Origin: Spirochaetota bacterium
Lineage (GTDB): Bacteria; Spirochaetota; Spirochaetia; SPDA01; B32-G16
DNA length: 44,044 nt
Assembly (NCBI GenBank): GCA_003645645.1
Contig: QNBH01000007.1
Span: forward strand, 1 to 44,044
Direction: 5' to 3'
The notes under the pieces were generated by a model that had not been told where the DNA came from, made no database searches, and was given only the letters and a program-made list of their open reading frames with translations. This document shows positions 1 through 44,044 of this stretch, in pieces (the first letter of the stretch is position 1; each line of letters opens with the position of its first letter). Made by a program: the position numbers and the translations under genes.

Positions 1-840
1 GTAAGCAACTATGTGGCCGCTCTTGATCACGGATTGAAACGGCTGGCCGAGGGATTTCCGCTATCACTGCGTCTGATAAAAGAGATGCACTCCATACTGC
101 TCGCCAAGGGTCGGGGCAGCAAACAGACACCGGGTGAGTTCCGCAGAACCCAAAACTGGATCGGCGGTACCCGGCCGGGCAACGCATCCTTTGTCCCTCC
201 CCCGGCCGAGCAGGTTATGGAGTGCATGGGCAAACTGGAGTTGTTTCTGCACGACCAGGCGGAACCGACCCCTGCGCTCCTCAAGGCAGCGCTTGCCCAT
301 GTGCAGTTCGAGACTATCCATCCACTTCTCGATGGCAACGGCCGTCTTGGTCGTCTGTTGATCACGCTACTGCTGTGCGAGCAAAAAGTGCTCCAGGAAC
401 CCATGCTCTACCTGAGCCTTTATTTCAAAACACACCGTCAGTATTACTACGAGCTACTCAATAATGTGCGTTTGACCGGAGACTGGGAAGCTTGGCTCGA
501 CTTCTTCGCGGAGGCGGTCATTGTCACCGCCGCTCAAGGGGTGGAAACAGCGCAGCAACTTATCGATCTGGCAAATAAAGATCGTGATGAAATCAGCAGC
601 CTCGGCCGGGCCGCACCCTCTGCCCTGCAAATTCATCGGGCCTTGATGGAACGCCCCATCACCACTTCCGGGTGGCTGGTGGAGAAAACAGGCATCACTG
701 CCGCAACGGTCAACAAGTGCCTGGTCCATCTGGAACGCCTGGGCATTGTCCAGGAACTGACTTCCCGCAGGCGTAACCGGCTTTTCAGCTATAGCGGATA
801 TGTGGGCATCATGAACCAAGGAACGGAACTGCCCGGATAG
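1..840 (+). CDS. Fic-domain protein (5' end outside window)
   Basis: Fic proteins usually transfer AMP from ATP to a hydroxyl side chain of a target protein. The frame is open from base 1, so the N-terminus lies upstream of the window. The Fic motif is seen as IHPLLDGNGRLGRLL (HxxxDGNGRxxR; the usual Phe two after His is Leu), preceded by the family-typical GEFRRTQNWIGG stretch. The last 80 or so residues look like a winged-helix DNA-binding domain (TAATVNKCLVHLERLGIV), as in the larger Fic/DOC proteins. The inhibitory helix cannot be judged because the N-terminus is missing. The gene is visibly GC-richer than everything from guaA onward and uses different codons, so horizontal acquisition is likely. 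The target is unknown. Confidence 0.88.
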   Translation, partial: VSNYVAALDHGLKRLAEGFPLSLRLIKEMHSILLAKGRGSKQTPGEFRRTQNWIGGTRPGNASFVPPPAEQVMECMGKLELFLHDQAEPTPALLKAALAHVQFETIHPLLDGNGRLGRLLITLLLCEQKVLQEPMLYLSLYFKTHRQYYYELLNNVRLTGDWEAWLDFFAEAVIVTAAQGVETAQQLIDLANKDRDEISSLGRAAPSALQIHRALMERPITTSGWLVEKTGITAATVNKCLVHLERLGIVQELTSRRRNRLFSYSGYVGIMNQGTELPG

Positions 841-873
841 CGTACCTGGATGTTTCTCGTCATCACATCAAGA

Positions 874-904
874 GGTGTGGCCAAGGGAATCGAACCCGCG
901 TCCA
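874..904 (-). other. tmRNA/tRNA-like 3' end fragment, candidate att site
   Basis: Read on the minus strand, this contains TGGACGCGGGTTCGATTCCC, a close match to the T-arm and 3' end of bacterial tmRNA (ssrA), followed by TTGGCCACACC. The T-stem is imperfect (GCGGG against CCCTT), there is no encoded CCA, and I see no tmRNA tag reading frame or acceptor 5' half nearby, so it is not a complete gene. The 3' end of ssrA is a common integrase target. Its place between a GC-rich Fic gene and the AT-rich core suggests a displaced or hybrid attachment site. That role is inference. Confidence 0.4.
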
Positions 905-1032
905 TTCTCTGTTTGGGGAAAATGTGGAGAAAAACATTTCCCGCGTAGGGACGCGGAGAAAGGCACTTGGAAGGCCTCAAGGCATTGTAAATAAAGGACT
1001 TTTGATGTGCTGGCGCTGGGGAGACTGAATTT
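905..1032. other. Structured intergenic stretch at the island edge
   Basis: No gene is supported here. It holds several short inverted repeats: CCGCGT AGGG ACGCGG at 941-956, an imperfect hairpin around 915-943 (GGGAAAATGT against ACATTTCCC), and a palindromic AGGCCT at about 972-977. Base composition is closer to the Fic gene than to guaA. It may be the non-coding end of the mobile element or a decayed RNA. Confidence 0.4.
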
Positions 1033-1055
1033 CTGGAAGGCGGCGAGCCCTCCAG
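1033..1055 (-). terminator. Hairpin just after guaA, possible terminator
   Basis: On the minus strand CTGGAGGGC TCGCC GCCTTCCAG can form a 9-bp stem (one G-T pair) with a 5-nt loop. It begins one base after the guaA stop codon. There is no clear T-run after it, so it may act by Rho-independent termination only weakly, or simply protect the 3' end of the purB-guaB-purA-guaA transcript. Confidence 0.4.
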
Positions 1056-1056
1056 A

Positions 1057-2604
1057 TTATTCCCATTCTATGGTTGAAGGGGGTTTGGTGGAGATATCGT
1101 ATACTACTCTTCCTACCTGGGGCACAGCATTGGTAATAAGGGATGCTATTTCTACCAACTGCTCCATTGGAAAGGGGAATACGCTTGCCGTCATACCATC
1201 TATTGAGTTTACAGCCCGGATTGCAAGGACCCAACCGTATTTTCGAATATCGCCGGCCACACCTACCGAGCGAACAGGAAGCAAGACACAGAATGCCTGC
1301 CAGATCTGGTTATAGAACCCCCTTCTTTTTAACTCTCCAATAAGAATCGCATCTGCTTCTTTAAGTATTTGGCACTTCTCTTCGGTGTCTTCTCCAGGAA
1401 TTCTTACGGCCAGTCCAGGCCCAGGAAAGGGATGGCGTTCTATTATTTCCCTTGAAATGCCCAGCTTTAGTCCGAGCCTTCTGACCTCATCTTTATACAA
1501 TATTTCCAGAGGTTCGATTATACTACCTTCCTCTCTCTTTTTTTCCACGAGAGGGGATCTAACATTATGGTGTGATTTAATGATGGTGGCTTTCTGCCCT
1601 ACCCCTTTGCCCGATTCTATAAGATCTGTATAGAGGGTTCCCTGGGCAAGCATAGCATCTTCAAGCCTCCTTTTCTTTACCTCCTCTTCCTGTACTTTTA
1701 TAAAAAGATCACCGATAGTGTTTCTTTTCTTTTCAGGTTCCGATATACCCTTAAGAGCTTCTAAAAATCTCCGGGATGAATCGACCAAATAAAGATTTTT
1801 CGCTCCCAGTGCGAGGAGATTTTTCTTAACTTCTCCGGATTCTCCCTTTCGCATTAGTCCAGTATCGATATACAACAGATGTATCCGATCAGCGGGAAGA
1901 GCTTTCAGAAGAAGGCCGGCCGTAACCGTGGAATCAACTCCCCCCGAAACCAGGGACAGCACCTTTCTCTTTCCAGCCTTTCTCTTTATTTTGATCATTG
2001 TATCGTTAATATATGAATCGAGATTCCACTCCCTTCTGGCTCCGCAAATAGCGAATACAAAGTTGCTTAAAATTTTCTCCCCATATTCGCAGTGAGTAAC
2101 TTCAGGATGAAACTGTAGTCCGTATATCTTCTTCTCCCTGTTTCCTACAACAGCCGGACATCGCTCTGAACGTGCGAAAACAAAAAAGTCCTTCGGTATC
2201 TTTACAATACTGTCTCCGTGGCTCATCCAGGAGATAAATCCGTCCGGAACATCTTCAAGTATTATTGTTTTTTTACAGCTATAAATGGGAGCCCTCCCGT
2301 ACTCTTTATGTTCCAGACACTTTACCTCACCGCCATAGTGTCGGATAATACAGTGAAGACCGTAACAAATTCCAAGCAAAGGTAATCCAAGTTCATATAT
2401 TCCTGGATCGGGAAGGGGTGCTCCTTCCTGATAAACAGAATAAGGAGATCCGGAAAATACCAATCCTCTTACATCCTCAAGAGATAAATCTCCTGCCGAC
2501 ACATCTCCCGGAATAACCTCTGAGAAGACTCCCAGATCTCTGATCCTTCGTGAAATTAACTGCGTGGTCTGGCTTCCGAAATCTAAAATCAGTACTTTAT
2601 CCAC
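1057..2604 (-). CDS. guaA: GMP synthase (glutamine-hydrolysing)
   Basis: Converts XMP to GMP using ATP and glutamine-derived ammonia; the last step of the GMP branch, in the cytoplasm. The 515 residues match the usual length. The N-terminal class I glutamine amidotransferase domain (about 1-190) has the triad Cys80 (GICYGLHCI), His166 and Glu168 (LQFHPEVTH). The ATP pyrophosphatase domain follows with the PP-loop SGGVDS at 220-225, and the C-terminal dimerisation domain ends PPSTIEWE. The start is GTG, inside the end of purA (16-base overlap), with a purine-rich GAAGAGAG just upstream, so translation is probably coupled to purA. It is the last gene of the purine branch operon. Confidence 0.97.
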   Translation of the reverse strand: MDKVLILDFGSQTTQLISRRIRDLGVFSEVIPGDVSAGDLSLEDVRGLVFSGSPYSVYQEGAPLPDPGIYELGLPLLGICYGLHCIIRHYGGEVKCLEHKEYGRAPIYSCKKTIILEDVPDGFISWMSHGDSIVKIPKDFFVFARSERCPAVVGNREKKIYGLQFHPEVTHCEYGEKILSNFVFAICGARREWNLDSYINDTMIKIKRKAGKRKVLSLVSGGVDSTVTAGLLLKALPADRIHLLYIDTGLMRKGESGEVKKNLLALGAKNLYLVDSSRRFLEALKGISEPEKKRNTIGDLFIKVQEEEVKKRRLEDAMLAQGTLYTDLIESGKGVGQKATIIKSHHNVRSPLVEKKREEGSIIEPLEILYKDEVRRLGLKLGISREIIERHPFPGPGLAVRIPGEDTEEKCQILKEADAILIGELKRRGFYNQIWQAFCVLLPVRSVGVAGDIRKYGWVLAIRAVNSIDGMTASVFPFPMEQLVEIASLITNAVPQVGRVVYDISTKPPSTIEWE

Positions 2605-3818
2605 ATCTCTCTTCTAAGTATTGTTTGTTTTCTCTCATATCCAACAGAAATTATATCAACCGGTGTGCCTGTGAACTCTTCGATAAACTCTATGTATTTC
2701 CGAGCTTTCCGGGGAAGTTCGTCAAAACTCCTGCAACTGCCAATAGCAGTTTTCCATCCCTTGAAAGTAATCAGAACAGGAGTTGCCTTGTTTAAAACTT
2801 CAAGAGAGGCCGGAAATTCCTCCACTTTTTTCCCTTGATATTCGTATGCGACACATGCCTTAAGTTCGTCCATTTCATCGTACACATCGAGATGAGTAAG
2901 AGCCAGAGAATCGATACAGTTTGTTCTGCAGGCATACCTGAGTGCAACCATGTCGAGATATCCGCATCTTCTGGGCCGACCGGTGGTAACGCCGTACTCC
3001 CTTCCCTTCTCTCGAATCTTCTCCTCAAGTTGTCCATCCCTTTCCTTTTTAAACTCCGTGGGGAACGGGCCGTTTCCTACCCGTGTGGAATAGGCTTTAC
3101 AAACCCCGATTATCCGGTCAATGGATTTCGGGCCGATACCACTCCCCTGGGAAGCACCCGCAGCAGATGAGTAACCCGAAGAAACATAGGGATATGTCCC
3201 CAGATCGGGGTCCAGCAGAACTCCCTGCGCTCCCTCGAAAAGAATATTTTTTTGCATATTCTTAAAAAGATAGGAAGAGGTATCTATGGTCATCTCTGAG
3301 ATTCTATCGATATAACCGGAAATAAAACTACTATCCTCATGGTTGAGTTCCTTTAACAAAGATCGATCCAAAACATCGACCACACGCACACCATCCCGTT
3401 GAGCTTTCATGGCGTAGGTTACTCCGATACCTCTTCCGGTTGTTCCTATTGGTCTTTTTCTCTTTGCATCCATCTCCATGTCAATCTTTTTGTACTGGGG
3501 AAGAGTTATGTGAGCTCTGTCCGAAATTAAAACCCTTCCCTTCCACCGAACATCCATCTTCTCCAGCATGTTTAATTCGTTAAAAAGGGCTTCGGGATCT
3601 ATGACCATCCCAATGCCAAGTACCACAATTTTATCGGGATAGATAATTCCAGAGGGGACAAGATGGAGTTTATAGGTGGTATCATCGGTTACAACCGTGT
3701 GTCCAGCATTTGCACCACCTGAATAGCGAACCACAATATCTGCTTCCCTTGCCAGATAATCTACTATTTTGCCTTTCCCTTCATCACCCCATTGTGCTCC
3801 TATTACTACAAGATTCAT
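2589..3818 (-). CDS. purA: Adenylosuccinate synthetase
   Basis: Joins IMP and aspartate with GTP to make adenylosuccinate, the first step from IMP to AMP. The 409 residues are slightly shorter than the roughly 430 of many homologues. The N-terminal phosphate loop GDEGKGK is at 11-17 and the catalytic His40 lies in NAGHTVV. The family signature around VTTGRPRRCGYLD is present. The ATG start has AGAGGT five bases upstream. It lies between guaB (87 bases upstream) and guaA (16-base overlap). Together with purB and guaBA it places both exits from IMP under one transcript. Confidence 0.97.
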   Translation of the reverse strand: MNLVVIGAQWGDEGKGKIVDYLAREADIVVRYSGGANAGHTVVTDDTTYKLHLVPSGIIYPDKIVVLGIGMVIDPEALFNELNMLEKMDVRWKGRVLISDRAHITLPQYKKIDMEMDAKRKRPIGTTGRGIGVTYAMKAQRDGVRVVDVLDRSLLKELNHEDSSFISGYIDRISEMTIDTSSYLFKNMQKNILFEGAQGVLLDPDLGTYPYVSSGYSSAAGASQGSGIGPKSIDRIIGVCKAYSTRVGNGPFPTEFKKERDGQLEEKIREKGREYGVTTGRPRRCGYLDMVALRYACRTNCIDSLALTHLDVYDEMDELKACVAYEYQGKKVEEFPASLEVLNKATPVLITFKGWKTAIGSCRSFDELPRKARKYIEFIEEFTGTPVDIISVGYERKQTILRREMWIKY

Positions 3819-3905
3819 TGTTTACCTCTGATATTAAAATCTATTATTTACATTCCTCTTTAGAAGAACAACAAAGTACAAAACGTAATTCTTACATAGA
3901 AAGAG

Positions 3906-5345
3906 CTAATATCTGGAATAATTCGGGGCTTCTTTTAATATTTGCACATCATGAACGTGGCTCTCCCTGAGTCCGGCGGGGGAGATTCTGGCAAACCTCC
4001 TGTATTTTCTCAATTCTGCTATATTTTTACATCCGCAGTAGGCCATTCCCTTTTTTAGTCCTGTTACCAGTTGTCTTACAAAAGGTTTTAGCTCTCCCCT
4101 GTAGGGTATTCTTCCTTCGATTCCTTCTGGAACCGGCTCTTCATCTTCATTTACCAGGTATCGATCGGCCGAACCCTCTTTTATCGCTCCGATTGATCCC
4201 ATTCCACGGTACTCCTTAAACATCCGTCCTTCATAGATGATTTCCTTCCCCGGTGCTTCTTTTAAACCTGCGAAGAGGTTTCCTATCATTACTGTATTAG
4301 CACCAGCAGCTATTGCCTTTGTTATATCACCGGAAAACTTTATCCCGCCATCTGCAATAAGGGGAATCGAGCTCTTCTCCGCTTCTTCGGCACACCATAA
4401 TACTGCAGAAAATTGCGGAACACCTATTCCCGCCACAATACGGGTGGTACAGATCGAACCGGGTCCTATACCGACTTTAACAGCATCCGCTCCAGCATCG
4501 ATCAGCCTTTTTGTTCCTTCTCTGGTTGCAACATTCCCTGCAATTACCGGAATGTTCCACCTATTCTTGAGATTTTTAATACAATCGATGACACCTTTGG
4601 AATCTCCGTGGGCCATATCGACCACTACAAAGTCAACTTTCTGTGCCTCCAGCAGAGGCATTCTATGCTCGAAATCAAAGGGAGAGATTGCAGCACCAAC
4701 AACTAGTCTTCCCATTTTATCTGTAGTTGCTTTAGGATTCAATCTGAGTTTTTCCATGTCCTTAACAGTAATCAATCCTATCAACTTGCCATCTCTATCC
4801 ACTACCGGAAGTTTCTCTATCTTATGGGTATCGAATTTCTCCTGGGCACTTTCGATTGTGGGGGTTCCTCGTTCTACTATCGGATCTGGAGTCATAACAT
4901 CCTTTACAAAAAGAGAATTATCCCTGCAAAATCGAAGATCTCTTCCTGTGATTATGCCGCAGAGTTTTCCTCCCTCATCTATCACAGGAAGACCGGAAAC
5001 ATTGTACTTCTCCATGATCTCCTTTACATGTTTTACTGTCTTGTTCATATCAACAATAACGGGTGACTCTATAATCCAGTTTAAGTATCGTTTTACATTG
5101 CCCACCTGCTCAGCCTGTTTTTCAGGTGAAAGATTTCTGTGAATTACTCCCACACCTCCCTCAAGAGCAAGAGAAATGGCAAGTTCCTGCTCGGTAACCG
5201 TATCCATAGCGGCAGAGACAACCGGTATACTTAATCTTATTTCGCCTGCAAGGGTGGTTGAAACATCTATCTCCCCTGGTATTACTTCCGAATAGGAAGG
5301 AATTAAAAGAATATCATCGTAACTAAGTGTCTCTTCCACTTTCAA
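3906..5345 (-). CDS. guaB: IMP dehydrogenase
   Basis: Oxidises IMP to XMP with NAD+, the committed step to GMP. The 479 residues have a TIM barrel interrupted by two CBS domains (about 94-205), which in this family bind adenine or guanine nucleotides and tune activity. The active-site Cys299 is in GPGSICTTR. The mobile flap carries [11 protein letters not shown], where RIPYRG replaces the more common RVPYKG. The start is TTG, not ATG: TTG overlaps the purB TGA stop as TTGA, and AAGGAAGG lies seven to eight bases upstream, so the start is well supported. The product supplies XMP to guaA in the same operon. Confidence 0.97.
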
Positions 5346-6772
5346 CCGATTGCCTTCCTTATTCGTTTTATCTCTCCCTTATATTTTTCTGCTATAATCA
5401 ACGCTATCTCCTTTGCTTTTCCTGCGTAATTTTCAGGAGTCTCGAAAAATTCTGAAGAACTCATACCTGTTGTCTTTTTCAGCTGAGCGGTTATGATGTT
5501 CCATAGTTCTCGGTCTTTTTGTATTAATTCCAATAATGGCTTTTTTTTGCTTTCACATTCCAGAGTAAATCTTCTGATACGTTCATGGGCATTACTATCT
5601 CCGGAAGCAGAAAGAAGAATGTATGCAGGCTCTGCAAAAAGCAAGTCGCCGCTTTTCTTTAAGTTTTCTTTAAGTCGATCATGATCCACAACCAGATGTG
5701 TAACCACCTGTTTCATTCTGGCTACAGCTTCGGTGAATCCTGCTAGATAATCGGCTATAAATCGTAAAGAAGCAGAGTTTGTGAGATCTCTTTGGTGTTC
5801 TGAGATCTGATCCATAAAAAAAGATATAACTCTTGGAGAGAAAGCCTTCCACATGCTTTTTACATGTTCACTGTTCCACGGATTTCTCTTCTGAGGCATG
5901 GTTGAGGATCCAACCTGCTTTTCTGAAAAAGACTCCCGTACTTCTCCTATTTCTGAACGTTGCAGATGCCTTAAGTCGTCTGCAAGATTTGCTATTATCC
6001 CAAAAGCTACATTAATTTCGAGAAGAACACGCAAAAAATATTCCGGCTCTACGATCTGTGTTGAATGTTCCGATGGTTTTAGACCGAGTGAAAAGAGAAA
6101 CTTCTCTTCCAGTTTAACAGGATCGGAGACTATCAAACTTGTTGCGTTGAAAGCACCAACGGCCCCAGAAAGTTTCCCTCTCAATTCCGAAGAAAGCTCT
6201 TCTATCAATGAAATAGATTTTCCCAGACGAGATACATACTCAGCCATGGCAAAGCCAAATGTTATTGGCACTGCATGTTGGCCGTGAGTTCTTCCTGCCT
6301 GAAAGCTGTTAGCTTCCTTTTCGGTGATTAGTACCATAGCCTCGAGTAAATCCAGAAGAAGGGGGATTATTACATTACGAACTACACCCTTTAACCGCAT
6401 TGATGCAGCGGTATCCATAATATCTGCTGAAGTAGCACCAAGATGGACATAGGGACGAAGTGGCTCGGGAACAGATTTCTTTAAAACATTTACAAGCGCT
6501 CTTATATTGTGATGTATTTTCTCTTCTTCTTTATATATTTCTATACAGGTTATGTTTTCTTCTATTTTTTGAAGTTGGGATCGATAACTACCCAGTTTGT
6601 CTTCAAAGAAAGAAATAAGTGTATCCAGTAAAGCTATTTCTACTTTAATGCAGTAGCGAATACCTGCTTCCTCGCTCAGATAGTCCGAAAGCCTCTCAAA
6701 AATCTGTCTGTTGGACAGGTAGTAACGGTGATCCAGGGGAGAAATATTCTTAAAAATATTTCTTGTTTCCAT
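5342..6772 (-). CDS. purB: Adenylosuccinate lyase
   Basis: Cleaves adenylosuccinate to AMP and fumarate, and SAICAR to AICAR, so it serves both AMP formation and IMP synthesis. It has 476 residues. The fumarase/aspartase superfamily signature SSTMPQKRNP is at about 289-298, and the GRTHGQHAVP loop at 160-169 carries catalytic-site histidines. It is the first gene of the operon with guaB, purA and guaA. A TTGACA/TAATAT promoter lies so close that the predicted mRNA would begin at or next to the ATG, and no strong ribosome-binding site is visible, so it may be translated from a leaderless message. Confidence 0.97.
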   Translation of the reverse strand: METRNIFKNISPLDHRYYLSNRQIFERLSDYLSEEAGIRYCIKVEIALLDTLISFFEDKLGSYRSQLQKIEENITCIEIYKEEEKIHHNIRALVNVLKKSVPEPLRPYVHLGATSADIMDTAASMRLKGVVRNVIIPLLLDLLEAMVLITEKEANSFQAGRTHGQHAVPITFGFAMAEYVSRLGKSISLIEELSSELRGKLSGAVGAFNATSLIVSDPVKLEEKFLFSLGLKPSEHSTQIVEPEYFLRVLLEINVAFGIIANLADDLRHLQRSEIGEVRESFSEKQVGSSTMPQKRNPWNSEHVKSMWKAFSPRVISFFMDQISEHQRDLTNSASLRFIADYLAGFTEAVARMKQVVTHLVVDHDRLKENLKKSGDLLFAEPAYILLSASGDSNAHERIRRFTLECESKKKPLLELIQKDRELWNIITAQLKKTTGMSSSEFFETPENYAGKAKEIALIIAEKYKGEIKRIRKAIG

Positions 6773-6778
6773 ACCTGA

Positions 6779-6806
6779 ATATTACAGAATTTGCTCTTTT
6801 TGTCAA
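6779..6806 (-). promoter_or_regulatory. Sigma-70-type promoter of the purB operon
   Basis: On the minus strand TTGACA (6801-6806) and TAATAT (6779-6784) are separated by 16 bases. Seven bases beyond the -10 box is the purB ATG (6772), so initiation here would give a leaderless or nearly leaderless transcript. Confidence 0.6.
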
Positions 6807-6829
6807 AGATATTTCGGGCTTAAACACTC

Positions 6830-6898
6830 CGAATTAGGTGTCTTTCGGTTCTCTTACCTGGATGTATACACTCTCAGTTTAAAAACTTGCCTAATTCG
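6830..6898. promoter_or_regulatory. Inverted repeat in the divergent purB/TPR spacer
   Basis: CGAATTAGG (6830-6838) and its exact reverse complement CCTAATTCG (6890-6898) flank 51 bases between the two divergent genes. One arm is about 23 bases upstream of the purB -35 box; the other touches the likely promoter region of the TPR gene (TAAAAT at about 6899). It could be a paired operator. No regulator is identified. Confidence 0.35.
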
Positions 6899-6923
6899 AT
6901 AAAATAGGGTTACAATTCAAAAT

Positions 6924-8819
6924 ATGTTTCAGAGAGTGTTCGAAGAAGCAATGTTAGCAGGAGAGAAACGGGACTATCAAAGAGCAGTATCGTTGCTTAC
7001 CAGAATTTTGAGCGAAACCGATGCTTACCCTCAAGCCTATCTCTATCTTGGCAGAAGTTATCATGCTTTAGGTAGATTTGAAAAGGCTATTCAAGTGTAC
7101 CGTCACTTTCTTCAATTAAAACCAGAAATGAGTTCAGGCTATTTTTTCACAGGTAGATCTTACCTTGCTCTGGAACTTCCCGAAAAAGCCGTACCCTATC
7201 TTAAAAAAGCTCTTGAGCTGGAACCCGAAGATATTCGTATTCTCAGCCTGTTGGGCATTGCCTTTTTAAAACTCAAGAGACCGGATTTCGCCCTCAAATA
7301 CCTGGAGGAAGCGATCAGGATTGAGCCTTCAAATCAAAAGCTATTCACAGCATATATCAATGCCATAACTGTCCAGGCAGTTAAAAAATTTCATGAAGGT
7401 GATCTGTTATCTTCAAGGGAGATGCTTAACTTTGTACTTGCCATGGGCAATAGAAATATTCTGCCTCATGTTTATTTGGCCTCCATAGAAAAGGAATTGG
7501 GCAATTTTGAGAAAGCTCTCAATCATTATAACCACGCAATTACCCTATCTCCCGATGATCCTCTACTCAAAGTACGTAGACTGGCTTTGCTCATCCACAC
7601 AGGACGAACCGAGGAAGCAGCGAGAGAGATACATTTTTTACGCAGTTCTCTGCCCGGTTTCAAAGATTATTCTATAAAGCCTGAAGGAATTAACCGCTAT
7701 CTGGCCGTTCAATTTTTTAAACAGAAGGAGTATGCAAAGGCTGTTTATCATGCCCGTTCTGTGCTTAAAAATAACCCCAAAGACACGGGAATGCGTGTCC
7801 TGATGGGAGAAGCGTACAGAATCCTTGGTTCATATTCAAAGGCTATAAACCATTTCATGCGTGCGGTTGAACTTGATAAAAACAATACCGGTCCAAGATA
7901 CGGACTTGCAATGATACTGTGGGAGCAGGGGAAATATCGGGAAATGCTTTCTGAACTGTATAAAATAGAGAGGATCGATCCTTCCGATCGGCTGTGCGCC
8001 TACTATTCCATTTTGTGCAAATGTAAACTCGGCTATCCCACAGATATGACGATACCCGCATTACAAAGTGCAATACGAGAATGGGGTCCCGATCCCTACC
8101 TCTTCAATGCCCTGGGAGAAGAATATATCAAGGGTGGGAGATTTGAACTGGCAGAGAAATGGTTTCAAAAATCAATTAAATTACATCCATCACACAGCTC
8201 ACCCTACATTGGTCTTATAAAAGTATATTCCAATTTGAATAAGCAAGGTGATGCATTATGTGCATATAAGAACTATCTCAAACTTTTCCCTGCAGACATC
8301 ATGATAAGAAAAGAGTTTATCCATAAATTGGTGGAACTAAATCATTACCAGGAAGCTATTGACGAGATAATTAAGTTTATTACCCTTACGCAGGCTGATA
8401 AAAATACCCGTAAATTGCTTGCATATTGTTACAGAAAAACAGGAGGGTTTCGTGATGCAGCCATTATCTATAAGAAGCTTTTAAAGGAAGAACCTGAAAA
8501 TCGTGAATATTTAACCGCTCTCGTACACTGTCTTTATCACAGCGGAGAAATCAAATATGCATCTGAGCTTCTGGAAAAGGCACTTTCCTTTGTAAAACCC
8601 ACTGCATCTCTTCTTCTGACTCTGGGAGTTCTTCACTATAGACTGGGTGAAGAAGATAGAGCTCTTTCCGTATTCAGGGATGTATTGACAGTCTCGGGAG
8701 AAAATTGGCGTGCATATAAAAATATAGGTATTATCTATAAAAATAGAGGTGTTACCGGGCTGGCAGATAGATTTCTCACACGTGCAAAAAGATTGCGTAA
8801 AACCGGAGTCCAGGGTTGA
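6924..8819 (+). CDS. Tetratricopeptide-repeat protein
   Basis: 631 residues made almost wholly of TPR motifs, helical hairpins of about 34 residues. Repeats are plain at residues 17-155 (AYLYLGRSYHALGRFEKAI, GYFFTGRSYLALELPEKAV) and recur to the C-terminus (TLGVLHYRLGEEDRALSVF). No signal peptide or membrane segment is seen, so it is probably a cytoplasmic scaffold for protein contacts. The first ATG has only an AGGG 14 bases upstream; a second ATG at residue 10 is possible. It is divergent from purB and followed after 44 bases by the 181-residue gene, probably co-transcribed. The specific function is unknown. Confidence 0.85.
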   Translation: MFQRVFEEAMLAGEKRDYQRAVSLLTRILSETDAYPQAYLYLGRSYHALGRFEKAIQVYRHFLQLKPEMSSGYFFTGRSYLALELPEKAVPYLKKALELEPEDIRILSLLGIAFLKLKRPDFALKYLEEAIRIEPSNQKLFTAYINAITVQAVKKFHEGDLLSSREMLNFVLAMGNRNILPHVYLASIEKELGNFEKALNHYNHAITLSPDDPLLKVRRLALLIHTGRTEEAAREIHFLRSSLPGFKDYSIKPEGINRYLAVQFFKQKEYAKAVYHARSVLKNNPKDTGMRVLMGEAYRILGSYSKAINHFMRAVELDKNNTGPRYGLAMILWEQGKYREMLSELYKIERIDPSDRLCAYYSILCKCKLGYPTDMTIPALQSAIREWGPDPYLFNALGEEYIKGGRFELAEKWFQKSIKLHPSHSSPYIGLIKVYSNLNKQGDALCAYKNYLKLFPADIMIRKEFIHKLVELNHYQEAIDEIIKFITLTQADKNTRKLLAYCYRKTGGFRDAAIIYKKLLKEEPENREYLTALVHCLYHSGEIKYASELLEKALSFVKPTASLLLTLGVLHYRLGEEDRALSVFRDVLTVSGENWRAYKNIGIIYKNRGVTGLADRFLTRAKRLRKTGVQG

Positions 8820-8863
8820 TATTTGGTCTTCATTCTTATACTATCAATTAGGAGGAAAATAGT

Positions 8864-9409
8864 ATGGCAGAGAAAGCTATTGATCTTTTCCAGGCTTATA
8901 GTCAGAATAAGCTTCCTAAGGAGGGAGGGTATATAGTTTCTTCTTTTTTTATGCCGAGTACAACATACGCCAAATACGAAATTGTGGCATACAACGGAGT
9001 AAAAAGTATTTATCTATCCGACGAAGGTCTTACTTTTCAAACCGATGGTAACAAACTTTTCGTACTTGTAGAGCCTCCTACATATTCAAGAAAGTTTGTG
9101 GAACCTGTAAGCAGAAGCTCGGAAGAGCAGATACCGCACCGTTTCAATGAACTCGAAATATATACCTCCAAGAATCAGGCGAAGGTAATGGTAAGCAAAA
9201 GGCCGATCATGGCATATTCTGCCTTCACAATTCTTAAACCAACGGGGAATAACTTTTCCTTTCTCTTTTACAATCTTCCAGATGTACTGGATACGATTGA
9301 GTTTTTCTTTACCCAGACTCTCAATAAGGATACAGGGCTCTCCCAGTCAGATGCAAAGAAGGCTTCCAAATTTGTTAGAGAAGGGCTTATGAGGTTTACT
9401 ATCTGGTAA
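8864..9409 (+). CDS. Conserved hypothetical protein, 181 residues
   Basis: I do not recognise a named family. A strong ribosome-binding site, TTAGGAGG, sits eight bases before the ATG, so the gene is real and probably well translated. No signal peptide or transmembrane segment is evident. The sequence is a mix of beta-type stretches (IVAYNGVKSIYL, KLFVLVEPP, FSFLFYNLPDVL) and a helical C-terminus (SDAKKASKFVREGLMRF). It follows the TPR gene on the same strand and is followed by hairpins and a pseudogene remnant. Confidence 0.8.
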   Translation: MAEKAIDLFQAYSQNKLPKEGGYIVSSFFMPSTTYAKYEIVAYNGVKSIYLSDEGLTFQTDGNKLFVLVEPPTYSRKFVEPVSRSSEEQIPHRFNELEIYTSKNQAKVMVSKRPIMAYSAFTILKPTGNNFSFLFYNLPDVLDTIEFFFTQTLNKDTGLSQSDAKKASKFVREGLMRFTIW

Positions 9410-9421
9410 TGAATAAAACCA

Positions 9422-9442
9422 CCTGCCTGCAGCACAGGCAGG
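9422..9442. repeat. Perfect hairpin CCTGCCTG/CAGGCAGG
   Basis: CCTGCCTG and CAGGCAGG form an 8-bp stem around the loop CAGCA, 13 bases after the stop of the 181-residue gene. There is no T-run, so it is not a standard terminator. It resembles the hairpin at 42120-42142 (CCTGTCTGC/GCAGACAGG), which suggests a dispersed palindromic repeat family. Confidence 0.55.
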
Positions 9443-9446
9443 ACAC

Positions 9447-9479
9447 CCTGGGCAGTGGTTGTGGAATATGCAGCCCAGG
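9447..9479. repeat. Inverted repeat CCTGGGC/GCCCAGG
   Basis: Seven-base perfect arms at 9447-9453 and 9473-9479 with a 19-base loop, directly after the 9422 hairpin. The two hairpins together make a structured block between convergent genes. Confidence 0.4.
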
Positions 9480-9492
9480 ATCATCTTATTTT

Positions 9493-9608
9493 TACCTATC
9501 CAGTATCTCCCTGATTTTCGATAAAAGTTCCTTTGGCGATATGGGCTTAAGGATAAAATCCAGATCTTTTTCCAATATGTGGCGAGTCAACAAAATCTGG
9601 TGAGAGCC
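9493..9608 (-). pseudogene. Remnant of a response-regulator receiver domain C-terminus
   Basis: Between an in-frame TAA (9609-9611) and the stop at 9493, the minus strand encodes 38 residues whose end reads DLDFILKPISPKELLSKIRE. This is the usual last strand and helix of a CheY-like receiver domain, with the conserved Lys-Pro pair (compare FxxKPFxxxELLxKIRExL). The phosphoacceptor Asp and the first four strands are missing and there is no start codon, so it is a decayed fragment. It lies nine bases beyond the PPDK-like stop, in a different frame from that gene. Confidence 0.6.
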
Positions 9609-9617
9609 TTAAAACTA

Positions 9618-12260
9618 TTAATTCTTTTCCCTTTCGAGAGTACGCTGAGCCACAGCTAGATTGGCAATTGGGACTGAATAAGAAGAACATGATACATAAT
9701 CCAGCCCTGTTTCCATGCAGAACTTAATATTCTCCGGTACGGCTCCATGCTCTCCGCAAAGCCCCGTTACGATATCAGGTCTGGTCATTTTGCCCCTGCG
9801 TGCGGCAATTTCTATCAGTTCTTTAACATGATCATCGAGTACCTGAAAGGGATTCCCGTTTAGTATGTCAAACTGTGTGTAGTCCGGCATAAAGGAGTTG
9901 AAATCGTCTCTGGATAATCCGATGGTTGTCTGAGTCAGATCATTTGTACCGAATGAGAAAAATTGTGCATATTTGGCGATACTACCCGCACCAAGTGCTG
10001 CAACAGGAAGCTCTATCATTGTTCCAATCTTGTAGGGAATTGGCTCGGCATTCATTTTCTCGCGTACTTCCTTCTCTATATCTTTTATTCCCTTTAGATA
10101 TTTTCCCTCTATCTTTTTCCCATAAACAATTATTTTAAGCTCATTCTCGTTCATGATAAGGGGGATCATGATTTCGGGATGAACCTCTATATTTTCTTTT
10201 CTAAGAGTAAAGGCTGCTTCAAAAATAGCCTGAATCTGCATCTCGTATATTTCCGGGTAGGAGATGGCGATTCTGCAGCCTCTATGTCCTAGCATGGGAT
10301 TGAACTCGCTTAAACCATCGATTATTGCTTTTAATTCGTTTTTAGAGATCTCAGGAGCATCCTTCCTCTTTTTGAGATACTCCATAAACGCATTCATCTC
10401 ATCTTCGTTATGAGGTAAAAACTCATGGAGAGGGGCATCGAGAAGCCGGATAGTTACTTCCCTGCCTTCCATGATCTTAAAAATCTTATAAAAGTCATCT
10501 CTCTGCATGTTTTTTAGTTTTTTTAAAGTCTTTTCTCTATCCTCAGTGGAGCCGGAAATGATCATCTCTCTAAAAACATTTATCCTGTCTGCTTCAAAAA
10601 ACATGTGCTCTGTTCGGCAGAGGCCGATCCCCTCCGCCCCGAACTTGAGAGCCAGGGCTGCGTCCCTGGGTTTATCCGCATTAGCCCTGACATGAAAATC
10701 ATTTACAAACTTTTTTATTATAGATATCAGATCGATTAACCCTGAGCTTTCCGGATCCGGCTCGATTAGCTCACCCTTCCCCAGAAACAGTTCCGGCTCG
10801 CCATACTGTGGAACATTCAATGTAACGTAATCTCCTTCTTTTAAGTTTATATCACCTATAGTTGCTTTTTTACTATGTATTCTCATTCCGGTATTAACCA
10901 GCGAAACTTTACCGTACTGTCTGGCAACCACAGAAGCATGGGCGGAATAGCCGCCTTCGCTTGAGAGAACTCCTTTGGCCACTTCTATAGCCTTTACATC
11001 TTCGGCAAATGTTGCAGGCATGCAGAGGATAAAACGTGTATCTTCTCCTCTTACTTGAGCAAGTTTATATGCTTCCAGAAGAGAGTCGGTGGTAAAGAAT
11101 ACACGTCCAATTGCAGCACCCGGAGCTCCGCATATACCTCCCTTTATAACTTTTAGATCCCTTACGGAATTTCTGTTTAATACCGGATGAAGAATCTCGT
11201 GTAATTGATTGGGATTAACAGTCTTTATTACATATTCGTCATCTACCACTTTTCGTTTGTTAAGATCGAGCAGAGTTTGAATATCTGCCTGTGCAGATTT
11301 TATCATCACCGGTCTTTGATCTATCAACCATACTTTATGATTTTCTATTGTAAATCGAATAGAGCGAATCTCGCGAAAATGATCTTCTACTGTTCTTGCA
11401 ATACTCTCCAGCTCTTTCAGATAATTTTTCCCCAGTTTGTTTATGTCTTTCCCTTCACTTTCGATAGTATCGAATTTATTCTCCGAGAAGAAACCGGATA
11501 ATTTTTTCTCTCCGGTTACAATATCTCTGGTGAAAAACATTCCGCTTGCCGAATCTTTTCCGTAATTTCCGTAAACCATTGGTTGAACGAGAATCGCAGT
11601 ATCGTCGTTATTCATCTCATCGTACTTGAGCATTCTGCTTATCCTTTTTAAGGCAATTTCCAGTTGAATATAGGCATCGCTGAAGAAACGTTCATCGAGC
11701 ATGGATTTATACCGTTCTATGGTTTTGATTCTCTCTTCGGGCTTTTCTTCTTTCTCCATATCTTTCGAAAGAGAATCGATGACGGATCTTATCTTTTCTA
11801 AATCCTTCTCCCTCTTTTCCAGCTCTGCAATTTTCTCTTCAATTTCCAGGTTGCCATTTATTAAAAATAAAATTTCATGAAACCCAAAATTTTTACCTAC
11901 AAATCCATTGAAGCCCGGTATTGTCTCATCGGTTAAACCGTAGTTATGCAGAGTGGGATAATGGGCAATTGCCAAATTTGAGCTTATCACTATTTTAAGA
12001 AGCAGAGGTTTTTCCGGATTACCAAACTCCTTCCCGGTGTGTTCTTCCAGTTTTTTTATGTTAGATTTAAGATTTTTTATGAGATTTTCCGAATCTTCAA
12101 GGTAGGCCGCTACTTCCGAGTCTATGATAAATCCAGGAAGGATAGGTAAGTTTAACAGTGCAAAATCGACAGCCTGTCTACCCCGCATTCCTATTTTTTC
12201 TGCAGGTATATTCTTTTTTGAAAGCCCTTCAGAACTAAAAAAGTGGATATTATTCTTCAT
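9618..12260 (-). CDS. Pyruvate phosphate dikinase-like protein with altered ATP-grasp domain
   Basis: Pyruvate phosphate dikinase interconverts pyruvate, ATP and Pi with PEP, AMP and PPi through a swivelling phospho-histidine. The 880 residues match family length. The swivel His441 (GGYSAHASVVAR) and the PEP/pyruvate barrel are well kept: LCRTEHMFFEADR, IRLLDAPLHEFLP, GTNDLTQ and Cys835 in CGEHG. The N-terminal ATP domain is not: the usual VRSGARASMPGMMDT stretch reads KIVISSNLAIAHYPT (about 89-103), the GGKG loop is GMRG, and the FLQTR region is LIDQR. It may be a PEP-binding or phosphotransfer protein rather than a dikinase. ATG with GAGGG eight bases upstream. It follows cfpA and the 327-residue gene; T. 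pallidum TP0746, at the same position, is annotated ppdK as I recall. Confidence 0.88.
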   Translation of the reverse strand: MKNNIHFFSSEGLSKKNIPAEKIGMRGRQAVDFALLNLPILPGFIIDSEVAAYLEDSENLIKNLKSNIKKLEEHTGKEFGNPEKPLLLKIVISSNLAIAHYPTLHNYGLTDETIPGFNGFVGKNFGFHEILFLINGNLEIEEKIAELEKREKDLEKIRSVIDSLSKDMEKEEKPEERIKTIERYKSMLDERFFSDAYIQLEIALKRISRMLKYDEMNNDDTAILVQPMVYGNYGKDSASGMFFTRDIVTGEKKLSGFFSENKFDTIESEGKDINKLGKNYLKELESIARTVEDHFREIRSIRFTIENHKVWLIDQRPVMIKSAQADIQTLLDLNKRKVVDDEYVIKTVNPNQLHEILHPVLNRNSVRDLKVIKGGICGAPGAAIGRVFFTTDSLLEAYKLAQVRGEDTRFILCMPATFAEDVKAIEVAKGVLSSEGGYSAHASVVARQYGKVSLVNTGMRIHSKKATIGDINLKEGDYVTLNVPQYGEPELFLGKGELIEPDPESSGLIDLISIIKKFVNDFHVRANADKPRDAALALKFGAEGIGLCRTEHMFFEADRINVFREMIISGSTEDREKTLKKLKNMQRDDFYKIFKIMEGREVTIRLLDAPLHEFLPHNEDEMNAFMEYLKKRKDAPEISKNELKAIIDGLSEFNPMLGHRGCRIAISYPEIYEMQIQAIFEAAFTLRKENIEVHPEIMIPLIMNENELKIIVYGKKIEGKYLKGIKDIEKEVREKMNAEPIPYKIGTMIELPVAALGAGSIAKYAQFFSFGTNDLTQTTIGLSRDDFNSFMPDYTQFDILNGNPFQVLDDHVKELIEIAARRGKMTRPDIVTGLCGEHGAVPENIKFCMETGLDYVSCSSYSVPIANLAVAQRTLEREKN

Positions 12261-12278
12261 AATTGTTTCCCTCGTACA

Positions 12279-13262
12279 TTAAAAGAGATTGAGAATCTGG
12301 TTAACAGGAGCGCGCAGAAAATCTTCGAATCGAGGACTTGCACCCTGCTTTAAATATCTTTGTAGTTTGGCCACGTCTTTTATATCCTCACCCGCAACGG
12401 CAAAAAGAATTGCACTTCCGTGTTTTACTTTCCCCCATTTAAATAGTGTATTTATATCGTGAATTCTTTCTCCTTCGTAGAATATAAATACCTCGAGGTC
12501 CGGGTGTTTGGATGTATAACTCTGGATGATTTTCTTCCATGCTTCCACATTGCCGTTATGAAATAGCTCGTTTGTAACCGGGACTGAGTACATGGGTGTC
12601 ATACGTTTTTGACCGGTAGCCACGGTTGTTTTTTGTTCTTCCTTAGCAGGCCTGGAAGGAGGAGCGGCCTCCCTTTTCTCAACTCTCTCTTCTTTTTCTT
12701 CTTCTTCTATTTCAGGTTCTTCAAACTTGAAGCTTCCTTTTTTAAGTGATTGGGTTGATTTAATTTTATTGCCTTCGATAAGGGCTATTAATTTCTCGAT
12801 CGATTCATTCTTGATTTTCTCACTTATAGATTCCTGGAAACCGCCGGCGTATATTGTAAGTAATTCATCTTTCTTAAGTTGACCTACATTCTCCCAGTGG
12901 GCTCTGTTTTTGGGATTTATTCCGATAGGACCGAGCTCGGGATGGAAATAAAGCAACAACATATCAACAGCGTTCCATTTGGAGACTTCTTTAACAATTT
13001 CTTCAAACTCTGTGATTGTACTTTTCAAGTTGTATGAACGGTAGTTGTACCTGTATTTATCTACCAGAAGAGCATATACAATTGACATAATCTGTGGAGG
13101 TTGAATCTCCCCTTCTGCAATCATATCATTTAATATATCTGATAGATTTATATAGTCTTCAAAATCATCGAGTAATGCCGAAACAGCCTTGAAGTGGCTT
13201 AGCGATCTATTAAAGCCCTCTCTGGTGGATAATCTTTCGAATTGATATATGGTGTTATCCAT
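12279..13262 (-). CDS. Conserved hypothetical protein downstream of cfpA
   Basis: 327 residues from the chosen ATG at 13262, which has AAGGGGG eight bases upstream; the longer reading with ATG at 13295 would start inside the hairpin at 13286-13317 and lacks a ribosome-binding site. The first 170 residues look helical. A charged, Pro/Glu/Lys-rich linker (about 185-225, EEEEKEERVEKREAAPPSRP) leads to a compact C-terminal domain (about 235-327) with LEVFIFYEGERI and SAILFAVAGEDI strands. No signal peptide. It occupies the place of TP0747 between cfpA and the PPDK gene. I do not recognise a function; a role with the filament or the PPDK-like protein is inferred from context only. Confidence 0.8.
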   Translation of the reverse strand: MDNTIYQFERLSTREGFNRSLSHFKAVSALLDDFEDYINLSDILNDMIAEGEIQPPQIMSIVYALLVDKYRYNYRSYNLKSTITEFEEIVKEVSKWNAVDMLLLYFHPELGPIGINPKNRAHWENVGQLKKDELLTIYAGGFQESISEKIKNESIEKLIALIEGNKIKSTQSLKKGSFKFEEPEIEEEEKEERVEKREAAPPSRPAKEEQKTTVATGQKRMTPMYSVPVTNELFHNGNVEAWKKIIQSYTSKHPDLEVFIFYEGERIHDINTLFKWGKVKHGSAILFAVAGEDIKDVAKLQRYLKQGASPRFEDFLRAPVNQILNLF

Positions 13263-13285
13263 TGATAATTCCCCCTTTATAGAAA

Positions 13286-13317
13286 ACCCCCTCACTTGTG
13301 GGTTTTAGTGAGGGGGT
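13286..13317 (-). terminator. Terminator-like hairpin between cfpA and the downstream gene
   Basis: On the minus strand ACCCCCTCACT and AGTGAGGGGGT pair as an 11-bp perfect stem around a 10-base loop, followed by TTTTCTAT. It lies 24 bases after the cfpA stop and 24 bases before the next start. This is the layout of a partial terminator or 3' stabiliser that would let cfpA be expressed above its downstream partners. Confidence 0.65.
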
Positions 13318-13341
13318 ATCGTGTTTACCCTGACATTTTAC

Positions 13342-15372
13342 TTATAGTGATTTCAGGTCTTCATCCGATGATTTTCTTCCTCGTCTGCCTCTCCCTCTCT
13401 TTGATTGGGTATCAACTACGCCTTTCCCCTCGGTTTCTATTTTACCCTTAGGTTTTTCTTCTCTCTTCCGGGAAGTTTCAGCTTCCGGGGCAGCATTTAG
13501 CATATCGAGGTAGCTCTCTCCTGGAGCTTCTTTCTCCTCTACATCGCTTGTAAACCGCATATCGATATCTTCTCTGATCGTAGATCTTCTCCTAGAGAAG
13601 GATGCAAACGCTGCATCCTGGAAGCCTTTAGAAACACCGTGCAGGAACTCGTTTAACACGTTGGCCATCCCATCCAGAGTTGCCTTCTTTCTTTTGATTG
13701 AGGTTATATCCACATCCAGAAGTAATCCCGGTTGTACATGGTATGGATTGATCATATAATCGAAACGATTAAGCTCTTTTTCCAGAAATGCTAGTCTATC
13801 TTCCATTACTCTGCGTTGGATCGGATAACTGTACTTGTACATGTTTTGAAGCTTCTCTTTCATCAGCAGAAGCTTCTTTTTAAGTTTATCCTTCTCGAAA
13901 TTGTAGGTTCGATTCATTTTCTCTACCTGAGTTTCTGCAGGTTTTACAAAACTCACCTCATCCCAGCTCTTGTCTATATCTTCGTACAATGGTTCTCCAG
14001 TATGAGCCTTTATTTTTTTTCTTATCTTGTTCTTATACAACCTGGCCAGATCTTTGAAATCGGTAATTTTCTTTAAGAACTTTGAATCTTCATAAACCAT
14101 TTCCAGTACATCCCAGAGATGATTTATTTCATTTTCGAAAGATTGTACCTGCACATCGTAAGCTTTACGTTCTTCGATTAACTGGGCATTATCGAAATAT
14201 TTAAGAAGAATCTTATACCTTTCATCTGGTAGTTGATTGTAATCGGTATCTTCATATTCCCGGATAACAAGTTCTCGTCCATTCTTCATATTTTCTATGA
14301 ACTGGTAACCCATTTTCGATGTATCCAGTATGGATGTGATCGAGTTAACGGCCGTATTGTAACCTCTGTTTCTGATATTTTCGATGTCGATGATATTTTT
14401 CAAGTTTTCGCGAATATTAAGCTGATCGAATTCGTTCGGGTCTATCTCTGCACGAAGACCTTCAAGCCTGTCCATAAGGTGCTTTGCAAGAACAGAGTAT
14501 CTCTTTGATTTTGGATTTTCTTTATCGTCCTCTGTAAAATCTTCTACACGTTTCATCTTTTCGAAGATGATTTCGCTATCAGAAAGTTCTTCTTTACCTT
14601 CATCAATGAGCTCTTCTTTTAGATGCTCTATCTCTTTATCGATCTTTTCGATAATGTGATTGGAGATGAGTTCTTTTATCAGATACTCTACTGTTACCTG
14701 ATAATGGTAGATAGGACTTATAAGTTCTGAATCCAGAATATTCACCGATAGCTTAACATCCGAAACTGTCTTGGGCTTGTTTATGTTGTCCTTGAACGAA
14801 CATTTAACTATGGAATATGCATTTTCTCCCCTGATAAATGCTCCAACATCTGTCTTCTGTCGTAGAATAGCGTTTGTTTGATTTTCAAGATCGTTTACAC
14901 CCCGCTGGATGTGTCCCTGAAGATGACCGTACATGTTTACAATGGATTTCTCAATCTCGCCTGTATTGAACTTGTCCATACCGCCGACCTCATCGAGCAG
15001 AGCGGCGATCTCTTTTGGTGTGTAGCGGGTAAGTACCTTCATCTCTTCTTTGTCGATAAAATTGCGGATTTTCTTGGTCATCTCGTCTTCGGCAGTTACT
15101 ATATATCGGTTGAACATGTTTTGATAATTCTGGTTGAAATAGTTGTAAAGTTTCTCTTTTATACCACCCATCACATCGAGTCTTTCCAGGACTTCTTTGG
15201 GAAGCTTTGCGGTTATATGATTCATAACCTTGTCAACTTCTTCTTCCAGAAGCCGGTCTACTTCAGCCTGTTGATCTCTGCTTTCCTGCGCAAGAGAGTT
15301 TCTCGAACCCACAGCACTTCTTTTTTCCGGATGAAATACCATCGGACTTTTTGGTAGTTCTACACTTGCCAT
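13342..15372 (-). CDS. cfpA: Cytoplasmic filament protein A
   Basis: CfpA builds the ribbon of cytoplasmic filaments that runs under the inner membrane of treponemes and related spirochaetes, where it affects chromosome segregation and cell division. The 676 residues agree with the Treponema protein (about 79 kDa). The sequence is highly charged and helical with long coiled-coil-like segments ([41 protein letters not shown]) and a basic C-terminal tail ([10 protein letters not shown]). No signal peptide. The ATG has AGGAGAGGG close upstream, a very strong site consistent with an abundant protein. Recognition rests on the N-terminal sequence, size and the neighbouring gene order. Confidence 0.92.
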
Positions 15373-15536
15373 AACCCTCTCCTTAAAATTAATATTCTAT
15401 ATTATTATATTAGAGTATCAGCAAGAACGGTAAATTGTAAAGTATATTTTTCGCTTTTTTTTCTTTTTTTCTTCTTTAACAGTGTTCTCCCACATGATAT
15501 TATAATACATATTGTAGATTTTTTAAGGGAATAAAC
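15373..15536. promoter_or_regulatory. Divergent promoter region of cfpA and the vWA gene
   Basis: 164 AT-rich bases. For cfpA (minus) TTGCTG (15419-15424) and TATAGA (15396-15401) are 17 bases apart, giving a leader of about 16 bases that holds the strong AGGAGAGGG site. For the vWA gene (plus) TATAAT is at 15501-15506, but no good -35 box is seen; a run of T-rich sequence lies upstream. AAGGGA precedes the vWA ATG by six bases. Confidence 0.4.
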
Positions 15537-16919
15537 ATGAAAAAAATAAAAAAAATTTATATTTTACTGTCCTTTTTCCTGATAACTATATTTCAACTGT
15601 ACCCCAATGATAGAGATGAAAATATTGATCTCTTTCTGGTACTTGACAAGTCTCTTTCAATGTCAGAAGGGGAGGCAATTGAGCCCGTTAAAGAATATGT
15701 AAACGAATATATCATAGACAATCTTTTAATTCCAGGAGACAGGATCGTAGTAATTACCTTTTACGGTAAGGCGGAGCTCTTTATTGTGGAAGATTTAAGA
15801 GAGGAAGCAGATAAGAGAAGTTTAAAAGAGAGAATATCTACTATAAAGGCTGATGGGAGGTTTACGGATATCGGAAATGCCCTGGACAAACTTAAGAATG
15901 TAATTGAGGAATATGAACGGGAGGATATGAAAAAATATGTGCTGCTTATAACCGACGGAAAACAGGAAGCACCTCCGGATAGCAAATACTACTCACCTGA
16001 TGGAAGTTTCAATCACGCCTTTTTAGAAAATACAAAAACAATCCAGAAGAAAGGATGGAAAATCCAGATTCTCGGGATAGGTATAGAAACTGCCGCTAAA
16101 GAACTGGCCAGAGAACTTACGGGTGAATATTCTCAGGTAAACGAGGCTCCCACAAAAGAAGAGATCGCCGAAAAAGTGAAGGATATTCTGGGAAGAATAG
16201 AGCAAACCTCCCAACCTATTATTACTCCTTTGAACAGTAGAGGAGAGGGGAAGCTCTCCCTTACAGTTAAGAGTGAAGGTTTTACTAATTATAAAACCGT
16301 ATCGATAGAGAGCATACGCCTCAACTGGGGGGATGGGTTCGATGAGGTAATTGCAGAAAACTTTATTTTCAAGATTTCTCCTAATGAGGAGAAAACTCTT
16401 GAGATACCGATAAGGATTGATGAAAGGGTCGAAGCTGGTAAATATGAGGGCACTCTTGAGTTTACGTTCAAAGGGGATACGGTCTTGATTCCAGCAGTTT
16501 CTTCTGTAAAATTTAGAGTAAAGGGTTTTCTTGAGAATAATTACTGGTTAATCGGAGCAGTGGCACTCTTAATGGGATTAATCATTTTTTCCGCGGTAAA
16601 ACTACTTCAGGGTAAACCTTCCAGGATCAGATTCAGAGTTCTCTTAGAGAATATGCCTGTGCAAAAAGATCCTTTCGTATTGAGCGTAGGGGAGTCACTT
16701 CTTCTCTTTCAAAAAGGGGGTGAGTTTTTCTTCTCCATGGAAGAGTCGGAAGGAATTGTTGCAAGAATAGACGCGGAGGAGAAAGGGCTTTCCCTGCAAG
16801 TTCTTGATGAAAAGAGTTTTCCGGTGATGGAGAAGATCCCCGATAATATTCTCGGAGAGAAACTTCGTGTTAAATCGAAAGCTGGAGGATATGTAACTTT
16901 TACATTCAAGGCGGCGTAA
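15537..16919 (+). CDS. von Willebrand factor A domain membrane protein
   Basis: 460 residues. An N-terminal signal or anchor (about 1-22) leads to a vWA domain with a complete metal-ion-dependent adhesion site: DKSLS (Asp37, Ser39, Ser41), a Thr in GRFTDIG near 108 and Asp in LITDGKQ near 137. A beta-rich middle domain follows, then one transmembrane segment (about 335-357, WLIGAVALLMGLIIFSAV) and a C-terminal domain of about 100 residues. The vWA part is probably periplasmic or outside. It occupies the position of T. pallidum TP0750, a vWA protein next to pallilysin. The following gene starts at or just after its stop codon. The ligand is unknown. Confidence 0.86.
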   Translation: MKKIKKIYILLSFFLITIFQLYPNDRDENIDLFLVLDKSLSMSEGEAIEPVKEYVNEYIIDNLLIPGDRIVVITFYGKAELFIVEDLREEADKRSLKERISTIKADGRFTDIGNALDKLKNVIEEYEREDMKKYVLLITDGKQEAPPDSKYYSPDGSFNHAFLENTKTIQKKGWKIQILGIGIETAAKELARELTGEYSQVNEAPTKEEIAEKVKDILGRIEQTSQPIITPLNSRGEGKLSLTVKSEGFTNYKTVSIESIRLNWGDGFDEVIAENFIFKISPNEEKTLEIPIRIDERVEAGKYEGTLEFTFKGDTVLIPAVSSVKFRVKGFLENNYWLIGAVALLMGLIIFSAVKLLQGKPSRIRFRVLLENMPVQKDPFVLSVGESLLLFQKGGEFFFSMEESEGIVARIDAEEKGLSLQVLDEKSFPVMEKIPDNILGEKLRVKSKAGGYVTFTFKAA

Positions 16920-16922
16920 GTG

Positions 16923-18056
16923 ATGGAGTTGTTTGATTCGCTTCTTTTCGATTTTGAACCATCCGAAAAAATGCCGGGATTTTCACCAAAATGCTCATCC
17001 GCTTTATTTCCTTTTTGGGGAGAATATCGCTTTATCGATTTTGCTCTGCTTAACACCGATTTCCCATCCTGCGGCAGGAGATTGATCTTCTGCAGAAAAG
17101 AGAACATCAGACAATTGAGCTCTTATTCTATAAAATGGAAACAATATGCTCCGGAGCTACATCCCCTGGAGCTGGATATTTCTGCCTTTATGGAAATTAT
17201 AAAGAGCTCACAGGCAGAACATTTCCTTTTATACAATATTGCCTTTCTCGCGATTCTTAATCCTGTGGATATTGAAAGAGTTAAAGGAAATGGGAAAAAC
17301 AGACTTTTAAAATTTACAGTAGAGGAGATTCCCGCGGACATATATTTTATCGATAAGAAAAAATTGATTTCAATGATAGAAGATTCCAGATCACTGATCA
17401 GCAGTAGAGAGCTTTTTACCAAAGATCTTTTTTCGAAGATTCTACTCCCATTTTTCGATAAAATGGAAAATATAGAAGGTAAAGTACTTTTTCAGAACAG
17501 CATTTTGCAACTCTACAGGGAAAATCTAAATATTATCTCAAAGAGTATCTCCTCCGCATTTACCAATCGAATTAAAAGTATAGGTATTACTTCAGATAAA
17601 GAATCCATTATATCCCAGAAAGGATGGGTTAAAAATTCTGTAATATCTTCGAATACAAGAATAGATGGATACGTTGAGAACTCGGTTATCTTTCCCGGAG
17701 TGCATATTAAAGAAGATAGTCACGTGATAAACTCTGTTGTAATGAATCAGAATCAAATAGGAAAGAAAGTACGGATAAAGAATACACTTCTTTTCCCATT
17801 TACAGGTGATAATATTAGCTCTCATACAGTTGGAGAAAACTCTGTGATAGGAAGCTTATCCTCATCATCTGTCAATTCGGACTATCCCGAACAGATAAAG
17901 GATGGACTCACGGTGATCGGGATGAATCCGAATATACCGGACAATACGGTAATAGAATCCGGCTGTCTGGTTGGACCTGATGTATCTTCTGCCATGTTTA
18001 AAAATCGAAAGAAATTGAGGAAGGGGAGCAGCTTATATGGAAATTATAAAATGTAA
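16923..18056 (+). CDS. Degenerate GlgC/GlgD-like sugar nucleotidyltransferase homologue
   Basis: 377 residues. The stretch FPFWGEYRFIDFALLN (about 28-43) corresponds to the PFGGKYRIIDF motif of ADP-glucose pyrophosphorylases, and the C-terminal third is a left-handed beta-helix (KNSVISSNTRIDGYVENSVI and onward), as in GlgC/GlgD. The N-terminal nucleotide-binding signature GGxGTRL is absent, so it is probably not catalytic; regulatory GlgD-type or structural roles are possible. ATG at 16923 is chosen; GTG three bases earlier is an alternative. It is sandwiched between the vWA gene (no spacer) and the lipoprotein gene (20-base overlap), so all three are likely co-translated. Confidence 0.72.
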   Translation: MELFDSLLFDFEPSEKMPGFSPKCSSALFPFWGEYRFIDFALLNTDFPSCGRRLIFCRKENIRQLSSYSIKWKQYAPELHPLELDISAFMEIIKSSQAEHFLLYNIAFLAILNPVDIERVKGNGKNRLLKFTVEEIPADIYFIDKKKLISMIEDSRSLISSRELFTKDLFSKILLPFFDKMENIEGKVLFQNSILQLYRENLNIISKSISSAFTNRIKSIGITSDKESIISQKGWVKNSVISSNTRIDGYVENSVIFPGVHIKEDSHVINSVVMNQNQIGKKVRIKNTLLFPFTGDNISSHTVGENSVIGSLSSSSVNSDYPEQIKDGLTVIGMNPNIPDNTVIESGCLVGPDVSSAMFKNRKKLRKGSSLYGNYKM

Positions 18057-19656
18057 AAGACGTTATTTAGTTTTTCCTCTTACAATTGTTGTTTTCTTAA
18101 CTGCTTTTACGAGTTGTCTTGAATCTAAACCGGCTGCTGAATCCAGTCCTGTAGTTCCAGAGGAGATTATACCCGGAACCGAACAGGAAAAACTGGAAGA
18201 GAACCTTACTAAATCTTCTGATGGTGATGAAGAGTATCAGACCGATATATCTCCCCAGGTTGATATTCCCCCCGATTATACTCTCCTTACAACCATAAAT
18301 GTTAATCTTGATTTTGATCAAACTGAAGAACAAATACTTGTATTCAAAAAAAGGGAAACCCCCGATTCAACTATAAAGATAGCGGTTGTGGATTTCGATA
18401 CTGTGAGAAACCTTTATAAAATCTCGTGGCAGGGAGAAACGAGAGCTACAAATATTCGTACATTTAATATTACGCTTGAAGATCTGGTGGGTGATCATAA
18501 CCTGGAGATAATATGCTCAGGCACCAATAAAATGGGTGACAGGACCTTGAACATATTCCGTAAAACTCATGCTCCGAGCGGAATAAACATTTACTATACG
18601 TCGATATGTGAAATAGTTTCTTCCGGAACAATAGAAATACAGGAGAAAGAGAGATCGCAGGCTTACAAGCTAGGTCAAAAAAACGGAATAAGCTTTCCCA
18701 TTGTTACATACTCACACGATCCTGATTCAGAAAATATAATGGATCTGATTAAGACAACCTATTACTGGCAGTACCAGCAGGAAGAGTATGTAAAGGGTGT
18801 TGAGGAGAAAATTCCTGGAAAGGAAATCGAGGAGGTTCAGCTTCAAGAACTGTTCCAAAAGGGGCCTGAAGCTTTTGAAAAATTTCTTGACGGCCCATGG
18901 TATAGCTCATCTTCCGAGGAGGATACTGCTCCAGGCAAATCCACAGAGATACTTCTTTTTGAGTCCAAAAAGAGAAGCATAACTTTCTATTCGGAAAATG
19001 TGCAGGAAGTATACGATTGGAGCAGTTCCCATAGAACTCGTATTCCAAATAGCCTCTATATAAACACCAGAAATGAGCTCGTACCCTTTATAGAAAAACA
19101 AATATCAATTTATATACTCTCCCTGGATTCAATTCTGGTCTCTGTATATGACAATGAATTAAAAAAGAGAGAAAGCCCATGGGATGGTAAATATTTCAAA
19201 CTATCCCCATCTCTACGAAAGAATTTTCAAAAAGCGACTTCAGAGATAAAAAATCCCGAGAACATAAACCTCACAGGCCATTATACAAGTGAAGACAATA
19301 TAGAGATTTATTTTAACTTTCCATGGTTCAGGATGATTGAAAAGAATCAGGTAATTAGAGGAGGTTATTCCATTTATAATGTGAGAGAGCCAATTATCGA
19401 ATTAAAAATCATGGGAGAAGATGGTCTAATAAAGGGAATTAAGAGATTTAAACTGGAGTTTTCGGAAGATAAAATCGAGAACAAAATAGTTCGCACTTGT
19501 GTACTGGTTCCGGGGTCATTGGTAATCGACGGATTTAAACCGAACGGGGATTCTCCCCTTCGCTTTATGCAAATTGAAATTCTTGAAGGAGAAGATCCGA
19601 TAGGAAGCACATCTTCTTCAGAAAAAGAAGCAAGGAGTAGTCTTAAGGAGAGTTGA
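18037..19656 (+). CDS. Lipoprotein at the pallilysin position
   Basis: 539 residues with a lipoprotein signal: basic N-terminus, hydrophobic core and lipobox FTSC (Cys27). The ATG has GGAAGGGGAG eight bases upstream and overlaps the previous gene by 20 bases. After a Ser/Glu-rich linker come beta-rich regions and a C-terminal domain containing VLVPGSLVIDGFKPNG. In T. pallidum the gene after the vWA protein is TP0751 (pallilysin), a zinc protease and laminin-binding lipoprotein; this protein is longer and I see no HExxH metal motif, so protease activity is not supported. It is best viewed as a pallilysin-related envelope lipoprotein by position. Confidence 0.72.
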   Translation: MEIIKCKRRYLVFPLTIVVFLTAFTSCLESKPAAESSPVVPEEIIPGTEQEKLEENLTKSSDGDEEYQTDISPQVDIPPDYTLLTTINVNLDFDQTEEQILVFKKRETPDSTIKIAVVDFDTVRNLYKISWQGETRATNIRTFNITLEDLVGDHNLEIICSGTNKMGDRTLNIFRKTHAPSGINIYYTSICEIVSSGTIEIQEKERSQAYKLGQKNGISFPIVTYSHDPDSENIMDLIKTTYYWQYQQEEYVKGVEEKIPGKEIEEVQLQELFQKGPEAFEKFLDGPWYSSSSEEDTAPGKSTEILLFESKKRSITFYSENVQEVYDWSSSHRTRIPNSLYINTRNELVPFIEKQISIYILSLDSILVSVYDNELKKRESPWDGKYFKLSPSLRKNFQKATSEIKNPENINLTGHYTSEDNIEIYFNFPWFRMIEKNQVIRGGYSIYNVREPIIELKIMGEDGLIKGIKRFKLEFSEDKIENKIVRTCVLVPGSLVIDGFKPNGDSPLRFMQIEILEGEDPIGSTSSSEKEARSSLKES

Positions 19657-19676
19657 AACTGCGGATAAGAAGATTG

Positions 19677-20738
19677 TTAATCGAGGAAAAGCAAAAAACT
19701 TTCAAAACCCTTCTCCTTTAGAAGAATCGTTTGCTCATTTACACTATCCTGCGACATTACAGGAGTAACCACGCGGTAGTATGTTTTCCCATCATGGTTA
19801 GAGGTTACTATTTCCATACTAAGCCCCGCCTTTTTCGCCTCCCTTACCATCAACTCGGCATTTTCCTGCTTGAGAAAGGAACCTATCTGGATTCTTACTC
19901 TTCCCGAACTTTCTTTTTCTTCAGTTTCACCCGATGGAGTAATGGCATTGGAAAGTAATCTCGATAAACTGGGATAAGCTTCAATATCTGCCTCCCAGCT
20001 CCCCTCAAGAGTTATAGCATACTCCGGACTTGCAGGGAAAAGTTCCTTTAACAATTTTTTCGCCTCTGCCGCCACTTCCTCTTCCCCTAAGTTTATAGCT
20101 ATATTGTAAACAGATATAAGAACTTCGGGGCTTAAGAGTTCTTCCCTCTCTTGCAGATTAATTGAGCTTAGGAGTTCATAGACCTTTTCAGTATTCTGTA
20201 AAGCAAAATATATATGTAAAAGTAAAGCTTTGGCTTTCAAGAGCATCTCCCCTTCTCTGCATTTTTCAAGGAGAATCCTGGCCTGTTTCTCAGCTTTTTC
20301 ATGCTCACCCAGCTCATAAAGCAGGCGTGCAGATGAAAATAAACTGGAAAAATCCTCGCTTTCAGGGACAGTGTTGTAAGCCATCTGGTAATGATACTGG
20401 GCTTCATCGATTAATCCGAGAAGCTCTTCCAATACTGCCAGTTGTTTCAGTAGTTTCATTCTTTCCTTTACTTCTGAAACCATGGGTATCAGTTTTTTAA
20501 TTTCTGTAATAAGCCTTGTGGGATCGGGTTCAATTTTTACATAATGATGGAGGGTTTCTAAAAAACGTGGGTCATTCTGGTGGGAATATAACCATGCCCG
20601 ATAGTACTTTGCAGACTCTTCTATATACCCCTTCTCCTCAAGTTTCCCGGCCTGTAAAAGCTCATCTCCATTTGTAAAAGAACCCGTGCAGAAAAAAAAC
20701 ATAATGACAAGGGAAGATATGCCGACTTTTCTCTTCAT
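19677..20738 (-). CDS. TPR-like envelope protein with C-terminal SPOR domain
   Basis: 353 residues. The N-terminus is hydrophobic (about 5-20, ISSLVIMFFFC), a signal peptide or possible lipoprotein signal. The middle is alpha-helical with TPR-like pairs (EEKGYIEESAKYYRAWL, LYELGEHEKAEKQARILLE). The last 80 residues form a SPOR domain (RIQIGSFLKQENAELM ... YYRVVTPVMS), which in other bacteria binds peptidoglycan stripped of stem peptides at division sites. The ATG overlaps the miaB stop as ATGA, so the two are translationally coupled. It ends tail-to-tail with the lipoprotein gene. Confidence 0.85.
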   Translation of the reverse strand: MKRKVGISSLVIMFFFCTGSFTNGDELLQAGKLEEKGYIEESAKYYRAWLYSHQNDPRFLETLHHYVKIEPDPTRLITEIKKLIPMVSEVKERMKLLKQLAVLEELLGLIDEAQYHYQMAYNTVPESEDFSSLFSSARLLYELGEHEKAEKQARILLEKCREGEMLLKAKALLLHIYFALQNTEKVYELLSSINLQEREELLSPEVLISVYNIAINLGEEEVAAEAKKLLKELFPASPEYAITLEGSWEADIEAYPSLSRLLSNAITPSGETEEKESSGRVRIQIGSFLKQENAELMVREAKKAGLSMEIVTSNHDGKTYYRVVTPVMSQDSVNEQTILLKEKGFESFLLFLD

Positions 20739-22084
20739 CCTTTTCCAATTACCTCTCCATAAAGCGTTTTTCCTCTGAGGGATTTGGCTCTAATCCGTAA
20801 GAATTTTCCTATTAGGTCCTTATTTCCAGGAACTACTACCATCTCGTTTCTCTCCGTACGACCAAGTAATTCGGTGTTATTTCTTTTTGAAACTCCCTCT
20901 ACCAGAACGACCGATTCGCAGCCCACTCTCTCTTTCTTTCTATTTCGGCTGATTTCATCCTGAACTTCTATAATTCTCCATAGTCTCTTTAACTTTATCT
21001 CATCGGGTACCTGATCCCTCATTGAACCGGCCGGCGTACCTTCCCGCAGATTGTAATAATATGTAAAAGCCTCTTCAAACTCAACATCTCTCAATAGCTC
21101 CACTGTTTGTTCCACATCCTCTTCACTTTCACCAGGAAATCCTACCATAATGTCGGTAGAAAGGGAGACATCGGGCAGAGACTTTTTTATCTTTTCAACG
21201 AGATCAATGTAAAATCCTCTGGTATATTTTCTGTTCATTAAAGCCAGTATCTTATCAGAGCCGTGTTGAACAGGTAAATGAATATGCCTGCATAGTTGTT
21301 TGTTATTTTTAATTACTTCTATAAGGTGATCTGAAAAATCTTTTGGATGCGACGTGAGAAACCGGATCCATAGGTCTTCGGGTGTCCTCCTGCATAACTC
21401 TTCAAGGAGTAAAGGAAAACTGTATTCTTTATCTTCTGTTAAATAATAATAAGAGTTAACATTCTGTCCAAGAAGTGTAATTTCTTTCACATTTCCGGAA
21501 AGAAGATGATCAACCTCTCCAAATATCTGCATGGGACTTCGGGAGACCTCCCTGCCCCTTACGTATGGCACTATGCAATAGGTACAGAAATTGTTACAGC
21601 CGTGTATTATGGGAATAAAAGCCTTGAAATTATTCTTATCTCCATAGATTTCGGAAAAATGATATACCTTCTTAGCCTCCTGTTGCAGCATGGTTCTGCG
21701 ACTTCCCTTCGAACTAATGCTTTTATCATCCGAAATCCCCTCTTCCAATTTTTCTACAAAACTATCTTTATCGAAGTTTCCCACCAGGAGATCAATTTCG
21801 GGCTCGATTTCAAGGAGCTTTTCCTTGTATCTTTCTGCCATGCACCCGATTACGGCAAGTGAGATAGGGTGGTGTTTTTTTAGAGATTTATATCTCCCTA
21901 TTCTGCCGAAAAGACGATCTTCGGCAGTTTTCCTTACCGAACATGTATTGAGAATAACTAGATCTGCCTCCTCGGCATTTATTGCTTCTTCCCACCCGTA
22001 CAAATTGAGCTTATTTTTGAGTGAAGTCGATTCTGCTTTATTCATCTGACATCCGTATGTCTCGATCCAGTACCGTTTTGCCAT
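20735..22084 (-). CDS. miaB: tRNA-2-methylthio-N6-dimethylallyladenosine synthase
   Basis: Radical-SAM methylthiotransferase that adds a methylthio group to i6A at position 37 of tRNAs reading UNN codons. All three parts are visible in 449 residues: an N-terminal UPF0004 domain with cluster cysteines (YGCQMNKAES, NTCSVR, GCMAER), the radical-SAM cysteines in CNNFCTYCIVPYVRGREVSR, and a C-terminal TRAM domain (RVGCESVVLVEGVSKR onward). The ATG lacks a clear ribosome-binding site but lies seven bases after the upstream small-membrane-protein stop, so translation is probably coupled. Confidence 0.95.
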   Translation of the reverse strand: MAKRYWIETYGCQMNKAESTSLKNKLNLYGWEEAINAEEADLVILNTCSVRKTAEDRLFGRIGRYKSLKKHHPISLAVIGCMAERYKEKLLEIEPEIDLLVGNFDKDSFVEKLEEGISDDKSISSKGSRRTMLQQEAKKVYHFSEIYGDKNNFKAFIPIIHGCNNFCTYCIVPYVRGREVSRSPMQIFGEVDHLLSGNVKEITLLGQNVNSYYYLTEDKEYSFPLLLEELCRRTPEDLWIRFLTSHPKDFSDHLIEVIKNNKQLCRHIHLPVQHGSDKILALMNRKYTRGFYIDLVEKIKKSLPDVSLSTDIMVGFPGESEEDVEQTVELLRDVEFEEAFTYYYNLREGTPAGSMRDQVPDEIKLKRLWRIIEVQDEISRNRKKERVGCESVVLVEGVSKRNNTELLGRTERNEMVVVPGNKDLIGKFLRIRAKSLRGKTLYGEVIGKG

Positions 22085-22090
22085 GCTAAA

Positions 22091-22435
22091 TTATATACGC
22101 TTTAGATATCCTCTTATAAATTTAAACAGGCTTATTCCGCCCATAGCCAGAAGACCGATACCTGCAACTGACATGAGTGTTCCGGCAATTCCACCGAGAA
22201 TAGGTATCCCTCCGAGAGCAGTTAAGATACCCGCAGCTGTTATGATCAAACCGGCTTTTCTGTCATCCCGTGAGCCTGATACTCCCAATCCCAAAAGAGC
22301 TATTATTCCACCTATTATAAGAGCGGGTATACCGGCAACGTTGCTAAGAGCAAGGAGCACGATACCTCCTCCGATACCGCCTATCGCCTTACCGCCTTCT
22401 TTTACAAGTGTTTTTCTCGGAACAATATCACTCAT
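22091..22435 (-). CDS. Small Gly/Ile-rich membrane protein
   Basis: 114 residues from ATG 22435, which has GGAGG eight bases upstream; earlier in-frame ATGs at 22534 and 22450 are less well placed, the first lying inside the LCP gene. Three or four hydrophobic segments rich in Gly, Ile and Ala (GIGGGIVLLALSNVAGIPAL, GIIALLGLGV, LIITAAGILTALGGIP, MSVAGIGLLAMGGISLF) indicate an integral inner-membrane protein. I do not recognise a family. It sits between the LCP gene and miaB. Confidence 0.75.
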   Translation of the reverse strand: MSDIVPRKTLVKEGGKAIGGIGGGIVLLALSNVAGIPALIIGGIIALLGLGVSGSRDDRKAGLIITAAGILTALGGIPILGGIAGTLMSVAGIGLLAMGGISLFKFIRGYLKRI

Positions 22436-22464
22436 TGTCTCTACCTCCATACTAATATTAATTA

Positions 22465-23313
22465 TTAATTGATAATTTCTCTTATATACCACCTGATTAA
22501 ATTCCAGTCTTGATTTTTGGGCAGTAGTATCCATGCACCTTTATCAAAACTGTCATCCATTGTAGCCTGTTGCTCTTCGTTTAAAAGATACAAGTTTGAA
22601 TAGGTTTGGTAAAGAACATTTTCTGTGCTTAACACATTGCTGATATCAACCCTCGTGTTATTGAACTCGTTATAAAATTGAACCAGCTCAAAGGGTGTGA
22701 AATTGGTATCCACATATTTTAGAAGAGTCTGAATGAGTTTGTATAGTTTGCCTATATTTGCTAAACCCAATTCTTCTATTCTTTTTTTTACAGCTGTTAA
22801 AATTTTCTGTTGTCTTTCGGCACGATCCAAGTCCGAGGAGGTGTGTCTCGAACGGGCGATGCGGAGTGCTTCCAGCCCCTTTAGACGATGAATGCCCTTT
22901 GGATAATACATAGTGCTCCACCTTCCATCTTCTTTTACTCTGTAGGTAGGATCTATGAGATCTTCTTCAAGCTCTATTTCTATTCCCCCCAGTATGTTTA
23001 TGACATCGATAAAAGCATACATATCGATTAAAATGTATTTATCGATGGGAAGACCTGTTATCCATGATATTTCATTTAAAAAGGCTTCGGCTCCGTATTT
23101 AGCAAATATTACATTAACTCTTCTACCTTTATAAAAGAGGTCTCTGGGAATGCTGATCAGAAAAGTCTTCCCCTTTCTTTTATCTGAGTGTACTAGAATA
23201 ATAGTATCGGTGTTTCCTTCATGAGTTCCACATAGAAGGAAGGAAAAGGTTGACTGTTTTTTCGAGGCGATACCGATTTGGGGTAATTCCGTTGGCAGGT
23301 TCAGTTTTTTTTT
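22465..23313 (-). CDS. LCP (LytR-CpsA-Psr) domain, frame opened by an A10 tract
   Basis: LCP enzymes attach glycopolymers to cell-wall or lipid acceptors outside the inner membrane. The open frame gives 282 residues with a full LCP domain: FSFLLCGTHEGNTDTIILV, LISIPRDLFY, LPIDKYILIDMYAF, and LEALRIARSRH with DLDRAERQQKIL. No ATG, GTG or TTG exists in this frame until the ATG at 23022, which would cut away half the domain. Directly upstream is an A10 run with TGA in this frame. A -1 shift from the upstream membrane gene would fuse the two; alternatively an A9 form of the ATG at 23317 would start it (Met-Lys-Lys-Lys-Leu). The LCP part alone has no membrane anchor, which favours the fusion. Confidence 0.8.
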   Translation of the reverse strand, partial: KKKLNLPTELPQIGIASKKQSTFSFLLCGTHEGNTDTIILVHSDKRKGKTFLISIPRDLFYKGRRVNVIFAKYGAEAFLNEISWITGLPIDKYILIDMYAFIDVINILGGIEIELEEDLIDPTYRVKEDGRWSTMYYPKGIHRLKGLEALRIARSRHTSSDLDRAERQQKILTAVKKRIEELGLANIGKLYKLIQTLLKYVDTNFTPFELVQFYNEFNNTRVDISNVLSTENVLYQTYSNLYLLNEEQQATMDDSFDKGAWILLPKNQDWNLIRWYIREIIN

Positions 23314-24518
23314 TCATTTCCGGAAAAACTATCTCCCCTCTCGGAGTATAAACGATCGGCTTCAGGCATACCCAGAGTTTTAAAGGAGCAAATTAGAACA
23401 TCGTCTCTATCCATAAGATAGAGCTCTGCTGAATGTTTAAGTATTGCAAAAGACCCGATAGGGGTTCCGCTTTTTGTATTCAGGTCAAAATAAAAATACT
23501 CATCATCTTCACGACCGTCTAAATTTATTGTTAAATCTTTTGATTGCAGGAACGAACGAAACCCTCGGTCAACACCAAGTTCCTTGATTTCTTTTTTTAA
23601 AGTGTCTATCTTTTTCTCGACACCACTCCTGGTATCAAGGCCTTTAATTTTATCTAGTAAATCTTCATGAAAAGTTGTAAAACTCCTGTAACTCTTGCCA
23701 TCCAGAAAAAAGGCATTTTCCCTTTTATCTAAAACAGGTGTTATGTACTCCTCTCCCTTCTTGCCATTTAGACTCAAATAGACTCTTGTCTCATTTTCCG
23801 AGAAAGTGTAGGTCAGATCTTTCTTCTTAATTAGCTCCTGGAAAGTACTTCCGGTCTTTAAAGATAAGAACTCTTCGATCTTTTCTCTTGTATTTCGGAA
23901 GTGTTGCTCCAAATCGGTCACTTGAGCTTCGATAAATCTATTAAAATCATCATTTATACGAGAAAAACTCTCTTCTTGTTGAAGGAAAGTAGAAACATGG
24001 AATAACTCTTCTTTATAATCATATTTTATTTCGAAGAACTTATTTTCCCCCTTTAGAAGAGAAATGGAAAAATCGCTCTCTTTTTTTATAGAAAAACCAT
24101 ATCTGTTCTTAATCTCATGAATAAAACCGGATTGGATGAATTCACCGAATTTGATTATCCCCTCATCGAGCTTATTTTTATCTAAAAGCATATCCACTGC
24201 ATCAAAAAAAAGGGGTAGCCTGTTTTCACGGTAATCAGATTCGTCTTGCCTTTTATTATCTCCTAGCGGGTAAGTTCTTACGGGAAGCTGAAGAACCGAG
24301 CGTAACTCTCCGGTATCTTCAATCATTAGAAGGAGATTTTGTTTAATTAAATTTATATCTTCCGAATTGCTTCGAATTTCTCCGGAAAGAGTATCTCCTA
24401 TTCTTTCGATTTTTCCTGTAAGTGTGGAAAGGCGTGAGAAGATGAGTACCGGGAAAAGAACAAGGAGAATCAAGAGAGCAATGCAAACAAGTAAGATTAA
24501 GAGCTTATTCCATATCAA
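23301..24518 (-). CDS. Single-span membrane protein with coiled coil, possible N-terminal half of an LCP protein
   Basis: 405 residues. The start chosen is TTG at 24518, overlapping the purH stop as TTGA with AGAGGAG about nine bases upstream; the longer reading runs back into purH. Residues about 2-26 (KLLILLVCIALLILLVLFPV) form one transmembrane segment, then a coiled coil (about 30-70) and a mixed periplasmic region with repeated beta stretches. The zero frame ends NEKKN-stop at A AAA AAC TGA inside the A10 tract. A -1 shift there continues into the LCP frame. I do not recognise the periplasmic region as a named family. Confidence 0.75.
   Translation of the reverse strand: MIWNKLLILLVCIALLILLVLFPVLIFSRLSTLTGKIERIGDTLSGEIRSNSEDINLIKQNLLLMIEDTGELRSVLQLPVRTYPLGDNKRQDESDYRENRLPLFFDAVDMLLDKNKLDEGIIKFGEFIQSGFIHEIKNRYGFSIKKESDFSISLLKGENKFFEIKYDYKEELFHVSTFLQQEESFSRINDDFNRFIEAQVTDLEQHFRNTREKIEEFLSLKTGSTFQELIKKKDLTYTFSENETRVYLSLNGKKGEEYITPVLDKRENAFFLDGKSYRSFTTFHEDLLDKIKGLDTRSGVEKKIDTLKKEIKELGVDRGFRSFLQSKDLTINLDGREDDEYFYFDLNTKSGTPIGSFAILKHSAELYLMDRDDVLICSFKTLGMPEADRLYSERGDSFSGNEKKN
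23305..23314 (-). other. A10 homopolymer, candidate slippage or -1 frameshift site
   Basis: Ten A residues on the coding strand, ending AAAAAACTGA. In the upstream gene's frame the last codons are A AAA AAC TGA, a heptamer of the X XXY YYZ type directly before a stop. Slipping back one base, or a transcript with one extra A, reads on into the LCP domain. Confidence 0.6.
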
Positions 24519-25765
24519 TGACGAAAACTCCTCTGTCCCGTAAAAACCATGGTGGCATTGTATTCGTTGCAAGCCTGAATGGATTCGTGATCACGAAGAG
24601 AACCGCCTGGTTGAACAACAGCGGTAACTCCCTCCTTAAGTCCAACTTCTACACCATCTCTGAAAGGGAAGAAAGCATCGGAAACCATTACACTACCTTT
24701 AAGACCTCCCCTTAGTCGTGATACTTCTTCCTCTATTTCTTTACGACGGAGCTCCTCTTTAAGGGAATACCAGGAAGTCCTGTAGAGTTCCCAGGAGATT
24801 CTGTCCCTCATTTTTTTGTAGGCCTTATCCCTGGCGATTTCTGCCACCCCAACTCTGTCCTGCTCGCCAGTACCAATCCCCACCGTTACTCGATCCTTCA
24901 CATAAATTACAGAGTTACTTGTAACACCACTTTCTACCAGCCATCCAAATAGCATATCCTCATATTCCCTATCGGTAGGTTTTCTGTTTATTGCATACTC
25001 CTTTCCGTTGAAGGTGGTTCGGGCCAGAGAAAAATCCTCTTTTTTTAATGTTTTTGGTGTAAAGGAAGTCTGGACAATCAAGCCACCATCGGTTAGTGAT
25101 TTAAAATCCAATACCTCTGTACCGATAAACTCATCAAGCCTCTTTATGTTTTCTATCCTCATTACCCTGAGGTTCTTTTTTTTAGAAAGTATATCGAGTA
25201 CGCCTTCTTTATATTCGGGTGCCGCCACAACTTCCAGATAGTTCTCGGCTATGAGCTCGGCGGTTTCAATATCAATTTCACGGTTTATAGCTACAGCCCC
25301 ACCAAAGGCTGCAACACGATCCGCCATAAGAGCACGGTAAAAAGATAGAGAAGGTTTTGAAGCAATGGCTACTCCGCTTGGATTGTTATGTTTTACTATT
25401 ACCGTACAGGGAGAGTCGTTGAAATATCGAAGAATATTGAGAGCGCTGTCAATATCTGTTATATTAATTTTTCCAGGATGTTTACCGGATTGAAGCAGTT
25501 CTACATTTGATGCCAGATATTTTCCCGGCAGAATGGTAGAAACCTCTCCCAGAATAATATTTCCGTTTATAAGTTTATACAGTGCAGCTTCCTGTCCGGG
25601 ATTTTCGCCGTAACGCAAACCTTTCCTCTCTCCCCCTATATTCCACTGTACCTTTTCATAAATAAGGGTTTGTTTGCCACCCCTATCGATAAAGTTTATC
25701 TCCATTCTATCGGGGAAACTATCGGAGTATATTCTCTTGTATATTGAAGAAATCTCCGAGCTCAT
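24515..25765 (-). CDS. purH: AICAR transformylase (stand-alone C-terminal half of PurH)
   Basis: Formylates AICAR to FAICAR with 10-formyl-tetrahydrofolate, the penultimate step to IMP. 416 residues covering only the transformylase half of the usual bifunctional PurH. Family motifs are intact: LRYGENPGQEAALY, VIVKHNNPSGVA with the catalytic Lys-His, and DAFFPFRDGVEVGLKEGVTAVVQPGG ahead of MVFTGQRSFRH at the C-terminus. The ATG lies four bases after the cyclohydrolase stop, in a different frame, with AGG about nine bases upstream; translation is probably coupled. The next gene starts on its stop codon (TTGA). Confidence 0.93.
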   Translation of the reverse strand: MSSEISSIYKRIYSDSFPDRMEINFIDRGGKQTLIYEKVQWNIGGERKGLRYGENPGQEAALYKLINGNIILGEVSTILPGKYLASNVELLQSGKHPGKINITDIDSALNILRYFNDSPCTVIVKHNNPSGVAIASKPSLSFYRALMADRVAAFGGAVAINREIDIETAELIAENYLEVVAAPEYKEGVLDILSKKKNLRVMRIENIKRLDEFIGTEVLDFKSLTDGGLIVQTSFTPKTLKKEDFSLARTTFNGKEYAINRKPTDREYEDMLFGWLVESGVTSNSVIYVKDRVTVGIGTGEQDRVGVAEIARDKAYKKMRDRISWELYRTSWYSLKEELRRKEIEEEVSRLRGGLKGSVMVSDAFFPFRDGVEVGLKEGVTAVVQPGGSLRDHESIQACNEYNATMVFTGQRSFRH

Positions 25766-25769
25766 TATT

Positions 25770-26453
25770 CTAACCTGTTATTCTATAAACTTTCTGTATC
25801 ATGCTAAAATCTATATCCCGGAAATACGAGGATATTACTCTATCATATTCTGCAGTATGGTTAAAGGCTTTTCTTGCCATCAGGAACCGAGTCTTAAAGG
25901 AGATCTTTCCCTTGTTGGATTTGAGTTCCTCAAGTATTACCTTATAATCGGAGGGATCACATAAAGGTACAACCCTTAAAAAATTTTTGGCCGAAGCTCG
26001 AAGCATAGATGGACCCCCTATATCTATGTTGTTCCTGGCATCCTCGGCATTGTCTCCTCTTTCTGCCACGGTTTTTTCAAAAGGATAGAGATTAACCACA
26101 ACCATATCAAAGGTAACACCCCCTACTCTCTCCAGATCTTTCCGGTGAGCTATATTTCCTGGCTCACTCAACAGGCCCAGATAGAGTTTAAAATCAAGTG
26201 TTTTTACAAGACCTCCCTGCATTTCCGGTTGGCCTGTGTAACCGGAGATGCTTATAAGGTTTTCTCTCCGGCTTTGATTTAAGAAAGAGCTAATTTTTTT
26301 GAAAGTACCACCGGTAGAGAAGATTTTTAACTCTGAGTTTATCTCAAATAGCCCATTTACAAGATATTCAAGCTTTTTTTTATCCGAGACACTAATTATT
26401 ACGTTTTGTATTTTTATAAGATCTGTTATCTCTTCTACCCTGTTTCCTGCCAT
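25770..26453 (-). CDS. IMP cyclohydrolase (stand-alone N-terminal half of PurH)
   Basis: Closes FAICAR to IMP. 227 residues equal to the MGS-like N-terminal half of PurH. Seen motifs: STGGTFKKI, PEMQGGLVKTL, VVVNLYPFEKTV, NIDIGGPSMLRASAKN and the domain end FNHTAEYDRVISSYF. The Tyr, Asp and second Lys of the known active site are present. However the usual GRVKTLHPxxHGG reads GLVKTLDFKLYLG, so Arg and both His are changed; the enzyme may be slower, or the site may use other residues. ATG at 26453. It and the transformylase together replace a single purH gene. First gene of its operon, behind a good promoter. Confidence 0.88.
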   Translation of the reverse strand: MAGNRVEEITDLIKIQNVIISVSDKKKLEYLVNGLFEINSELKIFSTGGTFKKISSFLNQSRRENLISISGYTGQPEMQGGLVKTLDFKLYLGLLSEPGNIAHRKDLERVGGVTFDMVVVNLYPFEKTVAERGDNAEDARNNIDIGGPSMLRASAKNFLRVVPLCDPSDYKVILEELKSNKGKISFKTRFLMARKAFNHTAEYDRVISSYFRDIDFSMIQKVYRITG

Positions 26454-26526
26454 ATCTTGAGCTTTCTCCCTTTGTTTTTTCCCTCTGCTTTTAAATAAAC
26501 CGATAGTCTAAAGGGGCTATGCTATA

Positions 26527-26555
26527 TTTATAATAAATTACGCTTACTATTACAA
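26527..26555 (-). promoter_or_regulatory. Promoter of the split purH operon
   Basis: On the minus strand TTGTAA (26550-26555) and TATAAA (26527-26532) are 17 bases apart, giving a leader of about 65 bases before the ATG at 26453. No riboswitch-like fold was recognised in the leader. The rest of the divergent spacer (26454-26616) shows nothing else distinct. Confidence 0.5.
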
Positions 26556-26616
26556 GCTTTCCGGGTTCTCTATCTTCTTCTTCTTGATTGCCCACACTTG
26601 ATAAAAGAATTGGAGG

Positions 26617-27282
26617 ATGATAATCTACGTTACAATTAAGATAAGAGGTATGGCTTTGCGAAGAGTTTTTATTCTGTTTCTTACATTTATTTTGTTTTTA
26701 TTTTTATCTTCGGATAACGTTTTCCTCCACGCGCAAGATAACGATGAGAGAGAAGAAGATGGTGTTGTGACGCTTCAGTATTATTCGCTGGGAGACCAGA
26801 TGTTTTCCATAAATTTGGGTTTATTGGTACCGCTCTTTTTTCACAACCCCGAAGGAGGTATAACCAAAACCAACCTTTCCCTTGGAGGTGTAGGTTCTCT
26901 GGAGTGGGATGCATTTCTAAACAATAATCTTTCCCTTGGAGGAGAATTGGGTGGTGGTTTCACCATAAGCCCTCTTAAGAGGGTTTTAATAATGATTCCC
27001 ATAACAGTCAAAATGAGCTATTTTATAAGAAAATATCCCTTCGAATTTCCTCTGTTCCTGAGTGCCGGGATATGCTTTACAAAACTGGACGATCTGCTTT
27101 ACATAGGCCCTATAGTTAAACCCGGATTCTCTGCCTATTGGAATATAACTCCCCAGTGGGCCATCGGTATAAATGCTGCATACTGGTGGGTACCAGAGTT
27201 TTACCTTAAGGGAAACTTAAAAGAACAGGCAAGGTTTGGAAACTTTGCAGAGTTCTCACTTTCGGGATTATACCACTTTTAA
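26617..27282 (+). CDS. Predicted small beta-barrel outer-membrane protein
   Basis: 221 residues if started at 26617 (GGAGG touches the ATG); an ATG at residue 12 (26650) begins a more typical signal peptide, RRVFILFLTFILFLFLSS, and may be the true start. After cleavage near AQDND the chain alternates polar and hydrophobic residues in short strands with turns (FSINLGLLVPLFF, LSLGGELGGGFTISP, WAIGINAAYWWVP) and ends LSGLYHF, a C-terminal aromatic beta-signal. This fits an eight-stranded OmpW/OmpA-type barrel like those proposed in treponemes. No ligand is known. It is followed closely by a lipoprotein gene. Confidence 0.7.
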   Translation: MIIYVTIKIRGMALRRVFILFLTFILFLFLSSDNVFLHAQDNDEREEDGVVTLQYYSLGDQMFSINLGLLVPLFFHNPEGGITKTNLSLGGVGSLEWDAFLNNNLSLGGELGGGFTISPLKRVLIMIPITVKMSYFIRKYPFEFPLFLSAGICFTKLDDLLYIGPIVKPGFSAYWNITPQWAIGINAAYWWVPEFYLKGNLKEQARFGNFAEFSLSGLYHF

Positions 27283-27295
27283 AGGGAATAATGAT

Positions 27296-28432
27296 ATGAG
27301 AATAAAGACTGCCTCTATATTTCTTTTTGCAATACTGCTCCTGGTCTTACTCTTTTCATGTGAAGAAAATAGCATAGCTGTTTTTTACAGCCTTGAGCAT
27401 GAATCTGAAGTCGAAGATAATAAGAGTCTGGACAACGATATTACCGTAACAAATATAGAAAGATTTGGCGATTATTACTACATATCTGCGGGTAACCTTT
27501 ACAGAAGAGATACAAAAGGTAGCACCCAAAAATGGGTTCGCCATTCAGAGTGGCCGGGCTGGGACTCTGCAACCGGAGAATTAAAAGATGGGCTCTGCAC
27601 CGAGTTTACGGTTTTCAACGAAACCATATACGCCATCTTCTACTCTGTTGACGGCACTGAAACCGGGTTGTTCCAGTATAAGGGCAATGAATGGAAAAAA
27701 ATTGAAAATGGGTTAACAGGTCTTCGTCTCGATAAGATACTTTCAATAAATCAAACGCTGTTCGTAGCAGCTAGAGACAGCGGCTCATCCTCCTGGAAGC
27801 TCTACTTCTCCCGGGACGGCGAATCCTTTACAGACACGGGTATCGGCGATTTTTTCAGACCCATTATTTCGGGAACGTGGGTTCCTGATACCGCTGCCAC
27901 AGATAGCGGGACCTTTTACCTTGTTACAGGGAAGAAGGTCTACTCCGGAGATGATCCAGAAAATCTATCGGTTGCAGAAGATTTCCCTTCAGCGGATAAC
28001 GGGTATGGGGGCATTTACTACTCCAGAGCCCTCAAAGTCCTGTTTTTATCAACAGCAGACGGTTATGTGCATGCAAATGATGGCTCCGGATGGGGAACAA
28101 GCAACCAGGCCGAAGGTGTTTCTCTCACAGATATGGAAGAGCTAAATGTAGATGACAATATTGTTATAGTGGTTGGCTCTTCCAATGGATATTACGAAAT
28201 TATAGTCGCCGAAGAAACCGGTTTGGATAAAGATAATATAGTCCTGCGAATTCCGGGTACCGGGGCCTATTATTCTACAAACATCAATTACCTCAATACA
28301 ACTCTTTCATCGGCAGTCATTCTTAAGTTTTACAGAGATGAAGAAAAGGATTACCTCTTCGGCTGTACATCTGGAGAAGGTTTGTGGAGAAACCAGCAGG
28401 CTAACGGCTATAGATTGTGGAATCGTGAGTAA
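27296..28432 (+). CDS. Lipoprotein, possibly beta-propeller
   Basis: 378 residues from ATG 27296, which has AGGG nine bases upstream; a longer reading would overlap the barrel gene. Signal with lipobox LFSC (Cys22). The mature part carries repeated strand/turn blocks with aromatic and Gly/Asp-rich turns (GDYYYISAGNLYRRD, ETGLFQYKGNEWKKIENG, SWKLYFSRDGESFTDTG, GYGGIYYSRALKVLFLSTADG, YLFGCTSGEGLWRN), which is suggestive of a beta-propeller. Function is unknown. It ends six bases from the stop of the giant repeat protein on the other strand. Confidence 0.75.
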   Translation: MRIKTASIFLFAILLLVLLFSCEENSIAVFYSLEHESEVEDNKSLDNDITVTNIERFGDYYYISAGNLYRRDTKGSTQKWVRHSEWPGWDSATGELKDGLCTEFTVFNETIYAIFYSVDGTETGLFQYKGNEWKKIENGLTGLRLDKILSINQTLFVAARDSGSSSWKLYFSRDGESFTDTGIGDFFRPIISGTWVPDTAATDSGTFYLVTGKKVYSGDDPENLSVAEDFPSADNGYGGIYYSRALKVLFLSTADGYVHANDGSGWGTSNQAEGVSLTDMEELNVDDNIVIVVGSSNGYYEIIVAEETGLDKDNIVLRIPGTGAYYSTNINYLNTTLSSAVILKFYRDEEKDYLFGCTSGEGLWRNQQANGYRLWNRE

Positions 28433-28438
28433 GAAAAA

Positions 28439-31400
28439 TCACCTATTTACATCATCATAGTACTCGTCTGCACCGATATCGTACTTTGGAGTAATGCCGC
28501 GTTGGGGGTTGGGTCGCCTTTCTCCCTCCCAATCTACCGAAGGCCCCTTGTTTTTACTTACATCTACACCAGAATCAACACAAATTGAAGATTCATTCAG
28601 TTTAAGCTCTCCGGCCTTGGTAACCTTGAAAGTCTGATTGAATTCCTCGCTTATATTACCATGCCTTGTACCTCCAAAGGGTTTGCCGTCCGAGATATCG
28701 AGTTGTTTAACCGAATTGATATCCCCTTTATCCGTTCTTAAAACAGTCTTAAAACCGTTAAAATTATTGGATAGAATTTCTGACTGGACTTCCCCCTGCA
28801 GAGCCACTGCTATTCCCCGTGTAATAGAATCCTTTCGTAAGACAATATTATTTATAATTCTCAATATGCCCTCACCCTTTAGCAAAAATACTATGGTCGA
28901 TCTTTCTCCGGTACCATGAATCATTGTATTGTTAAACCAGTCTATGGAAGAATCCATTATCTCTGCACCTATAAAATCTTTCGTTTCTCCTGTAAAGATA
29001 TGATTGGTAAACACCGCTCCTTTACTGTCTGCAATTCTAAAAATATAGAGAAACTCTTCTGTATTTTCACCCCGTATTGTATTTCGCTCCAGATGAACCT
29101 CACCTTCTCTTAACTGAATGGCTGCCGCTCCTCTATCCCCACGAGCAACAATTGTACTTGAAGTGAATACCAGTTTTGCCCTTTCGGCATCTACGGCAGT
29201 GCCGATCCTCGCTCCTTTTTCTGAATAGATTTGTGAATTACTGCATATAATAGACCCGTTTCTTAATAATACTGCAATGGAGCCGGCGCTTCCCTCTCCG
29301 GAGTTTATCTCAGAGTTATTAAGACGCAGATTAACACCTTCCGCATCAATTGCAACTGTCTTCTTGCCTCTGCCGGGTAAGAGGCGGCTGTTTGTTATAT
29401 CTGCTTTTACTTCCTCTTCCTTCCCTCCTTGCCGTAGAAAGAGAAGAGTGGTATTTTCTCCCTTCTCTGCTCCTTCCATGACCGAGTAATCTATGCTCAG
29501 TTCGCCTCCGGAAACAGATACAAGCTTCAAGTTTCCGGGATTATCGAACTTAAAAAGAGAGTTTGCTATATAGAGTTTACCCCCTTCCTGCTTAATCGCT
29601 TCTCCTTCATAACCTTCTTCGAGGGCTATATTAACTCTTTCGAGTTGCATTCCCCCCCTTCTTGAAAGGAGAAGGGTCGGCGCAAGAGCCTTATCCGCAG
29701 AAATTGAAATCTCTCTTAATGTAAGATTACCACCTTCTACCGTAAAGAGGGGCTTATTTTTCGGGAAGTAACTACCTGGTTTTATAAAGGTCTTATCTGT
29801 ATCATCCTCCCGCCTCCAGTTACGGTAATCGAATCCTCCTTCCACCGTAATCTCATTTTTTAATGTGAAGGAATTTTCAAGATAGTGAGTTCCACTATCC
29901 AAAAGGATGGTGTTTCTCTCGCCAGAGGAAACATATTCAAGGGCTCTCTGGAGAGTGCGTAGTGGTTGATCTTTCGTACCTTTCTGCTCATCATTTCCCG
30001 ATTTAGAAACATAAACCCTTTTTCTGTCGATGAATATACGAATATCACCTGTTGTGACGCTCCTGTTACCTGCTGTATCAACGGTATAGGCGGAAATTAA
30101 ATAGGATAAGAAAACTCCCGGTTTCGAAGATAAAGTAACCGGGCCTGTGTAGAGTTTAAACTCTTCTTCTGAAAGTTTAAAACTTTCGTCTTCTTCTTTT
30201 TTTACCTTGTAATAGATTTCGCCTTCTGAAGAATGTAGTGTGAAAACACAATCATCATGATAGGTTTCTCCATCCTCTATGCCGGAAACCTCCGGTGGCA
30301 ACGGTTTTGTTTTATCGATTATAAACGAGAGGGTCTGCTCCCTGCTGCCAAAGAGGTCTTTCTTATCTTCAAATAGTCTTACTCTTATAGTATAACGGAC
30401 CGTCTCTCCTTCTGCAGCGTCAAAAATAAGTGAATCCTCTAAAATAGGAGAGAATCTGTTTACATGGGATGGTATATCTTTACCATGAGCCGTCTCATAT
30501 CGGATTAATCCCTCGGGAAATACCCTTTTTAGAGTTATTCTTTCGTTATAGAGATGGTTGTTTTCAGCTCCTGTAATAAGGGTTTGTGGTGCCGATATCA
30601 GCTTTTTTGATTTTGTAAAAAGTCCGGTACGGTTTCCGGCATTGTCCTCCGCGAAATATTCGATGGTTATACTTTCCGTTTTTTCTGGAATTGCAATCTC
30701 CACCGGATCGGTGTACAAAGAGAAATCTTCGATAAACACGGGTGATTGGAATGGAGACCCCGAGAGTCCTGTTCTGTAATAGATTTTATCACCAGTTATT
30801 TTTTTTAACGAGATAATTACCCTCTTAACCTCATCCGAATCAATAACATTAATCTCCGGTGAAGGAATCGAAAGAGGATCGGGAGGTTTTCTATCTATAG
30901 TAAAACTTTTAAACAGTGGTTCGGGGCTTTGATTTCCCGCACTATCCACTGCAATTGAGCTTAAATAGAAGGTTATCTCCCTGTTCTCTTCACCGGATAT
31001 GAGAACAGGCTCAACAAACAGGGGTGAAGATTCCGGTGAAGGAATCCGCAGTGTCTCTCCTTCTCTAGTTAACTCATAATATATGTTTTCTTCTTCGGAA
31101 TCGGCAAAATCAAGTAATATAGGATCACCGGTTTTCCATTCTATGGGAATTCCGAGGGGCTTTGGAGTACCCGGTGGCATGCGGTCTATTATAAACCTGT
31201 ATGGATCTTCCATGACAGTACGATTACCTGCAGCATCTGTTACTCCGATTTTAAGACTGTATTTTATCTCTTCGCCTTTTCTGCCTCTTAATACAAGCGG
31301 CGTTGTAAGGGGTAAACCCATATTACCAAAAGGATCGGGAAGTGGTTTTTCGGTTTCCGAGTAAACTGCAAACGCCCTATGCCCGGCTGGAAGAGAAGAG

Positions 31401-33985
31401 ACTCCTATTTCAACTACCCTATTGTAGATTCCTCCATCGATGACTCCTGAAATCTCGGGTAATTCGGGGGGTTTTTTATCAATGGTGAATGTATAAATAG
31501 TCTCATCAAGTGTAGTATTGCCTGCTATATCTTCTACACCTATCTTAATTTGAAACTTCCTCTCCTCACCATCGGGGATGTCAAACTTAAGAGGTTTATC
31601 TATAAGCAGCCACTCTTCTCCAAAGGGGTCGGGCGGCGGATTCTCCCCTTCGGAATAACTTATAAATATTTTGTCTCCCTCATCCTCAGGAATTGCCACG
31701 AGAGAAACTTCTTCCCTGTAAACTCCTCCGTTTTTTATACCGGAAATCTTAGGAACCGATGGTGGCTTGAGGTCAATTGTAAAAGTAATTGTTTTAATAT
31801 TTCCGTGATCGGAATAAGGGACGCTTACAGGGAGAAACTTTATTCTATAGGTAATTTCCTCATCCGGCTCTCCTTTGAAAGTAAGTGGACCTGTAACTTG
31901 AGGAGAGTCCAACCCGGGCTCTTCAGGCTCAGTTCCGTCTGAGGTATGGGTGTAATAAACTTTAACATTCTGCTTCGTCTCTTCGAGCCTCAGGGTGATT
32001 TCCTCTTTATTGTAGTGCCCGCCATTTATCACACCAATTACAGACGGAACTTCCGGTAACGATCTGTCTACTTTAAAGGTAAGAGGTCCTGAGAGAGTGC
32101 TCATATTTCCATAACTATCTCTGGATAAGGCGGAGAGACTGTATTCTGTAATCTTTCCGTAATTTCCGGGAAGAAAGAGAGGTTCTGTATATTTTTTTCC
32201 ATAGATTATAGGATGGGGCGGTGAGGAACCATCCTCTGTAATGGAGTAGTATATTTCTTCCTCTCCCGTTAAGAGAACAATCCCTTCCTGGAACCTTATC
32301 TCCGGAGGCTGGGGCGGATTGCGGTCCGATATTATTTCTATTGGAACTACTTCAGAAATATTACCGGCAGGATCAACGGCGGCAAAAAGGAAGAAGAATG
32401 AAAGATCCATCCCAAAAGGGACGGAAAGAGAGATAAGTTCATCCGTACTGGGAGATTGGAGAGATGGGTTTTCTGCTGGATATCCATCGTATTCAAGTAT
32501 GTAGTGGATTTTTGAACCCGGTTCTGTCTCTATCATGAGAAACGGTGGGGTTTGCTCCGATATTTTCACAATTGGTTTCTCTGGAGGCACTTTATCATAC
32601 GTGATTATTTCTGTTGTTTCTGCACTTTTTTTCCCGTTGGGCGAAAATGCAACAGCCCGGATCGTTATCGAACCGGAAGATCTTTCTTCGGGAAGTTCCA
32701 GTTTAAATGGATTCTGATATTTGTTTGAGTTTTTATCCGGAGTAGTTCCGTCTATAGTATAATATACTTCGCAGTATTCGGGACTTTCTATTTTTACTGA
32801 AATTGGTCTATTAATCGGGGGCAATTCACTTAATACAACCGTGGGTTCTAGGGGTATGCGATCATCTATTATAAAAAAATAACGAAACTCAGCCCCCGAC
32901 TCTGCTTTATCGTTTACTGTTACCATTCTCAAGGTAATAAATCTTAAACTTCCCGGAACGGGTTTGAGGGCGAACTCTTCCTGGTAATAACCATCGCTTC
33001 CACCCGGTGTCCTTTCCGAAAAACAGTATTTGACTTTTTTCGTAGAGGAGACTTCAACCGTAACAGGCTGAGTGTATACACCGCTTCCAAGGCTTGTTTT
33101 TACTACTTCTGAAGGGCTTACAGAAAAATGAACACTCTTTTTAACAATTTTAGAGGAGTTTTCCTCCTTCCCTGCTATATTAAGGATAATGTCTCCCTCC
33201 TCGGCTATTTCCACAGGTTTGCTGTAGGGAATCCCCTCTCTCTCGGGATCCTTCTCGTTAAAAGAGTATCTTATCCATTCAAAACCTTTATCCGAGATAT
33301 AGAGAAATTGCCTGTTGGCAAACTTACCGGGCACAGGGCTTAAAACTTCAAGCTCGGGTTTCTCCTCATCCTTTCTACCCTTAAGAATGTATTTCCAGCT
33401 TTTGAGCGCGCTCTTGTTTCCGGCCTTATCTTTTTTGTAGGCAACCAGTGTGTACTGAGCTGTTTCTCCAGGTGATACTGGTAGAGACAGTGGTTTCCCA
33501 TCCCACACCTTACCGTTTTTATCGATAGGTTGGTTGATACTGTAAATTACAGAGTCTTCCGATTCATCCTCAAAACTTATCTCAAGGGAATGTGAATATT
33601 CTCCCGAAGGAAGGGAAACTGTTGGGTCAGAAGGAGGTTTTTTATCGATCACATATCGAAAAGATTCTCTTTCCAGAGTCTGTCCTGATATCGAATCGGA
33701 AGTTTTTCTTGCCTCAATATGAAGTGTATATTCTCTCTCTTCTCCTCTGATAGCCGAAAGGATAAGAGGAATACGGTATAGAACAGGAGTTTTTGTTTTA
33801 CTCTGCTCAAACCAGTATGAGAGAGATACCTCATCGGTTTTAGTATATAGCACAACCCTTTGATCGGAAGAAAAGTATCCACCTTTATTAGAAATGTCAA
33901 AGAGTTTTGGTGATGCTGAGAGGGCAAATGACCCCACCAACAAAAAGTAAAGAGAAAAGCACAGATGAAGATTCTTATTCTTCAT
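28439..33985 (-). CDS. Giant secreted repeat protein with C-terminal beta-helix
   Basis: 1848 residues, the largest gene here. A signal peptide (about 1-25, ending FALSA) is followed to about residue 1320 by around a dozen modules of roughly 100 residues, each opening with a variant of I/V-D-K/R-x-P-P-x-x-P and containing strands such as VYYTIDGTTPDKNS, the pattern of chitobiase/beta-hexosaminidase C-terminal (Ig-like) domains. From about 1324 (VYVSKSGNDEQKGT) to the end is a right-handed parallel beta-helix of the DUF1565/pectate-lyase type, closing with YDIGADEYYDD. It is probably periplasmic or surface-exposed; sugar binding is possible but no catalytic residues can be assigned. GGATAGAGA precedes the ATG; the PRTase gene ends three bases upstream. 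Confidence 0.88.
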   Translation of the reverse strand: MKNKNLHLCFSLYFLLVGSFALSASPKLFDISNKGGYFSSDQRVVLYTKTDEVSLSYWFEQSKTKTPVLYRIPLILSAIRGEEREYTLHIEARKTSDSISGQTLERESFRYVIDKKPPSDPTVSLPSGEYSHSLEISFEDESEDSVIYSINQPIDKNGKVWDGKPLSLPVSPGETAQYTLVAYKKDKAGNKSALKSWKYILKGRKDEEKPELEVLSPVPGKFANRQFLYISDKGFEWIRYSFNEKDPEREGIPYSKPVEIAEEGDIILNIAGKEENSSKIVKKSVHFSVSPSEVVKTSLGSGVYTQPVTVEVSSTKKVKYCFSERTPGGSDGYYQEEFALKPVPGSLRFITLRMVTVNDKAESGAEFRYFFIIDDRIPLEPTVVLSELPPINRPISVKIESPEYCEVYYTIDGTTPDKNSNKYQNPFKLELPEERSSGSITIRAVAFSPNGKKSAETTEIITYDKVPPEKPIVKISEQTPPFLMIETEPGSKIHYILEYDGYPAENPSLQSPSTDELISLSVPFGMDLSFFFLFAAVDPAGNISEVVPIEIISDRNPPQPPEIRFQEGIVLLTGEEEIYYSITEDGSSPPHPIIYGKKYTEPLFLPGNYGKITEYSLSALSRDSYGNMSTLSGPLTFKVDRSLPEVPSVIGVINGGHYNKEEITLRLEETKQNVKVYYTHTSDGTEPEEPGLDSPQVTGPLTFKGEPDEEITYRIKFLPVSVPYSDHGNIKTITFTIDLKPPSVPKISGIKNGGVYREEVSLVAIPEDEGDKIFISYSEGENPPPDPFGEEWLLIDKPLKFDIPDGEERKFQIKIGVEDIAGNTTLDETIYTFTIDKKPPELPEISGVIDGGIYNRVVEIGVSSLPAGHRAFAVYSETEKPLPDPFGNMGLPLTTPLVLRGRKGEEIKYSLKIGVTDAAGNRTVMEDPYRFIIDRMPPGTPKPLGIPIEWKTGDPILLDFADSEEENIYYELTREGETLRIPSPESSPLFVEPVLISGEENREITFYLSSIAVDSAGNQSPEPLFKSFTIDRKPPDPLSIPSPEINVIDSDEVKRVIISLKKITGDKIYYRTGLSGSPFQSPVFIEDFSLYTDPVEIAIPEKTESITIEYFAEDNAGNRTGLFTKSKKLISAPQTLITGAENNHLYNERITLKRVFPEGLIRYETAHGKDIPSHVNRFSPILEDSLIFDAAEGETVRYTIRVRLFEDKKDLFGSREQTLSFIIDKTKPLPPEVSGIEDGETYHDDCVFTLHSSEGEIYYKVKKEEDESFKLSEEEFKLYTGPVTLSSKPGVFLSYLISAYTVDTAGNRSVTTGDIRIFIDRKRVYVSKSGNDEQKGTKDQPLRTLQRALEYVSSGERNTILLDSGTHYLENSFTLKNEITVEGGFDYRNWRREDDTDKTFIKPGSYFPKNKPLFTVEGGNLTLREISISADKALAPTLLLSRRGGMQLERVNIALEEGYEGEAIKQEGGKLYIANSLFKFDNPGNLKLVSVSGGELSIDYSVMEGAEKGENTTLLFLRQGGKEEEVKADITNSRLLPGRGKKTVAIDAEGVNLRLNNSEINSGEGSAGSIAVLLRNGSIICSNSQIYSEKGARIGTAVDAERAKLVFTSSTIVARGDRGAAAIQLREGEVHLERNTIRGENTEEFLYIFRIADSKGAVFTNHIFTGETKDFIGAEIMDSSIDWFNNTMIHGTGERSTIVFLLKGEGILRIINNIVLRKDSITRGIAVALQGEVQSEILSNNFNGFKTVLRTDKGDINSVKQLDISDGKPFGGTRHGNISEEFNQTFKVTKAGELKLNESSICVDSGVDVSKNKGPSVDWEGERRPNPQRGITPKYDIGADEYYDDVNR

Positions 33986-33988
33986 TCT

Positions 33989-34603
33989 CTATCCGTTATC
34001 AAAAATAGTTAATGCCGTCTGCAATTCTGGATCATCATGGTAGTAGTATTCTTGTTTCTCATTCTCTGTTAACCCTTCCAGCTCATGGCTTAAATAGTGA
34101 ATCCAGATATTCTCTTCGGGACTCTCTATTATATGTTTCTTGCAGTAATAATCAGGATGTACCGGTACATTATAATCGAGATATTTAAAAATTTTGTAAT
34201 CATGTACCGCCACTTTAATATCCTCTCTTGGTATCCCCTTTGACATTATAAGCTCGATTAGTTTGTTTATCGTTCTTCCGGAGTCAAAAATATCGTCTAT
34301 TAGAAGTACTCGATCTCCCGTTCTAAGGTGTTCGGGGTTGTATGTCCAGCCATCGATCATTATTGCTCCCTGTTGATTGATGCTGGTATAGGAACGAGCC
34401 ACCACTGCTGCGTAAAACAGGGGTCTCCTGCCCTTTTTCTTCCTTATGAGCTTAAAATATTCGCTTATTACATTCCCAAGGTATGCTCCACCCCTTAATG
34501 AAACGTATATGATATTTGGGATAAAGTCATCTCTGTATATCCTGTAGGCCAGCTTTATGGCATTATCTCTTACTTCATTGCCTGAAACAAATATCTTTTT
34601 CAT
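33989..34603 (-). CDS. Purine-type phosphoribosyltransferase
   Basis: 204 residues of the type I PRTase fold, which joins a nucleobase to PRPP. The PRPP-binding motif VLLIDDIFDSGRT is at about 99-111, and a flexible-loop/hood arrangement (SLRGGAYLGN near 38) resembles hypoxanthine/xanthine-guanine PRTases. The C-terminal region (ENIWIHYLSHELEGL) is also of that type, as in Gpt-like proteins. Probable role: purine salvage beside the de novo genes of this window; the base cannot be assigned. The ATG has no clear ribosome-binding site and follows the HtrA stop by 12 bases. Confidence 0.82.
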   Translation of the reverse strand: MKKIFVSGNEVRDNAIKLAYRIYRDDFIPNIIYVSLRGGAYLGNVISEYFKLIRKKKGRRPLFYAAVVARSYTSINQQGAIMIDGWTYNPEHLRTGDRVLLIDDIFDSGRTINKLIELIMSKGIPREDIKVAVHDYKIFKYLDYNVPVHPDYYCKKHIIESPEENIWIHYLSHELEGLTENEKQEYYYHDDPELQTALTIFDNG

Positions 34604-34615
34604 ACTTAAAATATT

Positions 34616-36055
34616 CTACTTTAAAATGTTTGCTGTAAACCGCTCACCTTCTCTGTAACATACGAAGGAAAACTCTCTTATTTTTTTATTGTTAATAACT
34701 TTATAAAAATCCATAATATTTTTTATCTCATTCTCATTTATTTTTATTATAACATCTCCGGGGAGAATTCCTGCTTTATCCGCTTTTGTTTTATCCACTA
34801 CTTCATGAATTAGCACACCCGATTGTTGAGCCGGAAGTCTGATTCTCTCTTTTACATCCTTTGTAAGAGCAAGAACGGTAATACCCGGCCATAATTTTTC
34901 ATTCATTTCTCTTATGCTTTCCCGGTTCTCACGAGAGGCAATAGTTGCTTTTACAGTAATCGCTTTACCCGATCTTAACAATCTGAACTCGGTTTCTTTC
35001 CCGGGTTCTAAATACCCTACGATTCTTATCAGTTCATCGGGACTACCTATCGCTTTATCACCCACACTGACAATGAAATCTCCAGGTAAAATTCCCCCAA
35101 CCTCTGCAGGCGAATCCAGAAAAATGTGATATACGAAGGCTCCTTTTTTTCCGATCAGATCGAATTCTTCTGCAAGAGAAGATGAGGGTACTGCAATACT
35201 AACCCCAAGCCAACCATAACGTGCTTCTCCGTACTCGATGAAATCCTCAATTATTCTCTTTACATTATTAACCGGTATGGAAAAACCAAGCCCGATATTT
35301 CCGCCTGTAGGAGTTTGAATCCATGTATTGATACCTATGAGCTCTCCTTTAAGATTTACCAATGCACCTCCTGAATTACCCTGATTGATGGCTGCATCTG
35401 TCTGTATGTAGTTGCTGATCTCGGTTGGACCCTTTCTATCCTTGGCGCTCACAATACCTGCAGTTACCGTAAAATCAAGCCCATAGGGGTTTCCCACGGC
35501 AAGGACCCAATCACCAATGTGGACCTTATCGGAATCGCCTAAAACAGCGACAGGTATTTTGTCATCCTCTGCTTCAAATACAATGAGTGCAATATCCTGT
35601 CTGTAATCCCTTCCTACCAGAGAAGCAGTATACTTGCGCCCATCATGAAGGGTAATTATAATTTCGTCGGCTTCGCCTATAACATGATTATTTGTTAAAA
35701 CATAGTTCTTGTTTCCAGCTTTTTTTACAATCACACCTGAACCCAGCCCGGGATTACGAAACTCTCTATCTTCCGGTATTTCTTCCGGATCGGAAGGGCC
35801 AAAGTTCCACGGAAAGAAAGGAGAGTCTTCATTGTTTTCTGTATTGGGAATGATCTGTCTTCTAATCTCTACAACCTCAATTTCTACCACAACAGGAAGA
35901 ACCTTTTCTGCTACATAGCGAAAGGTGTTTTGAATTTCTCCAAGATCGGCCAGGGTCTTTCTAATCGATGGCTGTGGTGTTCTGCAGGAGAGGAAAAACA
36001 ATAGCAGGGAAATACCGATCAGGTGTTTACTTTTTAACAGATGCTTTATTTTCAT
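34616..36055 (-). CDS. HtrA/DegP-family serine protease lipoprotein
   Basis: 479 residues from ATG 36055, which lies inside the end of map (29-base overlap); a longer reading adds 13 residues without a signal. The N-terminus is a lipoprotein signal with lipobox FLSC (Cys24), so the enzyme should be membrane-anchored in the periplasm. The catalytic triad is visible as His in LTNNHVIG, Asp in YRQDIALI and Ser in GNSGGAL. Two PDZ domains follow (about 275-370 and 390-479) with GAFVYHIFLDSPAEVGGILPGD and GVLIHEVVDKTKADKAGILPGD. Expected to degrade or hold misfolded envelope proteins, alongside the SurA-like protein encoded upstream. Confidence 0.94.
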   Translation of the reverse strand: MKIKHLLKSKHLIGISLLLFFLSCRTPQPSIRKTLADLGEIQNTFRYVAEKVLPVVVEIEVVEIRRQIIPNTENNEDSPFFPWNFGPSDPEEIPEDREFRNPGLGSGVIVKKAGNKNYVLTNNHVIGEADEIIITLHDGRKYTASLVGRDYRQDIALIVFEAEDDKIPVAVLGDSDKVHIGDWVLAVGNPYGLDFTVTAGIVSAKDRKGPTEISNYIQTDAAINQGNSGGALVNLKGELIGINTWIQTPTGGNIGLGFSIPVNNVKRIIEDFIEYGEARYGWLGVSIAVPSSSLAEEFDLIGKKGAFVYHIFLDSPAEVGGILPGDFIVSVGDKAIGSPDELIRIVGYLEPGKETEFRLLRSGKAITVKATIASRENRESIREMNEKLWPGITVLALTKDVKERIRLPAQQSGVLIHEVVDKTKADKAGILPGDVIIKINENEIKNIMDFYKVINNKKIREFSFVCYREGERFTANILK

Positions 36056-36836
36056 TTTTCTCGCATCCGGTGAAAATACTCTCCATGGAGTCAAATTTAG
36101 TTAAGATTTCTGTATAGTCTTCAAAGATTGCAATTGTATGTTCGAAATGAGCGGACAACTTACCGTCTGAAGTTTCGACTGTCCATCCATCATCAAGAAT
36201 CTTTACATCGTCGGTACCTAAATTTATCATCGGTTCTATGGCAAGAACCATCCCTTTCTTAATTCGCGGATTGGGACCCGAACCGATATAATTTGGAATT
36301 TGGGGATCCTCGTGCTGAGAGAACCCTACTCCGTGCCCACAGAATTGACGTACTATACCGTATCCATGCTTTTTTGCATGCTGGTAAATTGCACGGGAAA
36401 TGTCATGTATTCTGTTTCCGAGATAAGCTACGGATATTCCTCTATACAAGCACTCCTCTGTTACTTTCAGAAGCCTTCGCGCTTCTTCTGAAACTTTGCC
36501 AATAGGTAAGGTAACGGTACAGTCACTGAAATAGCCTGACAATTCGACCCCAAGATCAATACTTATAATGTCTCCTTCTTTCAATTTCCGGTTGTTAGGA
36601 ATTCCGTGAATAACTTCCTGGTTGATCGAAGTACAAAGTGCAGAGGGGAATCCCATATAATTAAGGAAGGAAGGTTTAGCACCCCTCTTTTCTAAGATAT
36701 TCTTTGCGGTTTTTTCCAGTTCTTTAGTTGTTTGCCCGGGAGCTGTGATTTTTATAAGTTCTTTTAAGGTTTCTACTAAAATTTCTGATGCATCCCTTAT
36801 TCTGGCAATTTCGTAAGAGTTTTTGAGTTTGATCAT
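36027..36836 (-). CDS. map: Methionine aminopeptidase, type I
   Basis: Removes the initiator methionine from new proteins. 269 residues; the family usually has 250-265, the excess being a charged C-terminal tail. The five metal ligands are in place: Asp in DIISIDLGVE and in GYFSDCTVT, His in CGHGVG, Glu in LAIEPM and in AHFEHTIAI. The substrate-pocket His is in NQEVIHGIP. It follows bactofilin by eight bases, and its last 29 bases hold the HtrA start. Confidence 0.96.
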   Translation of the reverse strand: MIKLKNSYEIARIRDASEILVETLKELIKITAPGQTTKELEKTAKNILEKRGAKPSFLNYMGFPSALCTSINQEVIHGIPNNRKLKEGDIISIDLGVELSGYFSDCTVTLPIGKVSEEARRLLKVTEECLYRGISVAYLGNRIHDISRAIYQHAKKHGYGIVRQFCGHGVGFSQHEDPQIPNYIGSGPNPRIKKGMVLAIEPMINLGTDDVKILDDGWTVETSDGKLSAHFEHTIAIFEDYTEILTKFDSMESIFTGCEKNENKASVKK

Positions 36837-36844
36837 TTCTGCAA

Positions 36845-37306
36845 TTATTCTTCTGTTCTCGTCTTTTTATTTTGTGCACTCCTGGACGAAGGGGCGTTAT
36901 CTAGAGAGGCAAAAACAGATTCTGCATCTTCTCCGTAAGACTCTTTAATCAATTCTTCGACAGATTTGGAGCTGTTGGATGTAATTGTAACCTTTCCCTG
37001 TGTTATTACTCCGGGTTCTACGATTAGTTTTGGTGTTGTGATATTACCCAATACCTTACCGCTCTCTATCAGGTTTACTTCTTCGGAAGCAGTAATATTT
37101 CCTATTAGCGTCCCGGCGATGGTGACTTTTTTAGCCACAATATCTGTTTTAACTTTCCCCGTCGGACCTACAATAAGTTGATCGTTTGTTCGAATATCTC
37201 CCTGAAACTTTCCTTCTATTCTGATAGACCCTTCTACATAGAACTTCCCTTCAAAGACCGATCCCTCACCTATCAGGCAATTAGAGATATCATTGACCTT
37301 TGCCAT
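36845..37306 (-). CDS. Bactofilin
   Basis: 153 residues of the bactofilin (DUF583) family, which polymerises without nucleotide into membrane-associated filaments that guide cell shape and wall enzymes. The core is a right-handed beta-helix with regular hydrophobic steps (FEGKFYVEGSIRIEGKFQGD, LIVGPTGKVKTDIVAKKVTI, KLIVEPGVITQGKVTI) and disordered, polar ends. The ATG has AAGGAGAAG upstream, a strong site. With cfpA the window encodes two cytoskeletal filament proteins. The 128-base spacer upstream has a possible TTGTGC/CAATAT promoter and a small GGAGTA/TACTCC hairpin. Confidence 0.93.
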   Translation of the reverse strand: MAKVNDISNCLIGEGSVFEGKFYVEGSIRIEGKFQGDIRTNDQLIVGPTGKVKTDIVAKKVTIAGTLIGNITASEEVNLIESGKVLGNITTPKLIVEPGVITQGKVTITSNSSKSVEELIKESYGEDAESVFASLDNAPSSRSAQNKKTRTEE

Positions 37307-37434
37307 ATCTTCTCCTTAAAATTATGCCGTTCAGCTTGAACCTATGGGTCGCCATAAATATTGTATTTCTTAATGATTGAGCACAATCTTTGGAGTACTT
37401 GTTACTCCTTGAAAGAAACCGTAGAACAAAGATA

Positions 37435-39096
37435 TCATTTTTTATTGTCTCCTTCAAGCTGCTTTAATAAAAACAGTGCTTCCAGATTCTCCCGGTCCAT
37501 ATCCAATGCATACGAAATATGCCTCTTTGCTGCTGTAGAGTTACCCTTTGCGTACATAATTTTTCCTATTTTTGTCAAGACTATGGATCTTTTCTTCATT
37601 ATATTTGATTCATGTATGTTTCCGGCCAGATAATCGTCAGCACGCTGAAAATATTCAAGTGCGGTGTCTACATCCCCTGCGAAAAGATAAAGAACTCCAA
37701 GATTATAGGAAGTCTCCCATCTGAAGTTCTGTTCCAGAGAAATCTTAAAACACTTTTCTGCCCGGTGGTATTCTCCTTTAAGAGTATAGATCAGTCCATA
37801 GAAAAACTGAACCCACTCCATATCACCTACGGCATTGCTGAAATTTTTTAGTACGATCTTTAATCCTTCCAGGTCACCCAGGCCGATTAAATACCACGAA
37901 AAATACTGGGCAAGAAGGATATTATCAGGATGTAGATTGAAAAGCTCCCATAATGAGCCTAAATACCTTTTCTCATTGTAGAGTCCTTCTCTGATTATTA
38001 ATCTGAGAATTTTCGCATCTACATCATCCGGGTATTTCTTTAAGAAATTCTGTAGCTTCTCTTCGGCATTTTCTTCTCTGTTCTGCTGGGCAAGATACCA
38101 TGAAAGGGTAAGAACCACTTCTTTCTTGTCGGGAAATTTTTCATAAGATAGCATGAGATTTTCAATTTCATTTGTATGGTCACCCCTCTTCTCTGCAATC
38201 CAGGCAAGGTTTAAATACGGAATCCACGAATAGTCAGGTGAAGCCTGGATAACATTTTTATATAAGTTTTCTGCTTTCGGATAATCCTTCTCAAGCATAT
38301 GAATATCTGCTCGAAGAAGCAGTAGCTCTTCAGATGAAAGAGCTTTGTTCCTTTCCAGAGTTTCGAGAAGATTTAGAGCTCTATCGTACTCTTCGGCATC
38401 GTAAGAGATAAAAAACCCGGCTTCGGTGTAAGATCCAGCGGGTATATTCCCGAAAAAAACCGTATATGCCCTTTGAGGATTTCCTGACAATATCCATAAA
38501 AGTGAAGCATCCAGATACAGACGGGGATCTTTAAGCTTTCCGGCTGCTTCCTCAAAAACTTCAGGATTACGGGATGAAAGTGTTTCTCTTATTGCTGTGT
38601 AAATATCGCCGGCCTCGCTTTCGCCAGGGTCTGGTTCAACACCCATCCGAAGCAAAGCCTCGGCTTTTAGATTCGTATAAGTTTCAGAGTTAAGGTATTT
38701 TTTAGCCTCGGAATATGCTTTTTCGTACCTCCCGGTACGAAGTGAGGATAACACCGAAAAAGCCCTGATTTCTTCATTTCCAGGTAGATCTTTAACAGCC
38801 TTTGAAGACAGATCGTATAGCAGGGAATAATCTTTTACGCTTTCACACAAAGGGACTACCCTCTTGAAAACCATCAGCCAAGTATTGGAACTATTAGCCT
38901 TTTTGCCTGCTTCCCTTATTGTCTGTTCGGCATGAAAAAAGTATCCACGTGAAATTTCCTCATCGGCTCTTTGAAGTAAACCGGTAATGCTCTCTGCTCT
39001 TTTTGACTGGAGATAAAAGATAAAATACAGGGTTATAACGGCAATGATTAAAACCCCTCCGATGGAGGAGAGAATTAGTATCGTTCTTCTTTTCAT
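37435..39096 (-). CDS. Membrane-anchored TPR protein
   Basis: 553 residues. One N-terminal transmembrane segment (about 5-28, TILILSSIGGVLIIAVITLYF) with a basic start suggests that the rest is periplasmic. From about 40 on the chain is helical with TPR-type pairs (AENLYKNVIQASPDYSWIPYLNLAWIA; AEKCFKISLEQNFRWETSYNLGVLYLFAGD; AKRHISYALDMDRENLEALFLL). The ATG overlaps the nusB stop as ATGA with GGAG five bases upstream. It is probably a scaffold for envelope assembly; the partner is unknown. Confidence 0.85.
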   Translation of the reverse strand: MKRRTILILSSIGGVLIIAVITLYFIFYLQSKRAESITGLLQRADEEISRGYFFHAEQTIREAGKKANSSNTWLMVFKRVVPLCESVKDYSLLYDLSSKAVKDLPGNEEIRAFSVLSSLRTGRYEKAYSEAKKYLNSETYTNLKAEALLRMGVEPDPGESEAGDIYTAIRETLSSRNPEVFEEAAGKLKDPRLYLDASLLWILSGNPQRAYTVFFGNIPAGSYTEAGFFISYDAEEYDRALNLLETLERNKALSSEELLLLRADIHMLEKDYPKAENLYKNVIQASPDYSWIPYLNLAWIAEKRGDHTNEIENLMLSYEKFPDKKEVVLTLSWYLAQQNREENAEEKLQNFLKKYPDDVDAKILRLIIREGLYNEKRYLGSLWELFNLHPDNILLAQYFSWYLIGLGDLEGLKIVLKNFSNAVGDMEWVQFFYGLIYTLKGEYHRAEKCFKISLEQNFRWETSYNLGVLYLFAGDVDTALEYFQRADDYLAGNIHESNIMKKRSIVLTKIGKIMYAKGNSTAAKRHISYALDMDRENLEALFLLKQLEGDNKK

Positions 39097-39518
39097 TGAA
39101 ACTCCGTCTGAACAACCTTTTTTATTCCATCCAGCACTCCGTTTACAAATCTATAGGAATCGTCGCCTCCGAACTCCCTGGCAATGTTTATTGCTTCATC
39201 GATAGTAACAGAGGGTGGAATTTCTTTCTGATACAACAGAGAAAAAACACTCATCCGAAGAATAGCCAGGTCAACTCTTGAAAGACGGGAAAAATCCCAG
39301 TTTTCGAGCTGTTTTTTTACGAGGGAATCGATTTCTATTAAATTCTCCAGTGTTCCTGTAACAAGAAGTCTTGCAAAGTAAAGAGTTTCTTCATCTACCT
39401 TTCTGTATGCACCTTTTAGCCAATCGAAACGTATTATTTCAGTTAACGGATTTTTGTTCATTGACCAGCTATAGATAGCTTGAAAGGCAATTATCCTCCC
39501 TTTATGTCTTGATCCCAT
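39093..39518 (-). CDS. nusB: Transcription antitermination factor NusB
   Basis: 141 residues of the all-helical NusB fold, which with NusE (S10) binds boxA in rRNA leaders and promotes antitermination. Family features are MGSRHKGRIIAFQAIYSW at the start and SRVDLAILRMSVFSLLY, IPPSVTIDEAINIAREFGGDDSYRFVNGVLD toward the end. The ATG has GGGA six bases upstream. Its stop overlaps the TPR gene (ATGA) and it follows the SurA-like gene by 19 bases. Confidence 0.95.
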   Translation of the reverse strand: MGSRHKGRIIAFQAIYSWSMNKNPLTEIIRFDWLKGAYRKVDEETLYFARLLVTGTLENLIEIDSLVKKQLENWDFSRLSRVDLAILRMSVFSLLYQKEIPPSVTIDEAINIAREFGGDDSYRFVNGVLDGIKKVVQTEFQ

Positions 39519-39537
39519 TTCATTTCCCGAAACAGGA

Positions 39538-40590
39538 CTATTTAAGATTCTCTTCGAAAATCTTTACAATGGCCTCTTTTTTCTTTAAATCTTCAACGAG
39601 TTCATTCACAGCCCTTTCGAATAACTTCTCCTGCTGTTCCGCAGTTTTTAAGGCAATTATTCTTTCACGTACTGTCTCCTTACTGGCTGGTGATACTGGA
39701 TCATCCAAATTTAAAAATCTTCTGGGTCTATGTTCTGTAATACGAAGAATGTGATAACCTATATTTGATTCAATTACTTCTGTTATCTCTCCTGCTTCTG
39801 TAGAAAAAGCAGCATCAAAGAACTCTTCTCCAAGCATTGATTTGGCATTTCTGTCATTTATTGCCAGATATCCCACATCGCCACCGCGATACCTGCTTTC
39901 CTTATCGTCCGAATATTTTTCTACCAGTTTTTCGAAAGTGGATTCTCCATTTTCAAGTTGTTTGTGTATTTCGTACATAAGATTACGAGCCTTTCTCTTC
40001 TCCTCAGGGGTTAGATTTCTAGTATCTCTGTATATCTGACTGAATCGAACCATCTCCGGGTTAATAAAGAGATGGGAGTTTTCGTTATAAATATCCCTTA
40101 TCTCTTTTTCTGACGGTTTCTCTACCTTTTCGAAAATATCCGCCTTTTTTATCCTCACATATTTCTGTATCATAAGCTGATCTCTGGCCCTCTTAAGGTA
40201 ATCGTTCCAGGAAACACCTGTCTGTTGTTGAACCAATGTCCTAAGCTGATAATCGCTTAAGTTTAATCCCGTAGTACCTATCTGACTTCTAATAGCGGTA
40301 ATTACATCCGATTCGCTCACACTTATGCCTTCACGTACTGCAGCCTGCTTGAGCAAAATTTCTGCAATCATATCTTCCAGTACCATTTTCTTATTATCAA
40401 CCTTGATACCGTACGCCTCCAATTGTGCTATTCTCTCTTCGAGCTGTTTAACCGTAATTATCTCTTGATTGGTAAGATTGACAGTTGCTGCGGCAAGATA
40501 TTTATCCATTAGTTGGGGAAAACCCGGACATGCAGTTAAGAATATAAATATTATTGGTGTTATTACTGAAAAAATCTTCTTAAAATCCAT
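39538..40590 (-). CDS. SurA/PrsA-like peptidyl-prolyl isomerase
   Basis: 350 residues from ATG 40590 (GGAGGAAGG about 10 bases upstream). The hydrophobic N-terminus ends in a possible lipobox LTAC (Cys21), so it may be a periplasmic lipoprotein as PrsA is. An N-terminal chaperone part of SurA type (about 40-165, EERIAQLEAYG ... AVREGISVSESDVITAIRSQ) is followed by one parvulin domain (about 180-285) with MVRFSQIY, EKYSDDKESRYRGGDVGYL and ESNIGYHILRITEHR. The C-terminal helix re-packs on the chaperone part in relatives. Likely helps outer-membrane or envelope proteins fold. Confidence 0.9.
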   Translation of the reverse strand: MDFKKIFSVITPIIFIFLTACPGFPQLMDKYLAAATVNLTNQEIITVKQLEERIAQLEAYGIKVDNKKMVLEDMIAEILLKQAAVREGISVSESDVITAIRSQIGTTGLNLSDYQLRTLVQQQTGVSWNDYLKRARDQLMIQKYVRIKKADIFEKVEKPSEKEIRDIYNENSHLFINPEMVRFSQIYRDTRNLTPEEKRKARNLMYEIHKQLENGESTFEKLVEKYSDDKESRYRGGDVGYLAINDRNAKSMLGEEFFDAAFSTEAGEITEVIESNIGYHILRITEHRPRRFLNLDDPVSPASKETVRERIIALKTAEQQEKLFERAVNELVEDLKKKEAIVKIFEENLK

Positions 40591-40663
40591 TATCTTTAAA
40601 TCCTTCCTCCCATTTAAGGTAAACAACAACCGGCATAACTCGTTACTTTTTTAATAAAATTTT

Positions 40664-41455
40664 TTAAATTACAAAAAAGGATGTTTTTTTGCGTAAACTC
40701 TTCATATCTGTGTAATCCAGTTCTAAGCTCTTTTTTATATAATAACGCGCCTTTTCTTTGTTTCCCATATCAAGGTGCAATTCGGCAATTTTTTTATAAA
40801 GAAATGCATTAAGTTTCCGGGAAAAATTGTATTTAATTAAATCGTGTAAATACCATATCTGTATTTCGGGCTCAAGCGTTTCTGCCATCTTAAAACAGGC
40901 TATTGATTTAAGTTTACTAATTACCTCATCCATAAAATGACGAAAATAAGGTCTTTGTGTTTCATACTCGACTATTTTGGTCAACAAATTATAAGCTTCG
41001 ATATATTTATTACGTCTCTCATACTCTTCTGCCAGTAGAAATGCGCAGTCCATGAAATCTTCTCTTTCCATATGTGTTTCTAAAAACCATTTATCCACCG
41101 AGGTCATCTGCTCGTAAATATGGATTGCCTCATCTTCATAATCGTGAAGCAAATCGTAAAAAACGAGTTTCGACTGACTTAAAGGGTCATGTGTTCTCTC
41201 TTTTAAAAAGCTTTGATAGTTGAACTCCTTTTTGTTTCTCAAAAAGGAAATTTCCCGATCATATTCCCGTCGTTTTTCGGGATTACTCAAAACGGTATAA
41301 GCCTTTATCAGAAGCTTCATTGCAGCGTCGTCAGAAGAGCTATTGTTGTTCCCGAGATCGGGATGAAGTTCTTTGGCCTTCTTTCTAAAACTTTTTTTTA
41401 ATTCTTGAGTGCTGCAACAGGGTTCTACACCTAGTACCTCATAATAATCAATCAA
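40664..41455 (-). CDS. DnaJ-domain protein
   Basis: 263 residues. Residues 1-70 are a J domain with the DnaK-stimulating HPD motif (AKELHPDLG) and a typical first helix (YYEVLGVEPCCSTQELKKSF). The Gly/Phe and zinc-finger regions of true DnaJ are absent, so it is a J-only cochaperone. The remainder is helical with TPR-like stretches (YIEAYNLLTKIVEY, KEKARYYIKKSLELDY). The start is TTG with GAGGGAG about 10 bases upstream; no ATG fits, since the J domain begins at once. Confidence 0.88.
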   Translation of the reverse strand: MIDYYEVLGVEPCCSTQELKKSFRKKAKELHPDLGNNNSSSDDAAMKLLIKAYTVLSNPEKRREYDREISFLRNKKEFNYQSFLKERTHDPLSQSKLVFYDLLHDYEDEAIHIYEQMTSVDKWFLETHMEREDFMDCAFLLAEEYERRNKYIEAYNLLTKIVEYETQRPYFRHFMDEVISKLKSIACFKMAETLEPEIQIWYLHDLIKYNFSRKLNAFLYKKIAELHLDMGNKEKARYYIKKSLELDYTDMKSLRKKTSFFVI

Positions 41456-41486
41456 CGCGGTATCACTCCCTCTTTTGTGGAAAAAA

Positions 41487-41900
41487 TTACTTTATATGAA
41501 GCCTTTTTCCCACTTCTTCTGCTTCTTCGGGAGAACACAGTACTTCGGAATATTTAAGAAACATACCTTCATGTTCCATGGTATTCATCAATTTGACAAG
41601 AGTCTTGCCGGCTCTTAACCCTTCCTTTAAGACATAAGCAAAGGACCTCTTTCCGGCAACAATACCGGCTGAAGAAAGAAACTTTGAGATTCTTTCCGGT
41701 ATTTTTCCGCCAAAAGGAGAAACAGCTGCTGTTCCTACTGCAATATATTCGTAAATAGTCAGTTTTGAGTTGACATCTTTAAAACCGTCTATTAAATCAA
41801 CATGATGTCCCTGGGCTTCAACACCTCTTGCAAGAGCCTTAGAAATATTAAGCAGTTTTTCACGGTTTTTATCCGCAAAAAACACAACAGCTACTTTCAT
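41487..41900 (-). CDS. Flavodoxin-fold-like small protein
   Basis: 137 residues from ATG 41900 (GGGGA six bases upstream). A longer reading runs through the hairpin modules and is rejected. The chain begins with a strand/helix pattern KVAVVFFADKNREKLLNISKAL and continues with IYEYIAVGTAAVSPFGG and KRSFAYVLKEGLRAG, which fits the flavodoxin/WrbA-type alpha/beta fold. The FMN phosphate loop T/SxTGxT is not plain (ADKNREKL instead), so flavin binding is uncertain. It lies between the repeat block and the DnaJ-domain gene. Confidence 0.65.
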   Translation of the reverse strand: MKVAVVFFADKNREKLLNISKALARGVEAQGHHVDLIDGFKDVNSKLTIYEYIAVGTAAVSPFGGKIPERISKFLSSAGIVAGKRSFAYVLKEGLRAGKTLVKLMNTMEHEGMFLKYSEVLCSPEEAEEVGKRLHIK

Positions 41901-41925
41901 TATTCTTCCCCGGATTACCGCCAGT

Positions 41926-42012
41926 AAACAACCACCGGCAAAGCCTAAGGCTTTGCAAGCCATGCAAGGGCTTGTAATTTCCGCTTTGCGGAAATTACAT
42001 AGGTGGTTGTTT
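41926..42012. repeat. 87-bp inverted-repeat module A
   Basis: Ends are AAACAACCACC and its exact reverse complement (11 bp). Inside are three perfect hairpins side by side: GCAAAGCC/GGCTTTGC (41938-41956), CAAGCC/GGCTTG (41956-41974), and TGTAATTTCCGC/GCGGAAATTACA (41973-41999, 12 bp, loop TTT). As a single strand it would fold into a closed multi-branched structure. No gene is inside. Confidence 0.7.
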
Positions 42013-42016
42013 GCTC

Positions 42017-42103
42017 CGAAAGAAAGCCAGCGGTTATAGCCTTCAGTGTGTCCCACAGCCAGAAGACTTCTGGAGCACCGCCATACACAGTGGCTTTCTT
42101 TCG
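42017..42103. repeat. 87-bp inverted-repeat module B
   Basis: Ends are CGAAAGAAAGCCA and its exact reverse complement TGGCTTTCTTTCG (13 bp). The module has the same length as module A and lies four bases from it. The interior holds CCAGAAG A CTTCTGG (42059-42073) and shorter complementary pairs GCGGT/ACCGC and TGTGT/ACACA that cross each other. The terminal sequences of A and B are unrelated. Confidence 0.7.
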
Positions 42104-42119
42104 TAGTAAAATTAAGTTT

Positions 42120-42151
42120 CCTGTCTGCCGATAGCAGACAGGCTTCGCCTG
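42120..42151 (-). repeat. Overlapping hairpins after secG
   Basis: CCTGTCTGC/GCAGACAGG (42120-42142, loop CGATA) and CAGGC/GCCTG (42139-42151, loop TTC) share the bases CAGG, so only one can form at a time. On the minus strand they lie just after the secG stop and are followed by AAACTTAATTTTAC. They may end or protect the pgk-tpiA-secG transcript. Confidence 0.55.
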
Positions 42152-42158
42152 CGCTCTT

Positions 42159-42500
42159 TCATTTTTGAATATTTTCTTCTTCTGCCTCCTCGGTCTTCCA
42201 CCACTCTATCACTCTTCCTTCCTGGGTAGATTCTTGTCTTGCAGCCTTTATTACATTACCGGCTTCCGGAGTCTTGTTTAGCCATGCAAGACCAAAGGCG
42301 CAAAAGAAAAAAATCGTACCCAGAATTGCCGTGATGCGTGTTAAAATATTACCCGAACGGGGTCCTAGTGTGGCCGAACCGCCACCTCCAAAAAGTCCTC
42401 CCAAACCTTCGCCCTGCTCATCCTGAATAAGTACCACTGTAATCAAAAGTAATGAGGCAATTAAAAACAGTATTAAGAGTAATATTCCGATTATTCCCAT
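42159..42500 (-). CDS. secG: Preprotein translocase subunit SecG
   Basis: Small inner-membrane partner of SecYE that eases SecA-driven export. 113 residues with two transmembrane helices (about 3-25, and 53-74 ITAILGTIFFFCAFGLAW) joined by the family's Gly-rich loop (GEGLGGLFGGGGSATLGPRSG, 30-50), then a charged tail. The ATG has GGAG eight bases upstream. The order pgk-tpiA-secG is common in bacteria, and here all three are on one strand. Confidence 0.95.
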   Translation of the reverse strand: MGIIGILLLILFLIASLLLITVVLIQDEQGEGLGGLFGGGGSATLGPRSGNILTRITAILGTIFFFCAFGLAWLNKTPEAGNVIKAARQESTQEGRVIEWWKTEEAEEENIQK

Positions 42501-42523
42501 CTCTTTAACTCCGAATCTCTTTT

Positions 42524-43276
42524 TTATTGATTGTACCTGGCAATAGGAACAAATGTCTCTGCGGCAAGAGATGCACCTCCTACGAGTACGCCGTCTATGT
42601 TCTCCATTGCCATAAGAGCCTTTATATTCGCCGGTTTAACTGATCCGCCGTATTGAATAACCATGTTTTCTCCTGCTTGCCGGGAATATATCTTTTTCAG
42701 GCTCTCCCGTATAGTAAAATGTATTTCATCTGCATCTTCGGGTGTAGCGTTTTTTCCCGTACCTATTGCCCAGACCGGTTCGTATGCAACTGTTATTTTA
42801 TCAAGGCTCTCTTCCGGAATACCTTCAAACCCTCTTTCTATTTGAGCTTTAACAACAGCTACCGCCTCTCCACGGTTTCTCTGCTCAAGAGTTTCTCCTA
42901 CACAAAGAATTACTTCCAGCCCACTCTGAATACCTCGGTGTACTTTTTTATTAATCAGCTCGTCGCTTTCTCCATATATCAATCTTCTTTCGGAATGACC
43001 AATTATGACAACAGATACACCAACATCTTTTAACAAGGAAGCCGATATCTCTCCTGTATGCGCTCCCCCGGAAGCCTCTGCCATGTTTTGAGCTCCAAGT
43101 AAAATATTGGTTCCTTTTACCACCTGATGTACTGTCTGTAATGATGTAAACGGTGGGGCTATCATAATTTTATGCTCACAATCGGACAAAGCATTTACCA
43201 AGGCTTCGGCGAGTTCCCTGGATTCTCCTGTGGTTTTATTCATTTTCCAATTTCCCGCAATAAATATTCTACGCAT
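42524..43276 (-). CDS. tpiA: Triosephosphate isomerase
   Basis: Interconverts dihydroxyacetone phosphate and glyceraldehyde 3-phosphate in glycolysis. 250 residues, the normal size, from ATG 43276, with AAGGGGAAAAG just upstream; a longer reading would lie inside pgk. Catalytic residues are seen: Asn/Lys in AGNWKMN, His in IIGHSERR, Glu in [11 protein letters not shown], plus the phosphate loop QYGGSV. The start overlaps the pgk stop by eight bases. Confidence 0.97.
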
Positions 43277-44044
43277 CTTTTCCCCTTTGCTGAAGGATCG
43301 CGATTCCAGGTAAAATCTTTCCTTCCAGAAACTCGAGAGAAGCTCCTCCTCCGGTAGAAACATGATCTATTTTATCTGTCAGTTTAAACTTATTTACAGC
43401 AGCCACGCTGTCTCCTCCACCGACAACTGTTCTCCCCTTACACCCAGCAACAAGCCTGGCTATCTCTAGAGTCCCTTTTGAGAAAGAATCGAACTCGAAG
43501 ACCCCCATTGGTCCGTTCCACACAAGAGATCTGGCATTGATTATTTTATCCCTGACATTCTCTATTGTTTTTGGTCCTATATCCATGGCGACTTTATCAT
43601 CGGGAATATCGATGCCATCCACATACTCTGCCTCGGCTTTTTCGGAAAACTCCGACGCCACGATATGATCGGTCGGGAGAATAATTTCGGCACTATCAGA
43701 ATAACCGGCCTGATCTAGAAGTTTTTTTGCAGTAGGAATAAACTCCTCTTCTACCATCGATCTTCCGATTGAATGGCCTCTTGCTTTTAAAAATGTATAG
43801 GCCATCCCGCCTCCTATTATGAGCGTAGAACATAGAGACATAAGGTTCTGTAAAACCCCGATTTTTGTAGAGATTTTTGCCCCTCCAATGATTGCCACGA
43901 AGGGTTGTTCGGGTTTTTTTAATAAAGGCTCAAAAAAGGCTATCTCCTTCTCCAAAAGAAATCCTGCTACACCGGTAAGGTAACGCGCCACCCCCTCGGT
44001 TGATGCGTGAGCCCGGTGAGCCGCACCAAAAGCATCGTTTACAA
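43269..44044 (-). CDS. pgk: Phosphoglycerate kinase (5' end outside window)
   Basis: Transfers phosphate from 1,3-bisphosphoglycerate to ADP. The frame is open to the last base of the window ([17 protein letters not shown] ahead of VARYL), so the first roughly 150 residues are missing. The C-terminal nucleotide-binding domain is complete: [35 protein letters not shown], and GGGDSVAAV with [13 protein letters not shown]. The first in-frame Met-type codon in the window (GTG at 43991) is internal. It heads the glycolytic-export run pgk-tpiA-secG. Confidence 0.97.

Follow-up and report, generated by a model that had tools for sequence, protein, structure and literature searches.

A conserved poly(A) tract in an LCP-family gene of Spirochaetia and Patescibacteria and its proposed role in transcriptional slippage

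In a typical protein of the LytR-CpsA-Psr (LCP) family, the LCP domain is accompanied by a single membrane segment and a short cytoplasmic part (PMC2632651). The slippage gene studied best is tssM1 of Citrobacter rodentium, where an A11 run without stimulators gives 20 to 25% shifting and both resulting forms are needed (PMC4256274). In many bacteria, slippage-prone runs are avoided once they reach a length of nine (Baranov 2005, PMC1088944). Against this background, we examined a spirochaete LCP gene that is interrupted at a run of ten As. We consider it probable, from comparison of sequences and without RNA, peptide, or reporter data, that this is one gene and that RNA polymerase slippage on the A10 run yields two forms of its product. 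LytR is absent from Antonov 2013 and from those portions of the Atkins 2016 review that were accessible, and nothing relevant was found in the literature on slippage with LytR or Patescibacteria; coverage was incomplete, and this is no proof of novelty.

Layout of the locus and the two parts of the protein

The window (the whole stretch of DNA analyzed, 44,044 nucleotides) carries the gene on its minus strand, with the following features.

24515..25765, minus strand: second half of purH (AICARFT), directly upstream; the purH stop overlaps the N ORF start
23301..24518, minus strand: N ORF (putative short form), beginning with the TTG at 24518; three helix-plus-strands repeats follow one membrane helix and a coiled coil
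23305..23314, minus strand: A10 tract, the proposed slippage site (T10 on the plus strand), recurring in Spirochaetia and Gracilibacteria-class homologues
23301..23307, minus strand: AAAC TGA, the unslipped-frame stop directly 3' of the tract
22465..23313, minus strand: LCP (LytR-CpsA-Psr) transferase domain in the -1 frame, without a start of its own before 23022
22091..22441, minus strand: small glycine-rich membrane protein gene, downstream, with no Pfam match; context only

The TTG of the N ORF (24518) shares bases with the purH stop and is preceded, 9 nt to the 5' side, by GAGGAG. An earlier, sequence-only reading of the window had this ORF ending within an A10 run at A AAA AAC TGA, which is correct: its 3' end reads GGA AAT GAA AAA AAA AAC TGA (stop codon 23303-23301; protein tail ...GNEKKN*), the run at 23305-23314 is exactly ten long, and the slippery heptamer A AAA AAC stands in frame immediately 5' of the TGA. 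The same reading held that the LCP domain has no usable start in its own frame, and this too was confirmed. The LCP frame, -1 relative to the N frame, stays open between 23313 and its stop codon at 22465, and no ATG, GTG, or TTG occurs in it upstream of the ATG at 23022, which falls within the LCP domain. We therefore rejected the idea that the LCP ORF is expressed independently, with a start codon of its own; in most relatives, likewise, no start is well placed. One added A or a -1 ribosomal shift would fuse the N and LCP ORFs into a protein of ~685 residues, with EKKKLNLPTELPQIGIASK as the predicted junction peptide (partial forms with trypsin). That a short and a long form could be made in this way, as the earlier reading proposed, is strongly supported by the comparisons below, in the absence of RNA or protein data.

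The window genome, a draft of 380 contigs and 3.98 Mb, contains another LCP gene besides this one. Its 3.98 Mb hold just five internal A10 runs (both strands), A9CTGA is found just once, at the LCP locus, and the chance of a sense-strand A10 in a given 130-nt stretch is ~8e-5. Because such runs are rare in the genome and because dozens of relatives have one at the same place, the A10 at the junction is more than chance.

The neighboring purH consists of two adjacent ORFs (at 25765-25770), the second with its own ATG (25765), and there is no homopolymer there. A separate purH second half of ~420-450 residues is also present in relatives of several families, and in L010, L018, L020, L021, and L025 as well, the LCP gene directly follows the terminal part of purH. 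This looks like ordinary gene fission; the idea that the purH split is a sign of bad assembly was rejected because relatives share it.

By both domain and fold, the LCP ORF meets the requirements for membership of the LCP family. It matches PF03816 (Pfam LytR_cpsA_psr) with 103 bits (E = 2e-29; cut-off, 24.6) and TIGR00350 with 88.8 bits (cut-off, 62.3), and it retains every residue invariant across homologues, including R54, D55, R148, R151, R153, R161, and R164. Foldseek matched the LCP part of a full-length homologue, L095, to TagV, TagU, LcpA, and Cps2A (E of ~1e-13 or better against 3owq, 6uf3, and 6uex). A long LCP-family envelope glycopolymer transferase is the best explanation of what the gene encodes; transfer of a glycopolymer from a polyprenyl carrier is inferred, and there is no biochemistry behind either statement.

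The AlphaFold model of the N ORF (pLDDT 87) has a helix over residues 2-75 with a hydrophobic start and a disordered tail (387-405). This agrees with the earlier claim that the upstream gene supplies a membrane segment and a coiled coil; in the window, it is in the joined frame only that a membrane anchor precedes the LCP domain, and the continuous relatives are also anchored. The model of L095, an in-frame homologue, consists of a long N-terminal helix (2-73), three repeats of a helix and about five strands each (95-375), a disordered linker (381-401) that contains the tract lysines, and the LCP fold (410-669). In these predicted structures, the tract thus sits in a disordered linker separating two folded parts. 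Given this position, and given that the N ORF is modeled to fold alone with a disordered end, the short form would be a clean module lacking the enzyme, that is, the membrane-anchored module minus the LCP domain.

The N ORF (23301-24518) represents, in its own right, an undescribed periplasmic three-repeat module with a confident model. It matched no Pfam or NCBIfam family, and its repeats matched no PDB fold at E<1e-3.

Recurrence of the tract and selection on it

We searched the LCP part against 60 relatives and then against 395 genomes of the class and read 84 loci. In 54 of these 84 Spirochaetia homologues there is no tract and a single frame, and the short form appears dispensable in them, since apparently only the long form is made. 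The remaining 30 share a run of A8-A12 in one position, 44 to 103 nt before the LCP core, and are either split (16) or in one frame (14). In all splits, the LCP domain is in the -1 frame, the same direction as in the window. Related spirochaetes had been expected to be informative in two ways: a continuous frame or a conserved A run would speak for the sequence-only reading, and two separate genes with their own starts would refute it. Both favorable patterns occur among the relatives, and the refuting pattern was sought and never found, all relatives having either one frame or a split at the same A run.

The same architecture and tract place recur, split or in frame, in named genomes of Peregrinibacteria, Gracilibacteria, and Peribacteria. 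When 192 genomes were sampled class-wide around the Gracilibacteria locus, 24 had a homologue, and the tract is present in 22 of these 24, of which 13 are split and 9 have one frame. Wherever a tract-bearing genome has a named record, it is a metagenome assembly, with no finished isolate among those seen. On a maximum-likelihood tree built from the LCP domain, with the tract left out, the Patescibacteria clade (L153-L172) is nested inside Spirochaetia (joint clade support, 93/88). This topology suggests transfer of the LCP gene between Spirochaetia and Patescibacteria.

Two genomes in this set deserve separate mention. One from Peregrinibacteria (G399) has two copies of the gene, on C61 and C98; in one copy the frame is continuous, with 724 aa open, whereas the other is split, with 319 aa open. 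Another of 0.9 Mb, labeled Nitrospirota (L169/G398), has an LCP gene 0.04-0.08 branch lengths from a Gracilibacteria one, and its bin is probably misnamed or mixed.

Runs of nine or more As are concentrated at the junction: 39 lie in the 130-nt junctions before the LCP core of 98 genes versus 1 in the remaining 188 kb of these genes, which makes the runs ~577-fold denser at the junction. KKK is found at the junction in none of 57 tract-less genes, and lysine triplets at the junction occur solely as a pure A run, even at 63% GC. AAG is the commoner lysine codon in several of the tract genes (22 of 25 in L006, at 63% GC). We rejected the possibility that the lysines, and not the tract, are what is selected, since KKK is never written with AAG at this site. 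We also rejected the tract as a trait common to LCP genes, as the 400-residue LCP paralogues have no run longer than 7.

Tract presence changed at least nine times on the LCP tree, and so did the state of being split or in frame among the 39 tract rows; with phase changes counted on the tree, the reading frame comes and goes while the tract persists. This is well illustrated by two loci with A10 runs. L169 reads GAG TAC AAA AAA AAA ACT TTA GAG and is open, and L157 reads GAT TCA AAA AAA AAA CTT TAG and stops; a one-base slip would convert the product of either to that of the other. In the +1 frame, a stop follows at a median of 1 codon past the tract, compared to a null mean of 17 (Fisher p=5e-5; 26 chosen loci). 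Shared ancestry was corrected for only in part, both in the counts of changes and in the nearness of stops. Downstream, the part of the LCP gene after the tract has a dN/dS of 0.07-0.13 in six related split species, which meets the expectation for a frame under protein-level selection. Comparison, then, shows the tract to be the conserved element regardless of the DNA frame, and it likewise demonstrates the place of the tract, the frames, and that the tract, the stop, and the LCP domain are under selection.

A second, unrelated gene of the window genome has the same feature. There, an A10 run at G000:C5:5882-5891 (L203 position 1500) splits MGLLERALRENKGKPFSEDTDGEI from a 340-residue body in the -1 frame. 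The family, which we call MGLL after the start of its N-terminal peptide, combines this peptide with a body of 320-360 residues, has the tract after the peptide, and matches no Pfam family above cut-off. An A9-A11 tract is present in 14 of 18 loci examined (relatives L218-L232); 3 of these are in frame, and the other 11 are split, every time in the -1 frame and so in the direction seen in the LCP gene. In G039 (63% GC), the two exact A10 runs are those of the LCP gene and the MGLL gene. An A13 run (L245, G039:C31:12689-12701) was seen 6.6 kb from the LCP tract of this genome, in an apparently intergenic position.

Proposed RNA polymerase slippage and its alternatives

We propose that RNA polymerase slips on the A10 run and so would produce a pool of mRNAs with A9, A10, A11, and so on. 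In the window genome, the templated A10 message would end in KKN* and give the short form, comprising the membrane helix, the coiled coil, and the three-repeat periplasmic module, and an mRNA with one extra A would be translated into the full-length protein, LCP domain included. In relatives that are one nucleotide off in phase, the templated message would give the full-length protein and the slipped one the short form, such that either DNA phase would lead to both proteins. The short form could scaffold, hold, or titrate the full-length transferase, although this is a guess, and the switch of envelope polymer attachment that the earlier reading thought possible is likewise hypothetical. The tract meets the criterion for a slippage gene, namely a conserved homopolymer of nine or more at a frame junction, and tract lengths of 9-12 agree with the slippage threshold (PMC1088944). 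That slippage occurs in the window gene is inferred on the pattern of tssM1 and is unmeasured for the RNA polymerase of any spirochaete or Patescibacteria; that the polymerase rather than the ribosome is responsible and that the ratio of the forms matters are also inferences.

The alternative that survives best, though we regard it as unlikely, is a programmed -1 ribosomal frameshift on A AAA AAC or A AAA AAA, with the mRNA keeping the genomic number of As. The A AAA AAC directly 5' of the TGA, in several relatives as well as in the window, is what such a shift would use, any long A run includes A AAA AAN, and one IS family has a proven A_AAA_AAC without an established stimulator (PMC4066793). 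The heptamer requires just 7 As, however, and all of the split genes have 9-12. Lineages differ in how the run is phased against the codons, and in homologues with one frame it is loss of a base, not a -1 shift, that leads to the nearest stop. Nor did we find the usual accessories: there was no signal for a downstream hairpin in 21 split genes (mean z of -0.31 for split versus -0.57 for no-tract genes), and a Shine-Dalgarno-like motif was present in only 6 of these 21 genes, without a conserved hairpin or a consistent spacer. The run lengths, the two phases, the varied codon phase, and the lack of a hairpin or Shine-Dalgarno-like element together favor RNA polymerase slippage. The sequence-only reading had allowed either a -1 shift or an extra A; the frames would join by either route, and it is the transcriptional one that fits better.

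Slippage might also occur without any selection for two products, as a chance indel tolerated through slippage rescue, or the gene might be a drifting pseudogene. Frameshifted genes of insect endosymbionts are indeed rescued by slippage at long poly(A) (PMC5009743), yet decay seems to us quite improbable here. Both parts of the protein are under purifying selection, KKK is written as pure A against the codon bias, two phyla are involved, the other frame runs into a stop at once, and genes whose DNA is in frame anyway retain the tract.

Phase variation, in which changes of tract length in the DNA would toggle the LCP domain on and off, was one of the alternatives left by the earlier reading, and we now give it very little weight. 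A9-A12 runs are mutable in DNA and relatives do show both phases, but six related rumen-type species are all split with the same A9 and still have an LCP dN/dS of ~0.09, the phase change in Peregrinibacteria (L157 versus L169) altered the flank and kept A10, and tract lengths never exceed 12. Least credible of all is its other alternative, a one-base assembly or sequencing error, for although the genome is a 380-contig metagenomic draft, homopolymers are the usual site of error, and a second A10 in the same genome likewise splits a gene, the same split in a single direction is seen in many independently assembled genomes, the downstream part is under purifying selection, the conservation of the tract in one-frame homologues would be left unexplained, and the MGLL gene is split at its tract in relatives too, which weakens this explanation and suggests a wider habit.

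Beyond slippage in this one gene, it is possible that spirochaetes and Patescibacteria share a slippage code in which pure A9-A12 tracts encoding linker lysines set the ratio of truncated to full-length product in several unrelated genes (LCP and MGLL at least), with the tract rather than the frame being inherited and passed between the phyla along with the LCP gene. We offer this tentatively, as it could somewhat more easily prove wrong than right. If the main proposal, slippage in the LCP gene, is right, the stutter of RNA polymerase would set the output of an envelope-building enzyme in two phyla, of which one is poorly cultured, and gene annotation there would split the gene at the tract and lose the transferase. 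The genes with and without a tract, split and in frame, would constitute a natural experiment on why a cell wants a truncated LCP partner. The MGLL gene suggests that tract use in spirochaetes is wider than the few known bacterial cases.

Comparison with known systems

The LCP part shares its sequence, fold, and invariant arginines and aspartate with TagT/U/V, LcpA, and Cps2A. Compared to a typical LCP protein, the window protein has ~400 extra residues, which contain the undescribed three-repeat periplasmic module.

Among slippage genes, tssM1 of C. rodentium is similar in that a membrane-anchored envelope protein is interrupted just 3' of a long A run, an extra A restores the long form, two lengths result, and there is no ribosomal stimulator. 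It is a different gene, reported as uncommon, with the tract found besides only in Yersinia pseudotuberculosis tssM3 (PMC4256274), whereas the LCP tract extends over many families of two phyla and occurs in either phase. The mxiE gene of Shigella flexneri likewise consists of two ORFs, and slippage that adds one base gives the longer protein (PMC1088944), but it encodes a transcription activator and the run is of U rather than A. Thermus thermophilus dnaX has a conserved A9 and two product lengths, made in a set proportion (PMC1088944). The proteins are unrelated, and the templated frame of dnaX is that of the full-length product, whereas the LCP gene is found in the DNA in either phase.
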